Source: Geobacter sp. FeAm09 (GTDB taxonomy: Bacteria > Desulfobacterota > Desulfuromonadia > Geobacterales > Pseudopelobacteraceae). From it: a stretch of 64,000 nucleotides of DNA. The stretch is from contig NZ_CP042466.1 in assembly GCF_008330225.1 (NCBI RefSeq), positions 2,474,001-2,538,000 of the forward strand, read 5' to 3'. The number at the start of each line of letters is the position of its first letter. Position 1 is the first letter of the stretch. Positions 1-64,000 of this stretch are shown here, piece by piece. Position numbers and translations under genes: made by a program. The notes beneath the pieces are model-generated. The model did not search any database. It was not told the origin of the DNA and worked only from the letters and a program-made list of their open reading frames with translations.

Positions 1-16
1 TGCGGACAAGAGGGCA

Positions 17-2068
17 TCAAAACATCCATGTGACCTTGCCATACATGCTGCGGCCGACGACCGCAGGCTTGGTGTTCAAAATCTGCTGCTGGAACTCCAC
101 CTGTCGGTCGTGGAGCAGATTCTGGCCGACAAGCGACAACTCGACGCCTTTCACCGGCTTCCACGCCAAACGGACGTCCAGGGTCACATAGCTGCCAACC
201 GCCAGATTCGGAAGCTGATCGGCATAACGCAGCCAGAGGTCAAGCTCCACGTCGCGGGGCAGGTCCAGGGAGGAACGGACCGAGAGCTGGTGGCGGGGGC
301 TCTCCCCCTTGGGGTCCCAGGGGATGGCATCGGGGGCCGCGTGCTCTTCCACAAACTGAAGGAACGTGTAGGCGGTACGCAGGCGCCACCAGGGGAGCGG
401 TTGGGCGTCCGCCGCCAATTCGAAACCGCAGGTTTGGGCACTCCCGGAGTTGTTGAGATAACCGGGGATAGCCACGTGGGGCGGGTCCGGGGAGGTCTCG
501 AAAAACGGCTGCCCCTGGCTGAGGACATCGAGCCGGTGATAAACGTTGTAAAATGCTGCCGCATCAAAGGAGTACCCCTCTGCGAACTCGGCCCGGTATC
601 CCAGCTCATAGGCCATGAGTTCGTCCGCCGCGAGGCGGTTGGAACCGTTGAACTTGAAAAATACCGGAGGCGCCTGCTGCGAGGCCGGCGTGGAGGCGTA
701 CAGGGTAAACCCGGCCTCCCCGCGGGACGGGGTTCTGACCGCCCGGGAAACGGCCACCCAGACGGAGTTCCGCCTGGTGGGGGTCCACAGCAGGCGGGCA
801 GTGGGCTGGACCTCAAAACCGGTGTAGTCGTTATGCTCGAACTTGGAACCGAGGACGAGGTGGAGCCTGTCGGCTACCAGCGTGATGTCGTCCTGCACAA
901 AGGCGCTGTAGAGGCGGTTGTCCTGGCTGTCGGGGGTGATGGACACATAGGAGGAGTTGGCTATGGTATCATGGGTGAAGCGATAGCCGAGCCCCCAGGT
1001 GATTTCATGATCGCTCCCCAGGGGAAAACGGTTCTGATAATCCAGGTCCAGGGTGTCGCGCTTTTCGCCGATGACGTTGAGATCCTGCTCCGACCTGTCG
1101 TAGTAGAGCTGCAGGGACATGTCGGAACGCTCCGAAAAGGAGCGCTTCCACCGTGCGAGGATACTGCCGCCGGAGACCGGGGTCACGGTATTGCGCGTGC
1201 CGGAGTCCGGCAGCATGTTGATGTAGGTTTCACCCAACCTGCCGTCATAGACGTCCCCCTGCACCGTCAGGGTGTCCTGGCCGGAAGGGCTCGAGTCGAG
1301 CCGGAAGCCCCCCCGGACCATGTGCCAGCTATCGGCGCCGTCGGTGCCGTTACTGTCCTTGAAATGGTCCCGTTCCAGGTATTTGGCGTACAGCCGCAGA
1401 TCGCTGTGGCTGCCGAGCGCAACCCCGTAGCGGACGCTGCCGAAAGCGCGCTCCCCGGTCCCTCCACCTGCGGCTATCAGCCCTCCCGGGGTCTCATCCG
1501 CTGGTTTGGTGATGATGTTGATGACCCCGTTCACCGCGTTGGCGCCCCACAGGGCTGCTCCGGGCCCCCGTATGACCTCGATGCGGTCGATATCCTCCAG
1601 CACCGTATCCTGGCGATCCCAGAACACCCCGGAAAACAAGGGGGTATAGACGACCCGGCCATCGAACAGGACCAGCATCTCACCGGCAAACCGGCTGTTG
1701 AATCCCCGGGACGAGATGGCCCATTTGTTCGAATCGATCCGGGCGACGTCCAACCCCGGGACCATGCGGAGCGCATCCGCGATGCTGGTCACCCCCGAAC
1801 GCCTGATGTCCTCCTGGGTGATGACGAAAACGGCCGCAGCCGAGTCGGCCACCCGCTGTTCCTTCCTGGCGGCCGAGGAGACCTTGAGTTCCATCAGCGC
1901 TTCCAGGCTCATGTCGGTCAGTTCGCCCGGAGCGTTCTGGCCTTGGCCGCCCGGTCCGCCCCCCCAGCACGTTGCAACGGCAATGAGGAGGACCACAGGG
2001 ACAAGGACCACGCGTCCCATGGCCCTACCGGCATGCGAAACAGCGGCAGTCACAGGGGGCCACACCAT
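17..2068 (-). CDS. TonB-dependent outer-membrane receptor
   Basis: Outer-membrane gated channel that would import a large or scarce ligand such as a siderophore, haem or cobalamin with energy from TonB. The 683-residue product has a hydrophobic export signal near residues 17-37, then a plug domain (about 45-165) containing ITQEDIRRSG, a VPGLDV segment and IEVIRGPGAALWGANAVNG, all standard for the family. The rest is a long beta-barrel ending in aromatic Phe (KVTWMF), the usual terminal signal for barrel assembly. I chose the ATG at 2068 because GGGAG lies about 10 nt upstream; an upstream GTG/ATG at 2116 is possible. It is divergent from the NRDE gene. The substrate cannot be told from sequence and no exbB/exbD/tonB genes are nearby. 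Confidence 0.9.
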   Translation of the reverse strand: MVWPPVTAAVSHAGRAMGRVVLVPVVLLIAVATCWGGGPGGQGQNAPGELTDMSLEALMELKVSSAARKEQRVADSAAAVFVITQEDIRRSGVTSIADALRMVPGLDVARIDSNKWAISSRGFNSRFAGEMLVLFDGRVVYTPLFSGVFWDRQDTVLEDIDRIEVIRGPGAALWGANAVNGVINIITKPADETPGGLIAAGGGTGERAFGSVRYGVALGSHSDLRLYAKYLERDHFKDSNGTDGADSWHMVRGGFRLDSSPSGQDTLTVQGDVYDGRLGETYINMLPDSGTRNTVTPVSGGSILARWKRSFSERSDMSLQLYYDRSEQDLNVIGEKRDTLDLDYQNRFPLGSDHEITWGLGYRFTHDTIANSSYVSITPDSQDNRLYSAFVQDDITLVADRLHLVLGSKFEHNDYTGFEVQPTARLLWTPTRRNSVWVAVSRAVRTPSRGEAGFTLYASTPASQQAPPVFFKFNGSNRLAADELMAYELGYRAEFAEGYSFDAAAFYNVYHRLDVLSQGQPFFETSPDPPHVAIPGYLNNSGSAQTCGFELAADAQPLPWWRLRTAYTFLQFVEEHAAPDAIPWDPKGESPRHQLSVRSSLDLPRDVELDLWLRYADQLPNLAVGSYVTLDVRLAWKPVKGVELSLVGQNLLHDRQVEFQQQILNTKPAVVGRSMYGKVTWMF

Positions 2069-2344
2069 AGTCTCATATCTCCCGGTAGAAATATTCAGTC
2101 GGTATTGCAGCACCATACAGCATTGTTAATCACTTTTAAATACCTCGTTGCAATTAAAATGCATAGTGTAAACGAATCGTCCCATACGGCAGCTTCCGGC
2201 GCCGACTCCGAACCGGCCAGGCCCCCGTTATACCCCTGTCCTCATGTGCGCTACTGGACCTGCGGGAACCGTTCTGATACACTTCAACAAAGAGCCGGAG
2301 TCCACGTTCCGGCCGATCTGACAATCCAATCGGGGAGAATCTCC

Positions 2345-3123
2345 GTGTGTCTGGCTGTCTTTGCCCTGGATCACCACCCACGCTACCGTCTCATCCTGGC
2401 GGCAAACCGGGACGAGTTTCATGACCGCCCCACCCTGGCCGCGGCATTCTGGGAAGACGCGCCCCACATCCTGGCTGGGCGCGACCTGCTCTGCGGGGGC
2501 ACGTGGCTCGGCATCACCGCCGACGGCCGCCTGGCCGCGGTCACCAATTTCCGGGACCCGGCCCGCGACCCGGAGACGCCCCGGCTCTCACGGGGCACCT
2601 TGACCGCCGGCTTTCTGACGGAGCCGATCCCCCCCGGACCTACCTGGAAGGGGTGTTGGCAAAACGGGGCGACTACAACGGCTTCAACCTGATCGTAGCC
2701 GACCGGGAAGAACTCTGGTACGGTTCCAACCGGAGCGATACCGCCCCCCTGCGCGTTGCGCCCGGTATTCACGGTTTGAGCAATCACCTCCTCGATACCC
2801 CCTGGCCCAAGGTAACGACCGCGAAAGAAGGTCTGGGACGTCTCATCCGGGATGGCCGGATCACTCCGGAAGCGCTGCTGGAACTCCTCTCCGATGCGAC
2901 CCCCTTCCCCGATCCCCTTCTCCCCGACACCGGGGTCGGCAGGGAACGGGAACGCATGCTGTCGCCGCGTTTCATCGCCGGCGACGGCTACGGCACCCGC
3001 AGCTCCACCGTCATCCTCGTGGAGCGGGAAGGCGGCATCCATTTTCTTGAGCGCAGCTATGCCGCCGACCGCAGGGTTCTGCAAACCGTGGAGGTCAGCC
3101 TTCCCGGCCGGACCGCGACGTAG
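2345..3123 (+). pseudogene. NRDE/TANGO2-family protein, frameshifted
   Basis: Homolog of the NRDE (TANGO2, Ser/Thr-rich T10) family, of poorly defined function. The first part starts at GTG 2345 (GGGGAG 7 nt upstream) and carries the diagnostic AANRDEF motif and GGTWLGI. Reading frame is lost at a run of seven C (2629-2635). The rest (YLEGVLAKRGDYNGFNLIV, GIHGLSNH, then FGDGYGTRSSTV-like GDGYGTRSSTVIL) continues in the +1-shifted frame to 3123. One extra C would join both parts into a full-length protein of about 259 residues. Either a real frameshift or a homopolymer sequencing error; the intact downstream coding favours the latter or a very recent event. Confidence 0.8.
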
Positions 3124-3155
3124 CGTCTCCAACGCACTGCCCAGGGGGCCGGAAA

Positions 3156-3195
3156 ACAAAAGAGGCGCATCGAACGAACGATGCGCCTCTTTTGT
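3156..3195. terminator. Bidirectional rho-independent terminator
   Basis: Inverted repeat with arms ACAAAAGAGGCGCAT and ATGCGCCTCTTTTGT around a 10-nt loop, with A and T runs at the ends. It lies between the convergent NRDE gene and the beta-barrel/FGE gene and can stop both transcripts. Confidence 0.85.
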
Positions 3196-3220
3196 ACGTC
3201 ACATCCCGGCCCTTTGCCGG

Positions 3221-4798
3221 TCACGGCTCCCGGCAGACCCGGAAACCGATGTTGTCGTAGGCGTTGCCGGTGGCCGCGGAGCCTCTGCTCGTGACGGACA
3301 GGGCATCCTTCTGGCTGCGCCATGACCCGCCGCGCACCGTGTGGCCTGTTCCGGCGCCCGGCCCCTTGGGGTTCATTCTGGGGCTGGCGGCATAGTAGTC
3401 CTCGGCAAAGTAATCCTGCACCCATTCCGCCACGTTGCCGGACATGTCCTTGAGGCCGAAGCCGTTGGGAGCATATTTTCCCACCGGTGCGGTGCTCCAG
3501 TAACCGTCGTTCTGGGACGGGTCGTTCCATTCATAGATGCATTTCTTATCGCAGAAATTCGCGAAGCGGTAGAGGTCGGCATCCGTGCCGGTGCCGGCAT
3601 ATTTTTCCTGCTTGCCTCCGCTCCGCGCTGCGAGCTCCCATTCCGCCTCGGTGGGAAGCCGGTACTTTTTGCCGCTGCTCTGGGAAAGCCACGTTGTGAA
3701 GGCCTGGGCATCATTCCAGGAAACGCAGACCACCGGGTCCTTCTTGCTCTGATAGAAGTCGGGATTTTTCCAGGTGGCTGCCGGATTCAGGGTTTCCTTG
3801 CCGGCGGTGATGGTGTAGCACCCGCCGTTCTTCTCCGCATCGGTCACATAATTGCTGCTCTCCACAAACTGCTGGAACAGCTCACGGGTGATCTCAAGCT
3901 TGGAAATGCTGAAGGCGCTGAGGCATACCTCATGGGGGACAAGGGCTTTGCCGGAGGGATCACCCATCGTGTAGCAGGCGTCGGGGATGGAGACAAGTTG
4001 CATGTTGAAGGCAGTATCCGTAACCTCCGTAGGGACGACAACGGCGGGAGCAGGCATGGCCTTGACCGCCGGCTCGCCCGCCGCCTTGGCCGTTTGCTGG
4101 GAAGGCGCGGGAGTTTCTGCCGGGGCGACCGGAGGGACGGCCTTTTTCTGCGCGGCTTTCTCTTCGGCCGGCTTTTTCAGGGGGACCTCCTGGGCCACCT
4201 TGGCCTTGCCCTGGGACTTCCCGGCAGCGGATTTGGGCGCTGCCGGCGCCGACACCGGCTTGAGTTGTCCCTTGGCGCCGCCGAAGGGGATGGTGACGCC
4301 CAGGGTGTACTCGAAGGCACTGGCATTGGCCACGACGTGCCGCACATCCGCACGCAGCGCCAACCGATCGTACAGGAAGTATTTCACCCCGCCGCCATAG
4401 TCCATGAAGCCCATCAGCTTTCTGGAGACAAGGGTCGAGGGGCCGGACAGATTGTACCCCCCGAGTCCGGCGGCCACGAACGGCACGAGCTTCTTGTCCG
4501 GCATGAAATGGTACAAACCTTCGACGCCATATTTGAAAATGGCGACATTCTTGTCCGTCTTCAGCCTGGATGAGGTGATGGAGTAATCCAGCCCGGCTTC
4601 CACGCCGATGCGGTCCGTGAGATTGTAGCCGCCCCTGAGGGAATACATGGGGGCGGTGTCGAGATGCTGGCCCCCATCGTAGGTATAGCCGCCGATCATG
4701 GGTGAAACCGAGAACTGCCCCTCTGATACGGCCCCGAACGCCGCGCCGGAGAATGCCAGCACCAGGGATACGGCCGCACATGCACACACGCTTTTCAA
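3221..4798 (-). CDS. Beta-barrel protein fused to a formylglycine-generating-enzyme-like domain
   Basis: 525-residue exported protein in three parts. Residues 1-22 are a signal peptide ending AAFGA. About 25-175 look like a small OmpA/OprF-type beta-barrel (alternating pattern, GGYNLTDRIGVEAG, VPFVAAGLGGYNLSG, ending TLGVTIPFGG). About 176-265 are an Ala/Lys/Pro-rich linker. About 268-523 match the FGE-sulfatase/SUMF1 fold: CYTMGDPSG, ISKLEITRELFQ, RLPTEAEWELAARSGG, GNVAEWVQDY, VRGGSW and IGFRVCREP. FGE-fold proteins oxidise a Cys in sulfatases or serve as structural binding domains; no sulfatase is nearby, so enzymatic activity is not implied. The domain pairing is unusual, suggesting a surface-anchored or periplasm-facing FGE domain. 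Confidence 0.8.
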   Translation of the reverse strand: MKSVCACAAVSLVLAFSGAAFGAVSEGQFSVSPMIGGYTYDGGQHLDTAPMYSLRGGYNLTDRIGVEAGLDYSITSSRLKTDKNVAIFKYGVEGLYHFMPDKKLVPFVAAGLGGYNLSGPSTLVSRKLMGFMDYGGGVKYFLYDRLALRADVRHVVANASAFEYTLGVTIPFGGAKGQLKPVSAPAAPKSAAGKSQGKAKVAQEVPLKKPAEEKAAQKKAVPPVAPAETPAPSQQTAKAAGEPAVKAMPAPAVVVPTEVTDTAFNMQLVSIPDACYTMGDPSGKALVPHEVCLSAFSISKLEITRELFQQFVESSNYVTDAEKNGGCYTITAGKETLNPAATWKNPDFYQSKKDPVVCVSWNDAQAFTTWLSQSSGKKYRLPTEAEWELAARSGGKQEKYAGTGTDADLYRFANFCDKKCIYEWNDPSQNDGYWSTAPVGKYAPNGFGLKDMSGNVAEWVQDYFAEDYYAASPRMNPKGPGAGTGHTVRGGSWRSQKDALSVTSRGSAATGNAYDNIGFRVCREP

Positions 4799-5194
4799 AA
4801 GACACCTCCCCTTCCGTCACACTATCATTTCAATGCGAGTTCTCTATTCGTGATTTTGTCCGCAATGATGCAAATATAGCCACAAACGCACAAAAAAACA
4901 AAACAAAAAGAGACTCTATTCCGGCATGTTCGGATAGAGCCATGCGCCCAAAGACAGGAGACACAAGGGACGCAGATGAAATGTGGATTAAAATGTCACG
5001 GCTGCCGGGGCTCTTCTCGTATGGTTTTGCCTGCGGAAACGGCCTGGATGGCGGCAGGCGTTTGTGTTTTGCGTGAAGATATGAGAAAAGAAGTTTCGTT
5101 TTGTGTTGATTGCCATACCGGTTTTGTAGTTGAATGATCATTTCCGCCTGCCCGTCTGCGGCGGGAGGAAAGGAGAGGCGCCGAGGGCCCCGCC
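4799..5194. other. Intergenic region between divergent genes
   Basis: No convincing gene. It contains an A-rich stretch around 4885-4915 and must hold the promoters of the FGE-fusion gene (minus) and of the alkyltransferase-like operon (plus). I see no clear terminator or riboswitch. A short frame on the minus strand (4830-5216) lacks family features. Confidence 0.5.
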
Positions 5195-5611
5195 ATGCAG
5201 CCAGACATAACCGCACACCAGAAGATCTACTCCGTTGTATCGCTCATCCCCGCGGGGTGCGTGGCAACCTATGGGCAGGTTGCCTGCCTGGCGGGCATGC
5301 CCGGCCATGCGCGGCTCGTGGGCTATGCCCTGAGCGCCCTCCACGACCGGGTTCCCGTCCCGTGGCACCGGGTCGTGAACGCCAGGGGGCTGATCAGCCC
5401 GCGTTCCGGCGGCAACCCGGCGGATATGGTGCAACGGCTTCGCCTTGAAAGCGAAGGGGTGAGCTTTGACGGGCGCGGCCGCATCCCGCTGGCCAAGTTT
5501 CAATGGCACCCTCGCCCCGGGGACCGAGAAGACGAGGGGCTGCCCGGAGACTCCCCCAGCCCGGTGCAGGGGCGCACATCCCCCGACAGAGGACGAGGAA
5601 CGGCACGGTGA
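5195..5611 (+). CDS. Alkyltransferase-like (ATL) / MGMT-family DNA-binding protein
   Basis: 138-residue member of the O6-alkylguanine-DNA alkyltransferase fold (winged-helix part only). The active-site PCHR motif of true MGMT is PWHR here (VPVPWHRVVNARG), so the acceptor Cys is replaced by Trp. That is the hallmark of ATL proteins, which bind O6-alkylguanine and hand it to nucleotide excision repair. IPAGCVATYGQVA and ARLVGYALSAL are family motifs. The Pro/Arg-rich last 30 residues are not conserved in the family as I know it. It is the first gene of an apparent operon and overlaps the next start by 4 bp (GTGA). Confidence 0.85.
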   Translation: MQPDITAHQKIYSVVSLIPAGCVATYGQVACLAGMPGHARLVGYALSALHDRVPVPWHRVVNARGLISPRSGGNPADMVQRLRLESEGVSFDGRGRIPLAKFQWHPRPGDREDEGLPGDSPSPVQGRTSPDRGRGTAR

Positions 5612-6402
5612 CGGTGATGACGAAAACAATGCCCCCCGCCGGCCAGCCACTGGTGCAGGCGGAGGGGGTCGGCCTGGTACGGTCCGACGAGCGGGGACGG
5701 CAAGCCGTCATTCTGAGCGATGTGTCGTTCTCGGCCGTCACCGGGCGGATCACCGCCATCGTGGGGCCTTCCGGAGGGGGGAAAAGCTCCCTGATCCGGC
5801 TGATCAACCGTCTCGACGACCCGACAACGGGACGCATCCAGTTGGGTGGCGAGGATATAGCCGGCCTGGACCCGCTGCTGCTGCGACGAAAAGTCGCCAT
5901 GGTACTGCAGCGGCCGTTCATGTTTCCCGGCACCCTGCTCCACAACCTGCAACGCCCCCTGGTCTATCGGAAAGAGCCCCTGCCGGGCGCCGACAGCCCG
6001 GAGGTCAGGCGCACCCTGGAACTGGCCCGCCTGGCTCCCGACCTGCTGGAGCGGGATGCCCGGAGCCTCTCCATCGGCCAGCAACAGCGGGCCAGTCTGG
6101 CCCGGGCCGTGATCACCTCTCCCCCGGTCCTGCTGCTGGACGAACCGACCAGCGCCCTGGACCGGCCCACCGGCGACCAGTTGGCCGCGGCCCTCCAGGA
6201 TATCTGCCGGCGCCAGGGAATGGCGGTCATCCTGGTGACCCACGACCTGCGCTTGGCCGACAAAGTTGCCGACGATCTGATCTATCTGGAAGCGGGACGG
6301 ATCAGGGAGGCCGGCCCGGCGGCGCGGCTTCTGGCGGCGCCTGCAAGCGCCGAATTCATACGGTTCCTGGCAGAGCCGGCGAAGGAGGGGGCACATGGAT
6401 AA
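5608..6402 (+). CDS. fetA: ABC transporter ATP-binding protein, FetA/YbbL type
   Basis: Cytoplasmic ATPase of a two-component ABC exporter. Walker A is GPSGGGKSS, the signature is SLSIGQQQRASLARA, Walker B is VLLLDEPTSALD and the switch His is in ILVTHDLRL. In E. coli FetAB the partner membrane protein exports iron and gives peroxide resistance. The start is uncertain: GTG 5608 overlaps the preceding stop as GTGA and has GAGGA 8 nt upstream; ATG 5617 is the next in-frame choice. It overlaps the downstream permease gene by 8 bp, so the two are translationally coupled. Assignment to iron rests on the partner's family. Confidence 0.85.
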   Translation: MTVMTKTMPPAGQPLVQAEGVGLVRSDERGRQAVILSDVSFSAVTGRITAIVGPSGGGKSSLIRLINRLDDPTTGRIQLGGEDIAGLDPLLLRRKVAMVLQRPFMFPGTLLHNLQRPLVYRKEPLPGADSPEVRRTLELARLAPDLLERDARSLSIGQQQRASLARAVITSPPVLLLDEPTSALDRPTGDQLAAALQDICRRQGMAVILVTHDLRLADKVADDLIYLEAGRIREAGPAARLLAAPASAEFIRFLAEPAKEGAHG

Positions 6403-7177
6403 CCGCGGACTCGTAAACCTGGAGCTTTCCAACCTCCTGCTGGCATTCGCCCTGATCCTGCTGGCCATGGCCCTGTCCCGCCTCCAACGGCTGGGGCAGG
6501 AGCGGAAGATCGGCTGGGCCGCCCTGCGGATGGTCGTACAGCTTCTGGCCGTCGGCTACCTCCTGCATCTGGTGTTCTCCGTCAAGACCCCGCTGCTGGT
6601 GGCGGCCATCCTGGTCGTCATGGCCGGTTTCTCACTGCAGGTTGCCGGCGCCCAGGCCAAGCGCAAGATGCCCGGGTTCCACCGGGTGATGGGGAGTTCG
6701 ATCCTGGCCGGGTGCGGGGGGGTAACCTTTTTCTTCTGCGCCCTGGTGGTGGGGTACACGCCCTGGTACGAACCCCGTTACCTGATCCCCCTGTTCGGCA
6801 TGATCCTCGGCAACTCCATGCAGGGGGCCAGCCTGGCGGCCGAACGTCTGGATGCCGAGATCGGGGAGCGACGCGAGGAGATCGAGACGGCGCTCTGCCT
6901 GGGGGCCACTCCCCGCCAGGCGGTTGAAACGGCCCTGAGGAACGCCTTCTCGGCCGCCCTGATCCCGACCCTCAACACCATGGCGGCCATGGGGATCGTC
7001 TCCCTGCCCGGCATGATGACCGGCCAAATCCTGTCCGGCACGGAACCGGCGGTTGCGGTCCGCTACCAGATCGCCATCATGTGCGCCGTATCCGGCGGGG
7101 TTGCGGCCACCGCCTTCCTGCTCCTGATGCAGGGGTACCGACGCTATTTCACCCCGGCGCAGCAGTTGCGCCGCTAG
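6395..7177 (+). CDS. fetB: FetB/YbbM-type (UPF0014) membrane permease
   Basis: 260-residue inner-membrane protein with about seven hydrophobic segments (for example LLLAFALILLAMALS, VVQLLAVGYLLHLVFS, LLVAAILVVMAGFSL). It carries the UPF0014 signatures ALRMVVQL, GMILGNSMQGASL, CLGATPRQAVE and SLPGMMTGQIL. It forms the membrane half of the iron-export ABC system with the overlapping upstream ATPase gene. Length and motifs are normal for the family. No metal-binding residues can be assigned from the sequence. Confidence 0.88.
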   Translation: MDNRGLVNLELSNLLLAFALILLAMALSRLQRLGQERKIGWAALRMVVQLLAVGYLLHLVFSVKTPLLVAAILVVMAGFSLQVAGAQAKRKMPGFHRVMGSSILAGCGGVTFFFCALVVGYTPWYEPRYLIPLFGMILGNSMQGASLAAERLDAEIGERREEIETALCLGATPRQAVETALRNAFSAALIPTLNTMAAMGIVSLPGMMTGQILSGTEPAVAVRYQIAIMCAVSGGVAATAFLLLMQGYRRYFTPAQQLRR

Positions 7178-7287
7178 CCTCCGGTGCGATGAGGCCGGGG
7201 GGAGTATGAGCCGGACGAGCAAGACGCGAGGATTGGTCGCAGCAAAAGATTCGGTAACCACATTACGACAGGAGTACCTACGTCCCC

Positions 7288-8163
7288 ATGAAGATCATCG
7301 ACACCATGACACCGGGCAAGCCGTTCCTCTCCCTGGAATTTTTCCCCCCGAAAGAGCGTTCGGAATGGCCCGCCTTCTTCCGCACCGTTGACCGTCTGAA
7401 TGAGGTAAACCCACTCTTCTGCTCGGTAACCTACGGCGCAGGGGGGAGCACCCACGGGGACAGTCTGGAGATCGTCAGCCGGATCAAGCAGGAACATGGC
7501 ATGGAAACCATGGCCCATCTGACCTGCATTGGGGCCCATGAGGGCGATGTGCGCTCGTTTCTGGACCAGTTGGCCCGGGCGGGTGCGGACAATGTCCTGG
7601 CCCTGCGCGGCGACCTTCCCCAGGACAGCACGCCCGAATCATCGCCCCACCGCCCCCTGCTACACGCCTCGGACCTGGTGGCCCTCATCCGCGATTCCCA
7701 CCCCCATGTGGGCCTGGGGGTGGCCGCCTATCCGGAAGTTCACCCCGAGGCTGCGAGCACCGCTGCGGACCTGGCCTACCTCAGGCTCAAGCTGGACCGT
7801 GGCGCCGACTTTGCCGTCACCCAGCTCTTTTTCGACAACCGCATCTACTTCGATTTTATCCGCAACGCCCGCGAGCACGGCATCACCAAGCCGATCATTC
7901 CCGGCATCCTGCCGGTAGTCAGCCTGAAAGTGATCAAGCGCATCGTGTCGTTGTGCGGCACCGTTATGCCGCCGGAATTCCTGGCGCAGTTGGAAGAGGC
8001 GGACCGCCGTGGAGGCGCGGCGGAGGTGCAGAAGCTGGGGGTCGCCCATGCCCGCAGACAGGCGGAGGATTTGCTGGCCAACGGCGCGCCGGGCGTACAC
8101 CTGTACACCCTCAACAGGGCGGACGCCGTGCTGGAAGTAACCGACGGACTGCGGCTCCGTTGA
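7288..8163 (+). CDS. metF: 5,10-methylenetetrahydrofolate reductase
   Basis: 291-residue FAD enzyme that reduces methylene-THF to methyl-THF, the methyl donor for methionine synthesis, and also part of the methyl branch of one-carbon metabolism. Seen: FLSLEFFPPK at the N terminus with the catalytic Glu, CSVTYGAGGSTH, HLTCIGAH, VLALRGDLP, and near the C terminus GVHLYTLNRADAV. The start ATG 7288 gives the family's typical N terminus. It lies 110 bp after fetB and may have its own promoter. It converges on the histidine kinase gene with 24 bp between the stops. Confidence 0.95.
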   Translation: MKIIDTMTPGKPFLSLEFFPPKERSEWPAFFRTVDRLNEVNPLFCSVTYGAGGSTHGDSLEIVSRIKQEHGMETMAHLTCIGAHEGDVRSFLDQLARAGADNVLALRGDLPQDSTPESSPHRPLLHASDLVALIRDSHPHVGLGVAAYPEVHPEAASTAADLAYLRLKLDRGADFAVTQLFFDNRIYFDFIRNAREHGITKPIIPGILPVVSLKVIKRIVSLCGTVMPPEFLAQLEEADRRGGAAEVQKLGVAHARRQAEDLLANGAPGVHLYTLNRADAVLEVTDGLRLR

Positions 8164-8187
8164 AGCCGGGGGGGCGCACGGCGGGGA

Positions 8188-9255
8188 CTAGGCAACTATC
8201 CTGAACTCGGCGCCGCCGGCCACGTTGCAGGCCGAGATGCTTCCCCCCATGCTGTTCTCGATGATCACCTTGGACAGGTACAAGCCGATGCCGGTGCCCT
8301 TATGGGGTTCCTTGGTGGTGAAATACGGGTCGAAGATCCTGGGGATGATCGCTTCGTCGATGCCGCCGCCGTTGTCGCGTACGGTAACCACGCACCGGTC
8401 GTTTTCCCGGAAGATCCGTATGGCAATGCACGGCGCCTCCACCTTCCGCTCCAGCAAGACGTCCCGGGCGTTACTGACGATGTTCAGCACGGCGCGGGCA
8501 TACTCGTTCCTATACCCCACAAGCGTCACACCCGTCTCAGCCTGCATATCCACGCGGATACGGGCATGCTGGAGTGCGGCGTCCAAAAGCCCCAGGGTCT
8601 GGGCAACCGCCTTATCCACATGGAATCCCCGTTTAACCGTATCCTTGAGGAAAAAGGTGCGCAACTCGTCGATCTTGAGCGACATGCGCTCGATCGTGGT
8701 CATCGCGCTGGCCACATCTTCCTGAAACTGTGCCGGGGACAAGGTGCCGGACTGGTAGCCGAGATTGAGGTTCTGGACGATGAGCCCGATACTGTTGAGC
8801 GGCTGACGCCATTGATGGGCGATGTTGGTGATCATTTCGCCCATGGCGGCAAAGCGGTTCTGCCGGATGAGCACCTCGTCCTTCCTGCGCAGTTCGGCAA
8901 CCGCGGCGGCAATGCGCTCCTCCTGGTTCCTGTTCGCCAGTTCCAGCTGCGCTCGCTGCTGCCGCAACTCCTCCTGCACCTGATTGTAGCGCAGGAAGAG
9001 CGGCTTGATGAGCAGGATCCCGCAGGTCATCATGATGGAGATGACGAGCCCCAGCATCTCCACGGTCACGTCCCACCGCGAATACCCGGCAAGGATATGG
9101 ACAAACATGACCAGACGGCGAATCCCCATGACGATCAGCCCGCCCGCGACGAGCATCCAGGCGGCCTTTTCTCCGCTGACCCGTATCAGCCGGAGCGCCA
9201 GAAACGCCGCCAGAAACTGGAATCCCACCGAGAGAGTCATGATAATAACCATCAT
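8188..9255 (-). CDS. Membrane-bound sensor histidine kinase
   Basis: 355-residue kinase. Three hydrophobic segments lie in the first 110 residues, then a coiled-coil-like stretch (QEELRQQRAQLELANRNQEE). The phospho-acceptor box is NIAHQWRQPLNSIG, a variant common in kinases with the HWRQPL motif. The ATPase part has NIVSNARDVL (N box), DNGGGID and GTGIGLYLSK (G boxes). No extracytoplasmic or PAS sensor domain is visible, so the signal may be sensed in or at the membrane. ATG 9255 was chosen for its GGAGGG 8 nt upstream; the frame stays open to 9417. No response regulator is adjacent (orphan). Confidence 0.87.
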   Translation of the reverse strand: MMVIIMTLSVGFQFLAAFLALRLIRVSGEKAAWMLVAGGLIVMGIRRLVMFVHILAGYSRWDVTVEMLGLVISIMMTCGILLIKPLFLRYNQVQEELRQQRAQLELANRNQEERIAAAVAELRRKDEVLIRQNRFAAMGEMITNIAHQWRQPLNSIGLIVQNLNLGYQSGTLSPAQFQEDVASAMTTIERMSLKIDELRTFFLKDTVKRGFHVDKAVAQTLGLLDAALQHARIRVDMQAETGVTLVGYRNEYARAVLNIVSNARDVLLERKVEAPCIAIRIFRENDRCVVTVRDNGGGIDEAIIPRIFDPYFTTKEPHKGTGIGLYLSKVIIENSMGGSISACNVAGGAEFRIVA

Positions 9256-9440
9256 GGCACGGTCCCTCCGCGTAAAGACGAACGATGGTCTGCCATAATG
9301 AACTGTAGATTGTATATACCCAATGTCAATTGCCCTACGGAATATCGTGACCGCTGCCCTGCACTTCCCCCATTGACAGCCAACGGCAGGAATGGCTACT
9401 GTTACGGTATGATCCACAATTTCGTCAGGAGGAAGGTCCC

Positions 9441-10031
9441 GTGACCGAATTGAACGATATGCAGCAAAGCCTCGACGCAGCGGAGTCGAAAAACCGGCTC
9501 AACAATTGGGTGGCGGTGAGCGTGGCCCTGGTCTCAGTCTTCATGGGCATCACCAAGGTCAAAGACGACAACATCGTCCAGGCCATGCTCCAGGCCAAAT
9601 CAAATGCCGTGGACACCTGGAACGAGTACCAGTCGAAGAAGATCAAGCATCATGTGGCCGAGTTGGGTCTGGGCCAGACCATCGCGCTTCAGGCCGTGGC
9701 TGCGGGGAAGGGAAACGTGGTCTTGCTGGCGCAGCAGCGGCACTACCAGGAGTCGATTGCACGCTACCAGGCCGAGGAAGATGCTCTGATGAAAAAGTCG
9801 AAGGCGTTCGAGAAGGAGTACGACGACCTGAACTTCAAGGACGACCAGTTCGACCTGTCCGACGCGGCCCTCTCCATCTCCCTGGCCATGCTGGCCATTA
9901 CCGCCCTGACCGGGAAACGCAGGCTGCTCTTTCTGTCGCTGCTCTTTGCCGGCTTCGGATTCGCCATGGGATTGGCCGGGCTCCTGGGACTTTCCCTCCA
10001 TCCTGACGCGCTGACGCGGCTGCTCTCCTGA
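9441..10031 (+). CDS. DUF4337-like membrane protein
   Basis: 196-residue protein of unknown function. One hydrophobic segment near residues 20-36 (NNWVAVSVALVSVFMG), a soluble helical middle rich in charged residues (WNEYQSKKIKHHVAEL), and two hydrophobic segments at the C terminus (DAALSISLAMLAITAL and LLFLSLLFAGFGFAMG). This layout and the WNEYQSKKIK segment fit DUF4337 proteins as I know them. GTG 9441 has AGGAGGAAGG just upstream. It is divergent from the kinase gene and convergent with the DUF4403 gene. Confidence 0.65.
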   Translation: MTELNDMQQSLDAAESKNRLNNWVAVSVALVSVFMGITKVKDDNIVQAMLQAKSNAVDTWNEYQSKKIKHHVAELGLGQTIALQAVAAGKGNVVLLAQQRHYQESIARYQAEEDALMKKSKAFEKEYDDLNFKDDQFDLSDAALSISLAMLAITALTGKRRLLFLSLLFAGFGFAMGLAGLLGLSLHPDALTRLLS

Positions 10032-10073
10032 GGGGGAACGGAAACCGGCACACCGTTGCTTCCGGATACGGGG

Positions 10074-11435
10074 CTACTGAAAAATAATGGCTGATTCCCC
10101 TTCGGTGTACACCTGGAGGGATATTTTATCCCGTTGTACGATCACATCACCGAACTTCAGCCCCTTTATGTCGCCCCTCAGAAACACGCGATCCATCAGC
10201 GGCACCCGGGCAAGCGCCTTTCCGGCCACCTGGCGGGACTGTTCAACCTGCCGGTTCAGATTCATGTTGAGCTTGTCCTGAATCACGCTTCTGATGGCGC
10301 CGTGCAGGAACCAATCGGCCGACTGGAGCAGCAGGCTTCTGGTCTGCATGTCAAAGTCCACATCCTCCACGGAAAAGATGCCGGTCTTTGGGTCGTAGAC
10401 CGGTTTGGCGGTCAGATAGAAGACCCCCTCCAGCGCCCCCTGGGTCTCCAGCCTGATGACGAGCCTGTCGCCATTGCCGTACAGGTCGAACCCCCTGACG
10501 ACGATGCGTTCGCCGTCGGAATCGAACGGCTTGTTCAACAGCAGGGGTGCGGCGATGACACGCAACTCCTTGTAGAAGATATCGGCATTGAGGGCGATGC
10601 GGAATGTCCTGTCGAACGTAGTGACCAGTTTGAGGCTGGGCAGGGGGGGCAGCGCTTGTGCCGCCGGTTCGGGGCCCACCACCAGTTCGGCACACGTGCT
10701 GATGCCGACGCTCAGCTTGACCCTGTTGTCCCGGGCGGACAGCGGGCACATGACAACCTCGTGGGGGGTCAGCTTCAGCCAGACGCTCCGGTTTTTATCA
10801 AGCGGCACCGGCTGTCTGGCGCTGTTCCAGACCTTGGCGACCTGCGCCTTCAAGGGGATCAGCTCGTTGATCTTCCGGGTGACCAGATCGGAAAGGACCC
10901 TCTGCAGGGGTTGGGTAATCCCCTCCACGATGCTGCGCGGTTTGAGCGACAGGGGGCCGATGCCGACCTCCTCGGCCAGGAGATCGCTCAATCCCTGGTA
11001 AGATATCTCCGCATGGAGGCGCCAGTCGGGGGTGATGCCGGCAGTGGCCTTGAACCTCAGGGTCAGGGGCACGGCCGGGGTTTCGAACATGCCGTAGCTG
11101 AGAGACATGGCGACCGGCAGGGTGACGTACAGGTAGTTGTCGGCGGCCGTGACGGCGATCGGGCCGTTGCGCACCACATCCGCGGTCAGCCCGCTGGTCC
11201 TGGTGGCCCCCCGGTACAACTCCTTGGGGACCGTCCGGTTCAGAACCGCGGCGAGTTCGGTCGTGGTTGCCTCTATCGGCAGGTTGAGCGTGGAAACCTC
11301 CTTGCTCAGTACGCTGCGAAAGGCCTCAGCCCGCGGTGGTCCGGCCGTCAGCGTCGTGACGCCGGCGCAGGAGCTCAGCATTAGCGCAAACAGTAACGAT
11401 ACGATCGATGATGCAGCCCATTTTCTTGAAGCCAT
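10074..11435 (-). CDS. DUF4403-family lipoprotein
   Basis: 453-residue envelope protein. Residues 1-25 form a lipoprotein signal ending LMLSSCAG, so Cys is probably lipidated. The body is a long repeat-like beta-rich region with motifs of the DUF4403 family (LNLPIEATTTELAAVLNR, GLSDLLAEEV, LNMNLNRQVEQS). DUF4403 is distantly linked to BPI/SMP-type lipid-binding folds, so a role in lipid handling at the envelope is possible but unproven. The frame stays open upstream to 12014, but that part only mirrors the aldehyde dehydrogenase gene. AGGAGAGG lies 13 nt from the chosen ATG, a little far. Confidence 0.75.
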   Translation of the reverse strand: MASRKWAASSIVSLLFALMLSSCAGVTTLTAGPPRAEAFRSVLSKEVSTLNLPIEATTTELAAVLNRTVPKELYRGATRTSGLTADVVRNGPIAVTAADNYLYVTLPVAMSLSYGMFETPAVPLTLRFKATAGITPDWRLHAEISYQGLSDLLAEEVGIGPLSLKPRSIVEGITQPLQRVLSDLVTRKINELIPLKAQVAKVWNSARQPVPLDKNRSVWLKLTPHEVVMCPLSARDNRVKLSVGISTCAELVVGPEPAAQALPPLPSLKLVTTFDRTFRIALNADIFYKELRVIAAPLLLNKPFDSDGERIVVRGFDLYGNGDRLVIRLETQGALEGVFYLTAKPVYDPKTGIFSVEDVDFDMQTRSLLLQSADWFLHGAIRSVIQDKLNMNLNRQVEQSRQVAGKALARVPLMDRVFLRGDIKGLKFGDVIVQRDKISLQVYTEGESAIIFQ

Positions 11436-11553
11436 TCTGTAAATCGTGCCTCTCCTAAGCTGTGACATGAAGCAGCGCCTGGCCGGGAATTCCCGCGGTC
11501 CGGCCAGAAGAAGCCCCGAACGTCCGCCCCCCCAGGCCATGCTTTTCCCCTCC

Positions 11554-13173
11554 CTACAGCATGAAATCCGTGGAAAGGAAGTGGGATTTCCGTCCCTTGA
11601 CGATGTCGGAGATGATCTCCCGATTGGCCTCGGACTCCCGCGCCGCAACCACGATCCTGATGGAAAATATGCGCAGGGCGTCGGCCACGGACTGGGTCCC
11701 CTCGGCGGAGTTCTTTCGGCCGTTGAAGGGGAAACAGTCGGGGCTCCGCTGGCATTGGCTGTTGATGTTGATGCGGCAGACCTGATTGACCAGGGCGTCC
11801 ACCAGGTGGGCCAGCAGGTCGCTGTCCCGCCCGAAGATACTGGCCTGCTGGCCGTAATTCGAGGCCACCACGTAGTCGATCGGCTCCCGGATATCGTCGT
11901 AGGGCACGACCGGGATGACCGGGCCGAACTGTTCCTCGTCGTAGACCCGCATGGCAGGGCCCACCGGGTAGAGCAGCGCGGGGTAGAAGAACGAAGCGCC
12001 GGTGGTGCCGCCATCCCGGTTCACCACCCGTGCGCCGCGGCTCTCGGCGTCCTGCACCAGATTCGCCAGGTAGCCCGGCTTTTCCGGCTCCGGAAGCGGT
12101 GTGATCGTCACCCCTTCATCCCATGGCATGCCGCATTTCAGGGCGCCAATCCCCGCGGACATACGTTCCACAAAGGCATCGGCAAGGGAGCGGTGCACAA
12201 ACATGATCTTCAGCGCGGTACAGCGCTGACCGTTGTAGGTGAGGCTTCCCCGCAGACATTCGGCCACCGCCAGGTCCAGATCGGCATCCGGCAGGACGAT
12301 GGCCGGGTTCTTGGCGTCCAGGCCGAGCACGCAGCGCAGCCGATGGGGCCGGGGGTGGATCGCGCGGAGCGCGTCGGCGACCCGGTGGGTGCCGATGAAG
12401 CCGAGCACATCCACCTTGCCCGATGCCAGCAGGGGGGGCACGACCACCTCGCCGTCGCCGTAGACCGTGTTGACGACCCCCGGCGGAAACGAATCGCGAA
12501 AGGCCTCCAGCAGCGGTTGGAAGAGCAGGATGCCGAAGCGGGGCGGCTTGAGCAGGATGGTGTTTCCCATGATCAAGGCGGGGATAAGGGTGGTAAAGGT
12601 CTCGTAGAGCGGGAAATTGTACGGCCCCATGCAGAGCACGACCCCCAGGGGAGCGCGGCGGATCTGGCCGATGATCCCCTGCTGGATGATGAAGCGGGAC
12701 GATACCCGGTCCAATTCCTTCAGCGCCTCGATGGTGTCGCGGATATAGGCGGCGGCCCGCTCGAACTCCCGCTGCGCCTCCTGCAGGGACTTGCCGATCT
12801 CCCACATGAGGAGTCTGACGATCTCCTCCTGTTTTCCCAGCATGGCATTGCTGAAACGCTGCACGCACTGGATGCGCTCCCCCACCGACATGGTCGGCCA
12901 GGTTCCCCGCCCGGTGGCATAGGCCCCCACCGCCACCTGAAGCGTCTCCAGGGCCGCCGCCTCGCTGAGCAGGGGCGACTCCCCCACCCGTTTCGGAACG
13001 GGAACCCCATTCACGGCGACGTGGACCGGCGAAAGGACCTCCTGCAGGGGGCCGTCCCAACGGCGCAGCTCGCCGTCGATCAGGTAGTAGTCCTGCCGGA
13101 TCGGCGTCTCGATGCGGTATGGTTCGGGGATGTGCTCTTCCGTGGGAAATAACGATTCAATGGTCTGTTTCAT
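11554..13173 (-). CDS. GapN-like NADP-dependent aldehyde dehydrogenase
   Basis: 539-residue aldehyde dehydrogenase, most like non-phosphorylating glyceraldehyde-3-phosphate dehydrogenase, which oxidises GAP to 3-phosphoglycerate with NADP. Seen: GPYNFPLYET and LLKPPRFG (substrate and cofactor region), NGQRCTALK with the catalytic Cys, and EEQFGPVIPVVPY. The C-terminal CQRSPDCFPFNGRKNSAEGT segment is typical of the GapN group. The usual ELGGK motif with the general-base Glu appears as VLGLDAKN, so the Glu position is Val; I believe this variant recurs in part of the family. ATG 13173 has AGGAAA about 8 nt upstream. Confidence 0.82.
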   Translation of the reverse strand: MKQTIESLFPTEEHIPEPYRIETPIRQDYYLIDGELRRWDGPLQEVLSPVHVAVNGVPVPKRVGESPLLSEAAALETLQVAVGAYATGRGTWPTMSVGERIQCVQRFSNAMLGKQEEIVRLLMWEIGKSLQEAQREFERAAAYIRDTIEALKELDRVSSRFIIQQGIIGQIRRAPLGVVLCMGPYNFPLYETFTTLIPALIMGNTILLKPPRFGILLFQPLLEAFRDSFPPGVVNTVYGDGEVVVPPLLASGKVDVLGFIGTHRVADALRAIHPRPHRLRCVLGLDAKNPAIVLPDADLDLAVAECLRGSLTYNGQRCTALKIMFVHRSLADAFVERMSAGIGALKCGMPWDEGVTITPLPEPEKPGYLANLVQDAESRGARVVNRDGGTTGASFFYPALLYPVGPAMRVYDEEQFGPVIPVVPYDDIREPIDYVVASNYGQQASIFGRDSDLLAHLVDALVNQVCRININSQCQRSPDCFPFNGRKNSAEGTQSVADALRIFSIRIVVAARESEANREIISDIVKGRKSHFLSTDFML

Positions 13174-13222
13174 CGTACTGGTTTCCTGATCATGTCGGCT
13201 GCCTCTGTATCGTGTCATCGGA

Positions 13223-13252
13223 TAAAAAAAGCCGGGGGTCGCCACCCCCGGC
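13223..13252 (-). terminator. Rho-independent terminator
   Basis: Perfect hairpin GCCGGGGGT-CGCC-ACCCCCGGC at 13231-13252, followed on the minus strand by seven T. It ends transcription of the panE gene just before the aldehyde dehydrogenase gene. Confidence 0.85.
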
Positions 13253-13354
13253 CTCTGTCTTTCCACCGGCTTCCGTGCAGCCCCCGAATTTAACTACTAT
13301 CTATATAGACTTTTATCCTCAACAACCATTGCTGTCAAGGAAAAGATCCAGGCG

Positions 13355-14275
13355 TCAAGGCTGAATCGGCTCCCCCAGGTCCAGCAAGGCATGGAGCATC
13401 CCGACCCGGACCATCGGCACCCCCTGCTGCGCCGCATAACGCAGGGGAATCCGGTAGATCGCCTCCAGTTCCAGGGGCCGCCCCTCAAGCCGGTCAACCA
13501 TCATGCTGGGCCGGTAGTCGCTGGTATGTTGGACCGTACTTGCCAGCATCTCATCCCGGTACTCCGGGGAAATCGGTTCGGAGAGCCCCTGGGCGTTGCC
13601 CCCGGCGATGACCTCGTCCATGATTTCCGCGACCAGGGACCGGGTGGCGGGATTGGCCAGCAGTTTGCCCGGGGTCTGGCCGGTCAGGGCGCACAGGCCG
13701 TTGAAGGGGATATTCCACACCAGTTTCTCCCAGCGGATCTTCCGGAGGTCGGCTACCGCCTCGCAGGTAACGCCGGCGGCGCTGAAGGTGGCGGCCAACT
13801 GTTCGCTGCGCGGCGAACGGCCGCCGCGAAACTCCCCAAGCCGGATGGAGCCGAGTGCCATGTGGTTCACCACCCCCGGTTCGCCGCGGGTAACGCCGAT
13901 CATGGCGACCCCGCCCAGTACCCGCTCACCGCCAAAGGCATCCGCCAGCAACTCCTCGTTGCCGAGGCCGTTCTGGACGGTGAACAGCGCGGTGGCGCTG
14001 CCCACGAGCGGGCGCACCATCTCCACCAGATGCCGGTTGGCAAAGGCCTTGAGCGCAATCAGGACCAGATCGACGGTCCCCATGTCGCGGGGATCGCGGA
14101 ATCCCCGGATCTCTTCAAGATGAAAATCGCCGCGGGGGGACGTGACGGTCAGGCCGGATCTGGTGATGGCGTCGTAATCCCGCCGCAGTAAAAAGCGCAC
14201 CTCGTGACCGGCGCGCTGCAAGAGGCTCCCGTAATAGAGGCCGACCGCACCGGCCCCGACAACCGCAATGTTCAT
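13355..14275 (-). CDS. panE: 2-dehydropantoate 2-reductase (ketopantoate reductase)
   Basis: 306-residue NADPH-dependent enzyme that reduces ketopantoate to pantoate in pantothenate/CoA synthesis. The Rossmann motif VGAGAVGLYYGSLL is at the N terminus. Catalytic Lys and Asn are in RKIRWEKLVWNIPFNGLCALTG (two overlapping parts), and PSMMVDRLEGRPLELEAI is the C-terminal family signature with the substrate-binding Glu. ATG 14275 starts directly at the Rossmann motif. Upstream in-frame codons (to 14386) do not extend the domain. Confidence 0.88.
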   Translation of the reverse strand: MNIAVVGAGAVGLYYGSLLQRAGHEVRFLLRRDYDAITRSGLTVTSPRGDFHLEEIRGFRDPRDMGTVDLVLIALKAFANRHLVEMVRPLVGSATALFTVQNGLGNEELLADAFGGERVLGGVAMIGVTRGEPGVVNHMALGSIRLGEFRGGRSPRSEQLAATFSAAGVTCEAVADLRKIRWEKLVWNIPFNGLCALTGQTPGKLLANPATRSLVAEIMDEVIAGGNAQGLSEPISPEYRDEMLASTVQHTSDYRPSMMVDRLEGRPLELEAIYRIPLRYAAQQGVPMVRVGMLHALLDLGEPIQP

Positions 14276-14360
14276 GGTCCTTTTTTTCCCTTTGGCTGTT
14301 CTGGTTGTGTTGTGACGGTTCTTCTGCACTGTTAGTGCTTGGCACAAGGCGGAACAAATG

Positions 14361-15542
14361 TCAAGGCCGTTGTCCGCCTGGCGCACGGCCGGAGCGGGAT
14401 GACAGCAGGAAGAGCAGGGCCGCCCCGAGCCCCAGAACCCCGGCGGCGTAGAACACCGCCGTCAGCCCCAGGGCGCTCTGCAATCCCGCACCCAACAGCG
14501 GGCCAGAGACGAAACCCAGGTTCAGCACCGCGTTGCAGGTGCCCACCGTCGCACCCATGCCGTGGCGGCTCCCCTCCTCCACCAGCAGCGCCGTGCTCGC
14601 AGGCTGGGACAACACGCTGAACAGGCCGATACCCACCCCCAGCGCCAGGATCTGGCTAAAACCCGCCGCCACCGGGATCAGGAAGTAGAGCAGCGAGACC
14701 GCCGTGCCCCCGGCAACCACCAGGGACTTGCGCGGCGCCCGGTCCGAGAGCATGCCCATGGGGCGGAGCAAGAGGGTCATCACCAGGGTGGAGGAGGCCA
14801 TGACCAGCCCGGCCCGGGTGCCGCTCAGCCCCAGCCGGGCCGTGAGCATGATGGGGAGAAAGGCCCCCAACAGCGAGATGCCGCAGGCCCGGCCGAAGAC
14901 GAAGGCCAAAAGCCCCCGCAGGGAGCTGTGGCGGGTGGCGCCCAGGAGGTCACCGAGGCGTTCGCTGTGGCTGGCTTGGCGTGGCGGGGGCTTATGGCCG
15001 GGGATGCAGATGAGGGCCACGGCCAGGGCGACGACGCACAGGAGGGCCAGGGTGGCAAAGATCCCCTGAAAGCCCCACAGGTCCTTGAGCATCCCCCCCA
15101 CCACCGGCCCCAGACTCAGGGCGCCGTAGAAGGAGATGTCGAAGGTGCCCATGACCGTAGCCCGTTTGTGGTCCGGGGTGGCTTCGCCCACCAGGGAGAG
15201 CACCACGGGGCGGAACATGGCGCAGCCGATGCCCTGGAGCAGGCGCAGGAGGGTGATGAGGGGGAGACTGACGGTGAAGAGGTAGCAGAGGGAGACGAAG
15301 AGGTAGAGGCCGAGGCTGGCGGCGGCGACCTTCTTGCGGCCGATGCGGTCGGCCCAGGCGCCCATGAAGGGGCTGAGGACGATCTTGGAGAGGGAGTAGA
15401 GAACCAGCGGCAGTCCCAGGAGCGCTCCCCTTGCGCCCAGGCTGAAGACGTAGAGCGAGAAGAAGGCGTCGGCGATGCCGAAGCCCAAGGTGATGGCGAA
15501 GTTGATCAGGAACAGCCCCCGGAACAGGGTGCGGGTCTCCAT
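14361..15542 (-). CDS. MFS transporter
   Basis: 393-residue inner-membrane transporter of the major facilitator superfamily with about 12 hydrophobic segments. Typical drug:H+ antiporter-like loops are present, for example GAWADRIGRKKVAAA after TM2 and GMLSDRAPRKSLVVAG after TM8. It follows the hemerythrin gene by 10 bp and is likely cotranscribed with it. The substrate is unknown. A degenerate copy of its first codons lies at 21775-21880 beside a second hemerythrin gene. Confidence 0.85.
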   Translation of the reverse strand: METRTLFRGLFLINFAITLGFGIADAFFSLYVFSLGARGALLGLPLVLYSLSKIVLSPFMGAWADRIGRKKVAAASLGLYLFVSLCYLFTVSLPLITLLRLLQGIGCAMFRPVVLSLVGEATPDHKRATVMGTFDISFYGALSLGPVVGGMLKDLWGFQGIFATLALLCVVALAVALICIPGHKPPPRQASHSERLGDLLGATRHSSLRGLLAFVFGRACGISLLGAFLPIMLTARLGLSGTRAGLVMASSTLVMTLLLRPMGMLSDRAPRKSLVVAGGTAVSLLYFLIPVAAGFSQILALGVGIGLFSVLSQPASTALLVEEGSRHGMGATVGTCNAVLNLGFVSGPLLGAGLQSALGLTAVFYAAGVLGLGAALLFLLSSRSGRAPGGQRP

Positions 15543-15552
15543 GGTTTCTCCC

Positions 15553-15981
15553 CTACCCAGCCAGGAATTCCTCGAAGGCCCGGTCCTGGCAATGGATGTG
15601 TTCCAGCCAGAGGAGGCGGATGTCCGCCAACTCGTCGGGCAGCACCTCCAGCCCCCTGCCGAAGCGGGGGGCCAGTTCGGCGGTGTTCACCCAGAGGAGC
15701 TGGTGATGGAGGCGGTGCCGGGTGGCCTGGGGGAAGCCCACCAGTTCCATGTAGCGGTTCTCGGAACCGATGTGCTCCATCATGACCTCCAGGAGCCGCT
15801 CCAGTTCCCGGGTGAGGTCCGCGCCCGGTTTGCGGCGCAGCGCTTCGATCATGGCGTCCAGGTGGCCGATGATGCTCCGGTAGCGGCTGTCGCAGGCGAG
15901 CTTTCTCCCGGCGAGCCGGTGTGCGCCGGGCGGCATGCCCGCTCCCGGTTCGGTGCAGTGTCCGTAGGTGTGCAGGTCCAT
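15553..15981 (-). CDS. Bacteriohemerythrin-like protein (paralog 1)
   Basis: 142-residue hemerythrin-fold protein that would bind O2 or NO at a diiron centre. Metal-ligand candidates: His in SIIGHLDAM, His and Glu in MMEHIGSENRYM, the HRLHHQ cluster, and His/Asp in LLWLEHIHCQDRAFEEF. All three paralogs here share CDSRYRSI before the first ligand and an FLA-type C terminus. The start ATG 15981 has AAGGA 9 nt upstream. It lies just upstream of the MFS gene and downstream of a channel gene. In anaerobes such proteins often guard against oxygen or signal it. Confidence 0.88.
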   Translation of the reverse strand: MDLHTYGHCTEPGAGMPPGAHRLAGRKLACDSRYRSIIGHLDAMIEALRRKPGADLTRELERLLEVMMEHIGSENRYMELVGFPQATRHRLHHQLLWVNTAELAPRFGRGLEVLPDELADIRLLWLEHIHCQDRAFEEFLAG

Positions 15982-16007
15982 AATCCGTGTCCTTTGAGGA
16001 AAGAAAG

Positions 16008-16046
16008 CCCGTGGAGGAAGGAGGGAGAACTCCACGGGCTCCCGTG
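16008..16046 (-). repeat. Conserved hairpin shared by two hemerythrin leaders (copy 1)
   Basis: Perfect stem AGCCCGTGGAG/CTCCACGGGCT around a pyrimidine-rich loop (minus strand), preceded by a second GC-rich hairpin (about 16048-16082). On the minus strand TTTCTTTCC follows, so it may terminate the upstream channel gene. A near-identical copy is at 22479-22518, also upstream of a hemerythrin gene. Confidence 0.7.
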
Positions 16047-16091
16047 TGCCGGCCGGGGGCGGCGGCCCCGGCCGGCACACGGTTGACCGCC

Positions 16092-17018
16092 TTAAAACGA
16101 GTAATTGAACTTGAACCAGAATTTGTCGCCTTCGCTGCGATTCCTCGCCTCGAACTCCTTCTGGAATTTCAGGTCGAAGCTCATGTTTTTATAGAGGTAT
16201 TCGATCTGCGGGCCAATGGCGAACACACGGCCTTTGCCGTAGACCTGCCCCTGGTACCCGGCATCGGCCTCGTCTTTGGTCGTCTGCTGGTAGACATAGC
16301 CGCCCATCCCAAGCTGGAAGTCCTGGGTAAAGAGATTCACCTTCTGGGAGAAGCCGTAATCCATGTGCAGTTCCTGGCCCGACTGGTAGCCGGCATCGCT
16401 GTTCTTGGTGTTGAAGTCGTACATGAACTTGCCGAAGGCCTGGAAACCGCCGTCGCCGGTGTAGGAGGCGATGAAGTTCGGTTGGATGTCCCAGTAGTTG
16501 CGGCCGGGATTGGCGACTCTGGTCTTGTCGTAGGTACCGGTGGGCATGGTGATGTCAACGCCGGTGATCAGGTGGTAATTCCTGGAGTGCCACCCCAGCA
16601 TCACCGGTGCGATGGTGATATCGCCGAGCCCGCTCCTGCTGTCGCTTCCCGCCGGGGTCGCCGTATTGACGTACACGTCAACCACGGGCACCAGGATATG
16701 TGAGGAAAACGTTGCACCGAACGGATGCAGGTCGTTTGTGTACATGATCCTGGTAATATTTGCGGTGGCCCGCGCCTTGAACCCCGGCGCGGTTTCCTTG
16801 CCGCTGTTATCCAGCGATTTGCCGGCCTCGTAGAACTGGGTGTAGTTTACCAGGTGCAGGCCCGGTGGGAAGGCGTCGAGAAAGCCTTCAGAGCCGTGTC
16901 CATAGGAACTGCTGCCCCCCTCCGTTGCACATGCCGGCTGGGAGAGCACCGCACCGAACAGCATGACCAAAGCCGATGCAAGACAGCGCGCCGAATATTT
17001 TTCAGGGATGAACTTCAT
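16092..17018 (-). CDS. Outer-membrane channel, phenol-degradation MetA-like family
   Basis: 308-residue protein with a signal peptide (cleavage after ACA-T, about residue 32) and a beta-barrel-like remainder ending in Phe (FKFNYSF). The pattern matches the phenol-degradation MetA (transporter) family: GLHLVNYTQFYEAG, PAGSDSRSGLGDITIAPVMLGWH, and ITMPTGTYD. Members are thought to let hydrophobic or aromatic substrates cross the outer membrane. It sits 53 bp after the flavocytochrome FAD-subunit gene, which suggests it supplies that enzyme's substrate. The link to a specific compound is inference. Confidence 0.75.
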   Translation of the reverse strand: MKFIPEKYSARCLASALVMLFGAVLSQPACATEGGSSSYGHGSEGFLDAFPPGLHLVNYTQFYEAGKSLDNSGKETAPGFKARATANITRIMYTNDLHPFGATFSSHILVPVVDVYVNTATPAGSDSRSGLGDITIAPVMLGWHSRNYHLITGVDITMPTGTYDKTRVANPGRNYWDIQPNFIASYTGDGGFQAFGKFMYDFNTKNSDAGYQSGQELHMDYGFSQKVNLFTQDFQLGMGGYVYQQTTKDEADAGYQGQVYGKGRVFAIGPQIEYLYKNMSFDLKFQKEFEARNRSEGDKFWFKFNYSF

Positions 17019-17071
17019 ACGATCTCCTTTATCAACGGTTTATTGAAACGTCCGGTTCTCGCCACGCTTCG

Positions 17072-18619
17072 TCACTTCAAGGTTTCCAGGATGTGACGGG
17101 CCGCCATGCGGCCGCTGCCAACCGCGAAGCCGTAGGTGGTTCCCGGAGAAGCAAGCCCGTAGGAGTCGCCAAAGAGCCCTCCCACGTCGCTGCCGGTGAC
17201 GTAGAGCCCCTTGATCGGCTGTTCATTCCGGTCCAGCGGCTGCATCCTGGTGTTAACGCTCACGCCGCCCACCGTCACCAGGTAGGAGAGGACTTCGCGC
17301 ATGGCATACAGTTTGCCGCTCAGCTTTTTCATGAAGTAGGGGTCCTTGGCGTACTCCGCGTCATGGTTGTGTTCAGCGTAGCTGTTGTAATTTTCGATGG
17401 TCTTCTTCAGGGCGTCGGCAGGAACCTGGATCTTTGCCGCCAGCTCTTCCACGCTGTCTGCCGCATAGATGTTGCGCTTGCCTTCCGCAACATACTTGTC
17501 GAGCGCACCGTCGGCCTTGGCAAGCTTGGTACCGGCGGGGACCAGTACGCCCATGCCCCCGTCGATGCCGTCGTTCACGTAATGTTTGCGGAGGTTTTCA
17601 TCGAAGATGACCCAGGCGAAACTGCCGGGCTGGCGTTCAATGGCGTTGGACTGGAGGACGAAGTTGTTGGCGATGACTTCATCGCAGAAACGTTCGCCAT
17701 GGACATTGACCATGATATTCATGGGCTGCTGCCCAAGGGCGTCGAACTGCTGGTCAACCGGATTGGCGGGACCGGGCTTGCCGGAACGGACCTTGTCGTA
17801 CACGGCGGTGTTCATGACGGTGCCGAGACCTTCCGTCTTGGCCCCGAGTTTCATGGCTTCGGTGAGGGCGAAGCCAACTTTGCGAAAGTTGGCGACCGAG
17901 CCGGCAAAGGTGTTTCCGACGTATTTTTTCACCAGTTCCGGGTTATCGGCAAAACCGCCGGTGGCCAGGATGACCGCTTTTGCCTTGATGCGGAGTTCGC
18001 CCTTCTTGCCCTTGGCCGTGACGCCGACAACACGCTTGTTGTCGTCGGTTATCAGGCCGATGGCCGGGGTTTCCATCAGAATTTTGACGTTGGGGCTCTG
18101 TTTCAGCTTGCCGAACAGCACCTTGACCAGGGAGGCGCCGTGGCCATCGATGACATGCCAGGTGCGAACGCCGTCGAAGGTTGTCATGGCGACTTCCTCG
18201 AAGGGCACGCCTTCATCCTGCAGCCAGTTGATCGTTTCGCCGGACTGGTTGATAAAGGCGCGCATCAGCTTCGCATTGCCTTTCCAGTGGGTGTAATCCA
18301 TCTCATGCTTAAAGACCATGTCCTTGGTCAACATGGGGGGGCCATAGTAATGATCCCGCTGCATGCGGGATTCGACCCCCAGGACGCCTTCCGCCACATT
18401 GGAGGTTCCGCCGGGGAAGGGGTTCTGTTCCAGCAGGATGACCTTGGCGCCCCCCTGGGCCAGGGTCAACGACGCGCTCAACCCGGCCCCGCCGGCACCG
18501 ACCACCACGACTTCGGTTTCATCGGTAAACTGCGGCGTTGCCGCGTACAGCGGAGTAGCCACCAGGCACGCCGTCATAACGACCATATTCATGAACCATG
18601 TCTTGCCGATAATTCGCAT
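17072..18619 (-). CDS. Periplasmic flavocytochrome c flavoprotein subunit (fumarate-reductase-like)
   Basis: 515-residue exported flavoprotein. Residues 1-26 form a signal peptide (ending TPLYAA). FAD-binding motif VVVVGAGGAGLSASL is near residue 37 and VILATGGFADNPELV is the second FAD motif. SYLVTVGGVSVNTRMQPLD and GLYVTGSDVGGLFGDSYG are conserved in the fumarate reductase/succinate dehydrogenase flavoprotein family. The haem domain found fused in Shewanella Fcc3 is absent; a separate tetraheme cytochrome gene lies 64 bp upstream. Such split pairs include methacrylate reductase of a Geobacter strain, so an unsaturated carboxylate acceptor is likely. The exact acceptor is unknown. Confidence 0.87.
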   Translation of the reverse strand: MRIIGKTWFMNMVVMTACLVATPLYAATPQFTDETEVVVVGAGGAGLSASLTLAQGGAKVILLEQNPFPGGTSNVAEGVLGVESRMQRDHYYGPPMLTKDMVFKHEMDYTHWKGNAKLMRAFINQSGETINWLQDEGVPFEEVAMTTFDGVRTWHVIDGHGASLVKVLFGKLKQSPNVKILMETPAIGLITDDNKRVVGVTAKGKKGELRIKAKAVILATGGFADNPELVKKYVGNTFAGSVANFRKVGFALTEAMKLGAKTEGLGTVMNTAVYDKVRSGKPGPANPVDQQFDALGQQPMNIMVNVHGERFCDEVIANNFVLQSNAIERQPGSFAWVIFDENLRKHYVNDGIDGGMGVLVPAGTKLAKADGALDKYVAEGKRNIYAADSVEELAAKIQVPADALKKTIENYNSYAEHNHDAEYAKDPYFMKKLSGKLYAMREVLSYLVTVGGVSVNTRMQPLDRNEQPIKGLYVTGSDVGGLFGDSYGLASPGTTYGFAVGSGRMAARHILETLK

Positions 18620-18683
18620 TCGGATATCTCCTCATAAGTGGTGAGTTGAAATCATGCCGCTTTCCGACCGGAGCGAAACGCCG

Positions 18684-19079
18684 CTATTTTTTCTCCGGGC
18701 GTTTCTCGAAGACCAGATCGGAGTGGCAACTGTTACAGTAGTTTTCCTGGGCCTTGTGCCCTTGGTGGCATTTGGTGCACTCCAGGTCTACCAGGTGATT
18801 GTCGTGGGGGTTCGGTTTCAGCCGGGCGGTCCGCTGGGCAACCTTTTGATAGGACTCGTGGCAACTGAGGCACTTTTCCCCGCCGACCGCCTGCCTGGGG
18901 CCGGCACCATGGCAATCTTCGCACGTCAGGCCTGCCGTCGTATGACGGTCTGCCAGATACGGCGTACCTTCTGCGCCGACGCAGATTCCGCAAAATACCG
19001 TGCCGAGCAGTACCAGCAGGGCTCCTGCGGGGAACAGCGCCGCTTTACTTGTTTTGCTTCCTGACTTTTTACATTTCAC
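18684..19079 (-). CDS. Periplasmic tetraheme cytochrome c
   Basis: 131-residue exported cytochrome with a hydrophobic signal (ALLVLLGTVFCGICVGA) and four CXXCH haem sites: CEDCH, CLSCH, CTKCH and CNSCH. Extra His residues (DRHTT, NPHDNH, QGHKA) can be distal ligands, as in the haem domain of flavocytochrome c3. It is the first gene of the operon and should pass electrons from the quinone pool or CymA-like donors to the flavoprotein encoded next. Confidence 0.88.
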   Translation of the reverse strand: MKCKKSGSKTSKAALFPAGALLVLLGTVFCGICVGAEGTPYLADRHTTAGLTCEDCHGAGPRQAVGGEKCLSCHESYQKVAQRTARLKPNPHDNHLVDLECTKCHQGHKAQENYCNSCHSDLVFEKRPEKK

Positions 19080-19298
19080 AAGGGCCTCCCGACCATGAAA
19101 GACCGTCAGGCGTATCCATCGGTCTTTGCATGCTTCCTCTTTTGCCGTTGATTTTTGCCGCTGCCCGTTACCTGCTGTTAAAGTGCATCATCGTTCTCCC
19201 CCTTTCCCGCGCCCCATGCAAAGCGATCAGGGCCGCCCCGCCCGCAGGCGAAACGCGACCGGCCCCTCGTCCGGCCGTCACGCCCAACCGGCTATTTT

Positions 19299-19400
19299 TA
19301 CGATTAAAATCGTATAAGAATGTCCACAGGGAAACAATCAGGTGGGTTGCGTAATTTCGCGTACGAGAAATATGCATGAACGGTGTACGAGATTTTCGTA
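19299..19400. promoter_or_regulatory. Cluster of TACGA/TCGTA palindromes
   Basis: Three operator-like palindromes lie between the flavocytochrome operon (minus) and the sensor-kinase operon (plus). They are TACGA-N6-TCGTA at 19299-19314, ATTTCGCGTACGAGAAAT (near-perfect 18-bp palindrome) at 19354-19371, and TACGA-N5-TCGTA at 19386-19400. They are good candidates for binding by the LuxR-type regulator encoded at 21066-21761. The rest of the 19080-19653 gap shows no gene. Confidence 0.6.
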
Positions 19401-19653
19401 TGCCGCCGGCCGAGGCCTGTCGTTACGAGCTCCATGAAAGCAAGCCATGGAAAAACCGGCAGTTGCCCCCGAGGCCGGGATCGGTTTAACGTATTGCAAT
19501 TAAAAAATGCGAATGTTAGGTTGTAAATCATGGGCTTGCGGTCTCAACCGGCGCCTCGGGCATCTCAACGACGGCGGTGCCCTCCCCTGGAAAGCCCCAT
19601 GTCTTCTCCCGATGACAGGTTGATGCATCACCCGGTACGAGGAAGTGATTGCC

Positions 19654-21069
19654 ATGTCCGAGAACATAAAAGAGGATATTGCCCTGCTGCAGGAACTGCT
19701 GCGGGATAGTGACGAAAAATTCAGGCTGTTGTACGAAAGCGAGCCGTTCGTATACGACTCGTTGGACGAGAACGGCATCATTCTGGAGGTCAGCCAGGGG
19801 TGGCTGAATCTTTTGGGATATACGCGGGAGGAGGTTATCGGGCACTGGCTGGGGGAGTTCTATACCCCGGAATACCGGGAAGACTTCAGCAGGCATTGGC
19901 AACTTACGAAAGACAGCGGCATCGTGGACAACGTGTACGTGAAGCTGGCCCGCAAGGACGGGACCGTTATCGATGCCGTCATCTACGCCAGGCTGCGCTA
20001 CGACAATAATGGCAACCTCGTGCGCACCCACTGCATCACCCACGACATCAGCGAGCAGAAAAAGGCCAATGAGGCGCTGAAGAGGTCGGAATACGAGAAA
20101 GCCCTGATCCTGGAAGTGATGTCCGACGCCATTATTTTCCGCGATACCCGCATGAAGGTCCTGTGGGCCAACAGGAATGCGGCGGCCCCCTTCAACATGA
20201 CCCCGGAGCAAATGATCGGCACCTACTGTTTCCGGGAGGCGCACGGACGGGAAACCCCGTGCGACGGCTGCATCATCGCCAAGACCCTGCGAACCGGCCA
20301 ACCGGAGACAGGTGAGCGCTCCAACGGCACGAATACCTATATCGTGCGCGGCTATCCGGTCAGGGATGCCGTGGGGGACCTGATCGGCGTTGTCCATGTG
20401 GCCCACGACATCACCGAACGCCGGCGCCTCGAACGTGAACTGCTGGAACGAAGCGCCCTGGAGCAGCAGAAGTTCGGGCGGGACCTGCATGACGGTTTGG
20501 GGCAGATGCTGACGGGGATCGCCTTTATCGCGCGGGCGCTCCAGGAGCAGCTCGAGACCCGGGCCCTGCCCGAGGCTGTCGATGCCGCAAAGTTGGAGGA
20601 GATTGCCGAAAGGGCGCTGCTGGTGACCCACCGGCTGGCCAAGGGGCTCGACCCGGTCGGGTTGGATACGGAAAGCTTCCTGACGGCCGTTTCCGAGTTG
20701 GCGCTGACGACCGAAACCCTGTTCGGGGCCGTCTGCACGTTTCGCCATGACGACGTTCCCGGCAGCCTTGAAAAGGATGTGCCGATCCACCTGTATTACA
20801 TCATCCAGGAAGCGATCAACAACGCCATCAAGCATGGCCGAGCAAAAAGCATCGGCGTAACGATCCGCTGCCTCGACGGACAGCTCCTGCTGACGATCTG
20901 CGACGATGGGAGCGGCCTGCCGGCCACGGTGCAGAGCAAGGGGATGGGACTGCAAACCATGAAATACCGCGCCAGCACGCTCGGAGGGTGCCTCATGCTA
21001 CACAACAACGACCGGGGCGGGGTGACGTTGACCTGCTCCTTGCCGCTGCAACGGGTGAGCGTACCATGA
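19654..21069 (+). CDS. PAS-PAS sensor histidine kinase, NarX/HisKA_3 type
   Basis: 471-residue cytoplasmic kinase without membrane segments. PAS domain 1 is about residues 15-135 and PAS domain 2 about 150-260; PAS 2 has Cys residues in YCFREAHGRETPCDGCI that could bind a metal or sense redox. The HisKA_3 phosphorylation box is FGRDLHDGLGQMLTGIAFI. The ATPase part has EAINNAIKHGRA (N box) and CDDGSGLP and GMGLQTMKYRA (G boxes). ATG 19654 has GAGGA 10 nt upstream; GTG 19645 is too close to that site. It overlaps the response-regulator gene by 4 bp (ATGA). Confidence 0.9.
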   Translation: MSENIKEDIALLQELLRDSDEKFRLLYESEPFVYDSLDENGIILEVSQGWLNLLGYTREEVIGHWLGEFYTPEYREDFSRHWQLTKDSGIVDNVYVKLARKDGTVIDAVIYARLRYDNNGNLVRTHCITHDISEQKKANEALKRSEYEKALILEVMSDAIIFRDTRMKVLWANRNAAAPFNMTPEQMIGTYCFREAHGRETPCDGCIIAKTLRTGQPETGERSNGTNTYIVRGYPVRDAVGDLIGVVHVAHDITERRRLERELLERSALEQQKFGRDLHDGLGQMLTGIAFIARALQEQLETRALPEAVDAAKLEEIAERALLVTHRLAKGLDPVGLDTESFLTAVSELALTTETLFGAVCTFRHDDVPGSLEKDVPIHLYYIIQEAINNAIKHGRAKSIGVTIRCLDGQLLLTICDDGSGLPATVQSKGMGLQTMKYRASTLGGCLMLHNNDRGGVTLTCSLPLQRVSVP

Positions 21070-21761
21070 AGATGCTCCTGCCGCCGAGCGGAGAGGTCAG
21101 AATACTGATCGTGGATGATCACCCCATCGTCAGGGAGGGGCTCGCCCGCATGCTCGACCGGGAAAAGGACCTGGTCGTCTGCGGCGACGCGGAAGACATC
21201 AACACCGCCCTCACCGCCATGGGCAGGCTCCATCCCGATATGCTCATCGTGGATGTGACGCTGGCGGCCGGCAGCGGCATCGATCTGGTCAAGTGCGTCC
21301 GCAGAAGCCATCCCCGCATGCCGGTCCTCGTCCTGTCCATGCACGACGGCATGTACTATGCCGAACAGGCGTTGCGGGCCGGGGCAAACGGTTACATCAC
21401 CAAGATGGAAGCGCCCAAAACCCTGGTCACGGCCATTCGCAAGGTGCTTTCCGGCGACATCTATCTCAGCGAGAAAACTGCGGCGGCGATCATAAAACGC
21501 TCGGTAAGCGGTACGACCAGCAAGGACGAACAGGATTTCCTCTGCCTCAGCGACCGCGAACGGGAGGTATTCCGCCTGCTCGGCAGCGGCATGGGAACGC
21601 GGCACATAGCCGAACGGCTCGGGGTGAGCATCAGAACCATCGACACCTACCGCGAGAAGATCAAACACAAACTGAACCTCAGGAATGCCTCAGAGCTTCT
21701 GCAGCACGCGATTCAATGGGCGAAGAACATTGACCAGGAGCGGGAAGCCGGCAAGCTCTAG
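21066..21761 (+). CDS. LuxR/NarL-family response regulator
   Basis: 231-residue regulator. The receiver domain (about 12-130) has acidic residues in VDDHP, phospho-acceptor Asp in MLIVDVTLAAGSG, and LSMHDGMYY and YITKMEAP (Lys). The C-terminal LuxR HTH (about 160-225) is LSDREREVFRLLGSGMGTRHIAERLGVSIRTIDTYREKIKHKL in pieces. Partner of the kinase just upstream. Its likely targets are the divergent flavocytochrome operon through the TACGA palindromes, and its own promoter. Confidence 0.92.
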   Translation: MKMLLPPSGEVRILIVDDHPIVREGLARMLDREKDLVVCGDAEDINTALTAMGRLHPDMLIVDVTLAAGSGIDLVKCVRRSHPRMPVLVLSMHDGMYYAEQALRAGANGYITKMEAPKTLVTAIRKVLSGDIYLSEKTAAAIIKRSVSGTTSKDEQDFLCLSDREREVFRLLGSGMGTRHIAERLGVSIRTIDTYREKIKHKLNLRNASELLQHAIQWAKNIDQEREAGKL

Positions 21762-21774
21762 CGTGCCGTGCGGT

Positions 21775-21880
21775 TCGTGGCGGAAAACGATTTCAGGGTG
21801 GTATCGGGGCCGACAACGGCGATGACAACGCCCGGGGTCACGGCGAAGCCGATCAGGAACAGGGTGCGGCTTTCCCTGGT
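21775..21880 (-). pseudogene. Remnant of the 5' end of an MFS transporter gene
   Basis: On the minus strand, directly after the second hemerythrin gene, the translation ESRTLFLIGFAVTPGVVIA resembles the N terminus of the MFS protein at 14361-15542 (ETRTLF...LINFAITLGFGIA). The ATG has become AGG and only about 30 codons remain. The MFS gene follows hemerythrin 1 in the same order, so this is what is left of a duplicated segment. Confidence 0.65.
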
Positions 21881-21885
21881 TCCCC

Positions 21886-22323
21886 CTAGGCAGCCAGGAA
21901 CTCCTCAAAGGCACGGTCCTGGACGTGGATGTGCTCCAGCCAGAGGAGGCGGATATCCGCCAGTTCATCGGGCAGGACGTCCTGTCCTTTGCTGAAACGG
22001 TGGCGCAGTTCGGCGGTGTTGATGCAGATAAACTGGTGATGCAGGCGGTGTTGGGTGGCCTGGGGAAAGCCAACCAGTTCCATGTAGCCGTTCTCCGAGC
22101 CCACATGCTCCATCATGGCCTCCAGGAGGCGATCCAGTTCGGCGGTCAGGTTGCGGCCCGGCTCCCTCCGGACCAGTTCGATCATGGCGTCCAGTTGGCC
22201 TATGATGCTCCGGTAGCGGCTGTCGCAGGTGAGCTTTCTTTCAGCGATCCGGCTTGAGTCAAGCGGCATATCCGGCGCAAGGGATAGGCGTGGTCCGTAC
22301 GTGTGCTGGTTCATTAAATTCAT
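21886..22323 (-). CDS. Bacteriohemerythrin-like protein (paralog 2)
   Basis: 145-residue hemerythrin-fold protein, very similar to paralog 1 along its length: CDSRYRSIIGQLDAMIE, MMEHVGSENGYMELVGFPQ, HRLHHQF and LLWLEHIHVQDRAFEEF. The first-helix His of paralog 1 (IIGHLD) is Gln here (IIGQLD), so one diiron ligand may be changed unless another His substitutes. ATG 22323 is preceded by AAGGATAAGG; ATG 22314 is possible. It is followed by the MFS remnant, which fits segmental duplication. Confidence 0.85.
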   Translation of the reverse strand: MNLMNQHTYGPRLSLAPDMPLDSSRIAERKLTCDSRYRSIIGQLDAMIELVRREPGRNLTAELDRLLEAMMEHVGSENGYMELVGFPQATQHRLHHQFICINTAELRHRFSKGQDVLPDELADIRLLWLEHIHVQDRAFEEFLAA

Positions 22324-22478
22324 AATCCTTATCCTTTGGGTCAGATGCCCGCCAGCAGGTGGCCCAGCCACTCCTGCCTGGCCTTATGGGTACCGCATGT
22401 CGGTGCCGGTGGCAGGCCCCTCCCGGGAGCCCGTTCCACGACCTTGCGCATGAAACGCCGGCCGTTAGTCCGGCAAGA

Positions 22479-22518
22479 GCCCGTGGAGGAAGGAGGAACA
22501 ACTCCACGGGCTCCCGTT
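22479..22518 (-). repeat. Conserved hairpin shared by two hemerythrin leaders (copy 2)
   Basis: Stem AGCCCGTGGAG/CTCCACGGGCT with a pyrimidine-rich loop, nearly identical to 16008-16046, and also next to a GC-rich hairpin (about 22525-22550). Here it lies about 155 nt upstream of the hemerythrin start rather than about 27 nt. Confidence 0.65.
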
Positions 22519-22557
22519 GTGCAGCCCGGGGATCGGCACCCCCGGTTCTGCGGCCAG

Positions 22558-22591
22558 CAACCGTTTCGGGACGAATCCCCCGAAACGGTTG
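22558..22591 (-). terminator. Probable terminator of the VKOR-thioredoxin gene
   Basis: Perfect inverted repeat CAACCGTTTCGGG/CCCGAAACGGTTG with an 8-nt loop, 22 bp after the stop of the minus-strand VKOR gene. No long T run follows, so termination efficiency is uncertain. Confidence 0.65.
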
Positions 22592-22612
22592 TTACTGATG
22601 CTGCCCCGTTCC

Positions 22613-23674
22613 TCAGTTCCGCCCTCGGGCCACCGCATCCACAGCCTTGCCGACCGCATCCAGGGTTATGGCCTTGTCCCCCTGCAGGACCGTGTTTGCC
22701 CCGCTCTTGCGGTTCACGACGAGAACCGTCGGCGTGGAGTTGATCCCGGCGCTCGAGACGATGCCGGCTGCGAATTGCAGCCCCTTGATAACCACCGACA
22801 GGGGAAGCGGCTTGTAGGTCACACCGCACTGCCGTGCCAGATTCCGCAACTCTTCCTCGGACGGCGTGGGCGTCTTGGCCGCCAGGGTGTGCAGCGCCCG
22901 GCGCAGCTTCAGATAGTCCCGCTTCTCGTTGATCAGGAACGAGAGATTGGCCGGCACGTAATTGTAGCTGTTCTCATGGATGTTCAACTCGATGAAGGTG
23001 AACTTGGCCTTGCCGGACAGCTTGGTGACGATATCCGTCATGGCCGGTTCGGCCTTGAGGCAGGACGGGCAGTACCAGTCGGTGATGAAGATGACCTCCA
23101 CCGGGCTCATCTGGTTGCCGATATAGGGGTTCACCACCTCGCCGGCGGTCGTGCCGGGGCGCAGCCCGGCAAACGAAATCAGTGCCCCTGCCCCGAGCGC
23201 CGTCAGTACGAGCGCCCCTCTTGCCATCAGCCTGCCCACCATGTTCATCCTGCTTCCTCCCCGTATGGTTTCCATCAGCGGCCGCCACTGCAGGGCGCCC
23301 CACAAAAGCGCGACAATGGCCACGATGCCCGCCACAACCGCGCAGAATATGCATATCCGTTTGATCTGGAACACCTGGATGCCGACAAACCATATTTCGG
23401 CGCCCATGCCCATGGTGACCATGGCGGTGAAGATGCGCCGCCACCAGGCCGGTTTCCGTGCTTTCCCCAAGATGATCGCCACCGCCAGCAGGCCGACGAA
23501 ATAGGCGACGCCCAAAAGCTGCATGGGCAGGTTGAAAAAGCTGAAGGTATGCGCCGCCGTACAGGCGTCGCTGCACAACTCCTTGATGCCCGAAAGGGCG
23601 GAGACCACGCCGCCGGCAAGGCAGAGCAGGGCAAGGATCGTGCGATGAAAAAGAGACAGTTCCGCGTTGTTCAT
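22613..23674 (-). CDS. Vitamin K epoxide reductase-thioredoxin fusion
   Basis: 353-residue membrane protein. The N-terminal VKOR domain (about 10-150) has four hydrophobic segments, the loop Cys pair in ELCSDAC and the active CXXC in KRICIFCAVV. After a further membrane segment the periplasmic thioredoxin-like domain (about 185-350) has TDWYCPSCLKAE and the cis-Pro loop INSTPTVLVV. VKOR homologs reoxidise DsbA using quinone, so the fusion can form disulfides in exported proteins alone. It replaces DsbB/DsbA in many anaerobes and would serve Cys-rich periplasmic proteins such as cytochromes. Confidence 0.9.
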   Translation of the reverse strand: MNNAELSLFHRTILALLCLAGGVVSALSGIKELCSDACTAAHTFSFFNLPMQLLGVAYFVGLLAVAIILGKARKPAWWRRIFTAMVTMGMGAEIWFVGIQVFQIKRICIFCAVVAGIVAIVALLWGALQWRPLMETIRGGSRMNMVGRLMARGALVLTALGAGALISFAGLRPGTTAGEVVNPYIGNQMSPVEVIFITDWYCPSCLKAEPAMTDIVTKLSGKAKFTFIELNIHENSYNYVPANLSFLINEKRDYLKLRRALHTLAAKTPTPSEEELRNLARQCGVTYKPLPLSVVIKGLQFAAGIVSSAGINSTPTVLVVNRKSGANTVLQGDKAITLDAVGKAVDAVARGRN

Positions 23675-23751
23675 GACATCCCTTCCTGGTGGATTACTGC
23701 GGGAAGAGCCCGCCTGAGCGGGCTCTTCCGGTTACACGGGGTACATCTCTG

Positions 23752-25467
23752 CTATGGCAGCGAACAGGTGAAGTTGGCAGCACTGTTGATGTCGCCGGTG
23801 CCTTTGTATTTGGCAATTTTCGGCCAAACGCACAGCGGACGGGTCCGGCTGGACGTGCCGAAGGCGGTAGCCGCCACGGTGTTGGTGGAAGTCATGGACG
23901 CCGTGATGCTGTCGGGGGCGATGCCGTTCTCGACCCAGTTCACCAGGGCGCTCAGGGCGTCGAAGTTATCCAGGGCCGGGCCACCCGAGCAGTGGTTCAT
24001 GCCGGGGATGGTGAACAGCCGGGCGAAACCGGTGGCGTCGCCGTTATTCTTCGCATTCAGGTTTTCAAACCAGCTGATGATGTCGTCCACCGCAAAAACC
24101 GGGTCGGACTGTCCCGAAAAGACGATGATTTTCTTTCCCTTGGCCTTGGCACTGTTGAGCAGCGGGTCCGGCATGGTCATGAAATCCATGCCCGACGTGG
24201 TAAAGGTGGAATTGGTCTTGTAGATCGCCGGGGCGTCGGTGTCGAAGCTGAAGCTCTGCAGCGCGGCCAGCAGGTCGGTGGGAGTTGCGGTATTGTTCGT
24301 AAACTGCTTCGGCGGGGTCATGAAGGTCAAGAAGAGTGAAGGCGACCCCAGGCTGACGATAATCGGATAATTGCTGGTGCTTCCCAGGAACAATTTCCAG
24401 TTTATCCAGCCGGCAGAACTCATGCCGGCGTCGTAGGACCATGTCGTGTAGAGCTGGTTGCCGTTTGAATCCGTCGGGCCGGCCATGGATTTGGCGAGGG
24501 CCGTCACCTGGCTGGACTTGAGGCAGCTACCCGCAGTGTAGGCGCTGTCGGAGGAGCATTGCAGGTCCGACAGCTTGAACGCGGCCTGGCACCCCTTCAG
24601 GTCGCCGATCATGCCGTCCGCCACACCATCCAGCGCATCGCATTTCGCAAGCATCGAGGTAGTAACCAGGTTCAAGTCAGCCGCCGTGAAGGCGGTGCGC
24701 ATGTCGCCGGTGACGGCGCTGAAGGCCTGCACGTCCCACGCGTGCTGTACGGCGGACTTGGGCAGGTTGAAACCGGGGTCGCCGGCCAGGTAGCCGTCAT
24801 ACATGTCTGGATAGCGGGAAGCCGCCACCATGGTATGGCGGCCGCCGTTGGAGCACCCCAGCATATAGGAGTACTTGGGGCCGCTGCCGTAATAGCGCTG
24901 AATGATGTTCTTGGCAATGGGAGCCATCGTGTAGTCGGCGTTGTAGCCATAATCGAGGCGCGCCTGGGGATCAAGACTGAACATGCTGCCCTGCAGCGCG
25001 CCGGAACTGGCGGGGGCATCGGAGGTTTCGTGCCCCCCGTCGGTGGTCATCACGGCAAATCCGCGTGTCAGGCCGACGACGCCGCCCGTGCCGGCTCCCG
25101 GGGCGGTGAAGCCGCCAAGGGCCGACGTGGTCCCGCTGATGGAACCTTCGCTGCCACCGTTGGCCTGCGACAGGAAACGGCCGTTCCAGGTGACGGGCAA
25201 GCGCATCTCAAAGCGTATGGCGTACTTGTTGCCGTCGATGCCGGTCCGCTCGTTGACCTTGCCCCTTACCTTACAGTATGCGGGATAGCTGGCGTCGTCG
25301 GTAACGAGTTTGGCGCTCGACACATTGACGAAAGCCAAGCCGAGATTTGCCGTGGTGATGTTTTCACAACTGAGGCGGGGTTGGGAGGTGGCGCTGTCTG
25401 TTCCGCATCCCTGCACTAATGCGACAACGGCCAACACGACGAGACCATACAGACTTCGGTTCAACAT
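23752..25467 (-). CDS. Tannase/feruloyl-esterase family lipoprotein
   Basis: 571-residue exported hydrolase. The signal ends VVALVQGCGT, so Cys is probably lipidated. The catalytic Ser lies in GCSNGGRHTM, Asp in FSGQSDPVFAVDD and His in IPGMNHCSGG; the Cys residues flanking Ser and His match the paired CS-D-HC arrangement of the tannase family. These enzymes cleave gallate, ferulate or other aromatic esters. ATG 25467 has AAAGGAG 8 nt upstream. It stands alone. Its link to anaerobic growth may be release of aromatic acids for oxidation, which is inference. Confidence 0.88.
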   Translation of the reverse strand: MLNRSLYGLVVLAVVALVQGCGTDSATSQPRLSCENITTANLGLAFVNVSSAKLVTDDASYPAYCKVRGKVNERTGIDGNKYAIRFEMRLPVTWNGRFLSQANGGSEGSISGTTSALGGFTAPGAGTGGVVGLTRGFAVMTTDGGHETSDAPASSGALQGSMFSLDPQARLDYGYNADYTMAPIAKNIIQRYYGSGPKYSYMLGCSNGGRHTMVAASRYPDMYDGYLAGDPGFNLPKSAVQHAWDVQAFSAVTGDMRTAFTAADLNLVTTSMLAKCDALDGVADGMIGDLKGCQAAFKLSDLQCSSDSAYTAGSCLKSSQVTALAKSMAGPTDSNGNQLYTTWSYDAGMSSAGWINWKLFLGSTSNYPIIVSLGSPSLFLTFMTPPKQFTNNTATPTDLLAALQSFSFDTDAPAIYKTNSTFTTSGMDFMTMPDPLLNSAKAKGKKIIVFSGQSDPVFAVDDIISWFENLNAKNNGDATGFARLFTIPGMNHCSGGPALDNFDALSALVNWVENGIAPDSITASMTSTNTVAATAFGTSSRTRPLCVWPKIAKYKGTGDINSAANFTCSLP

Positions 25468-26209
25468 TGAATACTCTCCTTTGCTGGGTGGTATGGGGCA
25501 TGATTTCGAAAATCCATGCCTCAAAAAACATTGCATTCGTACTTGTGACGATTGGGCACATCCCGGATTTCCCGGTCGTGACGACCGGAGAATTCCGGAG
25601 CCTGCCGAACCGGCACGCCACACATGGCGCCTGCGGGCAATGCAAGGCCCATGGCCTTTATTTCAGTTCCTTCGTCACCCCCTTTCTTCCTGCACAAAAA
25701 TTCATATTCCATTCACAATAATCACAACCCTGCACTCTACAGCAACCACCATGCCTACAAGCGTAACATATTGATACAAAAGCATTTTTAAACAAAATGC
25801 CCATAATTTTTTACCAAATATTGTAAATACGACAATATTGTGCAAGTATTTTTCAAAAAACAGCCGACGGCAGCGTACACGTGGCAAACCATCTCCATCG
25901 GCAGTGACACATGAAGAGAAGTGCGCAAGCACGGACAAAGCAGGGATCACATCACGGGAGGAAAGAAGAGAGGGCACACGGGTAAAAAACGTCATGAATC
26001 AGAAAATAGCCAACGGCCGTACCCATGGCGCCACGGCGCGTCTCCGGACGGCGCTGCCAGGGGATACCTAGGGGGGGCGAAAATTCTCGGCTGCCAAGTT
26101 GTGCATCAATTTCGGGATTATCGGAGGGGAAGGTCCTCTTTGGCGGAAGGCGACATGCCGGTGGGGCCGCACGAAGCTGTTGACCGGCGACGCGGCAAGC
26201 CCGGACGAA
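25468..26209. other. Long intergenic region upstream of the tannase gene
   Basis: No supported gene. An AT-rich stretch (about 25690-25860) contains the inverted repeat AATATTGT-N7-ACAATATT (about 25818-25840) that could be an operator. No T-box, SAM-I or GEMM consensus was found by eye. Short open frames on both strands here lack family features or ribosome sites. Confidence 0.5.
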
Positions 26210-26248
26210 ACAAAATGAGGCCCGCTAACGGCGCGGGCCTCATTTTGT
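26210..26248. terminator. Bidirectional rho-independent terminator
   Basis: Fifteen-bp stem ACAAAATGAGGCCCG/CGGGCCTCATTTTGT with a 9-nt loop. It lies about 145 bp after the nitrogenase-like operon and is well placed to end it. Confidence 0.85.
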
Positions 26249-26393
26249 GCTGGGTGCGTTATGACGACAACGACCGGCGTTCCCGGATTCCGGGAGGAAC
26301 AGGTCGGCGAGCGCTGGCATGAGTTTCTGCACCCCCTCCGGGGCCATCCTGCTTTCCCCTGTCAGCTCAATCGCACATCCGGGCAGACGCCCC

Positions 26394-27737
26394 CTATCTC
26401 CCCGCCACAACGGCGCTGAGGATATCCTCGGTCAAGCGGAGCCCACCGCGGAAGCCGGTGTAGCCCCGGTCGAGCACGGCGCGGTTGGCTACCGGGAAAC
26501 TGACCGACAGGTGGGGAGCGCCGATGGTCTGAGCCAGTTCCCGCTCCAGGGAGCTGCCGATGACAAAGGCCGGACCAAAAGCGTTATGGTATTTCTGGCC
26601 GTTGGCAGCGGGCCACTTCCGCTGGAGATGCTCCAGGGCGCGGCTGCCGTCGGTTTCGAAAACCAGCGTGGTTTTGTAGCGAGACTCCAGCACATTCAGT
26701 TGACTGGTCAGGCGGTCCTTTTCCTCGTCATCCAGGGGGTCGGTACAGACGGCCAATTCGGGCAGCCACCCCAGGTCGTCGGCCAGGAACTTGGTCAGGG
26801 CCGTGGCGTAGTTGGCGTCGCCGACGACGACGGCATAGCGTTGCAGGTCCAGGTCGTTGAGACAGTCGGTCAACGGTTCGATGAAGCGGAAGTAGGCCTG
26901 TTTCTCCCGGTTGATGACCGTATTGACCTTCTGGCGGGATACCTTCAGGGCCTTGCCCACGCTCCGCAGAAAGGCCTCCGAGGCGCTGGCCCCCACCGGC
27001 AACGACAGGCTCAGGAAGGGGGTGCCGTGGATCTCTTCGAACAGCCTTGCCGCCTCGACGCCATAGACGTGCGACACGACGATGTTCAAGGAGGCCGACC
27101 CGGCCGTGCGGATGTTCTCTATGGTATCTTCCGGGGTGAAGAAGGAGTTGACGGTCAGCCCCAGCGCCTCCAGCAGGCGGCGCGCCCCCTCCAGGTTGCC
27201 GCGCCAGAAGGGATCGGCCGACGGCGCGACGCCCCACAGGTTGACGCTGTTTTTGACCTTTGCCGCCCCCCGCTCCACGAAGTCCCGAAACAGCGCCTGC
27301 AGGGCCAGATCGTACCCCCGGTAGGAGTTCCCCTTGAATCCGCCGGTCTCGGCGCCGATGATCGGGACGTCCTGGCTGCGAAAATCGGCAACCACCGTTT
27401 TGATGTCGTCGCCGATCACCTCGGTGACGCAGCCGGACAAAACGGCGAATATCTGGCCGTCCATGACCTTGATGGTGCTTTCCACCTGCTCCCGCAGGCG
27501 CGCATCGCCGCCGAAGACCACCTCCCGCTCCTGGACGTTGGAACTGGGAATGGAGAGGGTTCCGCAATAAGCGCCCACCTGGAGCCCCGAGCCGCCGTTC
27601 TGGGCCCAGGCGAAGTTGCCGGCGCAGCCCGAGGCGGAATGGAGGATGGGGATGCCGCCGGGAAGGGCCGAGATGGTTGCCGCGGCACCGCCGAGTGCGC
27701 AGACGTAACGGGGCCGTTCGATAAAATTGTCACTCAT
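26394..27737 (-). CDS. Nitrogenase-like reductase beta-type subunit (NifK-like, MarK candidate)
   Basis: 447-residue nitrogenase component 1 family protein and the last gene of the operon. Candidate cluster-ligand Cys residues are in RYVCALGG, HSASGCAGNF and SGCVTEVIGDDI; the last matches the CP/VxxIGDDI region of NifD/NifK. Later motifs include GAETGGFKGNSYRGYD and VVVGDANYA. Together with the NifD- and NifH-like products it forms a nitrogenase-like two-component reductase. Sulfur genes nearby (sulfhydrylase, sulfonate-type ABC transporters) point to methylthio-alkane reductase (Mar) rather than nitrogen fixation. Overlaps the upstream gene by 4 bp. Confidence 0.8.
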   Translation of the reverse strand: MSDNFIERPRYVCALGGAAATISALPGGIPILHSASGCAGNFAWAQNGGSGLQVGAYCGTLSIPSSNVQEREVVFGGDARLREQVESTIKVMDGQIFAVLSGCVTEVIGDDIKTVVADFRSQDVPIIGAETGGFKGNSYRGYDLALQALFRDFVERGAAKVKNSVNLWGVAPSADPFWRGNLEGARRLLEALGLTVNSFFTPEDTIENIRTAGSASLNIVVSHVYGVEAARLFEEIHGTPFLSLSLPVGASASEAFLRSVGKALKVSRQKVNTVINREKQAYFRFIEPLTDCLNDLDLQRYAVVVGDANYATALTKFLADDLGWLPELAVCTDPLDDEEKDRLTSQLNVLESRYKTTLVFETDGSRALEHLQRKWPAANGQKYHNAFGPAFVIGSSLERELAQTIGAPHLSVSFPVANRAVLDRGYTGFRGGLRLTEDILSAVVAGR

Positions 27738-29254
27738 GCCGCTCTACCTCCACGTTGATCGATATGGGAAAAGGGGTCCGCCGTGTACCAGGCGTCGCTG
27801 TAGGGGAGCCGGAGATTTTCGCCCAGCTTGCGGTTGTAGATCGGATTTTTGAGCTGGCGGTACAGGCGGCGGGCAACCTCGTAGACCCCGCGATAGCCGA
27901 TATAGGCCAGGCCGGTGTTGTAGATGACATGGGTGGGAATGCCGAGCTTGGCGGCGGTGCCGTTGCCGTTGGCATGCCCCAGGAACAGGTCCGGTTTGAG
28001 CCTTTTCAGCAGGTTGGCCTCCTCGAAAGGCTGCACGTTGGCGATATCCACCACGTAATCCTCCTTGCTGGAATTGGCCAGTTTCCGGTACTCCACCTCG
28101 GCGAATTCGTCGTGGTGGAAGGAGCGGATGCCCGTGACCGTGAACCCCAGCTCTTCCAGCAACCGGGCCGTCGCCAGGGCGCGGAACTCGCCGGCGCTGA
28201 TGAAGACCCGCTTCCCCTCGAACAGGGGGCGGAACACCGCCAGCGCCTCCCGCAGTTCCCGTTCCTCATGCTCGATGATCCGCTCCGCCTTTTCCTCGTC
28301 GCCGAAACGGGCCGCCACGTCCCGCAGCCAGAGGCCGGTGTTCTCGATGCCGATCGGCATGTGGCGGATGAGGGAGGGAACGCCAAAACGCTCCTCCAGA
28401 TACCCGAGGAAGTAGTCGTCATGGGTCGGGCAGGTGCTGACGGAGAGTGCCGCCTGGGTGGCCTTGACCATGTTCTCGGGATGGGCGAAGACCGGGAAGA
28501 CGTTGACGTCCAGGCCGAGGGTGGTCAGGAGGCGCTCCAACTCCACCTCATCGACCCGCCCCATGGACGACACGTTCATGAGGTTGACGGTACGTGGCAG
28601 CCGCTCCAGCCCCTTGAAGGGTGCCAGACCGTCCTCGGTCGGGGCCTGCTCCCCCTCCCGCAGCAGGGTGCGGCCGATGCCGTGATAGACCGCATCGTAG
28701 GCCGTGGCCCAGATCTTGGTCTTGAAGCCTTCGCAATGCACCGGCAGCAGCTTGGCGGTGACCTGGGGCTGGACCCGCTGCACCACGCCGTCGATGTCGT
28801 CGCCGATGATGCCGGGCACGCAGCCCGCCACCACGGTAATGCTGAAGGGGCGGTAGCGCCGGTCGGCCTCGATAATGGCCTTTTCCAGTTTCTCTTCGCC
28901 GCCGGTGATGACATCGGTTTCGTCCATGGCAGTGGAAAGCCAGATGCCGTCCTTGGGGCGCCCCCAGCGCACAGTGCCGCCGAAGCGCACATTGGAGTTC
29001 TGGGAGTGGGTGCAGCCGCCGCAGCCGATGGCGCTGTGCAGCAGCACCACGTTGTCCGGCAGGGTGTTGAGCATGGCCAGGGCCGGCAGGATCAGACAGA
29101 TGGACCCCTGGGTGAAGGAGCGCTCGCCGTCGTCGTGCAGGCAGGACTTCTTGCCCTTGGCGCCGGCCATCTCGCAGATCGTGCCGCCGTGGGCGATACA
29201 GGCCTTGAGCCGGTCTTCACGCTTGGGGGGGGATTTCAGATCGATATAGCTCAT
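27734..29254 (-). CDS. Nitrogenase-like reductase alpha-type subunit (NifD-like, MarD candidate)
   Basis: 506-residue nitrogenase component 1 family protein. Cluster Cys candidates are in QGSICLIL, SAIGCGGCTHSQN and VAGCVPGIIGDDIDGV. SVSTCPTHDDYFLGYL aligns with the NifD segment holding the cofactor-ligating Cys275. PTHVIYNTGLAYIGYRG aligns with the segment holding the cofactor-ligating His442. Retaining both argues for a catalytic subunit that holds a FeMo-co-like cofactor, not a NifEN or BchNB scaffold. ATG 29254 has AAGGA 6 nt upstream. The true Nif hallmark residues around homocitrate are not all kept, as expected for a non-nitrogen-fixing relative. Confidence 0.82.
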   Translation of the reverse strand: MSYIDLKSPPKREDRLKACIAHGGTICEMAGAKGKKSCLHDDGERSFTQGSICLILPALAMLNTLPDNVVLLHSAIGCGGCTHSQNSNVRFGGTVRWGRPKDGIWLSTAMDETDVITGGEEKLEKAIIEADRRYRPFSITVVAGCVPGIIGDDIDGVVQRVQPQVTAKLLPVHCEGFKTKIWATAYDAVYHGIGRTLLREGEQAPTEDGLAPFKGLERLPRTVNLMNVSSMGRVDEVELERLLTTLGLDVNVFPVFAHPENMVKATQAALSVSTCPTHDDYFLGYLEERFGVPSLIRHMPIGIENTGLWLRDVAARFGDEEKAERIIEHEERELREALAVFRPLFEGKRVFISAGEFRALATARLLEELGFTVTGIRSFHHDEFAEVEYRKLANSSKEDYVVDIANVQPFEEANLLKRLKPDLFLGHANGNGTAAKLGIPTHVIYNTGLAYIGYRGVYEVARRLYRQLKNPIYNRKLGENLRLPYSDAWYTADPFSHIDQRGGRAA

Positions 29255-29312
29255 GGTTGTTCCTTTCTCCGTTTTTCCGGATGTTCCCGTTCTTTCCCGC
29301 TCCGACAGCCCA

Positions 29313-30671
29313 TTACAGCGTCTTTCTGATCTTTGCCGGGATCTGCCGTGAACAGGGAATATTGGTGGAGCAATGGCCGCAGGAGCCGTAATTCCACTCC
29401 TTGAAATGTTCCTTGTTGCCGTGGGTCTCGCACCTGCCGGGCAGCTTGCCGGCAGCGGTAACGGCCCCGGTGGGGCAGCGCCGGATGCAGGCATCGCAGC
29501 TTCCGTCGTAGGCGTACAGGCAGTAGCCGTAGACCTCCGTGTATCGTCTCTCCGTCGGGATCAGCTGCAACGTGGTGACGACACTGCAGAGGCGCCCCAA
29601 GGCCCCCTTTTCGGAGATGAAATTCTGATGCAGGCCGAAGGTGCCGAGTCCGGCGGCAAAGGCGGCATGCCGCTCCGACCAGAACGGCCGCCAGCCGTCG
29701 GAATCATAGCGGGGGTCGATATTGGGCGCGACAGCCTCCCCGCCGTGCTGCCGGGCAAAGCGGATCAAGGCCCGGCGGACCACGTTGAGGAACTTGGAGC
29801 CATTCCATTTGCCGGACGAGAATTCAATGGCGGAATAGCGCTGTTCCCGTGTGTAGTTTGCCGATATGTGCTCCGTGAACGGCAGAAAGACGCTGATGAC
29901 CGATCGGGCGCCCGGCAGCCATTCATAGGGGAGACGGTGCCCCGGACCGACCACCTCCGGGTCCTGGAAACGCTCGAACAGCGGATCATGGGCGGAGGCG
30001 ATGCCCATCAGCGGTTCCGCCCAGATCGGCAGGTTCGCCCCTTCCGGGAGGGCGTTGCGGAAATCGGTCTTCACCAGGTTCGTCACGAAACCGAGCAGCT
30101 CGTCATACGGCACATCGGGCTGAATCTCTCCGTCAACCGCATTCTTCGGTACCGGATCGGGCAGAAAAAACTGGGGGTTGATCCCCTTCGCGATCTCCCG
30201 CCTCCTGGTCTTCTGCTCCGGGTTGGGATGGGGCGACCCCTTGACGATGAGGGGGGTGTCAAAGGGCTTGCGGAAACCGGGGGGCGACCCCTTGGTAAAG
30301 TCATAGGCGTTCCAGATGGAGAGCTGTTCGTAGATAGCCTCCAGCAACGCCTCGGCCAGTTCCGCCGCGCTCTGCCCGTCGTTCAGGCGGGTGGTCCCCT
30401 CTTCCGGGAACAGCTCCCCCTCGATGAAGTAGTAGACCTCCTGGCGGATGGGGGTGCTCGCGTTGCGCAGGCTGGCTGTCCGGTCCGAGGTGCGCACGGC
30501 AAGCACCTTGCGCCGGTCGGGCCGGTAGCCATAGTAGTTTGCCTCAAGGAGGTAGTCCTTCAGACATTCCAATACCGACCGGCGGTTGAGGATATTCGGG
30601 TAGGGTTCGCCCCACTTGGGGATCTCGTTGACAAACAGCGACGTGCTTTCGGCTGAACTCTGGCCGGACAT
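29313..30671 (-). CDS. QueG-like Fe-S protein with novel N-terminal domain
   Basis: 452-residue cytoplasmic protein. The C-terminal half resembles the epoxyqueuosine reductase/reductive-dehalogenase fold: HAAFAAGLGTFGLHQNFIS, LCSVVTTLQLIPTE and a ferredoxin-like CDACIRRCPTGAV followed by SCGHCSTNIPCSRQIP. The first Cys of the usual CxxCxxCxxxCP cluster motif appears to be missing (DGSCDAC). The N-terminal about 230 residues are not recognised. Its place between transporter genes and the nitrogenase-like subunits suggests electron delivery to, or a corrinoid/cofactor step for, this pathway. It is unlikely to be the tRNA-modifying QueG. Confidence 0.65.
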   Translation of the reverse strand: MSGQSSAESTSLFVNEIPKWGEPYPNILNRRSVLECLKDYLLEANYYGYRPDRRKVLAVRTSDRTASLRNASTPIRQEVYYFIEGELFPEEGTTRLNDGQSAAELAEALLEAIYEQLSIWNAYDFTKGSPPGFRKPFDTPLIVKGSPHPNPEQKTRRREIAKGINPQFFLPDPVPKNAVDGEIQPDVPYDELLGFVTNLVKTDFRNALPEGANLPIWAEPLMGIASAHDPLFERFQDPEVVGPGHRLPYEWLPGARSVISVFLPFTEHISANYTREQRYSAIEFSSGKWNGSKFLNVVRRALIRFARQHGGEAVAPNIDPRYDSDGWRPFWSERHAAFAAGLGTFGLHQNFISEKGALGRLCSVVTTLQLIPTERRYTEVYGYCLYAYDGSCDACIRRCPTGAVTAAGKLPGRCETHGNKEHFKEWNYGSCGHCSTNIPCSRQIPAKIRKTL

Positions 30672-30681
30672 GGCGGTCTCC

Positions 30682-31446
30682 TTACCGTTTCCCGGTCCAG
30701 TGCAGTGCCCTGCGCTGGACCGCATCGAAGAGTTCCATCATCAGGATGATGAAGAGGGACATGAAGATCATGCCGGCGAGGACCCGGGGATAGTCGGAGA
30801 AGTCCGCATAGTACTGGATGAAGTACCCCATGCCGGATTTGGCCCCGAACATCTCCGCAACCGTCAGCAGGATGAAACTGAAGACCAGCGCCATCCCGGC
30901 GCCGGCAAAGATATGGGGGAGCGCGCCCGGAAAGACCACCAGGCGGAGCAGGCGGCGGCCATGCAGCCCCAGCGCCCTGGCGTTATCAAGGTAGCGCTCC
31001 TCCAGCAGCACCACCCCATGGATGGTTCCCATCAGTATGGGCCAGAAAGCGCCCATGAAGATGATGAACGCCGATGAGAGCCAGAAGGTGGGCAGCACGG
31101 AGATGGCATACGGTATCAGCATCGTGGGGGGGATCGGGCTGATGCCCCGGAAAAGGGGCATCAGCGTGGTCCGCACGGCCTGGTGGTAGCCGACGAACAG
31201 CCCCAGGACGATTCCCAGGACCAGGGCCAGGACATAGCTGGGCAACAGCAGGCCGAAGGAGCTCAGCAGACCCTCCATGAGCTTGGGAAACGCCTCGGCA
31301 AATGCGGGGAGAATCCGGGACAGCCCGGGGAACAGGACCGGTTCCAGCCATCCCGTGATGTCGGTGGCCACCTCGAAAAGGGCCACGCAGATCAGGATGA
31401 TGATGGCCGTCCCGGTGTATTTTTTAGCGATTCTGGTCAGTAGCAC
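30682..31446 (-). CDS. ABC transporter permease (nitrate/sulfonate/taurine type)
   Basis: 254-residue inner-membrane permease of the SsuC/TauC family with about six hydrophobic segments and the EAA-type cytoplasmic loop (YLDNARALGLHGRRLLRLVVFPGALPHI in pieces). Motifs ISPIPPTMLIPYA and FILLTVAEMFGAKSGMGYFI match the family. It lies 11 bp after the substrate-binding-protein gene, so the two belong to one transport unit. It would import an organosulfur compound if the pathway is as inferred. Confidence 0.87.
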   Translation of the reverse strand: MLLTRIAKKYTGTAIIILICVALFEVATDITGWLEPVLFPGLSRILPAFAEAFPKLMEGLLSSFGLLLPSYVLALVLGIVLGLFVGYHQAVRTTLMPLFRGISPIPPTMLIPYAISVLPTFWLSSAFIIFMGAFWPILMGTIHGVVLLEERYLDNARALGLHGRRLLRLVVFPGALPHIFAGAGMALVFSFILLTVAEMFGAKSGMGYFIQYYADFSDYPRVLAGMIFMSLFIILMMELFDAVQRRALHWTGKR

Positions 31447-31457
31447 GGCGGTTCCCT

Positions 31458-32507
31458 CTAATTGTTCTGCTTTTCAAAATGTTTTTTAGCATTCAGGTAA
31501 TAACGGTCCTTGGGGTTGCGGCGGATCAGTTCGCCGAGCGCATCGCGGTACAGTTGGGTGTTGATATAACGATTAATGTCCAACTCTGACGTGACATAGT
31601 TGATATCCTTCAGCTCATGCCACATCTGCTTGACCCGGTGCTTGTCGGGATCGACGCTGACGTGCTGGTGTGGTTCACTCACGAAGGTGGCTGCCAGGTT
31701 GTCGTCGATATTCATGTAGCGTTTGGTTATGCTCTGGGCCAATTTCGAGTTGGTGTCCTTGATCTTTTCGGCTTGCAGCAGGGACCGCAGGAAAGCCCGG
31801 TAGACGTCCGGGTCGCCGCTGACCGCCTTGCCCTTGGCCACGATGCGGCAGCAGGGGTGCTGGGGAAAGAAATCGTTGCTCCACCCGACGATCGCGAGGC
31901 CGGACTCCTTGGCCTGCAGGAAGATGGACGACGCGCCGATCCCCACATCGACCTTGCCCGATTTGACCGCTTCCAGAACAGCAGGCGGATTTTTCAGCTC
32001 GATGATCTTCAGATCCTTGTTCGGGTCGATCCCGGCGCGCCTGAGCGCCCCGCGCCAGACCACGTCCGCCGTATAGAGCCGGGGGACGGCAACCGTTTTC
32101 CCCTTGAAGTCCTTGATGGTTTTAAACTGCCCGGCCCGTGCGGGAAGGGCGATGACCGGGTGTCCCCCTGCCAGCGCCCCGCCGATGATGGTGAAGTCGG
32201 AGCCCTTGGAAATAAAGGTCAGGGGCGCCGCGGTGCCGAAGGAGATGCCGATGTCGATCTTGCCGCTGTTGAGGGCATTCAGGCCGTCGCCGGTGCTGCT
32301 GAATTGCACCAATTCGACCTCGACACCCTCCTTGGCGAAAAGCTTCTGATCCTGGGCGACAAAGGCCAGGATGCTGGCGCCGCCGGGGGTATAGCCGACC
32401 TTGAGTTTTCCCTGCTGCTTGGCCTCGGCCCCGGTCATGGTCACAAGCAGCGCGATCAGCGCCAGGGCAATGATGTTGCCTGTCAGTACAGCTCGTTTCA
32501 GTTTCAT
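31458..32507 (-). CDS. ABC substrate-binding protein (SsuA/TauA-like) with Cys-Cys motif
   Basis: 349-residue periplasmic protein: signal peptide (residues 1-29, ending TGAEA), then a NMT1/SsuA-like fold (GKLKVGYTPGGASIL, IDIGISFGTAAPL, FKGKTVAVPRLYTADVVWRGALRRAG in pieces). A vicinal Cys pair in QHPCCRIVAKG recurs in the next binding protein at the same place, which suggests a structural or ligand-binding role. ATG 32507 has AAAGGAG 6 nt upstream. Ligand unknown; location supports a sulfur-containing small molecule. Confidence 0.85.
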   Translation of the reverse strand: MKLKRAVLTGNIIALALIALLVTMTGAEAKQQGKLKVGYTPGGASILAFVAQDQKLFAKEGVEVELVQFSSTGDGLNALNSGKIDIGISFGTAAPLTFISKGSDFTIIGGALAGGHPVIALPARAGQFKTIKDFKGKTVAVPRLYTADVVWRGALRRAGIDPNKDLKIIELKNPPAVLEAVKSGKVDVGIGASSIFLQAKESGLAIVGWSNDFFPQHPCCRIVAKGKAVSGDPDVYRAFLRSLLQAEKIKDTNSKLAQSITKRYMNIDDNLAATFVSEPHQHVSVDPDKHRVKQMWHELKDINYVTSELDINRYINTQLYRDALGELIRRNPKDRYYLNAKKHFEKQNN

Positions 32508-32554
32508 CCGATTCTCCTTTAATAGTGTGGAAGTGGAGCACATGTTTGTAATAT

Positions 32555-33457
32555 TCAGTTCCGCCACCTCAGCAGATGGCGCTCAAGCCGTTCCGTGCCG
32601 AAGGTAATGGCCGTCACCACCAGGCTGATGAAGATGATGCCCACGACCACCCGCGGGTAGTCGGCAAAGTCGGCGAAGTTCTTCACATACCAGCCGATGC
32701 CTGAGTTGGCGCCGATCAGTTCGGCGGCGGTCAACAGCACGAAGGCAAAGACCAGTGCAAGCGTAGCCCCGGTGCAGATGGAGGGCATGGCGCCCGGCAG
32801 GATGACCCGCCGCAGCAGGGTGCGCTCCTTCAGCCCCAGTACCCGCGCCGAGTCCAAGAGCCCCTTGGGAATGTTGAAGACGCCGTTGACCGTGTTGATG
32901 AAAATGGGCCAGAAAGCGCCGATGAAGATCACGAAGATCGAGGCCGCACGGAAGCTCGGCAACAGGGCAATGGCATAGGGGATGTAGACAATGGGCGGAA
33001 TGGGCCCCAGCACCTTGGTGAACGGATTGACGGCATGGAACAGGCGGACCCGCCAGCCGACCAGAAGCCCCAGCGGCAGGGCGGTCGCCAAGGCCAGCAG
33101 ATACCCGCTCACCAGCAGGATCAGAGAGTTCACCAGCCCCTTCAGCATGTCCGGCAATTCGGCCACGAACAGCCGCAACACCGCTTCCGGCTGGGGGAAG
33201 AGCATTTTGTCCAGCACGATGAAGCGGGACGTGGCCACGTACCATGCCAGAAGGGCGACAAGGATGATGGCGCTCACATCGCCGGCTCCCCGGCGGGACA
33301 CCTCATTTCTGACGGCAGCCCGAACGACCAGATCAATGGCCTTGACCGCCATGGCCACGGTAAAAAGATGCCAGGGGACCGGTCCCGCCGACGGCCAGAA
33401 AATGGCCGCCAGCAGGGTGATAAAGAGCAGGTTGGAAGTGGTTGTTATCTGGTTCAT
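32555..33457 (-). CDS. ABC transporter permease (nitrate/sulfonate/taurine type)
   Basis: 300-residue SsuC/TauC-family permease. N-terminal hydrophobic helices include LLFITLLAAIFWPSAG. Family motifs are LGPIPPIVYIPYAIALLPS, FIVFIGAFWPIFINTV-like IFVIFIGAFWPIF, the EAA loop SARVLGLKERTLLRRVILPGA, and AAELIGANSGIGWYV. It is paralogous to the permease at 30682-31446 and follows the binding-protein gene at 33516. Two extra N-terminal segments make it longer than its paralog. Confidence 0.87.
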   Translation of the reverse strand: MNQITTTSNLLFITLLAAIFWPSAGPVPWHLFTVAMAVKAIDLVVRAAVRNEVSRRGAGDVSAIILVALLAWYVATSRFIVLDKMLFPQPEAVLRLFVAELPDMLKGLVNSLILLVSGYLLALATALPLGLLVGWRVRLFHAVNPFTKVLGPIPPIVYIPYAIALLPSFRAASIFVIFIGAFWPIFINTVNGVFNIPKGLLDSARVLGLKERTLLRRVILPGAMPSICTGATLALVFAFVLLTAAELIGANSGIGWYVKNFADFADYPRVVVGIIFISLVVTAITFGTERLERHLLRWRN

Positions 33458-33515
33458 GGGTTTATCCTAATGGGCATGGATGTGCTGTTCCGGATGGACG
33501 CCCTGGAATGCCTTC

Positions 33516-34544
33516 TCAATCGTTCTTTTTGTAGAAACTCAGCATCTGCTGATAGACCTTGTCCTTCGGGTTTTTCTTGATCACTGAATCGAGCGCCTGC
33601 TTGTAGATGTCGGTGTTGATATGCTTGTCGATCGGGTAGTCCTGGGGGATATAGCCGGCTTCGCGGATATGCTTCCAGAAATCCAGGATCCCCTTGCGGA
33701 GCGGGTCGGGATTCGACTCGGCCACCTTTTTCACGTAGGTTTCGTTACGGACGATGTCTTCGTCGATCTTCAGGGACTTGGTATAGATCCGAACCGTCTC
33801 GTCGGGGTTGGTTTTATAGAACCGGTAGGCCCGGATCATAGCGGCCAGGAAACGGCGATAGGTCTCCTTGTCGGCATTCAGCTTGGCCGTTGGGGCAATG
33901 ATGCGGCAGCAGGTGTACTTGGGGTAGAACTCTTCCAGGTAGTGGGCCACCTTCAAGCCGCTGTTCTTCTCGGCCAGCGAGAAGTGGGGCGGCCACAGGA
34001 GCCCCGCGTCCACAGCGCCTTTCTTGATCGCTTCCACCACCGCCGTGGCCGAGCCCAGCTCAACGAAGGTGATATCCTTTTTCCAGTCGATGCCGGCTTT
34101 TTTCAGGGCTCCCTTGAAGATCACGTCACCGGTGGAAAGTTTCACCAAGCCGATCTTCTTCCCTTTGAAGACCTTGAGATTCTTGCCCGAGAGTTCGGCC
34201 AGGCGATCGGGACGGGCAACAATGGCCTGCCCGCCGATCATCATGCCGCCGAAAAAGGTGAAGTCGGACCCCTTGGAGATGAACAACAGGGGCGCGGTGG
34301 TGCCGAAGGTGCCCACATCCAGCTTTTCGGCCTTGAGCGCCGCCATCCCCTCGGCGGCGCTGCCGAACTGGAACAGTTCCACATCCACCCCTTCTTCCTT
34401 GAAGTACCCCTTTTCCTTGGCCACGAAGTACAGCCCGTGGGCCGGCTCCGGGACATACCCCACCCGAAGCCGGGGCAGGTCCGCGGCAACGGCGGCGGAC
34501 ATCATGAGCGTTGACAGCAGAAATGCGGCGATGATCCTTTTCAT
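33516..34544 (-). CDS. ABC substrate-binding protein (SsuA/TauA-like) with Cys-Cys motif
   Basis: 342-residue exported binding protein (signal ends AAVAAD). Body motifs: LRVGYVPEPAHGLYFVA, LDVGTFGTTAPLLFISKGSDF, and YPKYTCCRIIAPTAKLN with the same vicinal Cys pair as the paralog at 31458. The C-terminal KNPKDKVYQQMLSFYKK resembles its paralog's end. It overlaps the preceding gene (34541-35362) by 4 bp. It probably delivers substrate to the permease at 32555. Confidence 0.86.
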   Translation of the reverse strand: MKRIIAAFLLSTLMMSAAVAADLPRLRVGYVPEPAHGLYFVAKEKGYFKEEGVDVELFQFGSAAEGMAALKAEKLDVGTFGTTAPLLFISKGSDFTFFGGMMIGGQAIVARPDRLAELSGKNLKVFKGKKIGLVKLSTGDVIFKGALKKAGIDWKKDITFVELGSATAVVEAIKKGAVDAGLLWPPHFSLAEKNSGLKVAHYLEEFYPKYTCCRIIAPTAKLNADKETYRRFLAAMIRAYRFYKTNPDETVRIYTKSLKIDEDIVRNETYVKKVAESNPDPLRKGILDFWKHIREAGYIPQDYPIDKHINTDIYKQALDSVIKKNPKDKVYQQMLSFYKKND

Positions 34545-35362
34545 TGGCTACTACCTCCTTGTAACGTAAATAGTCTGCCGGAATTTGCCGGGCAGCAATT
34601 GGGCGTGCAGACCGCCTTGGAAAACAGGTCCTGCAGGACCGGGTCCATGGGCCCCATCAGCAGGCGGTCCAGGGCATCGCAGTAAATCTCTTCATAGACA
34701 TGATTTGCCAGAAAATCGCGCTGCATGGCGGCACTCTGGAGGCCGAGCCCCTGCCAGATGCGCAGCATGCGCCAATAGTCCGGGTTGGGGTCGAAATGGA
34801 TATCCGGGGCGACCGTTCCCTGCGCCAGCTTTTGCAGCGTTGCCCGTCTGGTTGCGGCCGGTTGTTGCTGCAACGTGCGGTGGGCGCGGATCAGGGCGGC
34901 GGTCAGGCTGATGATGGTGCCTTTTTCGGCTGCCGGCCTGTTTGCCGGTACGAGCACGACGATCCCCCTGCGTTCCTGTTCGCTCCGGGCGTTTTCGTCC
35001 AGGCCTGCCAGCGGGCCCGTATCGATGGGGGTCCCGCCGCCGGCGATGATGCGCAGTTCCTTGCCCCGGGCGATCGCCCCCAGCGCCTCCCCGGCCATGA
35101 AAGCCCCGGCATCGATGGTCCCTGCTTCAAGGGCGGCCAGGCCGCCGGCGGTGTCCTGGAATGCGACCAGTCTGACCTGCAGTCCTTCTTCGCGAAAATG
35201 GCCGTTTGTTGCGGCAACGCGGCACAGGGCGCTGCCGGGGTGGTCCAGGTAGCCCAGGCGGAAGATTTTCCCCGCCGCACGGCAGGGCATGGCGTCGAAA
35301 ACCAGCAGCAGTACCGCCATGGACAGCGATGCGGTCATCCGCTGGACGCGCCGGGAATTCAT
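34541..35362 (-). CDS. Short ABC substrate-binding-like protein
   Basis: 273-residue exported protein with a signal (ending CRAA) and a shortened SsuA/TauA-like fold: FRLGYLDHPGSALCRVAA, LEAGTIDAGAFMAGEALGAIARG and AALIRAHRTL. About 70 residues shorter than its neighbours, missing part of the middle of the second lobe. The C terminus carries its own Cys cluster, KAVCTPNCCPANSG. It overlaps both flanking genes by 4 bp (ATPase upstream, binding protein downstream), a tightly coupled arrangement. It may be a divergent binding protein or a regulatory relative. Confidence 0.7.
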   Translation of the reverse strand: MNSRRVQRMTASLSMAVLLLVFDAMPCRAAGKIFRLGYLDHPGSALCRVAATNGHFREEGLQVRLVAFQDTAGGLAALEAGTIDAGAFMAGEALGAIARGKELRIIAGGGTPIDTGPLAGLDENARSEQERRGIVVLVPANRPAAEKGTIISLTAALIRAHRTLQQQPAATRRATLQKLAQGTVAPDIHFDPNPDYWRMLRIWQGLGLQSAAMQRDFLANHVYEEIYCDALDRLLMGPMDPVLQDLFSKAVCTPNCCPANSGRLFTLQGGSSQ

Positions 35363-36173
35363 ATCCCGTCCCCCTGGGATTCGACGATGTGACCGGCATC
35401 CAGCTCGGAGAGGATGTTTTCGTACAGCACCGTGACCAGGCGGTCCCGCAGCGCCTGGAAGGACTGGTTGTGGTACAGCTCCTGGCGGATGCGGGGACGG
35501 GGCAGATTCACCTCGAAGACCCCCTTGATGGTGCCGGGATTGACGCCCAGCACCACGATGCGGTTGGCCAACAGGATGGCCTCCTCCACGTCGTGGGTGA
35601 CGAAGAAGACGGTTTTGCGTTCGTCCTGCCGCTGCTGCCAGAGCTGGAGCAGCAGGTCCTGGAGGCGGGCACGGGTGATGGCGTCCAGGGCGCCGAAGGG
35701 CTCGTCCATCAGGAGCACCGGCGCATTTATGGCAAAGGCCCGGGCGATGGCGGCCCGCTGGCGCATCCCCCCGGAAAGCAGGCCGGGCAGTTTGTCATAG
35801 GCGCCCGCCAAACCGACCATCTCCAGATAGTCGGCCGCCGTCTCCCGGTACTCCTCTTTCTTCTTTCCGGGGAAGGCCTGCTCCAGGGCCAGGACGATGT
35901 TCTGGCCCGCGGTCATCCAGGGAAACAGGGAGTAATCCTGAAAGACCACGCCCCGGTCCAGGCCGGGACCGCTGATCTGCTTCCCGTCCAGGGTTATGCC
36001 CCCGACGAGGGGAAGGAAAGCCCTGCCAGAAGCCGCAGGAGCGTACTCTTGCCGCAGCCGGACGGCCCCAGCAGGCAGACGAAATCTCCCGGCTCGGCGG
36101 TAAAGGTGATGTCCTGCAGGACCCGTTGGTCACCGTAGGAATAATTAACGTTGGACAATGTCACTTCGTACAT
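35359..36173 (-). pseudogene. ABC transporter ATPase (SsuB/TauB type), frameshifted
   Basis: ATPase for the nitrate/sulfonate/taurine-type transporter. The first part, from ATG 36173, has [13 protein letters not shown] and Walker [12 protein letters not shown] but runs into a stop after FPSSGA. The frame with VVFQDYSLFPWMT (Q loop), LSGGMRQRAAIARA (signature), LLMDEPFGALD (Walker B) and FFVTHDVEEA continues to 35359. The break is at a run of five C (35999-36003); a sixth base gives the normal SSGGITLDG join. If real, this operon lacks its own ATPase and would rely on the ATPase at 38467. If a sequencing error, the gene is intact (about 271 residues). Confidence 0.85.
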
Positions 36174-36183
36174 GGAGCTATCC

Positions 36184-36840
36184 TCACAGATCCCGTTTGT
36201 CGGCCAGCCGCTTGTAATACGAGTGGCTGGTGTACAGTGCGCCCACCGGATTGTGGGCCAGCACGCGGTCCTTGACCACAAGGTAGGTGACCGGCGCCTT
36301 GGAGTATTTGATGAACATGGAATCGTGACCGACGCACAGGCCGACGATCACGTTCAGGTCGGTCTTTTCCCTGGCCAGGATGCGGGCCTGGAGCACCGGG
36401 TTGCAGGCCGATTCGTGCTGTCCCTTGTTGATTTTGTGCTCTTCCGGGATGCCCAGTTCGGTCTTGTCCACCGAACCGACCTTGCAGGCCACGGTATAGC
36501 TCTGGATCCCCTGGGCATCGAGAAACGTGATGAAGTTCTTGGTCTCGTTGATCAGGCCGACGCAGGTGGCGATGCCGACCTTTTTTGCCTTGATGCGGCG
36601 GGCAAAGGCGGCCACCTCCTCCACGCGGGTCAGCCTGCCGTAGTAGGTCCCCTCGATCTCGGCGGCGGCGTTGGAGATCTTCGACACCAGCGGGTCTTCA
36701 CGGTAGATGCGGTTGACCTCCTCGATTTCCTGTTTATCCTCTGCCTCGGTCAGACAGAAGGCGGGAAAAACGGAGGTCCGCGCGTTACAGTTGATGGTGG
36801 CGCAGTCGCCACAGGTCAGTACGTTCTTTTTCTTGGCCAT
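36184..36840 (-). CDS. DUF1847 metal-binding-like protein
   Basis: 218-residue soluble protein matching DUF1847 as I know it, of unknown function. The N terminus has a Cys cluster ([14 protein letters not shown]) that could bind zinc or an Fe-S cluster. Other conserved Cys/His segments are [14 protein letters not shown]-like [24 protein letters not shown] and [14 protein letters not shown]. It sits directly between the NifH-like gene (21 bp) and the transporter ATPase, so it may act in cofactor or electron supply for the nitrogenase-like enzyme. That role is inference. Confidence 0.75.
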
Positions 36841-36861
36841 GGTTTTCTCCGAAGGATGGTA

Positions 36862-37737
36862 TTAGATGCTCGCCCCGTTGCTGCGCACTTCCCCGGCTTC
36901 AACGGCCAGGATCTGATCGGACCAGTCGGCGGCCCACTTTCGCAGCGCCTCCGCGCTCAACGGCTCCGGCACCTTGGAGTCGGTGTGGTTGGCAATCCGG
37001 TCGGCAAGTTTCTTGTAGACCAGGGCCTGTTCGGAATCGGGGAAGGCCTCGATGGTGGTCTTGCCCTGCAACTCGGACTGGGTGACGGTGATGGAGCGGG
37101 GTACGTACTCCATAACCTGGGTATTGGTGCGGGCCACGAAATCGTCGATGATGTGCTTGGCGTAGGGCGCATTGACGGAGTTGGCGATCACGCCCCCCAG
37201 AAGCGCGCCGCCGTTGTTGGAGTACTTCTTGATGCCGGTGAACAGGTTGTTGGCGGCGTAAATGGCCATAAAGTCCGACGACGACACCGTGAAGACATGC
37301 TCGGCGATCCCTTCCCGGATCGGCACGGCAAAGCCGCCGCAGACCACATCGCCCAGAACATCGTAGATCACGTAATCCAGGTCCAGTTCCTCGAAGACCC
37401 GCTGCTGCTTGAGCAGTTCAATGGCGGTGATGATACCGCGGCCGGCGCAGCCGACCCCCGGCGCCGGTCCGCCGGCCTCCACGCAATGAACGCCGTTGAA
37501 ACCGGAGAAGATCACTTCGCTGGCCTTGGCGCTCTTCTTTTCCCGCAGGGTGTCCAGGATCGTGGGGATATAGGTGCCGCCCCGCAGGGTGACGGTGGAG
37601 TCGTTCTTGGGATCGCAGCCGACCTGCATGACCTTGTAGCCCGCCACCGACAGGGCGGCGGTGATATTGGAGGTGGTGGTGGACTTACCGATCCCCCCCT
37701 TGCCGTAGATCGCTATCTGCTTCGGTTTTTTTGCCAT
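36862..37737 (-). CDS. NifH-like nitrogenase reductase (MarH candidate)
   Basis: 291-residue homodimeric ATP-dependent reductase. P-loop [14 protein letters not shown], switch region [10 protein letters not shown], the two cluster-bridging Cys in [10 protein letters not shown] and [11 protein letters not shown], and [13 protein letters not shown]. It would transfer electrons one at a time from ferredoxin/flavodoxin to the NifD/K-like pair, hydrolysing ATP. All catalytic NifH features are kept. The context without nifDKENB and with sulfur genes favours the reductase of a Mar-type enzyme. The C-terminal extension (about 25 residues) is longer than in minimal relatives. Confidence 0.87.
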
Positions 37738-37749
37738 CTGTTCCTCCGG

Positions 37750-38094
37750 TTAGGTGATGTAGGTGAAGCGTTTTGATGACCGCACTATTTCCAGGGCCTC
37801 GTCGATGGAGCCCCCCATGGTGAAGGCAAGAATCCTGTGGCCGATGAGGGCGTCGATGGCGCCGGGACCGACCTGGGCGGCAACCACCCCGCGACAGTCG
37901 GCAATGAGCTGCGCGGCCCGGTCCAGCACATCGTCGTCATGCTGTTGCCCCACGCAGGCCGGGGTATTCTCCCGCAGTTCCAGGAATTCATGCCCGCCGT
38001 CGTGCAGCCGGTAGATGCGGAAGGCCCGCGTCCTGCCGAAATGCTCGTTTACCGTCGCCCCGTCGCTGCTTGCCACGGCGATCTTCACGTCCAT
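37750..38094 (-). CDS. NifX/NafY-like nitrogenase-cofactor-binding protein
   Basis: 114-residue protein of the dinitrogenase iron-molybdenum cofactor biosynthesis family (NifX, NafY, C-terminal NifB domain). Motifs: IAVASSDGATVNEHFGRTRAF, RENTPACVGQQHDDD, and ALIGHRILAFTMGGSIDEAL. Such proteins carry cofactor precursors (NifB-co, VK-cluster) to the apo-enzyme. It is the first gene of the nitrogenase-like operon, 12 bp before the NifH-like gene, and AGGAG lies 7 nt from its ATG. The operon has no nifB, which must be elsewhere. Confidence 0.87.
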   Translation of the reverse strand: MDVKIAVASSDGATVNEHFGRTRAFRIYRLHDGGHEFLELRENTPACVGQQHDDDVLDRAAQLIADCRGVVAAQVGPGAIDALIGHRILAFTMGGSIDEALEIVRSSKRFTYIT

Positions 38095-38121
38095 GTGTCC
38101 ACTCCTCGTCGGGGTAAAAAT

Positions 38122-38170
38122 AAAAAAAGAGGTCAAGGTATGGGCGAAATTATCGCCCTGCCTTGACCTC
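38122..38170 (-). terminator. Leader terminator/attenuator of the nitrogenase-like operon
   Basis: Two-part stem GAGGTCAAGG/CCTTGACCTC enclosing GGGCGA-AATTA-TCGCCC, followed on the minus strand by TTTTTTT. It lies 28 nt before the start of the NifX-like gene, inside the 5' leader, so it can decide whether the operon is read. Confidence 0.75.
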
Positions 38171-38238
38171 CAGTGTGTCTGGTCGGCCGTTGCCGGTGTG
38201 ATTGCGTGTGAAACGGAAACAGCGAATGATATTTCTTG

Positions 38239-38260
38239 ACTTAACAGATGTTGCTTAAGT
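38239..38260. promoter_or_regulatory. Operator-like inverted repeat upstream of the nitrogenase-like operon
   Basis: ACTTAA-N10-TTAAGT, 22 bp, about 145 bp before the first start codon, in an AT-rich stretch of the 38095-38466 gap where the promoter should lie. LysR-type regulators often use such spaced repeats; none is encoded in this window. Confidence 0.45.
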
Positions 38261-38466
38261 GGCGTTAAAACTAACATTCCAAGGCGGTTTCGTCAACAAA
38301 AAAATAATATTATGTCTATCTATTTTGTATTTTATTGAAGTATTCGTAAAAACAGGGCAAAGACACGCCCGTTTTCAGCCTCGGTTTGTTGAGCTATCAG
38401 GGGGATAATTATGAAGTGTGGGAGAGGATGGGGATGACGTGGCATGGCCGCGGCCCGACGGCCGGA

Positions 38467-39312
38467 TTACGGAACGGGAAAGTGTGACAGTATCCGCTCT
38501 TTCAGCGCCTGCATGGCAACAGCCTGGTGTCGGCGCGGTCGGGGCAAGGGAATAACGACCCGTTCGCTGATCGTTCCGGGGGCCTGGGAAAGGACAAAGA
38601 CCTCGTCGGAGAGGCAGACCGCTTCGCCCACGTCGTGGGTCGCCAGAACAATGGTGGTGCCGCTCTTCTCCCAGAGGTGCAACAGGTCGTCCTGAAGTTT
38701 CTCCCTGGTCAGGGCGTCAACGGCGGCAAAGGGCTCGTCCATCAGAATGATCCGGGGTTCCGCGGAAAAGGCCCGCGCCAGGGCCAGGCGCTGGCGCATG
38801 CCGCCCGACATGCGGGACGGGTAGCTGTCGGCAGCCTCCTCCAGGCCGACCATGGCCAGATAGTGGCGGGCCAACTCTTCCCGCTCCCTGCGGGGGACGC
38901 CGCGCAGGCCGAGGACGAACTGCACGTTCTGGCGGGCGGTCATCCAGGGGAAGACGGCGTAATCCTGAAAGATCATGGCCATGTCGTGCCGCGGTTTGTT
39001 GCGGAAGAGGCTGTTGGCGATGGGGGAAAGGAAGCGGTGTTTTTTCCGGGAGCCCTTCATCCCGTCCCGGGTTACGGAAAGCGGTTCCAGTACCGGCGTG
39101 CCGCCAATACGCACCTCGCCGTGGGACGACGTCTGGAGACCGGCCAGGATCTCCAGGAAGGTGGACTTGCCGCAGCCGGTCGGCCCGACCAGAGACACAA
39201 AGGCGCCGTCCCCGATGGTGAGGGACACCGATTGCAGCACCGTTTTGTCCGTCGTGCCCCCCTGCCCGTCCGGCACGGGAAAGGTTTTGGTGATACCGAC
39301 CGCCTCGATCAT
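38467..39312 (-). CDS. ABC transporter ATPase (SsuB/TauB type)
   Basis: 281-residue ATPase. Walker A GPTGCGKSTFL, Q loop FQDYAVFPWMTA, signature SGGMRQRLALARA, Walker B ILMDEPFAAVD, and LATHDVGEAVC. An insert of about 20 residues (SVTRDGMKGSRKKHRF) between Walker A and the Q loop is longer than usual. It follows its permease gene by 4 bp and ends the upstream operon. It could also energise the other transporters if the ATPase at 35359 is inactive. Confidence 0.9.
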   Translation of the reverse strand: MIEAVGITKTFPVPDGQGGTTDKTVLQSVSLTIGDGAFVSLVGPTGCGKSTFLEILAGLQTSSHGEVRIGGTPVLEPLSVTRDGMKGSRKKHRFLSPIANSLFRNKPRHDMAMIFQDYAVFPWMTARQNVQFVLGLRGVPRREREELARHYLAMVGLEEAADSYPSRMSGGMRQRLALARAFSAEPRIILMDEPFAAVDALTREKLQDDLLHLWEKSGTTIVLATHDVGEAVCLSDEVFVLSQAPGTISERVVIPLPRPRRHQAVAMQALKERILSHFPVP

Positions 39313-39316
39313 GGCG

Positions 39317-40162
39317 TCACCGCTCCATGCGCCATACGGCCAACTTCAGCTCGGCGTATTTCATGATCTCGGTCATGAGCCATCCCGCAGCCCCCAGGAT
39401 CAGCATGCAGACCACCATATGGTCGATCTGGAAATACTCCTTGCCCCGCAGCAGCAGGTAGCCGACCCCGCTGCCGCCGCTCTGCATCTCGGCCACCACC
39501 AGCATGACCAGTCCCAGGGCAATGCCGATCCTGATTCCCATGATGACCGAACCGAGGGCGTGCCAGATGTGAACATGGATGATGATGGTGAATTCGCTGG
39601 CGCCGAAGACGCGGGCCGAGGCGATGTAGCGGGGATTGGTCTCGCTGATCCCCTGGTAGGTGCTGAAGAGCACCGGGTAGAACACCCCCAGGAAGATGAG
39701 GAAGACCTGCATCGGCAGGCCGATGCCCAGCACGACCATGGTGACCGGCACCCAGGCGGGCGGCGGGATCGGCGCCAGGATCTGGAACAGCGGCAGGCAG
39801 TGCTTGCGGATGAACCGGTTCCACCCTATCAACACACCGAGGGGAAAGGCGGTCGCCACCGCCAGGGTGAAGCCGAGGAAGAAGCGGAGCGCACTCGCCC
39901 CCAGGTGGGCCAGCAGATGGTGCTTTTGGAGCATCAGGCTGAAGGAGGAAAAGAGCGTTGACGGCGGCGGCACAAGGGAAGCGGGTACCAGAGCGAGCCG
40001 GGGCAGCAGTTCCCAGAGGATCAGCAACGGCATCAGCACGGTCAGGGACTCGCGGGACAGCAGGCTGCCGAAGGACGACCGCCAGAAGAGCCGCGCCTCG
40101 GCCGGCAGCGTTTGCCGCCAGGAGGCAGCCGTCACGCCCACGGTCAGCGGAGCACCAGGCAT
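39317..40162 (-). CDS. ABC transporter permease (nitrate/sulfonate/taurine type)
   Basis: 281-residue SsuC/TauC-family permease. Motifs: LAPIPPPAWVPVTMVVLG, the EAA loop SARVFGASEFTIIIHVHIW, and AEMQSGGSGVGYLLL. ATG 40162 starts at PGAPLTVGV and overlaps the upstream binding-protein gene by 19 bp; the frame stays open farther upstream but that part only mirrors the neighbouring gene. It is paired with the ATPase 4 bp downstream and the two upstream binding proteins. Confidence 0.88.
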   Translation of the reverse strand: MPGAPLTVGVTAASWRQTLPAEARLFWRSSFGSLLSRESLTVLMPLLILWELLPRLALVPASLVPPPSTLFSSFSLMLQKHHLLAHLGASALRFFLGFTLAVATAFPLGVLIGWNRFIRKHCLPLFQILAPIPPPAWVPVTMVVLGIGLPMQVFLIFLGVFYPVLFSTYQGISETNPRYIASARVFGASEFTIIIHVHIWHALGSVIMGIRIGIALGLVMLVVAEMQSGGSGVGYLLLRGKEYFQIDHMVVCMLILGAAGWLMTEIMKYAELKLAVWRMER

Positions 40163-41073
40163 CGCCCCTCCCCCAGCTCCTTGCGCAGATCGTCGCCCAC
40201 CGCCACAAAGCTCGCCGTCGGCAGCCGTTCCAGATCTTCCCGCGCATAGCCGAGCCGTTTGCCCACCGCCTGGCGCAACTCGGCGGGGGGGAGTGCGCTG
40301 GCCGCCAGCAGCGACTGAACCACCGGCTTGAACGCCTCCACGGCCCCTCCCCTGACCACCAGAAAATAGTCGCTCTGGGCCAGGGCCGCCGGGCAGCACT
40401 CGTCGCCGGCCTTGATGTCCCAATTCTGGTAGAGCACCTTGTGTCCCAGGTGCTCGGCCAGCACCGCGTAGGAGCCCTTCACCAGTACGGCATCCACCTT
40501 GCCCGCTTCCAGGGCCGGCACCATCTCGTCGAAGGACATGAAACGGGTGCGTATCCGGTCCACATCCACGCCCAGGCGCCGGGCATCCTTCCTGAACTGG
40601 TGGAGCAGCTTGCAATCCGGCTCCTGGGCGGCAATGGTCCTGCCGGCAAGGTCCCCCAGGCGGATAGAGAGATCCTTGCGGATCACCAGCGTGGCGCCGT
40701 AGGGAAACTGCACGGCCCCGGCCACCTTGAGGGTCTCGCCGCCGGGCGCCTTGAGCAGTTTGACCGCCTTGGCGGTCTCCACGAACCCGGCGTCGATCGT
40801 GCCCGAGATCAGGGAATAGCCGATGTCGCCGCCGCTGCCGATGGGGACCGCTTGCCAGGCGTGCGTCCGGCCAGCCTGGCGTTCATCGGCGGCGTACAGC
40901 GGCCCGAGCAGGGGGCTGTCGCCATAACCGATACGGAGCGCCGGTGACGACTGCGGTGAGCCCGCCTGGGCGGAGCCCTGGGAAGGATTCTTCTTTTGGC
41001 ATGCGGCACACAGCAGGATTGCCGTGAAGAGCAGCGCAAACCATGGGGCGAGTGCTTGTAGTTTCCGGTCCAT
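40144..41073 (-). CDS. ABC substrate-binding lipoprotein with Cys-Cys motif
   Basis: 309-residue exported protein. The signal has a hydrophobic core followed by LLCAACQKK, compatible with a lipoprotein. The SsuA/TauA-like body has LRIGYGDSPLLGPLYAA, GGDIGYSLISGTIDAGFVETAKAV and FMSFDEMVPALEAGKVDAVL. A Cys pair in KAGDECCPAALAQSDYFLV lies where the two binding proteins of the other operon have theirs. It is placed directly before the permease gene (19 bp overlap). Confidence 0.84.
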   Translation of the reverse strand: MDRKLQALAPWFALLFTAILLCAACQKKNPSQGSAQAGSPQSSPALRIGYGDSPLLGPLYAADERQAGRTHAWQAVPIGSGGDIGYSLISGTIDAGFVETAKAVKLLKAPGGETLKVAGAVQFPYGATLVIRKDLSIRLGDLAGRTIAAQEPDCKLLHQFRKDARRLGVDVDRIRTRFMSFDEMVPALEAGKVDAVLVKGSYAVLAEHLGHKVLYQNWDIKAGDECCPAALAQSDYFLVVRGGAVEAFKPVVQSLLAASALPPAELRQAVGKRLGYAREDLERLPTASFVAVGDDLRKELGEGRCLVLR

Positions 41074-41111
41074 CCGTTGTGAATCCTCCGTGGCTCCGCT
41101 GCTGATACGAT

Positions 41112-42074
41112 TTAGCGGGCGACACCCCAGGTAATCCCCTTGAGTGCAGCGGCATACAGGTTATCCTTCGGGTTCTCCCGGATCTCCCTCAGGGCTGCCA
41201 ACTCCTCCCCCAGGGTGTTCAACCCCTTTTCATCGATCCTGTCGCTGAACGTGAAACGGCGGGCGGCATGCGTGACGGTCTGCTGCGGCACCCCGGTGTA
41301 TTTCTGGGCGGTCTCCGCGATCTTCCGGGACGCCGGGGCCTTGTTGATGAGGGCATTGGCCTCCCGGACGGCCGCCACCAGCCGCTTCAGTGCCTCGGGG
41401 TTCTCCTGGAGATAGGCGGTGCGCGTCGTGATGGTCCGGCAGGGAAACCTCTGGGGAGCGTCGCGCAGGATCGCACGATAGCCCTTGATCTCGGCGATGG
41501 CCAGGTGCGGGTCTTCCAGAATGGCGCCATCCACCTTGCCCGAATCCAGGGCCACGATAGCCGGACCTCCGGCCAGTTTTTCCAGGACAAAGTGCGCGCC
41601 GGCCTCCCGGGCCTTTTTCTCGTAGGCAATGACCGCCTCGCAGGCCGGGGAACTGCCGGCAATGCGTTTTCCGTTCAAATCCTTGTAGGACCTGATGGAA
41701 GAGCCCTTGGGAACCACGAGCAGCGAGGAACAGGGGGTCTTGACCTGGGCGATGATCTTGAGCGGCGCACCGTTGGCGATGGCCGTAACCGCCACCGACG
41801 GGCAGGACCAGAAGACGTCGGCCTGGCCGGAGACCACCAGGTCGCGGGCCAGGGCCGGGTCCCTGGCCTCCACGATGGCGACGTCGAGCCCGTGTTTCCT
41901 GAACAGCCCCCGTTCCTGGGCCACATACAGGTTCAGGTGGTTGGTCGTCTTGGCGTCGGCAATAATGACCCTGGCGGGGGCTGCGTCCTTGCGGGCCGCG
42001 GCAGCCCCACCCATGCCGGCCGCCATGGCGGCAAGAACGCCGACGACAATTATCCCGGTTTTCCACATGCCCAT
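41112..42074 (-). CDS. ABC substrate-binding protein (SsuA/TauA-like)
   Basis: 320-residue exported binding protein (signal ends GGAAAA). Body: LYVAQERGLFRKHGLDVAIVE, VSGQADVFWSCPSVAVTAIANG, and LDSGKVDGAILEDPHLA. At the position of the vicinal Cys pair of its relatives it has a single Cys (QRFPCRTITTRT). It lies 38 bp before the other binding-protein gene of this operon and 21 bp after the sulfhydrylase gene, linking substrate uptake with thiol use. Confidence 0.85.
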   Translation of the reverse strand: MGMWKTGIIVVGVLAAMAAGMGGAAAARKDAAPARVIIADAKTTNHLNLYVAQERGLFRKHGLDVAIVEARDPALARDLVVSGQADVFWSCPSVAVTAIANGAPLKIIAQVKTPCSSLLVVPKGSSIRSYKDLNGKRIAGSSPACEAVIAYEKKAREAGAHFVLEKLAGGPAIVALDSGKVDGAILEDPHLAIAEIKGYRAILRDAPQRFPCRTITTRTAYLQENPEALKRLVAAVREANALINKAPASRKIAETAQKYTGVPQQTVTHAARRFTFSDRIDEKGLNTLGEELAALREIRENPKDNLYAAALKGITWGVAR

Positions 42075-42095
42075 GTCAGTTAATCCTCTTTCCCG

Positions 42096-43475
<1,380 letters not shown>

Positions 43476-44450
43476 TTAACGGACTTCCGTCACGTGCACG
43501 CCATGTGGCGCCCCCTGCGCCAACGGGAGTGCGGTGTCCTTCGACCAGCCGATCCACGAACTGTCGTAGTTGTGCAGTTTTTCCAGCGGCCAGCCGGCAA
43601 GGTACAGGGCAAAGAGCGCCTGGGTGGAGCGCACCCCGGACTGGCAGTAGAAGTACTGTTCCTTGTTCCTGTCGTAGCCGAGCGCGTGGAGTTGCTGCTC
43701 AAGATCGGCGGCATTCAGCCACTCGGCCTGGTTATCCTTCTTCTTGAACATGGCCCAGTTGCTGTGGCTGCTCCCCGGAATCCGTCCGGCACGGTAGGCG
43801 CCCTTCTTCAACTCCTCACCGGTAAATTCCTTCAGGTCCCGGTTGTCCCACAGTTGGGCGGTTGCACTGATCCGTACGGCGCTGATTTCCGGGGTATCGA
43901 CCCGCAGACGAGGTTTGGCGATGCGGGCGACAAAGCCGCCTCTGCGGGCCGGGGCGGCCGGGGCCAGGACATCGACCGGATAGCCGGCGGCTCGCCACGC
44001 CTTGACGCCGCCGTCCAGCAGCCTGACATCACCCTTGCCATAGTAGGTGAAGGCCCACCAGAGACGGGTGGCGTCGTACTTCGTGTCGTAGACCACCACG
44101 ATTGAGTTTTGGTCGATGCCGAGCCCCTGTGCCAGTCGGCTGAAACCGGCGGCATCGATGATGTTGCCGGTGACGCCGTTCTGGGTCTCCGGCGGCGCTT
44201 CGATGTCCGGGCGGTCCACCTGATACGAACCGGGAATGTGCCCCAGGCGATATTCCAGATTGCTTTCAGCCGCCACTATCACCAGTTTTGGGTTATGGGC
44301 ATCCACCAGGCGTTTCAACTCCTGGACGCTGATCAATGCGTTTCCCCGCGGGTACCCCTTGTAGCCGGACTCTCCGGCAAAGGCGCTGGCCAATGTGAGA
44401 TTCAGCAGGACCAGGATCGGGAACATCATACGGATAAGCTTTGTGTTCAT
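43476..44450 (-). CDS. Exported tandem-rhodanese sulfurtransferase
   Basis: 324-residue protein with a signal peptide (residues 1-24, ending SAFAG) and two rhodanese domains. Domain 1 (about 35-155) has VVVYDTKYDATRLWW without a catalytic Cys. Domain 2 (about 190-320) has the active loop FYCQSGVRSTQAL. It transfers sulfane sulfur (thiosulfate or persulfide) to an acceptor in the periplasm. As first gene of the operon with metY and transporters it may process sulfur before uptake. Its start follows a leader terminator by 19 nt. It could instead be a separate unit that only shares the promoter region. Confidence 0.85.
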   Translation of the reverse strand: MNTKLIRMMFPILVLLNLTLASAFAGESGYKGYPRGNALISVQELKRLVDAHNPKLVIVAAESNLEYRLGHIPGSYQVDRPDIEAPPETQNGVTGNIIDAAGFSRLAQGLGIDQNSIVVVYDTKYDATRLWWAFTYYGKGDVRLLDGGVKAWRAAGYPVDVLAPAAPARRGGFVARIAKPRLRVDTPEISAVRISATAQLWDNRDLKEFTGEELKKGAYRAGRIPGSSHSNWAMFKKKDNQAEWLNAADLEQQLHALGYDRNKEQYFYCQSGVRSTQALFALYLAGWPLEKLHNYDSSWIGWSKDTALPLAQGAPHGVHVTEVR

Positions 44451-44469
44451 GGCATGTCTCCTTTTGAAT

Positions 44470-44515
44470 AAAAAAAGGCCGGGGTATGCCCCTAACTTGG
44501 GACATGCGCCCGGCC
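44470..44515 (-). terminator. Leader terminator/attenuator upstream of the rhodanese-metY operon
   Basis: Long stem GGCCGGG/CCCGGCC enclosing ATGTCCC-AAGTTA-GGGGCAT (one G-T pair), then TTTTTTT on the minus strand, just 19 nt before the rhodanese ATG. With a promoter about 270 nt upstream this is a conditional terminator rather than the end of a gene. Confidence 0.75.
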
Positions 44516-44783
44516 TCCGGTTTTTCCGGTCAGCACGGTTGTGCGATTCCTTTGTATATCTCCCCTTTAGTTTCAGGGAAAACCGATCATGTAATGCCGC
44601 AGCCCGTGGTCGTACCACTTCGGGAGAGACTAGCGCCCCAGGCGCTCTTTCCCAAAGCCGTCGTCAGCTTGCCGACGTACCCATCCCCGACATCGGGGCC
44701 GGCCGATCTGCTGTGCAGGCTGGCCGAGAGGCACGGAACCCTGTCGAAGCCCGGAACTGCCAAACCTTATCTCTATTTTTTCT
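44516..44783 (-). ncRNA. Structured 5' leader, candidate riboswitch or attenuator RNA
   Basis: About 270 nt of untranslated leader between the promoter and the leader terminator. Stem-loops on the minus strand include CCCCGA-TG-TCGGGG (about 44683-44696), CGTC-GGCAAGCT-GACG, GGGAAAGAG enclosing GCGCC-TG-GGGCGC and closed by CTCTCCC, and GCAC-AACC-GTGC close to the terminator. I could not match it by eye to SAM-I, cobalamin, glycine, GEMM or Moco consensus. Confidence 0.5.
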
Positions 44784-44812
44784 ATAGATATTATAATTAC
44801 ACACATCTGTCA
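44784..44812 (-). promoter_or_regulatory. Sigma-70-type promoter for the rhodanese-metY operon
   Basis: On the minus strand TTGACA (44807-44812) and TATCTA (44784-44789) are 17 nt apart in an AT-rich stretch; TATAAT also occurs within the spacer. It lies about 335 nt before the rhodanese start, upstream of the structured leader. Confidence 0.55.
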
Positions 44813-44944
44813 AGAATAAAAAGATATGCGGGGTGACGTCATCCCCATGAATATTACCCCACACTCGTCAGAAAAGCGCCGGACCATCAAGCTGCATATC
44901 GGCCCTTGGCAGGAGGCCCCCTTGGCGACGCGCTCCCATCCCCT

Positions 44945-45187
44945 TCATTCTGCAGCCAAGGCTTCAGCCGGTTCGCCGGCGTCTCCACCATGCGCTTTGC
45001 CCCTGTGGCGATAGATGGGGCACCTCTCGTAATCGTCGCCACAGAAGGCTATTATGCCGGAGATGGTCCTGCTTGAGATGGCGTAGCAATAACACTCGGG
45101 AAACGGGGTTTCCAGGAACCGGCACATATCGGGCCGAGGCTGCTTGCCCTTTTCATCAGCCGTCCCGCAACGTGCATCTGCCGGCAT
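44945..45187 (-). CDS. Small Cys-rich protein
   Basis: 80-residue soluble protein with five clustered Cys: CRFLETPFPECYCYA, AFCGDDYERCPIY. The spacing (C-x10-C-x-C ... C-x6-C) could bind a metal or Fe-S cluster. I recall similar small proteins in Geobacter relatives but cannot name a family. It follows the hemerythrin gene with 11 bp between (or overlaps it from GTG 45205) and is probably cotranscribed. The function may be tied to oxygen or metal sensing by that neighbour. Confidence 0.55.
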   Translation of the reverse strand: MPADARCGTADEKGKQPRPDMCRFLETPFPECYCYAISSRTISGIIAFCGDDYERCPIYRHRGKAHGGDAGEPAEALAAE

Positions 45188-45198
45188 CGCTGTGAATC

Positions 45199-45627
45199 CT
45201 AGCACGCCAGGAACGCCTCGAAGGCCCGGTCATACCACTGGATATGCACCAGCCAGAGCAGGCGCAGGTAGCCCAGATCTTCCGGCACTACCTCCAAATG
45301 CCTGCTGAAGCGCTGGCGCAGTTCCGCCGTTTTGCCATAGATGAACTGGTGGTGGAGGTGGTGCTGTACGGTCTGCGGAAAGCCCACCATTCCCATGTAG
45401 CTGTTCTCACAGCCGATGTGCTCCGCCATGCGCTTCAGCAGCAGGTCGAAATCTGCGACGAAATCATTGTCATGCTGTTGAATCAGCTTTTCGAACATGT
45501 CGTTCAATTGCCAGACAATGCTCCGGTAGCGGCTGTCGCAGGCGATTTTATCGCCTCTCAAGGCGGCTGGGTCATCGTACGCAGTCGTCGGCCCCCAAAC
45601 AAGGTGCCGGTAATCGTGAGGGTCCAT
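45199..45627 (-). CDS. Bacteriohemerythrin-like protein (paralog 3)
   Basis: 142-residue hemerythrin-fold protein, more divergent from paralogs 1 and 2 but sharing CDSRYRSI, AEHIGCENSYMGMVGFPQ, HHLHHQF and LVHIQWYDRAFEAFLAC. The first-helix His is Trp (SIVWQLND), and Asn follows, so the diiron ligand set appears altered as in paralog 2. ATG 45627 is clear. It sits between a Cys-rich protein and the cytochrome cluster, separated from the latter by a terminator. Confidence 0.85.
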   Translation of the reverse strand: MDPHDYRHLVWGPTTAYDDPAALRGDKIACDSRYRSIVWQLNDMFEKLIQQHDNDFVADFDLLLKRMAEHIGCENSYMGMVGFPQTVQHHLHHQFIYGKTAELRQRFSRHLEVVPEDLGYLRLLWLVHIQWYDRAFEAFLAC

Positions 45628-45727
45628 GCAACTTCCTCGTCTTAGGTGGCCCAGCTCTCCTACGCTGGTTTAGGGGTAGTATCAGGCGGTAACGGGCATG
45701 GTGTGCCAATCGGCTTACCGGTGGCTG

Positions 45728-45757
45728 AAAAAAGCGAGGGGGGGAACTTCCCCCCTC
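45728..45757 (-). terminator. Rho-independent terminator after tatA
   Basis: GAGGGGGG/CCCCCCTC hairpin followed on the minus strand by TTTTTT. It ends the cytochrome-tatA operon about 110 bp after the tatA stop. Confidence 0.8.
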
Positions 45758-45865
45758 ATAACAGCGAAGGAGACGTGAGAATAAGCTGGTTGAGCTCCGG
45801 GGCCACAGTTTATGCCCCTTGGCGTGGTGTTACAAATCCCACGGTACAGCGTTGCGGTGAATTAT

Positions 45866-46036
45866 TCAGGTGTCTTTGGGATTAAGCTCCACCTGGTCCT
45901 TCCCTTCCGCGGCCTTTCTGAAGTTACTGATGGCCTTGCCAAAGGAACCGCCAACCTCCGGCAGTTTTCCTACGCCGAAGATCAACACCACCATAAATGC
46001 GATTATGAGCAGTTCCGGGACACCAAAACCGAACAT
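45866..46036 (-). CDS. tatA: TatA/E-type twin-arginine translocase subunit
   Basis: 56-residue protein: one hydrophobic helix (ELLIIAFMVVLIFG), then the hinge GVGKLPEVGG and an amphipathic helix (FGKAISNFRKAAEG), the TatA/E layout. The ideal ribosome site AAGGAGG is 8 nt before ATG 46034-46036. It forms the pore-forming ring of the Tat system together with TatC, which is not in this window. It is the last gene of a cytochrome cluster and lies close to a Tat-signal flavoprotein gene (49815-51722), suggesting a dedicated or extra TatA for that substrate. Confidence 0.9.
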   Translation of the reverse strand: MFGFGVPELLIIAFMVVLIFGVGKLPEVGGSFGKAISNFRKAAEGKDQVELNPKDT

Positions 46037-46107
46037 GTGACTACCTCCTTCCGTGGTGCAAGTTTAAATGTTCACAGCGTAATGGGAGATGCGAAGCCGC
46101 AGCATGG

Positions 46108-46482
46108 TTAATGATCACAGCCATGGCGGTGCCCGGGTCGGTCCTGGTCCGGCAGATGTTCCGGCAAACCGTTCTCTTCCAGAAGCACAAGGTTCTCGCC
46201 AATGGTCCCTTCCCGGGCTTGAAATACCCGGATACCGACACGGCTTAGTTTCTGCTGCATGGCACCGCCGATTTCTCCGGCGGCTATCGCATCTACCCGG
46301 TGGCCGTCAAGCCCGTCCACCGGGTCGCAGGTGCCATACCGGAGAATCTGACCACCGTTGCTGATCGTCGCGACCTCGCAGGTAATCATATCAACCACCA
46401 CATACTCCGGCGCACACGAGAAGTGGCCATACACCCGGCTCGCCAACCCCAGGTTCTGCAGTACCGGAAAACAGACGTTCAC
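46108..46482 (-). CDS. NifX/NafY-like protein in a cytochrome cluster
   Basis: 124-residue member of the dinitrogenase iron-molybdenum cofactor biosynthesis family: VNVCFPVLQNLGLASRVYGHF, YVVVDMITCEV, VDAIAAGEIGGAMQQKL. The C terminus is His-rich (DRPGHRHGCDH), a possible metal site. GTG 46482 gives the usual family N terminus and has GGGGGA 5 nt upstream; coding may extend slightly upstream. Relatives in non-Nif contexts bind Fe-S clusters. Here it could help mature or store clusters for the adjacent redox proteins; no nitrogenase partner is adjacent. Confidence 0.75.
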   Translation of the reverse strand: MNVCFPVLQNLGLASRVYGHFSCAPEYVVVDMITCEVATISNGGQILRYGTCDPVDGLDGHRVDAIAAGEIGGAMQQKLSRVGIRVFQAREGTIGENLVLLEENGLPEHLPDQDRPGHRHGCDH

Positions 46483-46535
46483 GCTGTCCCCCCTGCTTCC
46501 TTGCGTATTGAGGCGCTTCGCTTTTTCATTTACCG

Positions 46536-47156
46536 TTACTGCCAATTCAGGGTATGGCAGGACTGACAACTCATACCGCTTCCCGATACCCCTTCCAGGT
46601 TCGCTCCATGGCAGACCACATTGGCGCAGGTGGTGGTGCCGTTGGTGAGCGCATAGACCCCATGGGAGCTTTGGTTGCTGCTGGTGACATTCTTCCATAC
46701 GGCGATGCTGGCGGGGTGGATCTGCATCGGCCCGCCCAGATGGCAACTGGAGCAGGAGGGGCCGCTGCCGGTGACGCCGGCCAGGGCCTTGCCGTGGCAG
46801 GAGCTGTTGGTGCAGGCGGCGATCCCGCTTGCCGTGACGTAGGCCGCATGATGGGAATAGGTGTAATCGCCCCAGGAGAGCGGATGCACGTGCTGCTGGT
46901 CTCCCATGTGGCACTGGGTGCAGGCAACCTTGGAGGTGCCCCCGGCGTAGTCGCTGCCGTGGCATTCGGCACAGGCACTGATGTTGGCCGTGGCCGCCGA
47001 GCTGTGGCCGCCAGGCAGCCAGGTGGCGGCTACGTGCGCCCCCCCGCTATCGGCGGAGAAGCTGCTCTGGGAGTTTTTGTCACCACAGCCGGCAAGCCCG
47101 AGGACGACGAGTGCCGCCAGCCATATCTTCGGGATAATCGTTCTTATCGATGGCAT
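46536..47156 (-). CDS. Multiheme c-type cytochrome lipoprotein
   Basis: 206-residue protein with a lipoprotein signal (VVLGLAGCGDKN). Canonical haem sites: CAECH, CTQCH, CSSCH and CQSCH. Two further CX4CH sequences, CTNSSCH and CANVVCH, are likely haem sites of the kind seen in Geobacter cytochromes, giving up to six haems. Several extra His may be distal ligands. It overlaps the upstream cytochrome gene by 13 bp. With that cytochrome and the porin it could form a trans-outer-membrane electron conduit. Confidence 0.85.
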   Translation of the reverse strand: MPSIRTIIPKIWLAALVVLGLAGCGDKNSQSSFSADSGGAHVAATWLPGGHSSAATANISACAECHGSDYAGGTSKVACTQCHMGDQQHVHPLSWGDYTYSHHAAYVTASGIAACTNSSCHGKALAGVTGSGPSCSSCHLGGPMQIHPASIAVWKNVTSSNQSSHGVYALTNGTTTCANVVCHGANLEGVSGSGMSCQSCHTLNWQ

Positions 47157-47578
47157 GTGGCGCACCTCTCGTTGTTTTGTCTGCCGTGGCACTTGGCGCA
47201 GGAGGCCGGGTTGATCCGGCCGTCGATCTTGTGCTGGCTCAGGTAGTCGCCACGGTGCGGCAGGTTCCGCTCGGGGGAGTCGGCGAACTTGTCGCTTGGC
47301 TTGATCTCCTCCTTGTGGGCATGGCAGTCGGCGCAGAACGATTCCTCATGGCAGGAGGCGCAGGCCAGGCGCTGCTCCTGGGCGTAAAAGCGGTGCTTGG
47401 GGAAGAAGTCCGCCGCCTTGTGGTTGAACGCCTGCCAGGTGTCGGTATGGCATTCACGGCAATCGGGCATTCCCGTGACCTTCTCCGGGTGTGTTTTGAC
47501 AATGCTGGTGGTGTTGGCGCACGCGTAGAGGGTGCACACGACCAGCGAAACGAACAGTATGATCATGATTCTTTTCAC
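47144..47578 (-). CDS. Pentaheme c-type cytochrome lipoprotein
   Basis: 144-residue protein with signal and lipobox (CTLYACANT) and five CXXCH sites: CRECH, CASCH, CADCH, CAKCH and CATCH at the C terminus. The size and haem count resemble ExtC-type cytochromes of Geobacter, an analogy from memory. It follows the porin gene (4-bp overlap) and precedes the second cytochrome gene. Confidence 0.87.
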   Translation of the reverse strand: MKRIMIILFVSLVVCTLYACANTTSIVKTHPEKVTGMPDCRECHTDTWQAFNHKAADFFPKHRFYAQEQRLACASCHEESFCADCHAHKEEIKPSDKFADSPERNLPHRGDYLSQHKIDGRINPASCAKCHGRQNNERCATCHR

Positions 47579-48909
47579 TTCGCCCTCCCTTCGGTGCCGC
47601 GCCGCATATCGAATGTATAGGTCAGTTTGACCAGACCCGTCACCTCGTTGTCGTAATCCGGGTTCCTGGAGTAGTCCACATCGGCCCCGATCTTCAGGCT
47701 GGGAGTGATGTCGCAGGATGCGGCCCCGATAACGGTGTAGGAATTCTTGATCCCGTTGATGCGGCTGTCGTAGTTCACATCGAAGAAGTCGGCGCTTACG
47801 TCGAAACGGTGGAATTTCTTCGCGGCAAAGACGCGGTATTCGTTGTAGCGCAGTTTGTCCGTGGTGCCGTCCATGCGGTGGATGGCAAACCCGGTCACAA
47901 CGGCACCGGGTAGCAAGAGGGTCGCCTTGCCGCCGTAGTAGTTGCCGTCACCGACGATTTTATAGTCGTAGTTCTTGTAGTCGGCCCCGATGGTCAACGC
48001 CTTGATGGGGATATAGGTGATGCCGCCCCCCAGGCTCTGCACCTTCTCCCGGGGGTCCATCACCCCGCCGGGGTTGGCGGGGCTGATAAGACTGAACACG
48101 TTGGTGGTCATGTGGAAGAAGTAGTCCCGGTAGTTGATGTCCGAGTAGCTTGCATTGATGCTCAGGTTGTCCAGGGGGTTGTAGGTGACGCGGTAGTCGT
48201 GCTCCATCCAGCCGTCGGTGATGGAGTTGTAGGAGGAGCGGCCCACCGCGTCGATCTGTTTCAGCGGGTGGAGCCAGACGTCGAATCCCTCCTCCTCCCG
48301 GTAGCGTTCGCCGCTTTGGCTCGCCTTGAGGGCGCTCACCCCCAGGGTGTAGTATTTGGCCAGGGTGTGGGTGATGCGGCCGCCGTAGATCAGGTCGCCA
48401 CCTTTGTTGTTGGTCTCGGTGACCACGGGGGCGCCGATAAAGGCGGCGGCCGCGAACCCTGCCTTGAAGTCGGAGCGCAGGTACGCCCCGTCCAACCGCT
48501 CTGCGGCGACCCCTTCGGCCACGAACTGGCGCCCCAGGCTGACCACCAGGTTGTTCCTGGGGGCACGGTAGCTGAGATAGCCGTACTGCAGGTCGCCGTC
48601 CCGGTATTTGTCCGTGCTCCGGTCACCAAGGTCGATGCGGCCCCAGCCGCCGAAAGAGAAGGAGAGTCTCCCCTCCTTGTCCAGGTTCGTCGCCGAGAGG
48701 CGCAGGTATTCGTAGGCCGGGTACAAATTTTTCTTATCGATGCTCTCCCTGGCGCGCAGGATGGTGGTGGACTCGCCGGACACGGCGAAGCCCTCCGCCA
48801 GGGCCGGTGCCGCGGCCAGAAGCGGCACAAGGGCCATAATGATTCCTGCGCACAGGCCCACGCCGCTGCGAAAAACGCGGCATGTTCCCATCGTGTCATG
48901 TCTATTCAA
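47575..48909 (-). CDS. Outer-membrane beta-barrel of a porin-cytochrome cluster
   Basis: 444-residue protein: signal peptide (ending APALAE), then alternating beta-strand patterns throughout (GRLSFSFGGWGRIDLGD, LQYGYLSYRAPRNNLVVSLG, IGADYKNYDYKIVGDGNYYGG) and a C-terminal strand VKLTYTFDMRRG. Directly linked to two lipoprotein multiheme cytochromes, so it likely houses them in a conduit for electrons to extracellular acceptors. I chose TTG 48909 for GGAGG 6 nt upstream; ATG 48891 is an alternative. The specific acceptor (Fe(III), electrode, other) cannot be told. Confidence 0.82.
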   Translation of the reverse strand: MNRHDTMGTCRVFRSGVGLCAGIIMALVPLLAAAPALAEGFAVSGESTTILRARESIDKKNLYPAYEYLRLSATNLDKEGRLSFSFGGWGRIDLGDRSTDKYRDGDLQYGYLSYRAPRNNLVVSLGRQFVAEGVAAERLDGAYLRSDFKAGFAAAAFIGAPVVTETNNKGGDLIYGGRITHTLAKYYTLGVSALKASQSGERYREEEGFDVWLHPLKQIDAVGRSSYNSITDGWMEHDYRVTYNPLDNLSINASYSDINYRDYFFHMTTNVFSLISPANPGGVMDPREKVQSLGGGITYIPIKALTIGADYKNYDYKIVGDGNYYGGKATLLLPGAVVTGFAIHRMDGTTDKLRYNEYRVFAAKKFHRFDVSADFFDVNYDSRINGIKNSYTVIGAASCDITPSLKIGADVDYSRNPDYDNEVTGLVKLTYTFDMRRGTEGRAK

Positions 48910-49023
48910 GGCGCCCCTCCTTGCCAATTAGTGGTAATGTCTGCATTGCGTTTTCTCTCCTCCTGCCGGAAAAACCGTACTATCGGTTAACCAAACGGTC
49001 TTCAGTCAAGGGTCAAAGGCGTT

Positions 49024-49052
49024 GGTTGCCCCCGCGCCTGCACGGGGGCAAC
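49024..49052. terminator. Hairpin between the Fe-S gene and the porin operon
   Basis: GGTTGCCCCC/GGGGGCAACC perfect stem without a T run, 35 bp after the Fe-S subunit stop. It may partly separate the flavoprotein/Fe-S operon from the porin-cytochrome operon. Confidence 0.5.
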
Positions 49053-49086
49053 CCATCAGCCATTCAGCCTCGAAGCGTCGCGTGCG

Positions 49087-49785
49087 TCAGGCGTTAGGGT
49101 TGGGATAACCTGCTGCCGTGGCTGCGGCACGGAGGTCTTTCCAGATCTGGGTGACGCGTTTGATCTCCTTCTGGGGGCAGAGATTGTCGCACTGGCCACA
49201 CATGATGCAGTTCCACAAGCCCGCCTGTACCGCATCCACTACGCGGTTCCCTTCGTCGTAGGGATCGTAGAATCGGTAGGCAATGGCAAGCATTTCGGCA
49301 GGGCCGACGAAGGTCGAGGGATTGGCCTTGTATGCGGGGCATCCGGCGGTGCAGACCGTGCAGCGGGTGCACCACTCAATGGCGTTGATTTGATCGATGA
49401 CATTTGTGTCATAGGTCGTGTTGAACTCAACGTCGGTCATCGAAGTGGACCTAGTCCGGCGGTACCGGGCGGTTATGGAGTTGTGGGCCTCGCGTTTGTC
49501 CACGATGAGGTCGCGGATGACCGGTTGACCGGTCAATGGCTCAATGGTGTGAGTCGCGTTGGTGATCGGGGTGATGCAGGCGAGCACCGGCTTGCCGTCC
49601 AGCATCACGGCACAACGGCCGCAGGCGCGGCCACGGCAGCTGTAATCGAAGGCAATCGGGGTGGTTTCGTGGGCAAACTGTATGGCCTCCAGAACCGTCA
49701 TCTTGTCTGTGTACGTTACGCTGACAGTGATCAGCTTCGCTGCGGAATCGACTGAGGGGTCGTACTTGCTGATTTTCAAATTCAT
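49087..49785 (-). CDS. Fumarate-reductase-like iron-sulfur subunit
   Basis: 232-residue protein like FrdB/SdhB. A plant-type [2Fe-2S] domain holds YSCRGRACGRCAVMLDGK and LACIT. The C-terminal part has CTRCTVCTAGCP and CIMCGQCDNLCP, both full CxxCxxCxxxCP motifs, so two [4Fe-4S] clusters are likely instead of the usual [4Fe-4S] and [3Fe-4S]. No export signal is visible; it could leave with the Tat flavoprotein as a complex (hitchhiker). The gene lies 29 bp after the flavoprotein gene. No membrane-anchor subunit gene is nearby. Confidence 0.87.
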   Translation of the reverse strand: MNLKISKYDPSVDSAAKLITVSVTYTDKMTVLEAIQFAHETTPIAFDYSCRGRACGRCAVMLDGKPVLACITPITNATHTIEPLTGQPVIRDLIVDKREAHNSITARYRRTRSTSMTDVEFNTTYDTNVIDQINAIEWCTRCTVCTAGCPAYKANPSTFVGPAEMLAIAYRFYDPYDEGNRVVDAVQAGLWNCIMCGQCDNLCPQKEIKRVTQIWKDLRAAATAAGYPNPNA

Positions 49786-49814
49786 AGAGTTTTCCTTTCA
49801 GGCAGTGGTAGGGC

Positions 49815-51722
49815 TTACACGAACGTGTCAGCAACATCATCCCAAGAAACCTTATCGAACGTGACCTTCTCGAAGGCCATGGTGCCGCTCGTCAGCTTCG
49901 CCGCGATCATGCAATCCCAGTTTGTATCATCCTGAGTGGGATATTCGGGACGGTAATGGCCTCGGGATTCCTGGCGCATCAGGGTGGCATTAACAGCCAT
50001 CTCCGCCAACTCGATCATGTTGTAGTTCTCGATCGCCATCTTCCACTCAGTATTGTAGATCAGCGACTTGTCAGAGCACACCTGGTTGGGCAGGTCTTCT
50101 TTGCGAATCCTGGCCAACTCCGTCGATGCCGCCTCAAGGGCTGCAGTCGGACGCACGACGCTCATGCAGGCGCAGGCCTTCTGAATCCTTTGACGCACCA
50201 CGTGAGGTCGCAGGCCGCCGCTGCCGACGGTACGCGTGCGCATCTCATGGAGCCGCGTGTATTCCGTCACTGCCGGGGTTAGATCGACCTTCGGGGCTGT
50301 GGCGGTCTTAAGCCACGCCAGGGCGCTCCGCAGGGTGTAGGAACCCATGCGGGTATTGAGATACTGGGTGGTCCCGCCACCTGAACCCATGATCCCGGCA
50401 CCACGGACGCAAAAAAGCCCAGGGATGTCGGACATCATGTTCGCGTCTATAACCGGCGTGCCGCCGTGCTCGTACATTTCCAGGCCGAGCTCGAGGAGTT
50501 CGCCGGAGACGTCGATGCCGAAATTATTCTTCCAGAGAGTGGCGTTCCGTGAGTAGGCAATACGAATCTTTGCCAAGACCGTAGGATCTCTGAGGTCGAC
50601 GTAAAGCCCGCCATTCGTCGTACCGTAGCCGTCCGCAATGCGTTTCCCGATGATCTGGTTGAAGAAGGGACGGTCCCGCAGAATGCGTGTCTGGTCCGTA
50701 GCCGACAACTCTTGCAGGAAATACGTGCCGTCCTTGTCGCAAATGTACGCGTTCTCGTTTGCGTCCGCTCCGATGCCGGAGTTGAAGGCATAGGCGATAC
50801 CTTTCGGGCTGATGGAAATGAGGTCGTAGGAACCGTATTCGGCATCGCCAACCCGGGCTCCGTGGCGATAGGCGGCCATGTCGACGTCGGCGGTGTTATC
50901 AGGGACGTTCATGGTGTTGGCGGAAACGGTGTTCCAGCCATGAAACCAGGAACTGCCACCGGTAGCGAGGACCACGGCATTGGCGCGATAGACGCAGAGA
51001 TCGCCGGTGGGCAGATAGACCCCCATCGCACCGACGCATACCCCGTCGTTGATGAGCAGGTCCGTGATCATCGTCAGGTCGTAAATCGTGACCAGTGACG
51101 ACTTGCTCACCTCGTCCTGTAGGTGGCGCGGGAATCCTCCCTCGATCATGTAGACCGACGAATATTTCATCATATACTTCAAGCTACCGTCCGCATTGCG
51201 GCGCGGGAAACACTCACACCCCGTGTTCCCGTAGAACTGGAGATCGGATCGGTTCGGGTCCGAGAGGTCTGCGTTCTTTATAGCCTGTTGGTTGACCCCC
51301 CTCCCACGGTTCAGGACGGAGTCGGCCATATAATTGGTCTTTATACCTTTTCCGTCGGCACTCAGCGGATACCACACGTACTCCACGTCCCAGTTCATGC
51401 CGATACCGCCACTCGCACGGAACGGCCCCTTGTCGACGACGGTAATCTTCCTGTTGTTCTTCATCGCCTCGGTAACTGCGGACATCGCCCCGAATCCAGA
51501 CCCTATGAACAAAATATCACTATCATAGACCCGGTATGTCGGTGTGCCGGTGCCAGTGCTGCTGGTGCTGCTGCCGGCTTCCGACCCCGAACAACCGGTG
51601 AGCCCGACGCTGCCTCCCCCTGCAAGAAGCGCAGATCCCATGGCGAGACCACCGGCTTTCAGGAACCCGCGACGGGACATAATGACCTTGCTGTTCCCTT
51701 GTTCATCTCGATTTTCGCTCAT
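49815..51722 (-). CDS. Tat-exported fumarate-reductase-like flavoprotein
   Basis: 635-residue flavoprotein. Twin-arginine motif MSRRGFLKAGG, then a lipobox-like GLTGC near residue 44, so it is exported folded and perhaps lipid-anchored. FAD motif ILFIGSGFGAMSAV and AVVLATGGSSWFHG match the fumarate reductase/succinate dehydrogenase flavoprotein family, as do RGAGIMGSGGGTTQYLNTRMG and the C-terminal helical domain. Together with the Fe-S subunit it would form an envelope reductase or dehydrogenase of an unknown substrate. The nearby tatA supports Tat export. It lacks close resemblance to SdhA in the middle, so the substrate may differ. Confidence 0.85.
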   Translation of the reverse strand: MSENRDEQGNSKVIMSRRGFLKAGGLAMGSALLAGGGSVGLTGCSGSEAGSSTSSTGTGTPTYRVYDSDILFIGSGFGAMSAVTEAMKNNRKITVVDKGPFRASGGIGMNWDVEYVWYPLSADGKGIKTNYMADSVLNRGRGVNQQAIKNADLSDPNRSDLQFYGNTGCECFPRRNADGSLKYMMKYSSVYMIEGGFPRHLQDEVSKSSLVTIYDLTMITDLLINDGVCVGAMGVYLPTGDLCVYRANAVVLATGGSSWFHGWNTVSANTMNVPDNTADVDMAAYRHGARVGDAEYGSYDLISISPKGIAYAFNSGIGADANENAYICDKDGTYFLQELSATDQTRILRDRPFFNQIIGKRIADGYGTTNGGLYVDLRDPTVLAKIRIAYSRNATLWKNNFGIDVSGELLELGLEMYEHGGTPVIDANMMSDIPGLFCVRGAGIMGSGGGTTQYLNTRMGSYTLRSALAWLKTATAPKVDLTPAVTEYTRLHEMRTRTVGSGGLRPHVVRQRIQKACACMSVVRPTAALEAASTELARIRKEDLPNQVCSDKSLIYNTEWKMAIENYNMIELAEMAVNATLMRQESRGHYRPEYPTQDDTNWDCMIAAKLTSGTMAFEKVTFDKVSWDDVADTFV

Positions 51723-52494
51723 ATCGACTCCTTTCGTACTCTTTTCTCAGATGGGCGGTGCTCAGAATTGCCCTCATACCACGTAACATTCAAAGATCGG
51801 GTAAAGCCGTTTTAGCTTGGCCCCTGGGCTCGGTGCGGCGAACGGCCTGTGATGCGACACAAGGATGCTCGGATCAGCCATAACCGGTCGGACCTTGATT
51901 GCGTAGGGACATCGATAGTGTTCCTTTCTTTTCCTTCCATGACCTCCCTTCCTCACTGATGCAGCGAGAATTCAAGTTTCCCGGATTAAAGGGCAGAACC
52001 GCGCCATGTTACAGCAGGCTCTTTCGTCCCCACCATGTGACCTCCTTTCCGAAATTGACCGCACGCTATCGTTGCCCCTCGGTGCAACCGTTATGCAGGC
52101 GCGGCGGACAACGCCGCTCGAAGTCCTGTATGCGGAAAGCTGAGGGCATAACACAAGCCATGTATGCCTGTAGGGATTTGGTCAGGGCTTCATGCCAATA
52201 GGGGAAAGGCTCAAGCACCAGGAACGAAAAAGCACTCCTGCGCCTCGTTTCCGTGCGTGAGTAGAGCCAGAACTGTGCCAAAGGGTTTCAACGGAGATAA
52301 CAGCCTGAAAAATAGAGACATTCCAGATTCGGACAGCGTTCGTTGTCCTATTAAGCATCCGCGCTTGTCATATGTGACAAAGCCCGTGAAAATTGTCACA
52401 TTTGGTCAAATTTATTGAGGATTGTTTGCATGATCGTGACGTGAGGTAGAGAGGGAAGACTCTTGGAGGGCGGGGACGGGACGGGGCGGGGCTT
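51723..52494. other. Long regulatory intergenic region
   Basis: No supported gene in about 770 bp. It includes the promoter region of the flavoprotein operon and the 3' side of the azoreductase gene. The only pattern I trust is the TTGTCA cluster listed separately (52365-52409). Confidence 0.5.
52365..52409. promoter_or_regulatory. TTGTCA/TGACAA repeat cluster
   Basis: TTGTCA-N4-TGACAA (52365-52380) and a second TTGTCA followed by TTTGGTCAA (52393-52409). The hexamer TTGTCA also occurs at 53365 just before the sigma-54 activator gene and near 55055 just after it. Candidate binding sites for that activator or another local regulator. Confidence 0.4.
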
Positions 52495-53127
52495 TTAAAA
52501 CCGGGTGGCGGCATCCAAGGCTTTTTCTACGGCGGCCCGCCTGAACTGTTCAGCCAAATCCGGTCTCCTGTCGCACCCCTCAATCACGATTGCCTCGAAA
52601 TCGTCGATCCCCATGCGGTGCATGATCGATCTGAGATACGGCACGGAATAGTCATCATCCTTTCCGAAGTGGAAGTCGCCTGTGGAATGAATGTGAAGGC
52701 ACTTTCTCCCTTGGTCCTTCAGAAGCCCCACCGGTCCGGCGGGGGTGTGGGTAAAGGTCATGCCGTCCACGCAGATCGTATCGATATATATCTTGAATTC
52801 CGCAGGAAACCCCAGATTGAACATCGGCGTCACGAACAGATACTTGTCTGCCGTAACGAACTGGTCAACATGCCTCCAAATCCGGCCGATCTTGCGTTTT
52901 TCGTCGTCATTCAGGGATGCAAGGGACCCACCGCCGCGTATTTTTTCCCAACCGTTCAGCACATCGGTGTCGATCCGCTGGATGTTGTCGCGATAGAGAT
53001 CAAGGAAAGCGATCTCGTCCTGCGGGTTGAATTGCACGTATTTATTCAAAAACACCTTGCCGATGGAGAGGCTGCGGGAGTGCTCCACCGGTTTCAGGTT
53101 GCAGGTCACATAGAGCAGTTTTGCCAT
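52495..53127 (-). CDS. FMN-dependent NADH azoreductase/flavodoxin-fold quinone reductase
   Basis: 210-residue AzoR-family protein. N terminus [21 protein letters not shown] is the FMN phosphate region and [17 protein letters not shown] the conserved FMN/dimer segment. It reduces azo compounds or quinones by two electrons with NAD(P)H. ATG 53127 has GGAGG upstream. It lies divergent from the sigma-54 activator gene, which may control it in response to electrophiles or quinones. The substrate is inferred from family only. Confidence 0.88.
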
Positions 53128-53427
53128 GATCTCCTCCTTTGTATGTGGTGCCCCCCTTCAAGGGAAACGGGGGAACGGCCGTGGCGCCTTCCGGGCGATA
53201 TCAAAAACCCACAGGGCCACACAGTGCGATATGTATGCCAACAATAATTGCCGCGTATAACGGCGCCAGGCAGCGGCAAAGACCTGCGTACCGCCGACAG
53301 GTGGCGACAAATTATGTTGTATTTGGTAAAGATGTTGCATCCTAATAGGTAATATCTGGGCAAATTGTCATATTTAACAAAACATGGTATACGTATCCTG
53401 AGGGCTGCTCATGGGGGAGGAGTTATC

Positions 53428-54962
53428 GTGAACGTCAACAAGGAAGAGTTTTTTAAAGAGGTAACACTCAGAATATGCAGCAGCCTGAATATCAATACCG
53501 CCTTGGAGCGGGTGCTTGAGTACCTGCAAAAACATCTTCCGTTCACCCAGATGTTCCTTTACATCACGGAAACAAATCTCGGCGGGAGTCGCCATATTGC
53601 CCAGGCAACTGACGGTACCTGCACCGACAAGAAGTTTGTTTCGCCACCGAAAGAGCATTGGGCCTGGGCGCGGGAGCAGCAAAAGCCATTCATACTGACC
53701 CATGACGACCAGGACAAAAACATTCATGATGTCGCGCCCCTGATCGAACTGAAGGGAAATAGCATCCTCGTTGTGCCGCTCCGGATCGATGATGAGCTTA
53801 TTGGATTCCTGGTCCTCCGGGCTAAGGGAGAAAACAGGTTTACCCCCGGCCAGGCAGAATTGATGGGGGTCGTGGCCAAGCCATTTGCTATCGCGTTGGT
53901 CAACGCCAAGGCCCACGAGACGGTTGTGCAGCATCGGGACACGCTCATCGACAACAACCGTTTCCTTAACAAGGAAAGCCTCTCCCAGGCGAACGACGAT
54001 ATCATCGGCGGTAGTTCGGGACTGCGCAATGTGATGGAGATGGTCCAGATGGTGGCGCCGCTCAACACCACCGTACTGCTATTGGGTGAAACAGGGACCG
54101 GCAAGGAGGTAATCGCAAACACCATCCATCTGGCCTCCCCCCGCTCGGAGGGGCCCTTTATCAAACTCAACTGCGGCGCCATCCCGGAAAACCTCATCGA
54201 CGACGAACTGTTCGGCCATGAAAAGGGGGCGTTCACCGGCGCGGTTGCCGAAAAGCGGGGACGGTTCGAACGGGCCAGCGGCGGTACCCTTTTTCTCGAC
54301 GAAATCGGCGAGTTGCCGCTCCAGAGCCAGGTAAGGCTTCTGCGGGTCCTCCAGACCAGAAAGATCAGCCGCGTGGGGGGGAACGGCCGATTCCCATCGA
54401 CGTGCGGATAATAGCGGCCACCCATCGCGACTTGAAGGATATGATCATCCAGAAGCTATTCCGGGAAGACCTCTGGTTTCGCCTGAATGTCTTCTCCATC
54501 ATAGTGCCCCCCCTCCGGGAGCGGATAGAGGATATCCCAGCCCTGATCCGCCATTTCGTGGCCCAGAAGGGTCATGAGCTGGGAATCTCGACCCTGCCTC
54601 CCATTGTGCCGGGCGCGCTGGAGCGGCTAATGAATTACCGTTGGCCGGGTAATGTGCGTGAATTGGAAAACCTGGTGGAGAGGGAACTGATCTGGCATAG
54701 GGGTGGTCAGTTGAGATTCGATTCTATGTTGCCGGACGATGAGGGAAAAGGATGCGAAGACACTTCCGCTCAGAATGTGGGAATTGATTACCCCATAAAC
54801 CTCGACGAAGCCATGTCGCTTCATATCGGCAAGGTCCTTAAAATGGCCAAGGGCAAGATTCACGGCTCCGGGGGGGCAGCTGAATTGCTCGGCATCAACC
54901 CCAATACCCTGAGGGGGCGCATGCGAAGCCTTGGTATACTGCCTGGAAAGCAGAAATCGTAG
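53428..54962 (+). pseudogene. Sigma-54-dependent activator (GAF-AAA-HTH), frameshifted
   Basis: Enhancer-binding protein of FhlA/NorR layout. The N-terminal GAF-type sensor is about residues 1-165. The AAA+ domain has Walker [12 protein letters not shown], the sigma-54 contact motif KGAFTGA and Walker [14 protein letters not shown]. The C-terminal Fis-type HTH is AAELLGINPNTLRGRM. The frame breaks near 54387-54388: one extra C restores [17 protein letters not shown] and the reading continues from 54389 to 54962. GTG 53428 has GGAGGAG 5 nt upstream. If truly broken, the local regulon would have lost its activator; if a sequencing error, the protein is about 511 residues. Confidence 0.87.
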
Positions 54963-55080
54963 AAGCCGGCGGGACATCTGAAAACCACAGCCACAGCCTG
55001 GTTCGCCAAAACGGACGTGAAGCGATAGGGCAACCCAGCGCGAATGATATCACAATTTGTCAATGACTAAAATAACACAA

Positions 55081-55118
55081 AAGGCCGCTTCATTGCTGAA
55101 AGCGGCCTTATTCTTTTC
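55081..55118 (+). terminator. Rho-independent terminator
   Basis: AAGGCCGCTT/AAGCGGCCTT hairpin followed by TTATTCTTTT, 120 bp after the sigma-54 activator stop. Confidence 0.8.
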
Positions 55119-55469
55119 TCCCGTTACCGGGATATGTGTTTACTCGTTAGGCTAACGATACCTCTCCACACGGCCCCTGCTCCACGGGAAAAAAACTAGG
55201 CGAACAATTAACGCTGCTCTGCGCGACTGGCCGGACAACACCGGAGCGGAACAAGAGAACAACTTGGCTTTTGCGACCGCAGCGGATAAAATTTGGGGGA
55301 CCTCTGGGGGAGCCAATTTTATGAGTGAAAGGCGAAGAAGTTGGCAGACACTCCTGTGACGCTGAGAAGGGGCGAGGAAGCACCCATCCGCCACAAGGGG
55401 GGCAAGCTACGACGCGCTCTTGGTTTAGTCTCCAAGGTTATACATTATAGATTCTGGATACCCATTTTT
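55119..55469. other. Intergenic stretch at the probable left edge of the island
   Basis: No supported gene. Base composition becomes more AT-rich to the right. A likely place for the left attachment site, but I could not find a copy of the tRNA-Gly 3' end here by eye. Confidence 0.4.
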
Positions 55470-56111
55470 TCAATGGCGGTTCTTCAATGCTGCGATCAAT
55501 CGCGCACGACAGTCAAACACTTCAACGCTCCTGCAATGATAGACTGCCTTTTTCCCATTCGGGAACAGAACGTCGTAAAACGCATGCTTGATGTCGAACG
55601 AGCTGTTTGTGACCGAAGCGGAGTTTGTCATTCCCATGCCTTGGAGCACGCTGGTCGCTACGCCGCCAACGCCAGGGACAAACTGAGCTGCGGTTATTAC
55701 CCCACCAACGAGGACGGTATCGCCGACAGCGCCTATTCCAGACGTAGACTGCACTGTGAAGAATGATTCCCTGATCGCAAATACAGCGCCAGAGTCCTTC
55801 ACCTGAGCGACTTGAAGGGCTGGGTAGGTGACGAAATCATACTCGGGGCGGTGGCTCTCGAACCCGCTGTAAGTGTAAGGTATCTCAGAGGCAATTTTTA
55901 CCCCTGGGATGTCCGGTGGCCAGTTCTCTTTGTATTCCGGAGACAGGTTCACTTTTTTGTTGTCAATGAACAGAATCGGAGTGGACACCGGGATGGTAGC
56001 GAACGATTCGTTGTTGATGACCATCGCGGGGATGGTATCTCTTGAGCCGGTTGCGCAGCCTGTAATTGCCATTATTGCTAGGGCGATGCATGCAACTGTG
56101 CTCTTTTTCAT
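55470..56111 (-). CDS. Unknown lipoprotein
   Basis: 213-residue protein with a lipoprotein signal (IMAITGCATG). The mature part has a predicted beta-rich start (MVINNESFATIPVSTPILFIDN), a hydrophobic GAVGDTVLVGGVITAAQFVPGVGGVATSVLQ segment in pieces, and a Cys pair near the end (YHCRSVEVFDCRARL). No family recognised. ATG 56111 starts the signal; an in-frame start at 56141 is possible. Lower GC than flanking genes suggests horizontal origin. Confidence 0.6.
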   Translation of the reverse strand: MKKSTVACIALAIMAITGCATGSRDTIPAMVINNESFATIPVSTPILFIDNKKVNLSPEYKENWPPDIPGVKIASEIPYTYSGFESHRPEYDFVTYPALQVAQVKDSGAVFAIRESFFTVQSTSGIGAVGDTVLVGGVITAAQFVPGVGGVATSVLQGMGMTNSASVTNSSFDIKHAFYDVLFPNGKKAVYHCRSVEVFDCRARLIAALKNRH

Positions 56112-56146
56112 TAAATTCTCCAATCGAGTTGCGCCTTTCAATGTGC

Positions 56147-56497
56147 TTAAATGTCTTCGTAGAATAGTCTTTGGCTTACTCTTGTATTATAGTCACCTGA
56201 CCAGATAGAATTTTCGTTAGTAGTCATTATTGGCTCAACCTTCTTGGCAATGATCTGAACAGGACTGTCAAATTCATACTTAGGATACGGCTTGGCGTTG
56301 AGTGTTCTGATCAAAGTAATTGGGCCTATGATCACAGTGCCAAGGATAACCAGGGCAAGAGCACCAGCGCCAAAGAGCCCACCGATAAGCACCAACGCAA
56401 AAAGCCAAATGATGAGGTATCCGAAAAATTTTGCCAACTTTGAAGGTCCCATGTTTTTCACCTCGAAAAGTGGTACTCCGATTTTCCTGTTTGACAT
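56147..56497 (-). CDS. Unknown membrane protein
   Basis: 116-residue protein with two adjacent hydrophobic segments (FFGYLIIWLFALVLIGGLFGAGALALVILGTVIIGPI in part) in the middle and a polar C terminus. AAGG lies 7 nt before ATG 56497. No family recognised. It neighbours another small membrane protein gene and a lipoprotein gene on the same strand. Confidence 0.5.
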   Translation of the reverse strand: MSNRKIGVPLFEVKNMGPSKLAKFFGYLIIWLFALVLIGGLFGAGALALVILGTVIIGPITLIRTLNAKPYPKYEFDSPVQIIAKKVEPIMTTNENSIWSGDYNTRVSQRLFYEDI

Positions 56498-56674
56498 AAA
56501 CACCCTTGCTACTGTGCTTACCTATTTCATCGGTTTCATTCTGGATCATACCTTTTTTCTTGCTCCCAAGGACTTGCTATCTGAACCACTCCAAACAATG
56601 GGAAGAGACTGCCACTCAAAGTGGTTCGTAGTTGATGCCACCCCATAATGATTTTGTTCTTGGATTGATGGTGT

Positions 56675-56902
56675 TCATGTTGTAATCATCGGCGATGATC
56701 TCATTTTTTTTATTGATTCTTCCATTGAAATCATTAGCTCAATGTCAGGGTTTTCGCTTTTGGGTAGTACGCACGGCCTACCTAGAAACTTTTTAAGTCC
56801 GTAGATCAGCCCACCGATGACTATCAGTGCCCAGGCCCCGTTACCAAATGCAGCGAACATAAAAAGGCTTATAAAAATAGCGATAAACAATTTAGTTGTC
56901 AT
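56675..56902 (-). CDS. Unknown small membrane protein
   Basis: 75-residue protein with a long hydrophobic N-terminal region (KLFIAIFISLFMFAAFGNG and ALIVIGGLIYGLKKFL) and a charged tail with an amphipathic MISMEESIKKM. Similar hydrophobic layout to the product at 56147 but no clear homology. Function unknown. Confidence 0.45.
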   Translation of the reverse strand: MTTKLFIAIFISLFMFAAFGNGAWALIVIGGLIYGLKKFLGRPCVLPKSENPDIELMISMEESIKKMRSSPMITT

Positions 56903-57090
56903 ACTCTGCCCTCTTGCCAATCTCTATATGCAGTAGCAAATGAATTTCTCAGAACAAATGGCGCTAACATTCGTTATTTTTTGGCTAAAAGTATAATACC
57001 CTCCAATATGGGTATTGTCAATAATTTTACCCTAATTTTGGCATTCATATTTCCTCTGTTCACTGGATAAGTAAGTAGCGGAGGATGATA

Positions 57091-57414
57091 ATGGAAAATG
57101 TCACCATTTTATTTGGAACCAGGATTCGAGAGTTGCGCAAAGCACGTGGGATGACTCAGGGGCAGCTTGCGGATCTTTTGGATATTGAACAGAAACATGT
57201 CAGTCTTATAGAGCTCGGAAAAAGCTATCCCTCACTTGACCGCTTGATGTTGATTGCTGAGGCCTTGAATGTCCCGTTGCCCAGCCTGTTTGATTTCGAC
57301 CACCACATGGCAGAAAGTGAGAGGGTTCGAGGGATTGAGGAGATGGTGAGACAGCTCGGCGAGGCCGACCAGCGTAGGATATATCGAATAGTGAAGGCCT
57401 TTCTGGAGGGATAG
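57091..57414 (+). CDS. XRE-family HTH transcriptional regulator
   Basis: 107-residue protein with a Cro/CI-type HTH in its first 65 residues: IRELRKARGMTQGQLADLL and QKHVSLIELGKSYPSLDRL. The C-terminal part is short, helical and may dimerise. GGAGG lies 6 nt before ATG 57091; ATG 57085 is too close to it. Likely represses island promoters, as is common for small XRE proteins on integrated elements. Confidence 0.87.
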   Translation: MENVTILFGTRIRELRKARGMTQGQLADLLDIEQKHVSLIELGKSYPSLDRLMLIAEALNVPLPSLFDFDHHMAESERVRGIEEMVRQLGEADQRRIYRIVKAFLEG

Positions 57415-58440
57415 GGAGAGTAATCGCAAATTGGCGAAAGCATACGTCCAAGCCATCGCGGCACGTTGCCAACAAGGTAATTTTCAGTCAGTTTTCGAGC
57501 TACTAAAAGGTGTGCCCAAATGAGCTTACAAAAGATGTGTTCGGGCGGGCCTTTTCACTGTCCGCGCCCTTATCCACCGAATTTTTTCTACCCTGTAAGC
57601 TTTGAGCCTACTCGATTATTGTTGACATTACACACTTTTACGGGCTGGCAGAGGGGATTTTGGGGTTGAAGTTTTACGGAAAATCCGTATAGTGAAGATA
57701 CCTTTCGTCTGCGAAACTTTCTGGGTTCCTACCCCGCAGATTATCTCCTCACGGAGAGTCGGTTCCGGCCTTTATATGTCTCGGCATATCGCGCCAGGGA
57801 TCTCAATTCAGTTGCACTCAAGGGAGTAGTGCGTCTACAGCACCTCCAGCCCACCCAAGATTGACTTAGTTCAATCCACTTTAAAAAGCTATTGAACAAA
57901 ATATGCATTGGCACTGACCGTCGGCTATACCTACAATTTCAGCGGTCTTCGCCAATACATCAATTAATAGGGTTTCAGTTACAGCAACTTAGGGCATATT
58001 ACTCTGATTCTACTGCTGCATCTGAAATTCCTTTTCAATATTGTTCCTGTTACGTGGGAAACTGCGCGACGAAAAGGCATTCCTTTTTCGATACATTGTC
58101 GCGTATCACCACAATTTCAGGATATTGAAGTAGAGGCTAGTTCTTTTTTGAACAGCCTCAAACTGGCCTTCGCAGGTTTATCCAAACTCGACAATGTCTG
58201 GTTTTTCACCAGCTTGGTCGAGCCCGCGAAGACCAATAAAAGAATTTGGTTTTTAGAACCAAAGCGTCCGCCGGAACGGCGCAAGTTTCAAACAATTCAA
58301 AAAATCCCACCTGAAGTACCGCAGTTCCCTCAAAAATATCAATCCTGCCAAAAATGCCAAAAGTGATTTGCAGCCTTGTCACATCGGAGTTAGCCACCGA
58401 TGGAGACGAGGTGTCGTTGCGTCAATGTCCAACTGCCAAT
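57415..58440. other. Gene-poor stretch inside the island
   Basis: About 1 kb without a supported gene. Open frames at 57892-58128 and 58148-58366 (plus) lack ribosome sites and family features; the second is rich in Pro/Lys. The sequence next to 58441 may hold the 5' end of the structured RNA, including any guide-like segment. Confidence 0.5.
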
Positions 58441-59180
58441 TGGATATATAGCAGCGACGGGTGTCGCCGGATGCACGGAGACGTGCTCGTCCGGTGGCGA
58501 TGGGGGCTGTAGGGTGCAATTCCCTGCTTCTACCCACTGCATGCAGGTATCTGGGCGACGTGGAAACTGTTTTCCGGCGGCAGCCGGAAAGCATGACATG
58601 TGTGAAGTGGTGTAAATCCACTCTGCGGGACAGGGGAAACCCTATAACGCCAGACCCAGCGGGGGAGCATCACGGCAGTAATGCCGTGGTGTAAATAGCT
58701 CAACCCGTAAAGGCTCCGTCTAATGCCGACGGACCAAAGCGCCCTAAAGGGTGCAACTGGGTAAGATGTCGAGGAGCGGCAAGGCCGAGCAGCGATGAAA
58801 TTCAAGGGTATCCCAAATTCCTTCGGGAAAAGTAAGGGGGGTCTTCCAGATTCTCTCCCGCCTTAACTGGCACAACCTTGAATGGAGCGACCGGACTTCG
58901 ACATTGACACATACGTCTAACACGGAAAGGGCCGAACGGCGCAGGCAACTGTGTGCGAGGCCTGATTAGCGAGAACGAGTACCGATAACGGCCACTGCAA
59001 GGCAGTGGTGGCCGGTTAGCCGTCGGGTGGCACCGACAGAAAAGGCTGCGGGAAAATTCTCACCTTTGAAAATCGCTTTTTGGGGCTGGCTGCCCCTCTT
59101 CTGTCGACGAGCGATGTTCGTCGTCGGAAGAGGCGCAGCCAACTGGTCGGGAGACCGGTGCACTGTGCCATATTTCCACC
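58441..59180 (+). ncRNA. Large structured RNA, possibly HEARO/OMEGA-like
   Basis: Dense set of stem-loops over about 740 nt: GCACG-GAGA-CGTGC (58473-58486, GNRA loop), TTTCCGGC-GGCA-GCCGGAAA (58571-58590), AGTGG-TGTAAAT-CCACT (58606-58622), AGGG-GAAA-CCCT (58632-58643), CACGGCA-GTAA-TGCCGTG (58671-58688), a long-range CCCAG/CTGGG pair (58655/58757), GGCCACTGC/GCAGTGGTGGCC (about 58990) and a 20-bp arm at 59087-59140. The GGTGTAAATCCAC and ACGCCAGACCCAGCGGGGG strings remind me of HEARO (IscB omega RNA) elements, from memory only. It runs up to the ribosome site of the gene at 59194. Confidence 0.5.
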
Positions 59181-59193
59181 GGGAGGTTGGATT

Positions 59194-59823
59194 ATGGGAA
59201 AACACGCATGCACAACATGGCAAGGATTCTTACAACAGTTGATTACACTGATAAGTCACGGCTACCGTTATTACTGCCTGACAGAGTATCCGATCAAAAA
59301 ACAGGACAAATGGGAAACCAGTGACATGAAACTCATCAAAAAGTACGACGCCGACATCGGCAAGGACAAGCGCTATCGAAATCAACAGAAAGGCAGGGCA
59401 AATTATACGTTTTTGAGGTGGGGAAAAATTGCTCTGATCCTGCGGTCCGCAGGAGAGTATGAGGAAGCAGGCGACCGTTTTGTTGATATCCGTGAAAAGG
59501 ATCTTGTCCTTGAAGTTGGCGACACCATGCGAATCAGAATAGTGCATGAAGGATCTAAAGGGAGAGTCACGGCATATCTTGAGAAACAGGTATACCGGGA
59601 CATTAAGGCTGAACTCCTCGATCACTGCCGACACAGGCGATTAGATGTCTTGAAGGGCAGATTTGCCGCACTTAACGGCCTACCTGGTTACTCCGGCATC
59701 ACCCAGCAAAAGGCCGGGCTCGTGACAGATATTATCCGGGAGGGGAAGAAGCACGGGGTAACCTTGCAACGGAAGGATTTTCCGATCCGCACCAGCAGGA
59801 AAATCTACAAAGTTTTCGACTAA
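59194..59823 (+). CDS. Unknown protein downstream of the structured RNA
   Basis: 209-residue basic protein with no family I can name. Seen: an aromatic N-terminal region (ISHGYRYYCLTEYPIKKQDKW), KYDADIGKDKRYRNQQKGRANYTFLRWGK in pieces, a central acidic DIREKDLVLEVGDTMRI and a Lys/Arg-rich end (IRTSRKIYKVFD). It has none of the RuvC or HNH motifs of IscB, and no YxDD, GIY-YIG or LAGLIDADG motif. GGGAGG lies 7 nt before ATG 59194. Tight coupling to the RNA (13 nt) suggests that they form one element, possibly RNA-binding. A terminator follows. Confidence 0.6.
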   Translation: MGKHACTTWQGFLQQLITLISHGYRYYCLTEYPIKKQDKWETSDMKLIKKYDADIGKDKRYRNQQKGRANYTFLRWGKIALILRSAGEYEEAGDRFVDIREKDLVLEVGDTMRIRIVHEGSKGRVTAYLEKQVYRDIKAELLDHCRHRRLDVLKGRFAALNGLPGYSGITQQKAGLVTDIIREGKKHGVTLQRKDFPIRTSRKIYKVFD

Positions 59824-59901
59824 TCGATTGCCGGGAAGCGGCAGGATACAGATCGCGCCAAGCGTTCGGTATCCTTGCCCGGTGGTTGCGTATCTCCGTG
59901 T

Positions 59902-59951
59902 AAAAAAAGCCCCCTCTGTCCCGCCATATTGGCGGATAGAGGGGGCTTTTT
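59902..59951. terminator. Bidirectional rho-independent terminator
   Basis: GCCCCCTCT/AGAGGGGGC with inner CCGCC-ATATT-GGCGG, flanked by A7 on the left and T5 on the right. It ends the RNA-protein unit. Confidence 0.85.
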
Positions 59952-60044
59952 GCGTTTGGGCCGGAAAGAAATGGACAGGGGACTGATATAGATATCAGGG
60001 AGGTTTATTTACCTCCCCTCGTCTGCTCCAGGGGTTCAGAAAGT

Positions 60045-60338
60045 TTGAAAAATGGCCTGGCCGAAAAACCGAATAGAGCGAATGATCCAGAAATGCTCGA
60101 CCTGACCGCTTTTGCAAAAAAGATGATGGTGAGCACTAACACCATCCGCAATTGGATCAAATTGGGAAAATTGATCGAAGGTCAGCACTATATCCATGTT
60201 GGCCGTGTTTATCGCTTCCCCTGGAGTCATGACTGTTTGGCGCATTTGATGCGGTCTTTAGCCCCTGAGCCTGTGGCGACACGGCCAAGGATGGTCACAA
60301 GGCGGCAAAACCATACGCAGTTGGTTTTTCGAGCTTGA
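60045..60338 (+). CDS. Excisionase-like HTH protein
   Basis: 97-residue protein with a MerR/Xis-type winged helix: FAKKMMVSTNTIRNWIKLGKLIEGQHYIHVGRVYRF in pieces, the length and layout typical of excisionases and phage DNA-binding proteins. The start is uncertain: TTG 60045 or ATG 60093. It lies 84 bp before the integrase gene, so it likely directs excision of the island or controls the integrase. Confidence 0.7.
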   Translation: MKNGLAEKPNRANDPEMLDLTAFAKKMMVSTNTIRNWIKLGKLIEGQHYIHVGRVYRFPWSHDCLAHLMRSLAPEPVATRPRMVTRRQNHTQLVFRA

Positions 60339-60422
60339 TGATTACCACATCTGTGAGTATCCTGATAAGGCAAACGAAAATCAGCCGAGAGGGGGTACCT
60401 AACATGAAGAAAGGACCATAGT

Positions 60423-61925
60423 ATGAAGAAAGCGATTCATGAATCATCTGATTACAAACAGAGAAAACCGAGGTACGGCAGCCTGTATCGCACGAATGGT
60501 TCGAAGTATCTGTACATTTCGATGAATTACTTCAAACAGCGGCTGCGCTTTCCGACCGATCGCGAAGACACTCCAGAAAACTGGGATTTCTTCTGCGATT
60601 TCCTTGATGAAGTGGGGATGAAGATTAGAAATCAGACGTTCCGTTTTGCCCGGACGTTCTACTGGTTGGATGAAGAGACAAAAGCCCATTTCTCGGCGCT
60701 TGAGGGCAACGACTACAAACCAGAACCGGAACATGTCCAGTTCGGCGAATATGCCACCGAATGGATGAGGCGGAGAATCCCAACGTTTAGCTCAATATCC
60801 AAAAAGCGGGACTACACGGAAGCCCTGGGAAAACGGATTCTGCCCTATTTTGCGCAGATGGCGTTCTCCAGTATCACGACATCTGTTGTCGAGACGTTCA
60901 TTGACAATCTGGAGCGCTGCAAGGGGCCGCAGGAGAAAGCCCTTTCAAAAAAACGGGTCAAGAATATCATCGGCCCCATGAGCAAGGTTTGGGAATCGGC
61001 CTGTAACGACAACAACTGGAACCTCCGAAATCCCTTCGACGGTTTATCCCAAAAATTTGCTGGGATTCAGGACAGTGCCGATCAGGAGAAGGAGCGGCGG
61101 GCGGCATTGATGGAGGAGGATGAGGATTGCCACTCTACCCGTGATGTGTTTCTCCTGTCGGAATGGCAGCGGCTCTTGTCCTTTGTTGATCCTCATTACC
61201 ATCCGGTCATGGAACTGTTGCTGATGGGACTGATCGGCAGCGAACTGGAGGGGCTGCTGAAGCGCCACCTCAAAGATGACTGCCTCCAGATCAGGTGCGC
61301 GGTGATAAGGGAAGATAAGAATACAATGCATCTGAAATTCAAGCCGAAAAACTGGTACCGGAAGAGGGACCTGCCATTGACCGCCAAGCTGAAAACCCTG
61401 CTGGAACAGGCGGCGGCTGCGTCGACCAGCGCCGGAATCATCCGGTTCGAGAGCGGCATCGAGCTGCCTGCCAGCGCCTTTCTGCTGACCATGAAAGACG
61501 GCGCCTTCTTCAACTATCGGTCGTTTTGCAAGACCATCTGGAACCCGGCCATGAAACAGGCGGGGCTTGAGCGCAGGATACCGTATGCGTCCCGTCACAC
61601 CATGGTGCAGTGGTCGTCGCTGGTCGGGGTGAACAAGGAACGGCTGGTGGACTTGGTGGGGCACTCGACCAAAACGATGATCGACGAGGTCTACGGCAAG
61701 TACCGCAACGGGTTAGTGGAGGAGAAGAGCCTGATTCTTGATTATCTCGGAGAGGATTTCCTAGCCTTGGAGGAGTTACGGACGGCGTTTCCGGAGCGGT
61801 ACCGACAAAAGATGGCTTTGCCGCTCATAGCGTCTCAGATAGCGGAAGCCCCTGCTATGGCCGTCGCTTTTGGTCAAAGTTTTGGTCAAAGTCAGGGGCT
61901 TTATCCTGATAACTACTTGAGGTAG
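60423..61925 (+). CDS. Tyrosine-type site-specific integrase
   Basis: 500-residue phage-type integrase. The N-terminal about 110 residues bind arm sites (DUF3596-like start KPRYGSLYRTNGSKYLYISMN in pieces), then a core-binding domain and a catalytic domain. Box II has YASRHTMVQW (Arg and His), LVGHSTKTMIDEVYGKY has His and the nucleophile Tyr. The box I Arg, normally in a GLRxSEL-like motif, is Ile here (MGLIGSELEGLLKRH). If no nearby Arg substitutes, recombination may be impaired. The gene ends 16 bp before tRNA-Gly, the presumed target. Confidence 0.87.
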   Translation: MKKAIHESSDYKQRKPRYGSLYRTNGSKYLYISMNYFKQRLRFPTDREDTPENWDFFCDFLDEVGMKIRNQTFRFARTFYWLDEETKAHFSALEGNDYKPEPEHVQFGEYATEWMRRRIPTFSSISKKRDYTEALGKRILPYFAQMAFSSITTSVVETFIDNLERCKGPQEKALSKKRVKNIIGPMSKVWESACNDNNWNLRNPFDGLSQKFAGIQDSADQEKERRAALMEEDEDCHSTRDVFLLSEWQRLLSFVDPHYHPVMELLLMGLIGSELEGLLKRHLKDDCLQIRCAVIREDKNTMHLKFKPKNWYRKRDLPLTAKLKTLLEQAAAASTSAGIIRFESGIELPASAFLLTMKDGAFFNYRSFCKTIWNPAMKQAGLERRIPYASRHTMVQWSSLVGVNKERLVDLVGHSTKTMIDEVYGKYRNGLVEEKSLILDYLGEDFLALEELRTAFPERYRQKMALPLIASQIAEAPAMAVAFGQSFGQSQGLYPDNYLR

Positions 61926-61940
61926 TTAGCTATCTTATGG

Positions 61941-62012
<72 letters not shown>

Positions 62013-62090
62013 AATGGACTTGTATAAATGCCAAGAGACGGACGTTTTGTCAACAATTAATTACGCCCTTCACCTCTTTTCGAGCAACGT

Positions 62091-63476
62091 CTACCCGATG
62101 GTGCCCACAATGAAGGCGCGGACTGCACTCAGGTCGGCATCCATCACTTCGCAACGGGTCGGCATCCCTGCCAGTGCGGCAATGGCTGCCGGGACCGGGG
62201 CTGGGGCACCGATGGCCTTTTCCACCGCCTCACCGAACTTGGCTGGATGGGCCGTGGCAAGACACACGCGCAGGGCGTCGCCGGGCAACAGTTCCAGAGC
62301 GGCGTGCACCCCGACCGCGGTATGGGGGTCGAGCAGGTACCCGGTCTCTTTGTAGAACCGGCCGATGGTGTCCAGGGTCTGCCCCTCATCCACCGAGGCC
62401 GAACAAAAGTCGCGGCGGACCTGTTCCATTTCCTCGTCGCTGAAGGTGATCCGCCCCTTTGTCTTCAGTTCGGCAAAGGCCGCCCGCACCCGAGCCGAGT
62501 CTTCACCGTAGAGATGGAAGAGGTAGCGCTCGAAGTTGGAGGCCACCTGAATGTCCATGGAGGGTGAGAGGGTGGAGACCACGCCGGCCAGGGAGTAGTC
62601 GCCCTGGTTGACGAAGCGGGTCAGGATATTGTTTTCGTTGGTGGCCAGCAGGAGCTTTTCAATAGGCAGCCCCATGCGCTTGGCCACGTAGCCGGCAAAG
62701 ATGTCGCCGAAGTTGCCGGTGGGAACCGAGAAGCAGACCGGGGCCGTACCTTCTTCCGTTACCCGCAGCCAGGCGTAGACGTAGTAAACCACCTGGGCCA
62801 GCACCCGCGCCCAGTTGATGGAGTTGACCGCGCCGAGGGCGTACTTTTCCTTGAACTCCAGGTCGCCGAAGAGCGCCTTGACCATATCCTGGCAGTCGTC
62901 AAAAGTGCCGCGGATGGCGATGTTGTGGACATTGGCATCGGTGACGGTGGTCATCTGCCGGGCCTGCACCGGCGAGGTCTTGCCGTAGGGATGGAGGATG
63001 AAGATATTGATCCCCTTCTTGCCCCGTACCCCGTGAATGGCGGCGCTGCCGGTGTCGCCCGAGGTTGCGCCGACGATGTTCAGGATTTGCCCCCGCTCGG
63101 CCAGGATATATTCGAACACATTGCCCAGGAATTGCAGGGCGACATCCTTGAAGGCCAGGGTCAGGCCATGGAACAGCTCCAGGATATAGACGCCGTTCTC
63201 CTTGACCACCGGGGTCACCGCCGGGTGGGTGAAGGTCGCGTAGGAACGGTCGATCAACGCCTTCAGGTCGGCGGGGGGGATATCATCCACAAAACGGGAG
63301 ATGACCTCGAAAGCCAGTTCCGGGTAGGAGAGCCCCCGCCAGGCGTTGAGCTGTTCCGGGGTGATCCGGGGGTAGGATTCAGGCAGGAGCAGGCCGCCGT
63401 CGGTGGCCAGCCCCATCATGACGGCATCCTTGAAGGGGATCGGCTGGATGCCGCCGCGCGTGCTGAGGTAACGCAT
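62091..63476 (-). CDS. thrC: Threonine synthase
   Basis: 461-residue PLP enzyme that converts O-phosphohomoserine to threonine. The N terminus MRYLSTRGG is typical of the yeast/bacterial long form. PLP Lys is in LTLAFKDVALQFLG, and the phosphate loop is VGATSGDTGSAAIHG. Other family motifs: VFILHPYGKTSPVQARQM in part, NSINWARVLAQ and VPTGNFGDIFAGY. ATG 63476 is the expected start. It is the first gene outside the island on this side. Confidence 0.95.
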   Translation of the reverse strand: MRYLSTRGGIQPIPFKDAVMMGLATDGGLLLPESYPRITPEQLNAWRGLSYPELAFEVISRFVDDIPPADLKALIDRSYATFTHPAVTPVVKENGVYILELFHGLTLAFKDVALQFLGNVFEYILAERGQILNIVGATSGDTGSAAIHGVRGKKGINIFILHPYGKTSPVQARQMTTVTDANVHNIAIRGTFDDCQDMVKALFGDLEFKEKYALGAVNSINWARVLAQVVYYVYAWLRVTEEGTAPVCFSVPTGNFGDIFAGYVAKRMGLPIEKLLLATNENNILTRFVNQGDYSLAGVVSTLSPSMDIQVASNFERYLFHLYGEDSARVRAAFAELKTKGRITFSDEEMEQVRRDFCSASVDEGQTLDTIGRFYKETGYLLDPHTAVGVHAALELLPGDALRVCLATAHPAKFGEAVEKAIGAPAPVPAAIAALAGMPTRCEVMDADLSAVRAFIVGTIG

Positions 63477-63549
63477 GGTGTGATTCCTTTCGGGCTTCGA
63501 CTGAAATAAGAAGATAATCTAACAGAAATTCGCCGATTAGGGAAGCGTC

Positions 63550-64000
63550 TCAGCCGCCGGAGGCACCGGGCAGGATGCTTTCGCGCAGTTCGCCGGGCGC
63601 CAGCAGAAAGAAGAAGCGAAACATGCAGTATTTATAAAATTCGCTGAACAGGAGATGGAAGCTGCCGCCGTGGTTCCACCAAGCCTCTTTCAGGTTCTTG
63701 CTGTCCACCGGATAGGGGTAGATGGCCACGTCTTTGGGCAGCGCGTTGCGGAACAGGATCGCGGCCCGCTTCATGTGGTAGCGCGAGGTGATGAGCACGA
63801 TGGAGCGGACGTCGGCCCGCATGATGACGTCACGGCCATAGATGGCGTTCTCCAGGGTGTTGCGGGAGGCCTTTTCCAGCACGACCCCTTCGGATGAGGG
63901 ATCGCCGGTCTGGGGGCGGTACAGGTCCCCCTTGCGGACGGAGGGATCGACGCCGATCAGAAAAAGGTGGCTGCCCCGTTGCTCCCGGTACAGCCGTACC
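63550..64000 (-). CDS. DUF218/YdcF-family protein, 5' end outside the window
   Basis: Partial protein (150 residues seen, N terminus missing). Matches DUF218 (SanA/YdcF/ElyC): HLFLIGVDPSVRKGDLYRP, ASRNTLENA with the conserved Arg-Asn-Thr, IVLITSRYHMKRAAILF and a C-terminal membrane-like FRFFFLLAPG. DUF218 proteins act in envelope and peptidoglycan-precursor homeostasis in E. coli. It follows thrC's promoter region tail to tail on the same strand. Confidence 0.78.
   Translation of the reverse strand, partial: VRLYREQRGSHLFLIGVDPSVRKGDLYRPQTGDPSSEGVVLEKASRNTLENAIYGRDVIMRADVRSIVLITSRYHMKRAAILFRNALPKDVAIYPYPVDSKNLKEAWWNHGGSFHLLFSEFYKYCMFRFFFLLAPGELRESILPGASGG

Follow-up and report, generated by a model that had tools for sequence, protein, structure and literature searches.

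A circularly permuted group II ribozyme of Geobacter sp. FeAm09 and its partner AcpG, a putative polymerase-dead relative of intron reverse transcriptases

Introduction

Circularly permuted (CP) group II ribozymes (T-large RNA) carry their domains in the order D5-D6-linker-D1-D2-D3-D4. They are large ribozymes to which the original report assigns no known function (Roth et al. 2021, PMC8637638). A protein was named AcpG for its association with CP RNAs. That report found for it no homology to any protein class, and described many CP RNAs without an AcpG detected nearby (Roth et al. 2021, PMC8637638).

We analysed a 64,000-nt stretch of DNA from Geobacter sp. FeAm09 (hereafter the window), in which a first-pass annotation had pointed to a possibly new RNA-protein element, made of a structured RNA and a 209-residue protein. 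The pair corresponds to the CP group II RNA and AcpG described in 2021 (Roth et al. 2021, PMC8637638). As RNA class and protein family were both already known, what we propose as new is the reverse transcriptase (RT) ancestry of AcpG. If AcpG were a dead miniature intron RT, it would be a candidate maturase open to test. The permutation would then be tied to a whole retroelement and not to the RNA alone, and the pair would be a small bacterial example of an RT fold that is retained for RNA splicing although it no longer polymerises.

Identification of the RNA

At Rfam gathering thresholds, a tRNA is the sole listing for the whole window. At E ≤10 there are 11 matches, the best of which places the D5-D6 part of Intron_gpII at 58462–58538 (39.9 bits, E 6.2e-6; gathering score 40). 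Five relatives of the RNA (L006, L018, L025, L010 and L015) gave zero matches when scanned at the gathering score, so that Rfam alone would miss the CP group II class.

Homologous RNAs adjoin homologous proteins in two genomes of the same order (G019 and G051), in one of the same class (G229) and on a Planococcus plasmid. A DNA pattern drawn from these RNAs (D6, linker and GGGCG) occurs at 23 loci in genome contigs. Fifteen loci went into R1, a covariance model of D5-D6, linker and 5′ splice site; its training left out the window, G019 and G051 (the two closest relatives), pPNAP05, pTT8 and the E. coli plasmid. Thirteen of the pattern loci are contained in R1, one more (L024) is represented there by L039, which shares its contig, and the other 9 were tested. 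Seven of these match R1 at E 1.1e-7 or better. The remaining two, L029 and L035 (R1 E 0.3 and no match, respectively), were judged to be chance occurrences. On these results 21 loci were counted as CP RNAs.

When 17 sources were searched with R1, the window RNA scored 87.3 bits (E 1.3e-20). The model also found the CP RNA of pPNAP05 (E 1e-17), the E. coli plasmid (E 2.4e-16), a Planctomycetes plasmid (E 3.5e-11) and, weakly, pTT8 (E 0.0056). Within the Geobacter sp. FeAm09 genome, R1 has one match at E ≤1, in a search that scored 150 of its 1055 first-look candidates.

In the Rfam match, in R1 and in the alignment of homologous RNAs, D5-D6 sit 5′ of D1-D4, which is the arrangement that defines CP group II RNAs; the canonical D1-D6 order, with D5-D6 at the 3′ end, was found in none of the three. 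As shown by sequence and covariation, the window RNA is a circularly permuted group II ribozyme. It belongs to a rare class that had already been described and is not a new kind of RNA.

Two other identities can be weighed at this point. The first-pass annotation had been reminded of HEARO/IscB omega RNAs by some strings of letters, and nothing else speaks for an RNA of that type or of another RNA-guided system. HEARO is absent from the 11 Rfam matches at E ≤10, the group II landmarks account for the RNA and the protein has no family match, which makes this identity scarcely credible. An ordinary group II intron, or its decayed remains, with an RT encoded elsewhere would explain the Intron_gpII match in the D5-D6 part. 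D5-D6 lie 5′ of D1, the splice sites are reversed, strong covariation accompanies the same permuted order in 16 sequences, and the genome has no RVT_1 match at E ≤0.001 and no GIIM match at E ≤1e-10. We regard such an intron as very improbable. The first-pass annotation had set its own proposal apart from a standard intron of this kind, and the permuted order and the lack of an RVT_1 match in the genome agree with it.

Architecture, covariation and splice sites

The region 58441–59193 has a minimum free energy of −333 kcal/mol, compared with −279.6 (sd 7.7) in 20 dinucleotide shuffles (z −7.0), and its structure is kept in 16 homologs. The large structured RNA perceived in the first-pass annotation is therefore real, and the limits given to it have to be redrawn in part. 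It had been made to begin at 58441, and the P1 and P2 hairpins are already found at 58382–58458. Its end had been placed 13 nt before the protein; the last conserved hairpin ends at 59158, and a Shine-Dalgarno sequence (59179–59190) then leads to the ORF at 59194. The order in the window is P1-P2-D5-D6-linker-D1-D2-D3-D4-acpG-terminator (Table 1), D1-D4 running from 58553 to about 59158.

Table 1. Features of the CP group II RNA-acpG locus and its surroundings, in window coordinates
Feature	Position	Strand	Remarks
P1 hairpin, CP group II RNA	58382..58402	+	loop 58392-58395 predicted to pair with 59029-59032
P2 hairpin	58413..58458	+	stem (alignment columns 50-58 x 89-98) covaries
Domain 5 (catalytic)	58463..58500	+	CGC triad 58465-58467, GAGA-type loop, 2-nt bulge
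Domain 6	58501..58538	+	bulged branch-point A 58532; 3′ splice site after 58538
Linker, predicted RNA circle of 14 nt	58539..58552	+	IBS1 58547-58552, delta′ 58539
5′ splice site GGGCG and domain 1	58553..58980 (end approximate)	+	EBS1 58848-58853, delta 58847
Domains 2 and 3	58981..59060	+	approximate, putatively assigned by position
Domain 4 hairpin (59084-59140) and conserved 3′ hairpin (59143-59158)	59084..59158	+	D4 from fold
Extended Shine-Dalgarno CCGGGAGGUUGG before acpG	59179..59190	+	
acpG-family gene, 209 aa	59194..59823	+	predicted catalytically dead RT palm and thumb/domain X
GC-rich long hairpin with T-run on both strands	59903..59951		probable bidirectional terminator
Excisionase-like ORF	60045		
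Integrase-like ORF	60423		two N-terminal Pfam domains (arm-binding, SAM-like), scoring at or slightly over the cut-off

Across the 16 homologous RNAs, 90.1% of 1650 base-pair cells hold standard pairs, against 37–42% when partners are slid by 1–3 columns and a maximum of 67.8% over 200 shuffles; the consensus structure was drawn from the same alignment, and the test is thereby biased towards it. In the consensus, 89 of the 107 predicted pairs are kept with both sides changed. The alignment takes in L017 (Nitrospirae), an RNA that fits poorly past the start of D1.

Among the individual parts, the catalytic triad of D5 reads CGC in 10 sequences and AGC in 6, and the branch-point A of D6 is unpaired in 16/16. 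The pairing of the P1 loop was predicted by RNAalifold (columns 26-29 x 918-921) with compensatory changes, and 3 of its 4 pairs form in the window RNA itself. The P2 loop CUGCC (58433–58437) and GGCAG in D2 (59001–59005) are complementary by inspection only, in a loop that aligns poorly; they could form the loop-loop pseudoknot between P2 and D2 that characterises CP group II RNAs. The D2/D3 region contains a hairpin at 58988–59017 with the loop GCAAGGCAG and another at 59019–59039. The 3′ hairpin covaries (alignment columns 1094–1105). Further downstream, 10 of 12 loci compared have CYGGRAGGU ahead of the acpG start codon, L034 and L021 being the deviating ones.

The window RNA carries reversed internal splice sites, NU then GGGCG, which flank the short linker, and the GGGCG of the 5′ splice site is conserved among homologous RNAs. 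Counted from CCCANU to GGGCG, the linker has 32 nt in pPNAP05; those of the window (14 nt) and L005 (12 nt) are shorter. The first figure is the circle length predicted for P. naphthalenivorans, and the other two fall just under the published range of 15–86 nt (Roth et al. 2021, PMC8637638). The window RNA also has in common with the class the GGGCG and NU splice sites, the EBS1-IBS1 and delta-delta′ pairings and P1/P2.

The EBS1-IBS1 and delta-delta′ pairings were examined together in 16 sequences, on columns chosen by eye on the very alignment tested: 81.3% of 112 cells are paired versus 69.6% in shuffles, with a covariation of 0.382 versus 0.169, and each of the two values was reached by 0/500 shuffles. 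Weaker measures are the pairs with both sides changed (reached by 16/500 shuffles) and the pair types (27/500). With the partner slid, 31–54% of cells are paired. The delta-delta′ counts back the 3′ splice junction at 58538/58539.

Two candidates were rejected along the way. A 5′ splice site GUGUG at about 58600 was dropped in favour of GGGCG at 58553, which is conserved and reproduces the 32-nt circle of pPNAP05. As EBS1, AGAUGU within GGTAAGATGTCGAGG was dropped because it lies within a covarying stem; the loop at 58848–58853 fits.

AcpG family and its association with CP RNAs

The 209-residue ORF has zero matches at E ≤1 in Pfam, NCBIfam and PHROGs, and the first-pass annotation had rightly called it unrecognised. 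By pairwise BLAST the protein resembles TTHC007, the AcpG of pTT8, weakly (E 0.013). A profile, A3, made from 11 AcpG-family members with TTHC007 left out, matches 18 of 1159 ORFs of the loci retrieved. Among these 1159 ORFs it finds TTHC007 at a whole-sequence E of 1.7e-5 and 9.4e-5 for the best single stretch, which makes the window protein an AcpG. It thus belongs, by profile homology, to the known family. The TTHC007 described by Roth et al. (2021, PMC8637638) shares with it this homology and a CP RNA as neighbour, and differs in size (about 260 aa against 209 aa). Literature on AcpG or TTHC007 beyond Roth et al. was not found in a search from whose scope most subscription papers and bioRxiv fell out; wider literature searches, judged by titles, returned no title on AcpG ancestry.

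AcpGs are basic proteins (pI 9.5–10.7 in 23/23), and among 11 members no Pfam, NCBIfam or PHROGs family is common to more than one. An acpG gene lies within 5 kb of the CP RNA at 18 of the 21 loci. Among these 18 it is directly downstream on the same strand in 11, divergent in 1, convergent in 5 (at 4.1–4.5 kb from GGGCG) and upstream on the same strand in 1. For one further locus acpG is on another contig of the genome, and at 2/21 (L013 and L017) no AcpG was detected. An earlier, narrower profile had overlooked the Paraburkholderia acpG genes, so that loci apparently lacking AcpG can be missed homologs. The 21 loci came from a pattern of acpG-neighbouring RNAs and are thus not a random sample of the class.

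Set against the CP group II class at large, the window is characterised by an acpG that follows the RNA on the same strand. The gene is not directly downstream in Paraburkholderia, Abyssibacter, pPNAP05 (where it stands beside the CP RNA, E 4.1e-26), the E. coli plasmid and Thermus; since it is displaced in these five, the rotated gene order is not universal. The pair itself recurs across phyla.

Predicted fold of AcpG

In group II intron RTs, also called intron-encoded proteins (IEPs), the palm domain holds the catalytic YADD motif and is followed by the thumb, or domain X. The AlphaFold2 model of the window AcpG, computed with 11 sequences as input, has a pLDDT of 89.9 and a pTM of 0.80. In a Foldseek search of the PDB, ranks 1–3 of 287 go to two proteins from group II intron RNPs and to G2L4, a group II-like RT (probability 0.99, 1.00 and 0.51; E 0.012, 0.013 and 0.093). 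VIA-align superposes the model on 8h2h_D over 183 residues (Z 10.0, rmsd 3.4) and on eight further group II RT entries at Z 8.8–9.7; G2L4, DRT9, spliceosome/Prp8 and retron entries rank below the group II RTs. Among the best 50 VIA rows, all those that align at least 150 residues are RT, retron, spliceosome/Prp8 or NS5B polymerase entries. The AcpG of L021 is 23% identical to that of the window (model pLDDT 76.2). Foldseek ranks 8t2r_D first for it (E 0.074), as it does for the window protein. Among its best 50 VIA rows, only group II or group II-like RTs align at least 160 residues (Z 7.7–8.8).

These figures must be read against the possibility that AcpG is not derived from an RT, and that a separate RNA- or DNA-binding protein, made of an alpha/beta part and a helical bundle, has come to resemble a palm and thumb by convergence, beside an RNA that would still be CP group II. 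The Foldseek E-values are weak for both AcpGs, none being below 0.001. VIA-align calls Z 7–8 typical of unmatched models, and the Z 8–10 of AcpG is not far above this. Helix-only chains equal or beat the RTs: designed proteins of this type reach Z 9.1 over about 80 residues with the window model, and 8ppl_Iu (Z 11.8) and 4ll6 (Z 9.2), over 90–92 residues, outrank every RT with the L021 model. None of 11 AcpGs has an RT or GIIM match at E ≤0.1 in HMMER searches of Pfam, NCBIfam and PHROG. The best match among viral structures has E 7.6e-3 (TM 0.13), and a sequence search of solved structures gave two matches at E 1.1–1.4, to a mitochondrial ribosomal protein. Against convergence stands the fact that two AcpGs only 23% identical both return group II RTs as their main full-length class; that the RNA beside AcpG is a group II ribozyme points the same way. 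A profile alignment made without structures, moreover, keeps to a single register across the YADD hairpin and domain X. We consider convergence improbable.

This alignment was obtained with hhalign. Compared with a profile of 16 IEPs, the AcpG profile gives one local match with a score of 29.8 (P 0.0043); none of 100 column-shuffled decoys exceeds 18.9, and the reversed profile scores 16.4. With 34 IEPs the score is 28.6, with decoys at ≤22.5 (n=50). The best single IEP, L055, scores 33.4 (P 4.5e-4), and up to 38.7 (P 8.5e-5, probability 60%) with 29 AcpGs. The probabilities given by hhalign are low, at 8% and 6.5% for the two IEP profiles and 33–60% for the best single IEP. Addition of six divergent AcpGs lowered the 16-IEP score from 29.8 to 28.2 and the 34-IEP score from 28.6 to 23.2 (probability 1.4%, P 0.038); the decoy maximum of 22.5 was measured with the smaller AcpG set. 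Over 133 single proteins, IEPs occupy ranks 1, 3, 5, 6, 9 and 13, with others down to 66, and rank 2 is an unrelated ORF.

The register places FLRW-GKI-ALIL of AcpG (FLRWGKIALIL, 73–83) on the strand-turn-strand VRY-ADD-ILIL of IEPs, and AcpG from about position 130 on part of the IEP domain X. The printed IEP alignments agree on this single register; lower-ranked single IEPs include matches elsewhere. In the model of the window protein, two strands (71–76 and 79–85) are joined by a turn, G77-K78, where YADD would be. At the aligned hairpin DD occurs in 0/29 AcpGs, and in the divergent members the hairpin columns align poorly. An xDD motif is present elsewhere in the sequence in 2/23 AcpGs.

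Taking the two models and the profile alignments together, we infer on good grounds that AcpG descends from a group II intron RT. The first-pass annotation had seen no RT motif in the protein. This holds for the letters and not for the predicted fold, in which the palm and thumb of a group II RT are recognisable, with the YADD replaced. The matched IEP chains (8h2h, 8t2s, 6me0 and 6ar3) have the same predicted fold and order, a palm with a YADD-type hairpin and then thumb/domain X, and their ORF comes after D4 as in the layout of the window. They differ from AcpG by the DD missing from 29/29 AcpGs and by their length, 387–599 residues compared with about 205. AcpG lacks the N-terminal fingers and the C-terminal DNA-binding and endonuclease domains of IEPs. 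Among polymerase-dead splicing proteins with an RT fold, the VIA rows include 4i43_B (Z 7.5) and the spliceosome chain 5lj3_A, which we take to be Prp8 (Z 7.8, 197 residues). The likeness to Prp8 would extend to a scaffold-like role of AcpG. The Prp8-type chains are spliceosomal and count 1,407–2,168 residues, and we claim no membership among them for AcpG. In Roth et al. (2021, PMC8637638), AcpG stands without homology, whereas we propose a match to the palm and thumb of group II RTs.

Proposed mechanism and origin

We propose, with a probability of roughly 0.8, that the CP group II ribozyme with its AcpG is a rotated group II element whose protein has shrunk to a non-polymerising maturase. 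In the window RNA, the 2′-OH of the branch point A58532 in D6 would attack before G58553, and the freed end of the linker would then attack after 58538. The products would be a 14-nt RNA circle and a branched D5-D6/D1-D4 RNA with a 2′-5′ branch at A58532. Branching and circle release are attributed to the window RNA by analogy with other CP members, for which this chemistry was shown (Roth et al. 2021, PMC8637638).

AcpG, for its part, would be an IEP homolog cut to palm and thumb/domain X, devoid of fingers, D, En and the catalytic DD. As a putative maturase it would bind and stabilise the folded ribozyme and copy no RNA. A basic protein with no RT active site, AcpG would be expected to stabilise the ribozyme.

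The succession D5-D6 / D1-D4 / ORF corresponds to an ORF-bearing group II intron after a rotation that brings D5-D6 to the front, with the gene still placed after D4, and this order suggests that the protein gene was carried along in the rotation. A putative source would be two tandem introns that lost their outer parts. With somewhat less assurance than for the proposal above, we think it fairly likely that CP loci in general arose by rotation of complete group II retroelements, including an IEP gene shrunk to a polymerase-dead maturase of palm and domain X (AcpG). RNA and protein would then make up an immobile RNP producing circles of 12–14 nt and up together with branched RNA, a bacterial parallel to Prp8, in which a dead RT fold is retained next to an active site of group II type. 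Intron proteins that bind D4 regulate their own translation. With the start codon of acpG lying 641 nt past GGGCG, behind an extended Shine-Dalgarno sequence, AcpG might likewise feed back on its own translation.

Genomic setting and distribution

Excisionase-like ORF, integrase-like ORF and a tRNA-Gly together span 60045–62012. The catalytic domain is not among the Pfam matches of the integrase-like ORF, and in the 64,000-nt window no repeat of at least 14 nt is shared with the tRNA-Gly region. The integrative island of the first-pass annotation is thus plausible as the location of the RNA-acpG unit: the ORFs and the tRNA speak for it, the missing repeat against it.

This setting lends some weight to the idea that AcpG, although derived from an RT, no longer serves splicing, and that it regulates its own RNA or the element (replication, partition or excision) with the CP RNA as ligand. 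AcpG homologs occur on several plasmids and here beside the excisionase-like and integrase-like ORFs, and the ribosome site closely follows the RNA in the window and in relatives of the same layout. Roth et al. (2021, PMC8637638) report expression but no splicing in cells. The D5 triad, the branch A and both splice-site pairings are nonetheless conserved in the aligned set, and from this conservation catalysis itself seems selected. We therefore hold the regulator to be a serious minority possibility and prefer the maturase.

The homolog searches describe an accessory and sparsely distributed partner. Five other genomes searched in the genus are without a match to the 209-residue protein, which is thus accessory. 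A search with the single protein matches 3/57 relatives and 4/244 genomes of the class, own genome counted, and with the A2 profile the own genome is the sole match among 395 of the phylum; from these few matches the RNA-AcpG pair appears to be rare. The protein alone found no relative in the genome contigs, and AcpG searches of phage records and of viral contigs found none.

Downstream of acpG, the hairpin at 59903–59951 probably closes the RNA-acpG unit as a bidirectional terminator. It is missing from the terminator scan, which accepts loops of 3–8 only. A promoter scan gave a single site, on the minus strand, where 1.3 were expected. The second DNA match in the own genome comes from the terminator hairpin, which matches its own opposite strand.

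CP RNAs and AcpG homologs on plasmids and in other genomes

The CP RNA of the Polaromonas naphthalenivorans plasmid pPNAP05 was studied by Roth et al. (PMC8637638), and an AcpG homolog lies beside it. AcpG homologs are also present on E. coli plasmids of ~29–35 kb (9 records); on the one examined, CP088440.1, the homolog is divergent from a CP group II RNA. Two Paraburkholderia genomes, those of P. bryophila and P. translucens, each carry two CP RNAs, with acpG located 4.1–4.5 kb from each RNA. A Nitrospirae CP RNA scores high over D5-D6 and aligns poorly past the start of D1; AcpG was not detected in the genome carrying it, and this RNA is possibly a decayed copy.

Sequences flanking acpG

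The motif CYGGRAGGU is kept in the Shine-Dalgarno stretch 5′ of acpG in 10 of 12 loci. This conservation goes beyond the requirements of ribosome binding, and a regulatory element is possible. Downstream of acpG in the window, the consecutive excisionase-like ORF, integrase-like ORF and tRNA-Gly(CCC) probably form one end of an integrative element, the second end of which was not found in the window. Elsewhere in the window, a sigma-54 activator-like protein is, by inspection, seemingly split over two overlapping ORFs.

Coordinates of CP RNAs, AcpG homologs and window features
Feature	Record or locus	Position	Strand	Remark
CP RNA, Paraburkholderia	L015, L022 and L016, L028 (with L087, L091)
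CP RNA, Nitrospirae	L017	15-924	-	D5-D6 match, 89.1 bits
AcpG homolog	pPNAP05 (L010/L086)	58116-58685	-	near CP RNA, divergent, across record start
CP group II RNA	CP088440.1 (L008)	3566-3683	-
AcpG homolog	CP088440.1 (L008)	3977-4660	+
Shine-Dalgarno stretch	window	59179-59190
Excisionase-like ORF, integrase-like ORF, tRNA-Gly(CCC)	window	60045-62012		consecutive
Sigma-54 activator-like protein	window	53365-54962		ORFs 53365-54411 and 54402-54962
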